Below, piece by piece: positions 1 to 7,515 of a stretch of DNA of 7,515 bases. Source of the DNA: Thermococcaceae archaeon (GTDB taxonomy: Archaea; Methanobacteriota_B; Thermococci; Thermococcales; Thermococcaceae); NCBI GenBank assembly GCA_026986455.1, contig JALSON010000220.1:1-7515 (forward strand). The letters run 5' to 3'. Each line of letters starts with the position of its first letter. Positions within the stretch are counted from its first letter, which is position 1. A program made the translations under genes and the position numbers. The notes beneath the pieces are model-generated. The model was given only the letters and a program-made list of their open reading frames with translations. It ran no database searches and was not told the origin of the DNA.

Positions 1-1123
1 CCACAGGCTCAAACCTGTCGCTGAGCTTTTTAAGAACTCCCGGAAGGGTTGTGTATTCCATCTCCTCCATCGGGAGCCTGTGGGGCTCGAATGGTCCGTG
101 CCTGCGCATGTAGTCTGTAATCTCAAGCGCCTTCTCCCTGGCCCAATCAAAGGCCGGATCGTCGAAGAGGTCGACCGGACCGATGAGCATTCCCTCGGAG
201 TTTATCTGCCATCCCAGTGCAACGACCCTCGGGGGCCCGTCAAAGCGGGTCGGGTTTGAGTGCCTCAGGGGGACTGGCATTAACGGGCCGTTGTGGGAAC
301 CGCGCATCCAGCCGCTGACGAGCTCGGGAAAGGCGAAGGGCTCAAGGACTTCACCCAGGGCCGGGAGCCCGCTCTGAGCTCTCACAATTGCCACGGGGTC
401 ATCCTTACCGACGTATTCACCTGCAATCTGGTAGAGCTTCTCGGTGCTTATGACAGCAACCGGCTCGTCCTTCGGTATCCTGTGGCCCTCCTTGGGGAAT
501 ACCCTCTTGATGACGTAGCGGCTCTTGGCGCCTATGAGGGCGAGGAGGTCGTAGAGCTCCTCAGGAGTGCTGAGGATAACTCTTTTATGCTCCTTTATGT
601 CCCATACCTCGAAGCGGAAGCCCATGTGCATGTTGGGGTCTATAATCAGCCCGGCGGTGTTGAAGGGGTCTGCAAACATCCTGAATATCGGGAGGTTAAA
701 AGCGCCGGGCTCGGTCTTGTCCATGTGGAAGGTAACTACCGGCTCGCTCTTTCTCAGGGTGATCTCCATCTCGGCTATTCCGGGCCCCATTCCCCTTATG
801 TTGCCGCTGAAGGCGTCTTTAAGGAGATCCTGGCCCGCGCCATAGAGGCCGAGCTCCTTCGCAACCTTCGTGCCCTCCTCAAATGCCTTCCACGCGAGGC
901 CGTGTATCTCGGAGCTGTCCACACCTTTCCGGTGCGTCATGATGAGCTGAAGGTCATCCCCGCAGTGGGTTACGTGGAAGTCCACGAGAATCCCCTCTTC
1001 CTTTGCCCTGGCAAGAACCTCTCTGGCTTTTTCAATCAGGGCTGGATGGACACTCGAATGTCCCGGCCAGCCGCCTATGTCTGCCTTAATTACGCTAAGG
1101 GTTATTTTTTCTCCAACAGCCAT
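1..1123 (-). CDS. fbp: Fructose-1,6-bisphosphate aldolase/phosphatase (archaeal type, class V FBPase), 3' end cut by window
   Basis: This bifunctional gluconeogenic enzyme condenses dihydroxyacetone phosphate with glyceraldehyde-3-phosphate and dephosphorylates the product to fructose-6-phosphate in the cytoplasm. Reading from ATG 1121-1123, 374 codons are visible with no stop. The family is about 375 aa long, so only the final residue(s) and stop fall outside. Family landmarks seen in the translation are DIGGWPGHSSVHP (15-27, metal ligands D15 and H22), CGDDLQL (54-60), YGAGQDLLKDAFSGN (94-108), HMDKTEPGAFNLP (133-145) and YVGKDDP (237-243). In YVGKDDP, Y237 and K240 match the catalytic Tyr and Schiff-base Lys, and D241/D242 match the metal-binding Asp residues. 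Y357 near the C-terminus matches the late active-site Tyr. A GGTGAT site lies 7 nt before the start. The gene is monocistronic as far as can be seen, with its own TATA box and a regulator motif upstream. The long open frame on the opposite strand (293-1162) is a shadow. Confidence 0.97.
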   Translation of the reverse strand, partial: MAVGEKITLSVIKADIGGWPGHSSVHPALIEKAREVLARAKEEGILVDFHVTHCGDDLQLIMTHRKGVDSSEIHGLAWKAFEEGTKVAKELGLYGAGQDLLKDAFSGNIRGMGPGIAEMEITLRKSEPVVTFHMDKTEPGAFNLPIFRMFADPFNTAGLIIDPNMHMGFRFEVWDIKEHKRVILSTPEELYDLLALIGAKSRYVIKRVFPKEGHRIPKDEPVAVISTEKLYQIAGEYVGKDDPVAIVRAQSGLPALGEVLEPFAFPELVSGWMRGSHNGPLMPVPLRHSNPTRFDGPPRVVALGWQINSEGMLIGPVDLFDDPAFDWAREKALEITDYMRRHGPFEPHRLPMEEMEYTTLPGVLKKLSDRFEPV

Positions 1124-1155
1124 TTTGCATCACCTACTCATTTTACTATTTTAGG

Positions 1156-1168
1156 TTTATAAAATTTT
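1156..1168 (-). promoter_or_regulatory. TATA box/BRE of fbp
   Basis: On the minus strand the segment reads TTTATAAA (1163-1156) preceded by an A/T-rich BRE-like stretch. Transcription should start about 25 nt downstream, near 1132, leaving a leader of roughly 10 nt before the fbp ATG at 1123. Short leaders are usual for this group. Confidence 0.6.
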
Positions 1169-1182
1169 ATCATGCTAAAATA

Positions 1183-1199
1183 TATCACCCGTGATGATA
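1183..1199 (-). promoter_or_regulatory. Thermococcales glycolytic motif (TGM), probable Tgr binding site upstream of fbp
   Basis: The plus strand reads TATCAC-CCGTG-ATGATA, which matches the known consensus TATCAC-N5-GTGATA at 11 of 12 defined positions. The site lies about 20 bp upstream of the fbp TATA box. In T. kodakarensis the TrmB-like regulator Tgr activates gluconeogenic genes when the motif is upstream of BRE/TATA, and represses glycolytic genes when it lies downstream. Activation of fbp during gluconeogenic growth is therefore expected. The motif match is seen; regulation is inferred from the known system. Confidence 0.75.
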
Positions 1200-1222
1200 C
1201 ATACTGTTAAGAAAGAAAGAGG

Positions 1223-1456
1223 TCAGCAGATATCCGTCCATCCGAACTCCTCTTTTGCCACCTGAATCAGCTTTTTGAGCTCCTCCTTTTTGATGTTCAC
1301 ACTGCTGCTTGCCCCGACAAGGGCGATTATGCCGTGAACCTCCTCCTGAACCTGAATGACGTCATCGCTTACCTTGACGACTCTGAGCTCTCTCCTGGCA
1401 GTTTCTCCCTCGCCTATGTAGAACTTGTCATGGCCTATCCTTACCGGCTCCTCCAC
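1223..1456 (-). CDS. Small acidic hypothetical protein (77 aa)
   Basis: I do not recognise a named family. The protein is soluble-looking, highly charged and has no membrane segment. Residues 5-45 look like alternating beta-strand segments (PVRIGHDKFYIGEG, ELRVVKVSDDVIQVQEEV). Then come a small-residue turn GASSS (48-52) and an amphipathic helix KKEELKKLIQVAKEEFGW (56-73), and the chain ends in a cysteine (DIC). The overall look is a compact alpha/beta domain. The frame is open from a GTG at 1465, but GAGGTG at 1470-1465 overlaps that codon. The same site sits 6-8 nt before the in-frame GTG at 1456, which I therefore prefer (77 rather than 80 aa). It has its own TATA box, lies upstream of fbp on the same strand, and is separated from fbp by the TGM and the fbp promoter, so an operon is unlikely. 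Function unknown. Confidence 0.75.
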   Translation of the reverse strand: MEEPVRIGHDKFYIGEGETARRELRVVKVSDDVIQVQEEVHGIIALVGASSSVNIKKEELKKLIQVAKEEFGWTDIC

Positions 1457-1490
1457 AGCAACCACCTCGTAATATTTTTGTTAGTCAAAG

Positions 1491-1499
1491 TTAATAAAA
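1491..1499 (-). promoter_or_regulatory. TATA box of the 77-aa gene
   Basis: The minus strand reads TTTTATTAA, with an expected start of transcription near 1467-1470. That leaves about 10 nt to GTG 1456 and nearly none to GTG 1465, which supports the shorter protein. Confidence 0.45.
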
Positions 1500-1581
1500 C
1501 TTCCGTCCACACCGGGATGCTCTCAGGACAGGCCCAATAACGGCTCGAAAGGAGTGGAAGCTTTTACATTCTTCTTTTGAA

Positions 1582-1609
1582 AGCCCCGGAGCGGGGAGGA
1601 GGCGGGGCT
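1582..1609. repeat. GC-rich hairpin with two alternative partners
   Basis: AGCCCCG (1582-1588) can pair perfectly with CGGGGCT (1603-1609) around a 14-nt loop. The same CCCCG can instead pair with a nearer CGGGG (1592-1596) around a GAG triloop. It sits in a non-coding gap whose surroundings are AT-rich. On the minus strand it directly follows the structured element at 1616-1680 and is followed by TTTC, so it could be the 3' end of that RNA. No function can be assigned from sequence alone. Confidence 0.4.
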
Positions 1610-1615
1610 ATTCTA

Positions 1616-1680
1616 ACGGTATCACACCGGCTGTGCGTTCCAGGTCCCTCTTAAGGGCATATTGAGCCCTCCCATACCGT
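1616..1680 (-). ncRNA. Candidate structured small RNA divergent from tRNA-Trp
   Basis: The ends form a perfect 7-bp stem (ACGGTAT 1680-1674 with ATACCGT 1622-1616). Inside are two hairpins: AGGGC/GCCCT (1670-1666 with 1658-1654, 7-nt loop) and CACA/TGTG (1635-1632 with 1626-1623, 5-nt loop). Together they make a three-way junction. Read leftwards, the tRNA TATA box becomes TTTATAAG (1708-1701), and its expected start site, about 26 nt away, falls at 1679-1680, exactly the 5' end of the outer stem. No box C/D or H/ACA signature is visible. An alternative is a leaderless 17-aa ORF (1675-1622, MGGLNMPLRGTWNAQPV). Either reading is inference; the strand is not certain. Confidence 0.27.
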
Positions 1681-1695
1681 ATCCGAAGTCCAGCA

Positions 1696-1708
1696 CAAAA
1701 CTTATAAA
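1696..1708 (+). promoter_or_regulatory. BRE/TATA promoter of tRNA-Trp
   Basis: CAAAA followed by CTTATAAA lies centred about 30 nt before the first tRNA base at 1735. Spacing and BRE quality fit a strong archaeal tRNA promoter. The TATA core is near-symmetric and reads as TTTATAAG on the other strand. Confidence 0.7.
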
Positions 1709-1734
1709 TGCCGGCCCGGTTAGGTGTATTGGAT

Positions 1735-1875
1735 GGGGGCATGGTGTAGCCTGGTCCATCATCGCGGGCTCCAGAGGTATGAGGACTTGCGGGTTTGCTG
1801 ATTTGGGGATGAGCCTTTGGAGCTCTGACCCGGAGAAACCCGCGGACCGGGGTTCAAATCCCCGTGCCCCCACCA
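1735..1875 (+). tRNA. tRNA-Trp (anticodon CCA) with intron, CCA end encoded
   Basis: The acceptor stem GGGGGCA (1735-1741) pairs with TGCCCCC (1865-1871). The discriminator is A1872 and the CCA tail is encoded at 1873-1875. The T-arm is CGGGG-TTCAAAT-CCCCG, and the anticodon stem is GCGGG (1764-1768) with CCCGC (1839-1843). The loop is CTCCAGA, with CCA at 1771-1773 as anticodon. A 63-nt intron (1775-1837) lies after position 37, the canonical archaeal site. A bulge-helix-bulge is visible: CTCC (1769-1772) pairs with GGAG (1832-1835), flanked by 3-nt bulges AGA (1773-1775) and AAA (1836-1838), which are cut by the splicing endonuclease. Removing the intron leaves a normal 7-nt anticodon loop. 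The D-stem is weak (GTGT with a U-U pair at 13-22). Open reading frames crossing this locus on either strand are spurious. Confidence 0.97.
1775..1837 (+). ncRNA. Box C/D 2'-O-methylation guide RNA inside the tRNA-Trp intron
   Basis: Box C is ATGAGGA (1779-1785), D' is CTGA (1798-1801), C' is GGGATGA (1806-1812) and D is CTGA (1825-1828). Both spacers, C to D' and C' to D, are exactly 12 nt, the archaeal optimum. By the D+5 rule, the guide before D (ending 1824) pairs G1820 with C34 of the anticodon, and the guide before D' (ending 1797) pairs G1793 with C39. This matches the known archaeal tRNA-Trp intron, which directs Cm34 and methylation at position 39. The D guide pairs longer with the unspliced RNA (it also covers 1775-1778), while the D' guide fits both forms. 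L7Ae, Nop5 and fibrillarin would be the protein partners. Confidence 0.93.
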
Positions 1876-1925
1876 TTTCTGCAAATGAAGAATTTTGAAA
1901 ACCGTGGCTTTTAACAATAGAAAAG

Positions 1926-1932
1926 TTATTAA
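1926..1932 (+). promoter_or_regulatory. Possible TATA box of the DUF5658-like gene
   Basis: TTATTAA is placed so that transcription would begin near 1955, just before the GGAG ribosome binding site at 1957-1960. A second AT-rich run (AATATAAAA, 1944-1952) is too close to the start codon to act as the promoter. Confidence 0.35.
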
Positions 1933-1967
1933 GGACTTTCTTCAATATAAAACCAAGGAGAGTTATG

Positions 1968-2258
1968 ATGAAGATTGGCTGGAAGGTTGTGGGTATTTTT
2001 CTCGTGGTTTCTGCGGCTGACATTGTCACGACTTTCTACGGAATCTCCCTGGGGCTGGTTGAGGGAAATCCCCTGATCACCTCGGCAGGCAGGCTTATGC
2101 TCGGCAGATATCTGATCTTCACGGCGGCGGGTGTCCTGATTCTCCTGCCGTATTCATACTACAACAGGTATATAAAAACAATCCTGGCCGGGATGATAGT
2201 CCTTAAGTCCCTCTCTCCCCTGAATAATCTTGTTCTTATTGCCCTGAACCGCCTATGA
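1968..2258 (+). CDS. Small membrane protein, DUF5658-like (96 aa)
   Basis: The protein has three predicted membrane segments at about residues 5-29, 45-63 and 69-93 and no cytoplasmic domain. The motif ADIVTTFYGISLGLVEGNP (17-35), with D18, T21-T22 and the EGNP turn, is what I associate with the DUF5658 family of small archaeal and bacterial membrane proteins, whose function is unknown. Two adjacent ATG codons (1965 and 1968) are possible starts. GGAG at 1957-1960 is 4 nt from the first and 7 nt from the second, so I prefer the second; the difference is one residue. It stands alone, downstream of tRNA-Trp and facing the lrp-type gene tail to tail. No clear terminator follows, only a weak stem (GTCGG 2269-2273 with CCGAC 2293-2297). 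The family assignment is from motif memory and is not certain. Confidence 0.8.
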   Translation: MKIGWKVVGIFLVVSAADIVTTFYGISLGLVEGNPLITSAGRLMLGRYLIFTAAGVLILLPYSYYNRYIKTILAGMIVLKSLSPLNNLVLIALNRL

Positions 2259-2304
2259 GTGCTCTCAGGTCGGCACAAATTCCAAATTCCAACCGACTCA
2301 ACCC

Positions 2305-2322
2305 AAAAATCAGAAAAGAAAA
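2305..2322 (-). terminator. Oligo-T terminator after the Lrp-type gene
   Basis: On the minus strand three T-runs (TTTT, TTTT, TTTTT) begin 7 nt after the TAG stop codon. Repeated short U-tracts without a stem are typical archaeal termination signals. Confidence 0.5.
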
Positions 2323-2328
2323 TGCCCG

Positions 2329-2781
2329 CTAAAGCTCCTCCTTCACGGTGACGAACGAGACCATGGTGACGGTCTGCTCGATCCCCTTAACATCCCTGAG
2401 CCTGTCCACGACGATCTTCCCTATCTCCTCGGCCCCCGGAGCCCTGACCTTAATCAGCAGATCCCATTCTCCTGCAATTATATGAACCTCGTAAACCCCC
2501 TCAAGCTGTGCGATCCTTTTAGCAACATCCCTCTGACTCAGTCCGGAGTCAGGATCATACCTGGCGAGTATGAATGCTGTCGTCCCGAGATCCAGCTTTT
2601 TATAGTTTGGTTTTATCGTGAATTTCTCTATAACCCCCTCTTCGACGAGCTTTTTAATTCTGTAATGCACGGTTGTCCTTGGAATTCCGAGCTTTTTGCT
2701 GAGGGCTGCTATATTTTCCCTGGCATTTTTTCTGAGCTCCTTCAGCAGTTTCAAATCGGTAGCATCGAGTGCTGCACCCAT
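2329..2781 (-). CDS. Lrp/AsnC-family transcriptional regulator (about 150 aa)
   Basis: This is a feast/famine-type DNA-binding protein that likely forms dimers or octamers. The N-terminal winged helix-turn-helix covers residues 5-55. It has the typical LDATDLKLLKEL opening, NIAALSKKLGIPRTTVHYRIKKL as helices 2-3 (23-45) and the wing EEGVIEKFTI. The C-terminal RAM/effector domain covers 66-147 and includes the conserved GEWDLLIKV strand (104-112) and a closing beta-strand TVTMVSFVTV. The effector cannot be read from sequence; amino acids or other small molecules bind the family between RAM subunits. Four in-frame starts are possible: GTG 2799, ATG 2793, ATG 2787 and ATG 2781. I choose 2781 because family members begin 4-5 residues before the LDxxD helix and GGGGATGA precedes it, although the spacing is tight. 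Its TATA box lies inside the end of the upstream gene, so it can be transcribed independently of that gene. Confidence 0.92.
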   Translation of the reverse strand: MGAALDATDLKLLKELRKNARENIAALSKKLGIPRTTVHYRIKKLVEEGVIEKFTIKPNYKKLDLGTTAFILARYDPDSGLSQRDVAKRIAQLEGVYEVHIIAGEWDLLIKVRAPGAEEIGKIVVDRLRDVKGIEQTVTMVSFVTVKEEL

Positions 2782-2836
2782 CTTCATCCCCATTGTCACT
2801 TATCCAATTACTGCCATTATTTTTGACACTGCAGGA

Positions 2837-2844
2837 TTATATAA
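2837..2844 (-). promoter_or_regulatory. TATA box of the Lrp-type gene, inside the preceding stop codon region
   Basis: The minus strand reads CTTATATAATC; the TTATATAA core occupies 2844-2837 and doubles as part of the last two codons and the TAA stop of the XTP pyrophosphatase gene. GAAAAC just upstream fits a BRE. The expected start near 2813 gives a leader of 14-32 nt, depending on the start codon used. Confidence 0.6.
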
Positions 2845-3391
2845 GGTTTTCTTTTAGCCATTCTGAAAAAGCCTTAAATGCCCTGCCCCTGTGGGATATT
2901 CTGTTCTTCTCCTCGGTTGTCATTTCGGCAAAGGTTTTGCTGAAACCTTCGGGCTGGAAAATAGGATCAAATCCAAACCCGCCCGTACCGCGTTTTTCCC
3001 GGGTTATTCTGCCCGCCGTTTTGCCTGTGAAGATGTGGAGCTCCCCGTCATAGTATGCCACGACGCTCTGGAAATGGGCTTTTCTGTTCTCCACACCCTC
3101 AAGCAGCTTCAGGATGCCATCGTTGCCGAGGGTCCTGTAGACATATGCGGAGTAGACCCCCGGAAATCCGCCGAGTGCATCTATGAAAAGCCCGGAATCA
3201 TCGAGGAAGAAGGGCGCTTCAAGTTTATCCTTGAGCCATCTGATTCCAAACCTTGCAACTTCCTCAAGGCTGTCAGCCTGGATCTCGGGATACTCGACTT
3301 TCTTCTGGATTATCCTGACCCCGAGAGGCGAGAAATATCTTTCGGCTTCCCTCACCTTGCCCCTGTTTGAGGTGACAAAAATCATCTCCAT
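2837..3391 (-). CDS. rdgB: XTP/dITP diphosphatase (RdgB/Ham1 family, 184 aa)
   Basis: This house-cleaning enzyme hydrolyses non-canonical purine triphosphates (XTP, ITP, dITP) to monophosphate and pyrophosphate, keeping deaminated bases out of RNA and DNA. The signature motifs are all present and in order: TSNRGK (7-12, phosphate contacts), EIQ (36-38), DDSGLFID (64-71, the Mg-binding acidic pair), GGFPGVYSA (74-82), [11 protein letters not shown] (135-145, base recognition) and [11 protein letters not shown] (161-171). The length of 184 aa is normal. ATG 3391 is favoured over ATG 3385 because GGTG at 3400-3397 sits 5 nt before it. The gene follows the adenosine-specific kinase family gene on the same strand with a 42-bp gap that contains a likely TATA element, so it may have its own promoter or share a transcript. 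Both products deal with purine nucleosides or nucleotides. Confidence 0.97.
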
Positions 3392-3420
3392 GAGACCACC
3401 GGTAGAAAGGAGGGATGGAC

Positions 3421-3430
3421 AAATAAAAAG
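3421..3430 (-). promoter_or_regulatory. AT-rich element between the kinase and rdgB genes (promoter and/or terminator)
   Basis: The minus strand reads CTTTTTATTT 3 nt after the TGA of the upstream gene. As a TATA box it would start rdgB transcription near 3400, about 9 nt before its ATG. Its T5 run could equally end the upstream transcript. Confidence 0.4.
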
Positions 3431-3433
3431 CTT

Positions 3434-3919
3434 TCAGTCAATGGTGTATCCAATCTTCTCAACGAGCTCTCTCCTTTCCTTTCTCTGATCTTCTGTCTCA
3501 ATTCTGGTTGCGGCTTTGCCGTCTACTATGCCCAGAACAGCCCTTCCAAGCTCGGTCTCGGCAACTATCAGCTGCAGGGGATTCTCACTGGCACCATAGA
3601 CCATCACAACGGCTGGATGGGATTTTATCGTGTTGAGAACATTTATCGGGAATGCATTCTTCATAAGTATAACGAATACATGGCCGGCGCCAATCTTCAG
3701 GGCATTCTTTGCCGCAAGCTCCTCAAGTCCCCTGTCATTTCCGGTGAATCGCGTGAGCTGGGGTTTTGCCTCATTCATGGCGATTCCGAATTTTATCCCC
3801 GGAACCGCTGTTAGAAGGGCCTTTGCAAGGTCATCTACTGTAAATATCGAAAAATTTCCCTGGCCTATTATTGCCTCCACCCCTGCGGGTTTCTCTATCT
3901 CCACGACTTCTATCCTCAT
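3434..3919 (-). CDS. Adenosine-specific kinase family protein (PF04008/DUF355, 161 aa)
   Basis: The family was described as an adenosine-specific kinase from a crenarchaeal structure; its cellular role is not settled. Conserved blocks are visible: IIGQGNFSIFTVDDL (17-31), GIKFGIAMNEAKPQLTRFTGND (41-62), GAGHVFVILMKNAFPINVLNTIK (77-99), and YGASENPLQLIVAETELGRAVLGIVDG (108-134). A charged C-terminal helix ends in KIGYTID (155-161). The length is typical. The frame stays open upstream to 3955, but those residues are hydrophobic shadow. ATG 3919 has an ideal GGTGAT site (3929-3924) 4-5 nt before it and matches the usual N-terminus MRIEVVEIEKP. It is divergent from the 305-aa regulator with only 58 bp between start codons, which suggests coordinated or mutually exclusive expression. 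Annotation by family resemblance is firm; kinase activity here is inferred. Confidence 0.93.
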   Translation of the reverse strand: MRIEVVEIEKPAGVEAIIGQGNFSIFTVDDLAKALLTAVPGIKFGIAMNEAKPQLTRFTGNDRGLEELAAKNALKIGAGHVFVILMKNAFPINVLNTIKSHPAVVMVYGASENPLQLIVAETELGRAVLGIVDGKAATRIETEDQRKERRELVEKIGYTID

Positions 3920-3931
3920 AACCATCACCAC

Positions 3932-3960
3932 AAATATTTTAATAACTGTCTCCATATAAC
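3932..3960. promoter_or_regulatory. Interleaved divergent promoters
   Basis: Only 58 bp separate the two start codons (3919 minus, 3978 plus). For the minus-strand gene, GTTATATGG (3959-3951) would start transcription near 3929, at its GGTGAT site. For the plus-strand regulator, TTTTAATAA (about 3937-3945) would start near 3966, about 12 nt before its ATG. Each TATA box lies in the initiation region of the other gene, so the two initiation complexes should compete. Positions are inferred from spacing. Confidence 0.5.
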
Positions 3961-3977
3961 TTTTCCTGTGAGGTTAA

Positions 3978-4895
3978 ATGGGTAATGTGAACCTCAGGGA
4001 AATTGAATTCCTCGTTGAACTGTTAAATAAATACCCGATAGAGAGCCTCAGAAAGATAGCCGAGAGTGAGGGGATTGACTATTACCGCCTCAAGCGGATT
4101 TATGATAAGTACTACGGAAAGTATATCCAGGTAAATGCCATGTATAACATTTCACGAATAGGCCTGAAGAGCTTTGTTGCTTTCCTCTCGGTGCCGCGGA
4201 GTGAGCTCAGGGAAGTTGCATGGAGAATGTTTCAGAATCCATACGTCGTTTATTTAAACGCCATGTTCGGCTTTAAAAACGGAATCTCCGCCATTCTGCA
4301 CATACCCAGGGATCAGGTCGACCGGGTGGATGATCTGCTCGGAAGATACTCGGATGACTATGAGTACTATTCTGTCCTGTCTTACCCTCCATCAAAGGAC
4401 AAGAAGGAAACCGGAGAGTGGAACCTGAGCCATGATTATGCTGTTCTGATGGACATTTTGAAGTGGGATGCGAGAACCCCCATGAAGGAGATATCCAGAC
4501 AGCTCGGAAAGAGCAGGCCCACAATAAAATACATGATGAATCGTCTAAGGGAGGAGGGAATCCTGACGGGATTTACGGCGAACGTGGATACACCGGCGTA
4601 TGACCGCGGTGTTCTTGGCATAACAGACGAGATAAAAGGGAATCTGCTGGAGAGATTCAAGGATCACGAGATTATGATAGGGACTCTGAAGCCAAAGGGA
4701 TACATAATTGAGTGGTTCTTCTCGTCTAAAGAAGACCTGGGCACCAAGCTCTTTGAATTCAGCAGCTATGTGGAGAAGGTGGGCATTGAGTATTTTGACA
4801 TTCTGGAGGATCTGGAGAGAAGCAGGAAATACTACAGGTTCTCGAAGATGGTAAAAAAGGACGGCAGCAGATACCGCTCAATCTTAGAGTTCTAA
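3978..4895 (+). CDS. Tandem helix-turn-helix, Lrp-like transcriptional regulator (305 aa)
   Basis: This looks like a duplicated Lrp-type architecture. Residues 5-45 form a first helix-turn-helix (LREIEFLVELLNKYP, then ESLRKIAESEGIDYYRLKRIYDK). Residues 50-135 are an alpha/beta region resembling a sensor domain. Residues 152-205 are a clear AsnC-type winged helix (DYAVLMDILKWDARTPMKE, helix ISRQLGKSRPTIKYMMNRLREEG, wing ILTGFTANVD), and 210-285 form a second alpha/beta domain. There is no signal peptide, membrane segment or cysteine cluster. GAGG at 3970-3973 serves as ribosome binding site, 4 nt before the ATG at 3978. The divergent, promoter-sharing kinase gene is the most likely target besides autoregulation. 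The stop overlaps the 3' end of the SPASM protein gene by 12 bp. The effector and regulon are unknown; the N-terminal helix-turn-helix is less certain than the second. Confidence 0.9.
   Translation: MGNVNLREIEFLVELLNKYPIESLRKIAESEGIDYYRLKRIYDKYYGKYIQVNAMYNISRIGLKSFVAFLSVPRSELREVAWRMFQNPYVVYLNAMFGFKNGISAILHIPRDQVDRVDDLLGRYSDDYEYYSVLSYPPSKDKKETGEWNLSHDYAVLMDILKWDARTPMKEISRQLGKSRPTIKYMMNRLREEGILTGFTANVDTPAYDRGVLGITDEIKGNLLERFKDHEIMIGTLKPKGYIIEWFFSSKEDLGTKLFEFSSYVEKVGIEYFDILEDLERSRKYYRFSKMVKKDGSRYRSILEF
4853..4858 (-). terminator. Possible oligo-T terminator of the SPASM gene, antisense inside the regulator
   Basis: The minus strand has CCTTTTTTACC 25 nt after the TAA of the SPASM protein gene. 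Because the two genes converge and overlap, this signal sits within the coding region of the regulator, where it reads as Lys-Lys codons. Confidence 0.35.
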
Positions 4896-5816
4896 GGGAC
4901 AGAACTCCACACCGAAAGGATCCCCGCTCCCCCTGTACTCAAGAGCCCTGCAGTCGTGGCATATATACTTAAACGGGCATGACCTGCATACCTCAATTCC
5001 GTCCTTGGTGAGCTTCCAGAAGCTTTTGAGCCGCTTTTTCCTCATGAGATTTTTTATGCTGGCTTCCCTCATATCCCCTATAACAAAGTTTCTGAGCAGC
5101 GGACAGGGGAGTGCGTAGCCGTCAGCGGTTATCGCCAGCGTTCCGGCCAGACAGTCGTGGTATTTTGAATTTGTCGGGTTCAGCGTGCGTTTGAGCTCTA
5201 TCGTGTTGAAATCCACCTTCCGGAATGAACCTGGGTAGAGCACATCAACATATATCTCTCCGGGGAAGCTCAAACCGCTCCTCTCAAGCTCATCAAACTG
5301 CCTGTATGTTGCCATTATCAGCGCTCCATATGCCCATCCGTATTCCCCAAGCTTCCTGAGGTTTTCTCCAGAATATTCAAGCTCCACTATTACCCTGACA
5401 TCGTCCAGAGGCACAACCCTATCCATGTCCTCAATTCTGACGACAGCGTAGACCTCCGGTATCCCAATAGAGGCGGCGTAATTCGCCATTCTCATGAGGT
5501 AATCTACACTGTCATAGTTCGTCAGGTAGATTTCCCTTCCCTTTCTGGCGCGGAACTCCCTTATAAGCTCCTTCATCCTCTCCACGCTGAGCGGTTCTCT
5601 CCTGAGGATAAACCTGTTGTTCCCGATGCATCCGATGGATCTCGGAATTCCTGTGACCTCAAAAAATCTTCCTTTTCCCCTGCCAAGCTGGAGAATCAGT
5701 CTCTCAAGCCTGCCTGAATGCGCCCTGTAGCTCCACGGGGGTTTTCCAACGGCGGTTATATTCAGCCCGCCCTCCACCTCAACCTGAATCGCACTCTCAT
5801 AGGCAACCCTCTCCAT
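4884..5816 (-). CDS. SPASM-domain protein with degenerate radical-SAM half (310 aa)
   Basis: The C-terminal third is a complete SPASM domain able to hold two auxiliary [4Fe-4S] clusters. It shows C222-x10-G233-x4-C238, then C277-x2-C280-x5-C286-x2-C289, then C306. In the usual pattern the last step of the second group is x3 rather than x2. SPASM domains normally follow a radical-SAM TIM barrel that modifies peptides or proteins. Here the barrel half (about 50-200) lacks the CX3CX2C motif. Only C63 (SIGCIGNN) remains, and 8 residues later RREPL (72-76) stands where GGEPL would bind SAM. The following helix/strand pattern (SVERMKELIREF, EIYLTNYDS, IPEVYAVV) still looks like a barrel. About 30-40 residues between these motifs appear missing. 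ATG 5816 is chosen because GGTGATG (5829-5823) precedes it; GTG 5828 and ATG 5825 lie at the expected transcription start. The substrate is unknown; a non-catalytic Fe-S or scaffold role is possible. Confidence 0.85.
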   Translation of the reverse strand: MERVAYESAIQVEVEGGLNITAVGKPPWSYRAHSGRLERLILQLGRGKGRFFEVTGIPRSIGCIGNNRFILRREPLSVERMKELIREFRARKGREIYLTNYDSVDYLMRMANYAASIGIPEVYAVVRIEDMDRVVPLDDVRVIVELEYSGENLRKLGEYGWAYGALIMATYRQFDELERSGLSFPGEIYVDVLYPGSFRKVDFNTIELKRTLNPTNSKYHDCLAGTLAITADGYALPCPLLRNFVIGDMREASIKNLMRKKRLKSFWKLTKDGIEVCRSCPFKYICHDCRALEYRGSGDPFGVEFCPLEL

Positions 5817-5850
5817 TGCATTCATCACCAGAAAAAGGTCGAGGGCTTTG

Positions 5851-5858
5851 TATATATA
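5851..5858 (-). promoter_or_regulatory. TATA box of the SPASM gene
   Basis: TATATATA, flanked by an A-rich BRE-like stretch (AGAAAAAG on the minus strand), predicts a start near 5828. That is about 12 nt upstream of ATG 5816 and excludes the GTG at 5828 as a start with a usable ribosome binding site. Confidence 0.65.
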
Positions 5859-5900
5859 CTTTTTCTATACGGATTTTGCTTACTACTTGGTTTAGTTTGC

Positions 5901-5906
5901 AAAAAA
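5901..5906 (-). terminator. Oligo-T terminator after moaE
   Basis: The minus strand reads ACATTTTTTGC, with the T-run 23 nt past the moaE TGA, and no stem is evident. It separates the moaDE unit from the SPASM gene promoter. Confidence 0.5.
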
Positions 5907-5928
5907 TGTAGAGAACAGGTGTGGGCAT

Positions 5929-6357
5929 TCACCCAGCCCTGATGTGCCGGCCACCCTCAATCCAGAATGCTCCCTCATCGGTTACCTCCTTCTTCCAGAC
6001 CGGGACCCTCCTCTTAACCTCATCAACCGCCCAGATGCAGGCTTCGAATGCTTCCTTTCTGTGTTTTCCTGAGGCTATCACAAGTATCGTGTCCTCCCCG
6101 ACATCAAGTTCACCATATCTGTGCCATATGAGCATGTCCTCTATCGGGAACTTTCTCAGCCCTTCCTCCCGTATACGCTCCATCTCAGCAACCGCCATAT
6201 CCTCGTAGGCCTCGTAGATGAGCTTCAGCACCTTTCTTCCGTGGCTCTCATTCCTAACCTTCCCGAGAAAGATCACTATCCCCCCAGCTCTCGGCGATGA
6301 AATAAGCCTTACAGCCTCTGAAATGTCAAAAGCATCCCTTGTAATCCTGCACTTCAT
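5929..6357 (-). CDS. moaE: Molybdopterin (tungstopterin) synthase catalytic subunit MoaE, 142 aa
   Basis: MoaE forms a heterotetramer with MoaD and inserts two sulfurs into precursor Z (cPMP) to make the dithiolene of molybdopterin. In Thermococcales the cofactor mainly serves tungsten enzymes such as aldehyde ferredoxin oxidoreductases and some formate dehydrogenases. Seen in the protein: FLGKVRN (30-36, with R35), LIYEAYEDMA (46-55), WHRYGELDVGE (78-88), SGKHRKEAFEAC (96-107, with H99 and R100) and DEVKRRVPVWKKE (112-124). K115 and K122 keep the 7-residue spacing of the catalytic lysines K119/K126 of E. coli MoaE. ATG 6357 is preferred to GTG 6366. GAGGTG (6369-6364) overlaps the moaD TGA stop and sits 6 nt before 6357, so the two genes are probably translated from one transcript. 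Length is normal. Confidence 0.97.
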   Translation of the reverse strand: MKCRITRDAFDISEAVRLISSPRAGGIVIFLGKVRNESHGRKVLKLIYEAYEDMAVAEMERIREEGLRKFPIEDMLIWHRYGELDVGEDTILVIASGKHRKEAFEACIWAVDEVKRRVPVWKKEVTDEGAFWIEGGRHIRAG

Positions 6358-6367
6358 TCCAACCACC

Positions 6368-6631
6368 TCAACCCCCGCTCACCGGCGGGAACAGCGCCAC
6401 GATGTCGCCATCATCGAGAGGTTCGTCAAATGATGCATACCTCCCGTTCCTCGATACATTCACATCAGCGTCCTCATCCTGGGCGAAGACTTCGTTTCTA
6501 AGCTCCGGATGCCTCTCCTTCAGCATCTCAAGCAGCTCTCCAATCCGGATTCCATCTGGAACCTCAAGTTCCTCCTCTCCAATGCCGATCAGAGATCTGA
6601 ATCTGGCAAAATAGCGCACTTTAACCCTCAT
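6368..6631 (-). CDS. moaD: Molybdopterin synthase sulfur carrier subunit MoaD, 87 aa
   Basis: This is a ubiquitin-fold sulfur carrier. Its C-terminal Gly is adenylated (by a MoeB/E1-like enzyme encoded elsewhere) and turned into a thiocarboxylate, which donates sulfur to MoaE-bound precursor. The sequence shows the beta-grasp opening RVKVRYFARFRSLIG (2-16), a central helix GELLEMLKERHPEL (31-44), RNGRYASFDEPLDDGDIVALFPPVSGG (61-87) with the DGD turn, and the required terminal GG (86-87). A longer start at GTG 6640 is open, but GGTGGTGAGG directly precedes ATG 6631 and serves as its ribosome binding site. It is the first gene of a moaD-moaE unit, with moaE starting 10 nt after its stop. Archaeal small archaeal modifier proteins share the fold and GG tail, but adjacency to moaE and the FPPVSGG end favour MoaD. 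Confidence 0.96.
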   Translation of the reverse strand: MRVKVRYFARFRSLIGIGEEELEVPDGIRIGELLEMLKERHPELRNEVFAQDEDADVNVSRNGRYASFDEPLDDGDIVALFPPVSGG

Positions 6632-6660
6632 CCTCACCACCGGATAAAGTTCTCGGGAGG

Positions 6661-6670
6661 GTTAAAAAAG
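6661..6670 (-). promoter_or_regulatory. Probable TATA box of moaDE
   Basis: The minus strand reads CTTTTTTAAC, with an expected start near 6640 and a leader of about 9 nt before moaD ATG 6631. The sequence is a poor TATA match, but spacing fits. The nearer CTTTATCC at about 6650-6642 is too close. Confidence 0.4.
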
Positions 6671-6747
6671 ATGATGGATGGAGTTGGCCGAGTCTTTAGA
6701 TTATGAGTATCGTATCCATATTTTTTGTTTTACATGAAGTCTTGTCC

Positions 6748-6922
6748 CTATAACACTATCCGGGCAGTATCCGCTGCCCTGCCATCAACGTAAAGCTCCA
6801 ACTCTGCATTCTGGCCTGTCAAGTAAGTACTCTTAACCTTAACCGTGAAACTCATGAGATTGCTCCCTCAAGTTTTGCTGTACTGCCTCCAAACTAACAC
6901 CAGACTGAGCATCCGCTGACAC
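6748..6922 (-). pseudogene. Frameshifted remnant of a beta-rich (Ig/CARDB-like) protein
   Basis: Two short frames with coding character abut. The first runs from GTG 6922 (overlapping the TAG of the upstream membrane gene) to TAA 6839 and gives SADAQSGVSLEAVQQNLREQ followed by SHEF. The second, one base out of frame, ends at TAG 6748 and gives FTVKVKSTYLTGQNAELELY then VDGRAADTARIVL. Skipping one base in TTTC (6850-6847) joins them into HEF-TVKVKST. The joined C-part has the alternating strand pattern and the LYVDG turn seen in Ig-like repeats of archaeal surface proteins. Both the beginning and the end of such a protein are missing. An alternative is a genuine 35-aa ORF at 6855-6748 with GGAG upstream. 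The family is a guess; the frameshift reading is supported only by this sequence. Confidence 0.45.
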
Positions 6923-7491
6923 TACTTTTTGTGGTTAGTTTTCTCATTAACAATCCCCTCTATTGTGTTGCTATCCTCATATCCATTTGTTGTTTTCAAA
7001 AGTTTTAATGCACCGAGGATGTGAATTGTGCTAAAGGCTAAAATTGCCAATGTCTGGAAAGGTGACTCTGTAAATGTCAGTAGCATCCCACCCCAGAACA
7101 AGAAGAGGTAGGTCATTATGCTGCCTTTCCACTTACCTGTAAGCTGTACAATCAAATAAAATGCAACACTTACCAAGGCAATTCTTGATAAGAATGCTAG
7201 GTATATTAATGCTCCAAGGGTCAATCCATCCACCAGATGAAGAGGTCTTAATGCCTTGGCGAGTATTAGGAATCCAAAGATCACAAGCCAGCCCAATATA
7301 CCACTTTTTGTTTCTGCCATTATTGTACTCCAGAATAAGAGAACGTATGGTAAGCCCAAATAAATATTCAGCAGATACCCAAGTCGCTTCTGCTCAAGGG
7401 TACTAAATGTAGCAAAGTATACTACCATAAAAACAAGCAATAACACAGGAATAAAAACTAAAAGAAATGCAGGAATTCCCCCAAAATTCAT
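6922..7491 (-). CDS. Unrecognised polytopic membrane protein (189 aa)
   Basis: No family is recognised. The protein is strongly hydrophobic, with about six membrane segments near residues 6-29, 38-58, 65-81, 90-116, 124-141 and 145-166. Short charged connections separate them (TLEQKR at 31-36, ETK at 60-62, TGKWKGS at 118-124). A soluble, polar C-terminal tail of about 23 residues ends in NEKTNHKK. Positive charges around 35-36 and 119-122 suggest those connections are cytoplasmic. Start ATG 7491 is preceded by GGGGGATGAG. No TATA box is correctly placed inside the window, so the promoter or an upstream partner gene lies beyond 7515. The base composition is visibly more AT-rich than the metabolic genes to the left, and the product has no obvious housekeeping role. 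Together with the broken gene downstream this suggests a recently acquired or decaying segment. Confidence 0.8.
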   Translation of the reverse strand: MNFGGIPAFLLVFIPVLLLVFMVVYFATFSTLEQKRLGYLLNIYLGLPYVLLFWSTIMAETKSGILGWLVIFGFLILAKALRPLHLVDGLTLGALIYLAFLSRIALVSVAFYLIVQLTGKWKGSIMTYLFLFWGGMLLTFTESPFQTLAILAFSTIHILGALKLLKTTNGYEDSNTIEGIVNEKTNHKK

Positions 7492-7515
7492 GACTCATCC
7501 CCCACTATAAGATTG

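Follow-up and report, generated by a model that had tools for sequence, protein, structure and literature searches.

Gene Q of the Thermococcaceae encodes a SPASM-domain protein that lacks the SAM-cluster motif CX3CX2C, a reading to which we give a probability of about 95%. The gene was met in a window of 7,515 nt, by which we mean the whole stretch of DNA analysed (Thermococcaceae archaeon, GCA_026986455.1, contig JALSON010000220.1, positions 1–7,515, forward strand). The features of Q are as follows.

4884..5816, (−) strand: gene Q, SPASM-domain protein without CX3CX2C, 310 aa; from the open reading frame and Pfam/NCBIfam matches, start taken from relatives
5825..5829, (−) strand: GGTGA, a candidate ribosome site preceding the ATG at 5816; GGTG stands at the same spot in most relatives displayed
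5616..5642, (−) strand: motif RSIGCIGNN, residues 63–71, with the lone N-terminal C67; S64, G66, C67, G69 and N70 in 123/123 sequences
5511..5522, (−) strand: TNYD, residues 103–106, after beta-2 in the structural model, the spot of GGEP in radical-SAM enzymes
4899..5153, (−) strand: SPASM region, C226 to C310 (C-X10-G-X4-C, CX2CX5CX2C, C), from the sequence; best Pfam stretch 229–285

The SPASM domain is complete and the SAM-cluster motif is missing

The longest reading frame of Q runs for 314 aa from a GTG at 5828, while the start in relatives aligns with the ATG at 5816, downstream of the GGTG, giving 310 aa. Residue numbers here follow the 314-aa form, that is, the 310-aa numbering plus 4. 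In 310-aa numbering the cysteines are C63, 222, 238, 277, 280, 286, 289 and 306, and the last seven are the SPASM set listed by the first-pass annotation, all present exactly as it numbered them. The domain is recognized above cut-off both in Pfam (PF13186, SPASM; 35.8 bits against 21.5) and in NCBIfam (TIGR04085, SPASM; 35.2 bits against 27). The canonical SPASM pattern has CX3C; Q has CX2C at this place, as do several archaeal relatives with CGGC.

None of 121 Q sequences, window protein included, contains CX3CX2C. PF04055 (Radical_SAM) matched none of 55 Q members at E ≤ 10, a threshold at which the HMMER filters drop most matches above 0.1, and is absent from the 14 Pfam families matched by any of these members at E ≤ 10. 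Columns of the 55-sequence alignment average 56% identity, whereas C67 and the SPASM cysteines are present in 123 of 123 sequences, window included, except for C293 (122/123), so that the full set of seven is found in 122 and conservation of the cysteines goes beyond chance. The one altered SPASM cysteine among the 123 sequences is in P0106 (Thermococcus sp. Bubb.Bath), where C293, in the predicted three-cysteine cluster, is replaced by P. The first-pass annotation had described a protein with no CX3CX2C and a lone upstream cysteine (its C63, our C67), and both observations extend to the relatives. The homologue comparison that it proposed yielded neither of the results that it took as refuting, namely close homologues carrying the motif or poorly conserved SPASM cysteines.

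Conservation in the N-terminal half extends beyond C67. The flanks of RSIGCIGNN are nearly invariant (R63, 122/123; N71, 121/123), as is TNYD (T103, 119/123; N104, 120/123; Y105, 123/123; D106, 122/123). I61, F92, Y105, D134, E149, D195, G237, P243, R246, W271, H291, D292 and R294 are found in 123/123. The invariant N-terminal residues indicate that this half of the protein is under constraint and is no relic. RSIGCIGNN, TNYD and CHDC are motifs particular to Q.

The predicted fold resembles radical-SAM enzymes

The AlphaFold2 model of Q is a six-strand half-barrel followed by SPASM, the partial barrel being of the radical-SAM type, and its closest structures are radical-SAM enzymes. Unlike the solved radical-SAM/SPASM enzymes ChlB (9gm3), CteB (5wgg) and anSME (4k36), with which it shares 11–17% identity, Q has neither CX3CX2C nor GGEP. 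GGEP stands after beta-2 in radical-SAM enzymes. In the model, beta-2 spans residues 99–103 and is followed by TNYD. RREPL (76–80), which the first-pass annotation had placed where GGEPL is expected, precedes helix alpha-1 (82–94) and varies among relatives; a GGEPL relic at RREPL was therefore rejected, TNYD occupying the GGEP place.

A profile search of PDB sequences returned one de novo protein and, from anSME and BtrN, stretches of SPASM, all at E 0.007 or worse. With hhalign, SPASM aligned well (probability 99), whereas the barrel could be aligned only by forcing a global alignment; this puts S64 and C67 opposite cysteines two and three of CX3CX2C, a weak indication. The proposal that the barrel lost its SAM chemistry and kept its auxiliary clusters fits the sequence and the predicted fold; the clusters themselves and the loss of activity are best regarded as putative.

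Q is near-universal in one archaeal family

A Q orthologue was found in 92 of 94 Thermococcaceae genomes (E 5.1e-44 or better), and none of the 74 genomes with completeness of at least 90% and contamination of no more than 5% is without one. At 1e-3 all 94 genomes match, G064 and G091 (75 and 80% complete) through other SPASM proteins alone. For the 21 other genomes of the class, no full-length Q relative is among the matches listed; eight of them match the Q profile at 1e-5, with the SPASM end only among the matches listed. Named proteins among the best 120 of 124 matches are from Thermococcus, Pyrococcus or Palaeococcus, or are assigned to Thermococcaceae/Thermococci, and a scan of genome contigs gave seven loci, all in Thermococcaceae. 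A literature search, largely without subscription journals, returned no description of the Q protein, PF0101 included.

Some genomes of genus g4 have two copies, copy A adjoining moaE and copy B adjoining an HTH gene (described below). The copies form separate well-supported groups in the tree, copy A being weakly placed with Pyrococcus. Within g4, copy A of G077, by moaE, is broken into pieces (L064), G078 has a Q remnant next to a split HTH gene (G078:C1:1775144-1776232), and copy B is the sole copy found in G080.

CX3CX2C-bearing SPASM enzymes are common in the class, with the motif in 21 of 23 SPASM ORFs from outside the Q family, and one might suppose on this ground that Q is such a gene altered by a local deletion, a sequencing error or decay. 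The absence of the motif from every Q sequence, the invariant barrel residues and the presence of orthologues in 92 of 94 genomes refute this explanation, to which we give practically no credence. The earlier argument against simple decay is thus strongly supported, by these residues and genomes and by a conserved promoter element. Of the two exceptions among the 23, one is cut by the edge of its stretch. The other, L126:2062-3063 (G113), from outside Thermococcaceae, is a 333-aa SPASM relative that keeps GGEP and has no CX3CX2C.

Relation to known SPASM families

Among NCBIfam profiles, the window Q matches TIGR04193 best (GwsS, grasp-with-spasm SPASM peptide maturase; 7.7e-18). This profile matches 55/55 members, in some genomes from profile position ~124, past SPASM. 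It scores 65 bits on the window Q against a cut-off of 175, and lies above cut-off in 0/94 genomes. GwsS proteins presumably also lack CX3CX2C; Q differs in being a near-universal family gene that adjoins moaE. The ATP-grasp partner TIGR04192 was detected in 0/94 genomes, with no signal in the control genomes either. The names of TIGR04150 (pseudo-rSAM), TIGR04304 (GeoRSP SPASM protein) and TIGR04347 (pseudo-SAM/SPASM) mark them as SPASM proteins that stand apart from ordinary radical-SAM chemistry, as Q would. At E ≤ 1, the first matches 43/55 members (window Q, 17.5 bits against 250) and the second 51/55 (11.2 bits against 300); no match to the third is listed for the window Q.

TIGR04317 (tungsten cofactor oxidoreductase radical SAM maturase) resembles Q in having SPASM, tungstopterin surroundings and the same archaeal family, and differs in that the maturases inspected carry CX3CX2C. 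Its match to Q is weak (24/55 members, best E 6.4e-5, below the cut-off of 380 bits) and is not among the window Q matches at E ≤ 1. Assignment of Q to GwsS, GeoRSP, TIGR04150 or TIGR04317 was rejected because the cut-offs were missed. The suggestion of a new Fe-S protein has therefore to be narrowed: NCBIfam already holds pseudo-rSAM and SPASM-partner families, and Q, as judged by profile scores, falls below the cut-offs of those matched. Together with its near-universal presence in one family and its own motifs, this would make Q a distinct variant among pseudo-rSAM/SPASM proteins.

The SPASM proteins of ten complete genomes (28 of 32 matches inspected) divide in two, CX3CX2C being present in 0/9 Q proteins versus 19/19 others. 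Six of the ten genomes have two PF13186 proteins only. The second, of ~375 aa, is the TIGR04317 protein (four scanned, 490–526 bits against 380), which is above cut-off in 10/10 complete genomes, 87/94 Thermococcaceae and 0/21 other genomes of the class. Its gene adjoins a 605–628-aa ORF in 10/10 loci, identified as AOR in both loci tested for it, and a MoaD/ThiS-like gene in five of five tested. The accessible part of PMC11323500 describes the same arrangement for T. kodakarensis TK1064-TK1066 and a role for TK2118 in tungsten-cofactor synthesis in that organism; TK2114-TK2116 are absent from the paper's main text. Coordinates given in the paper agree with L170 and L074, so that G024 is probably T. 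kodakarensis; its Q orthologue lies on the minus strand of G024:C1 at about 1,897,182–1,898,100.

Q and the TIGR04317 protein are the sole SPASM proteins common to all ten genomes examined. This raises the idea that the TIGR04317 maturase (TK1064 type) is assisted by Q, as a partner in electron transfer or as a scaffold; the first-pass annotation had suggested such a role beside some other maturase. The maturase would cleave SAM, and the SPASM clusters of Q would feed it electrons or hold the tungsten-enzyme substrate. The two proteins are alike in distribution (92/94 and 87/94 Thermococcaceae, neither in the 21 other class genomes at the thresholds used), and NCBIfam names a paired system of rSAM/SPASM and SPASM-domain proteins, GeoRSP. 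However, a family-wide distribution is common to many genes, the two genes were seen apart, Q by moaE and TIGR04317 by AOR, and the TIGR04317 match to Q is weak. We give this partnership, with the mechanism just outlined, the same low credence as the role favoured in the Discussion.

Genes adjoining Q

5929..6366, (−) strand: MoaE, molybdopterin synthase large subunit, directly upstream of Q (PF02391, E 6.3e-37)
6368..6640, (−) strand: MoaD/ThiS-like sulfur carrier (PF02597, E 2.1e-20; TIGR01687 above cut-off)
3978..4895, (+) strand: 305-aa HTH protein, convergent with Q and a candidate regulator of it (PF13412, E 1.4e-9)

With near-identical loci merged and the broken copy in L064, present as three fragments, left out, moaE lies directly upstream of Q in 56 of 62 testable intact loci, with a gap of about 100–237 nt (the others are L048, L049, L051, L059, L061 and L065), and the HTH gene is convergent with the adjoining Q in 52 of 63. 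In Pyrococcus (g3), moaE-Q is kept in 8/8 loci and the HTH gene is found elsewhere with other ex-neighbours. The HTH gene was matched in 86/94 genomes; seven of the eight without it are g4 genomes, which are also without a second Q copy.

Two other features of the window were noted. Positions 1735–1875 (+) hold an intron-bearing tRNA look-alike, which we take to be tRNA-Trp, whose intron appears to carry a box C/D RNA; Rfam sR3 scores 34.9 bits there, short of its gathering score of 41, and ARAGORN found no tRNA. Positions 6922–7491 (−) hold a 189-aa, apparently hydrophobic ORF with no Pfam/NCBIfam match at E ≤ 1.

A conserved promoter element is shared with other genes

5851..5859, (−) strand: TATA-like stretch (GTATATATA), conserved in aligned promoters; putative role
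5864..5905, (−) strand: 42-nt element, imperfect palindrome TTTTGCAAACT...AGTAGTAAGCAAAAT + ATCCGTATAG; probable regulator site

The 42-nt element sits immediately upstream of the TATA-like stretch. The consensus of 59 Q promoters is TTTTTGCA.ACTA.T...AGT.GT.TGCAAAATC.GAATAG (lower-case positions raised). A matrix of the element scores 56.6 in the window and at least 28.6 in 71 of 75 Q entries, against a best score of 4.6 in 2.25 Mb of block-shuffled DNA; the 75 entries repeat some genomes, and the figure of 71 is partly self-consistent, since the matrix was built from 59 of the promoters that it scores. The four entries without the element (L052, L060, L062, L064) are all g4 copy A, on the moaE side; copy B, on the HTH side, keeps it (L051, L059, L061, L063). 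The full palindrome was matched in 27/30 genomes (reversed control 0/30), and the core pattern, with three mismatches allowed, in 85/94 (reversed control 51/94).

The element also precedes genes for ~270-aa lipoproteins (nine stretches; a weak DUF6612 match below cut-off), for ~1000-aa secreted proteins, for DUF4855 proteins and for small proteins. The surface-protein carriers (L213, L216-L218, L224-L228, L263-L265, L267, L272, L281, L282, L214, L278) point to a possible surface-protein regulon under the Q promoter element. The small proteins include one of 63–81 aa (IIPWARPNP) with no Pfam match, whose gene and a MoeA-like gene stand tail-to-tail in six stretches (L212, L215, L219, L220, L229, L230). 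The MoeA-like neighbour was seen in 19 of 20 stretches examined and confirmed by Pfam in two. At 29 loci of this family that were not chosen for the element, the element is present in 10, eight by the core pattern (reversed control 0) and five by the matrix, overlapping; a further locus, L261, gave no alignment. The family occurs in 52/94 genomes at E ≤ 0.1, none of them g3.

These small proteins bear on the likeness to GwsS. Q might be related to GwsS and help to modify a small protein or peptide, possibly one encoded behind the same element, given that TIGR04193 is the best match of the window Q and matches all 55 members, in some genomes beyond SPASM, and that the 63–81-aa proteins carry the element in some genomes. 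We think this improbable: the profile stays below cut-off in 94/94 genomes, no TIGR04192 partner was detected (with the reservation about controls given above), and a small protein present in 52 genomes, and in no g3 genome, contrasts with a near-universal Q.

The HTH protein could bind the palindrome and control both Q and the surface proteins, with Q acting beside it as a redox or cluster sensor. The convergent gene pair, the retention of the element by the HTH-side copy in g4 but not by the moaE-side copy, and the fact that seven g4 genomes with no HTH gene also have no second copy of Q are consistent with such a pairing. Yet the HTH gene lies elsewhere in Pyrococcus, and a conserved site speaks of control of Q and not of sensing by Q, HTH binding itself being only putative. 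In addition, G073, a genome without a match to the 305-aa HTH protein, has a good palindrome site (L277, G073:C1:877312), which argues against that protein as sole binder. A sensory role thus seems rather doubtful. TFB-RF1 was likewise considered as the palindrome binder and rejected, its site as given in the accessible part of PMC5937170, TCTGAANTTCAGA, being unlike the Q element.

Discussion

We favour reading Q as a SPASM protein that has no SAM-cluster motif, whose cysteines are predicted to hold two [4Fe-4S] clusters. A four/three split of cysteines between clusters is known from solved SPASM enzymes; in Q, one cluster would sit on C281, C284, C290 and C310, and the other, open-sited, on the three cysteines C226, C242 and C293. 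No SAM cleavage would be expected, and a pocket near C67, D106, D134, E149 and D195 may lie where SAM would sit.

What such a protein does is a matter for tentative proposals. Two observations point to tungstopterin: Q adjoins moaE, and the one other SPASM protein shared by all ten genomes examined is a tungsten maturase. Q might accordingly be a SAM-inactive Fe-S accessory of tungsten-cofactor assembly, its open-sited cluster handing sulfur over to the MoaD/MoaE step, a role that we favour, though with little confidence. Several findings count against it. An operon partner of moaE would not be expected to carry a separate promoter element, as Q does, and moaE is missing upstream in 6/62 loci. 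The lipoprotein, ~1000-aa secreted-protein and DUF4855 genes that share the element have no known tungsten role, and the small-protein family on the moeA side carries it at only 10/29 loci; the sharing with secreted-protein genes and the low count beside moeA leave the tungsten reading weak. Moreover, T. kodakarensis has an Ubl/E1 route and can use S0, according to the accessible part of PMC11323500. It is more speculative still, and we regard it as a long shot, that a radical-SAM/SPASM enzyme of the Thermococcaceae became a SAM-free sulfur carrier whose three-cysteine, open-site cluster delivers sulfide to MoaD/MoaE. Were this true, Q, controlled by a promoter switch of its own, would be one of the sulfur donors still missing for the tungsten cofactor, and sulfur carriage would be something that a SPASM cluster does with no SAM chemistry involved.

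If the link to tungsten is right, Q would account for a missing step in the synthesis of the GOR cofactor; according to the accessible part of PMC11323500, GOR is required for growth on maltodextrin. Q is near-universal in one archaeal family, including the genetically tractable T. kodakarensis and P. furiosus. With the SAM motif gone and the SPASM cysteines kept, it could reveal what SPASM clusters do alone, a point on which active enzymes give no clean answer.
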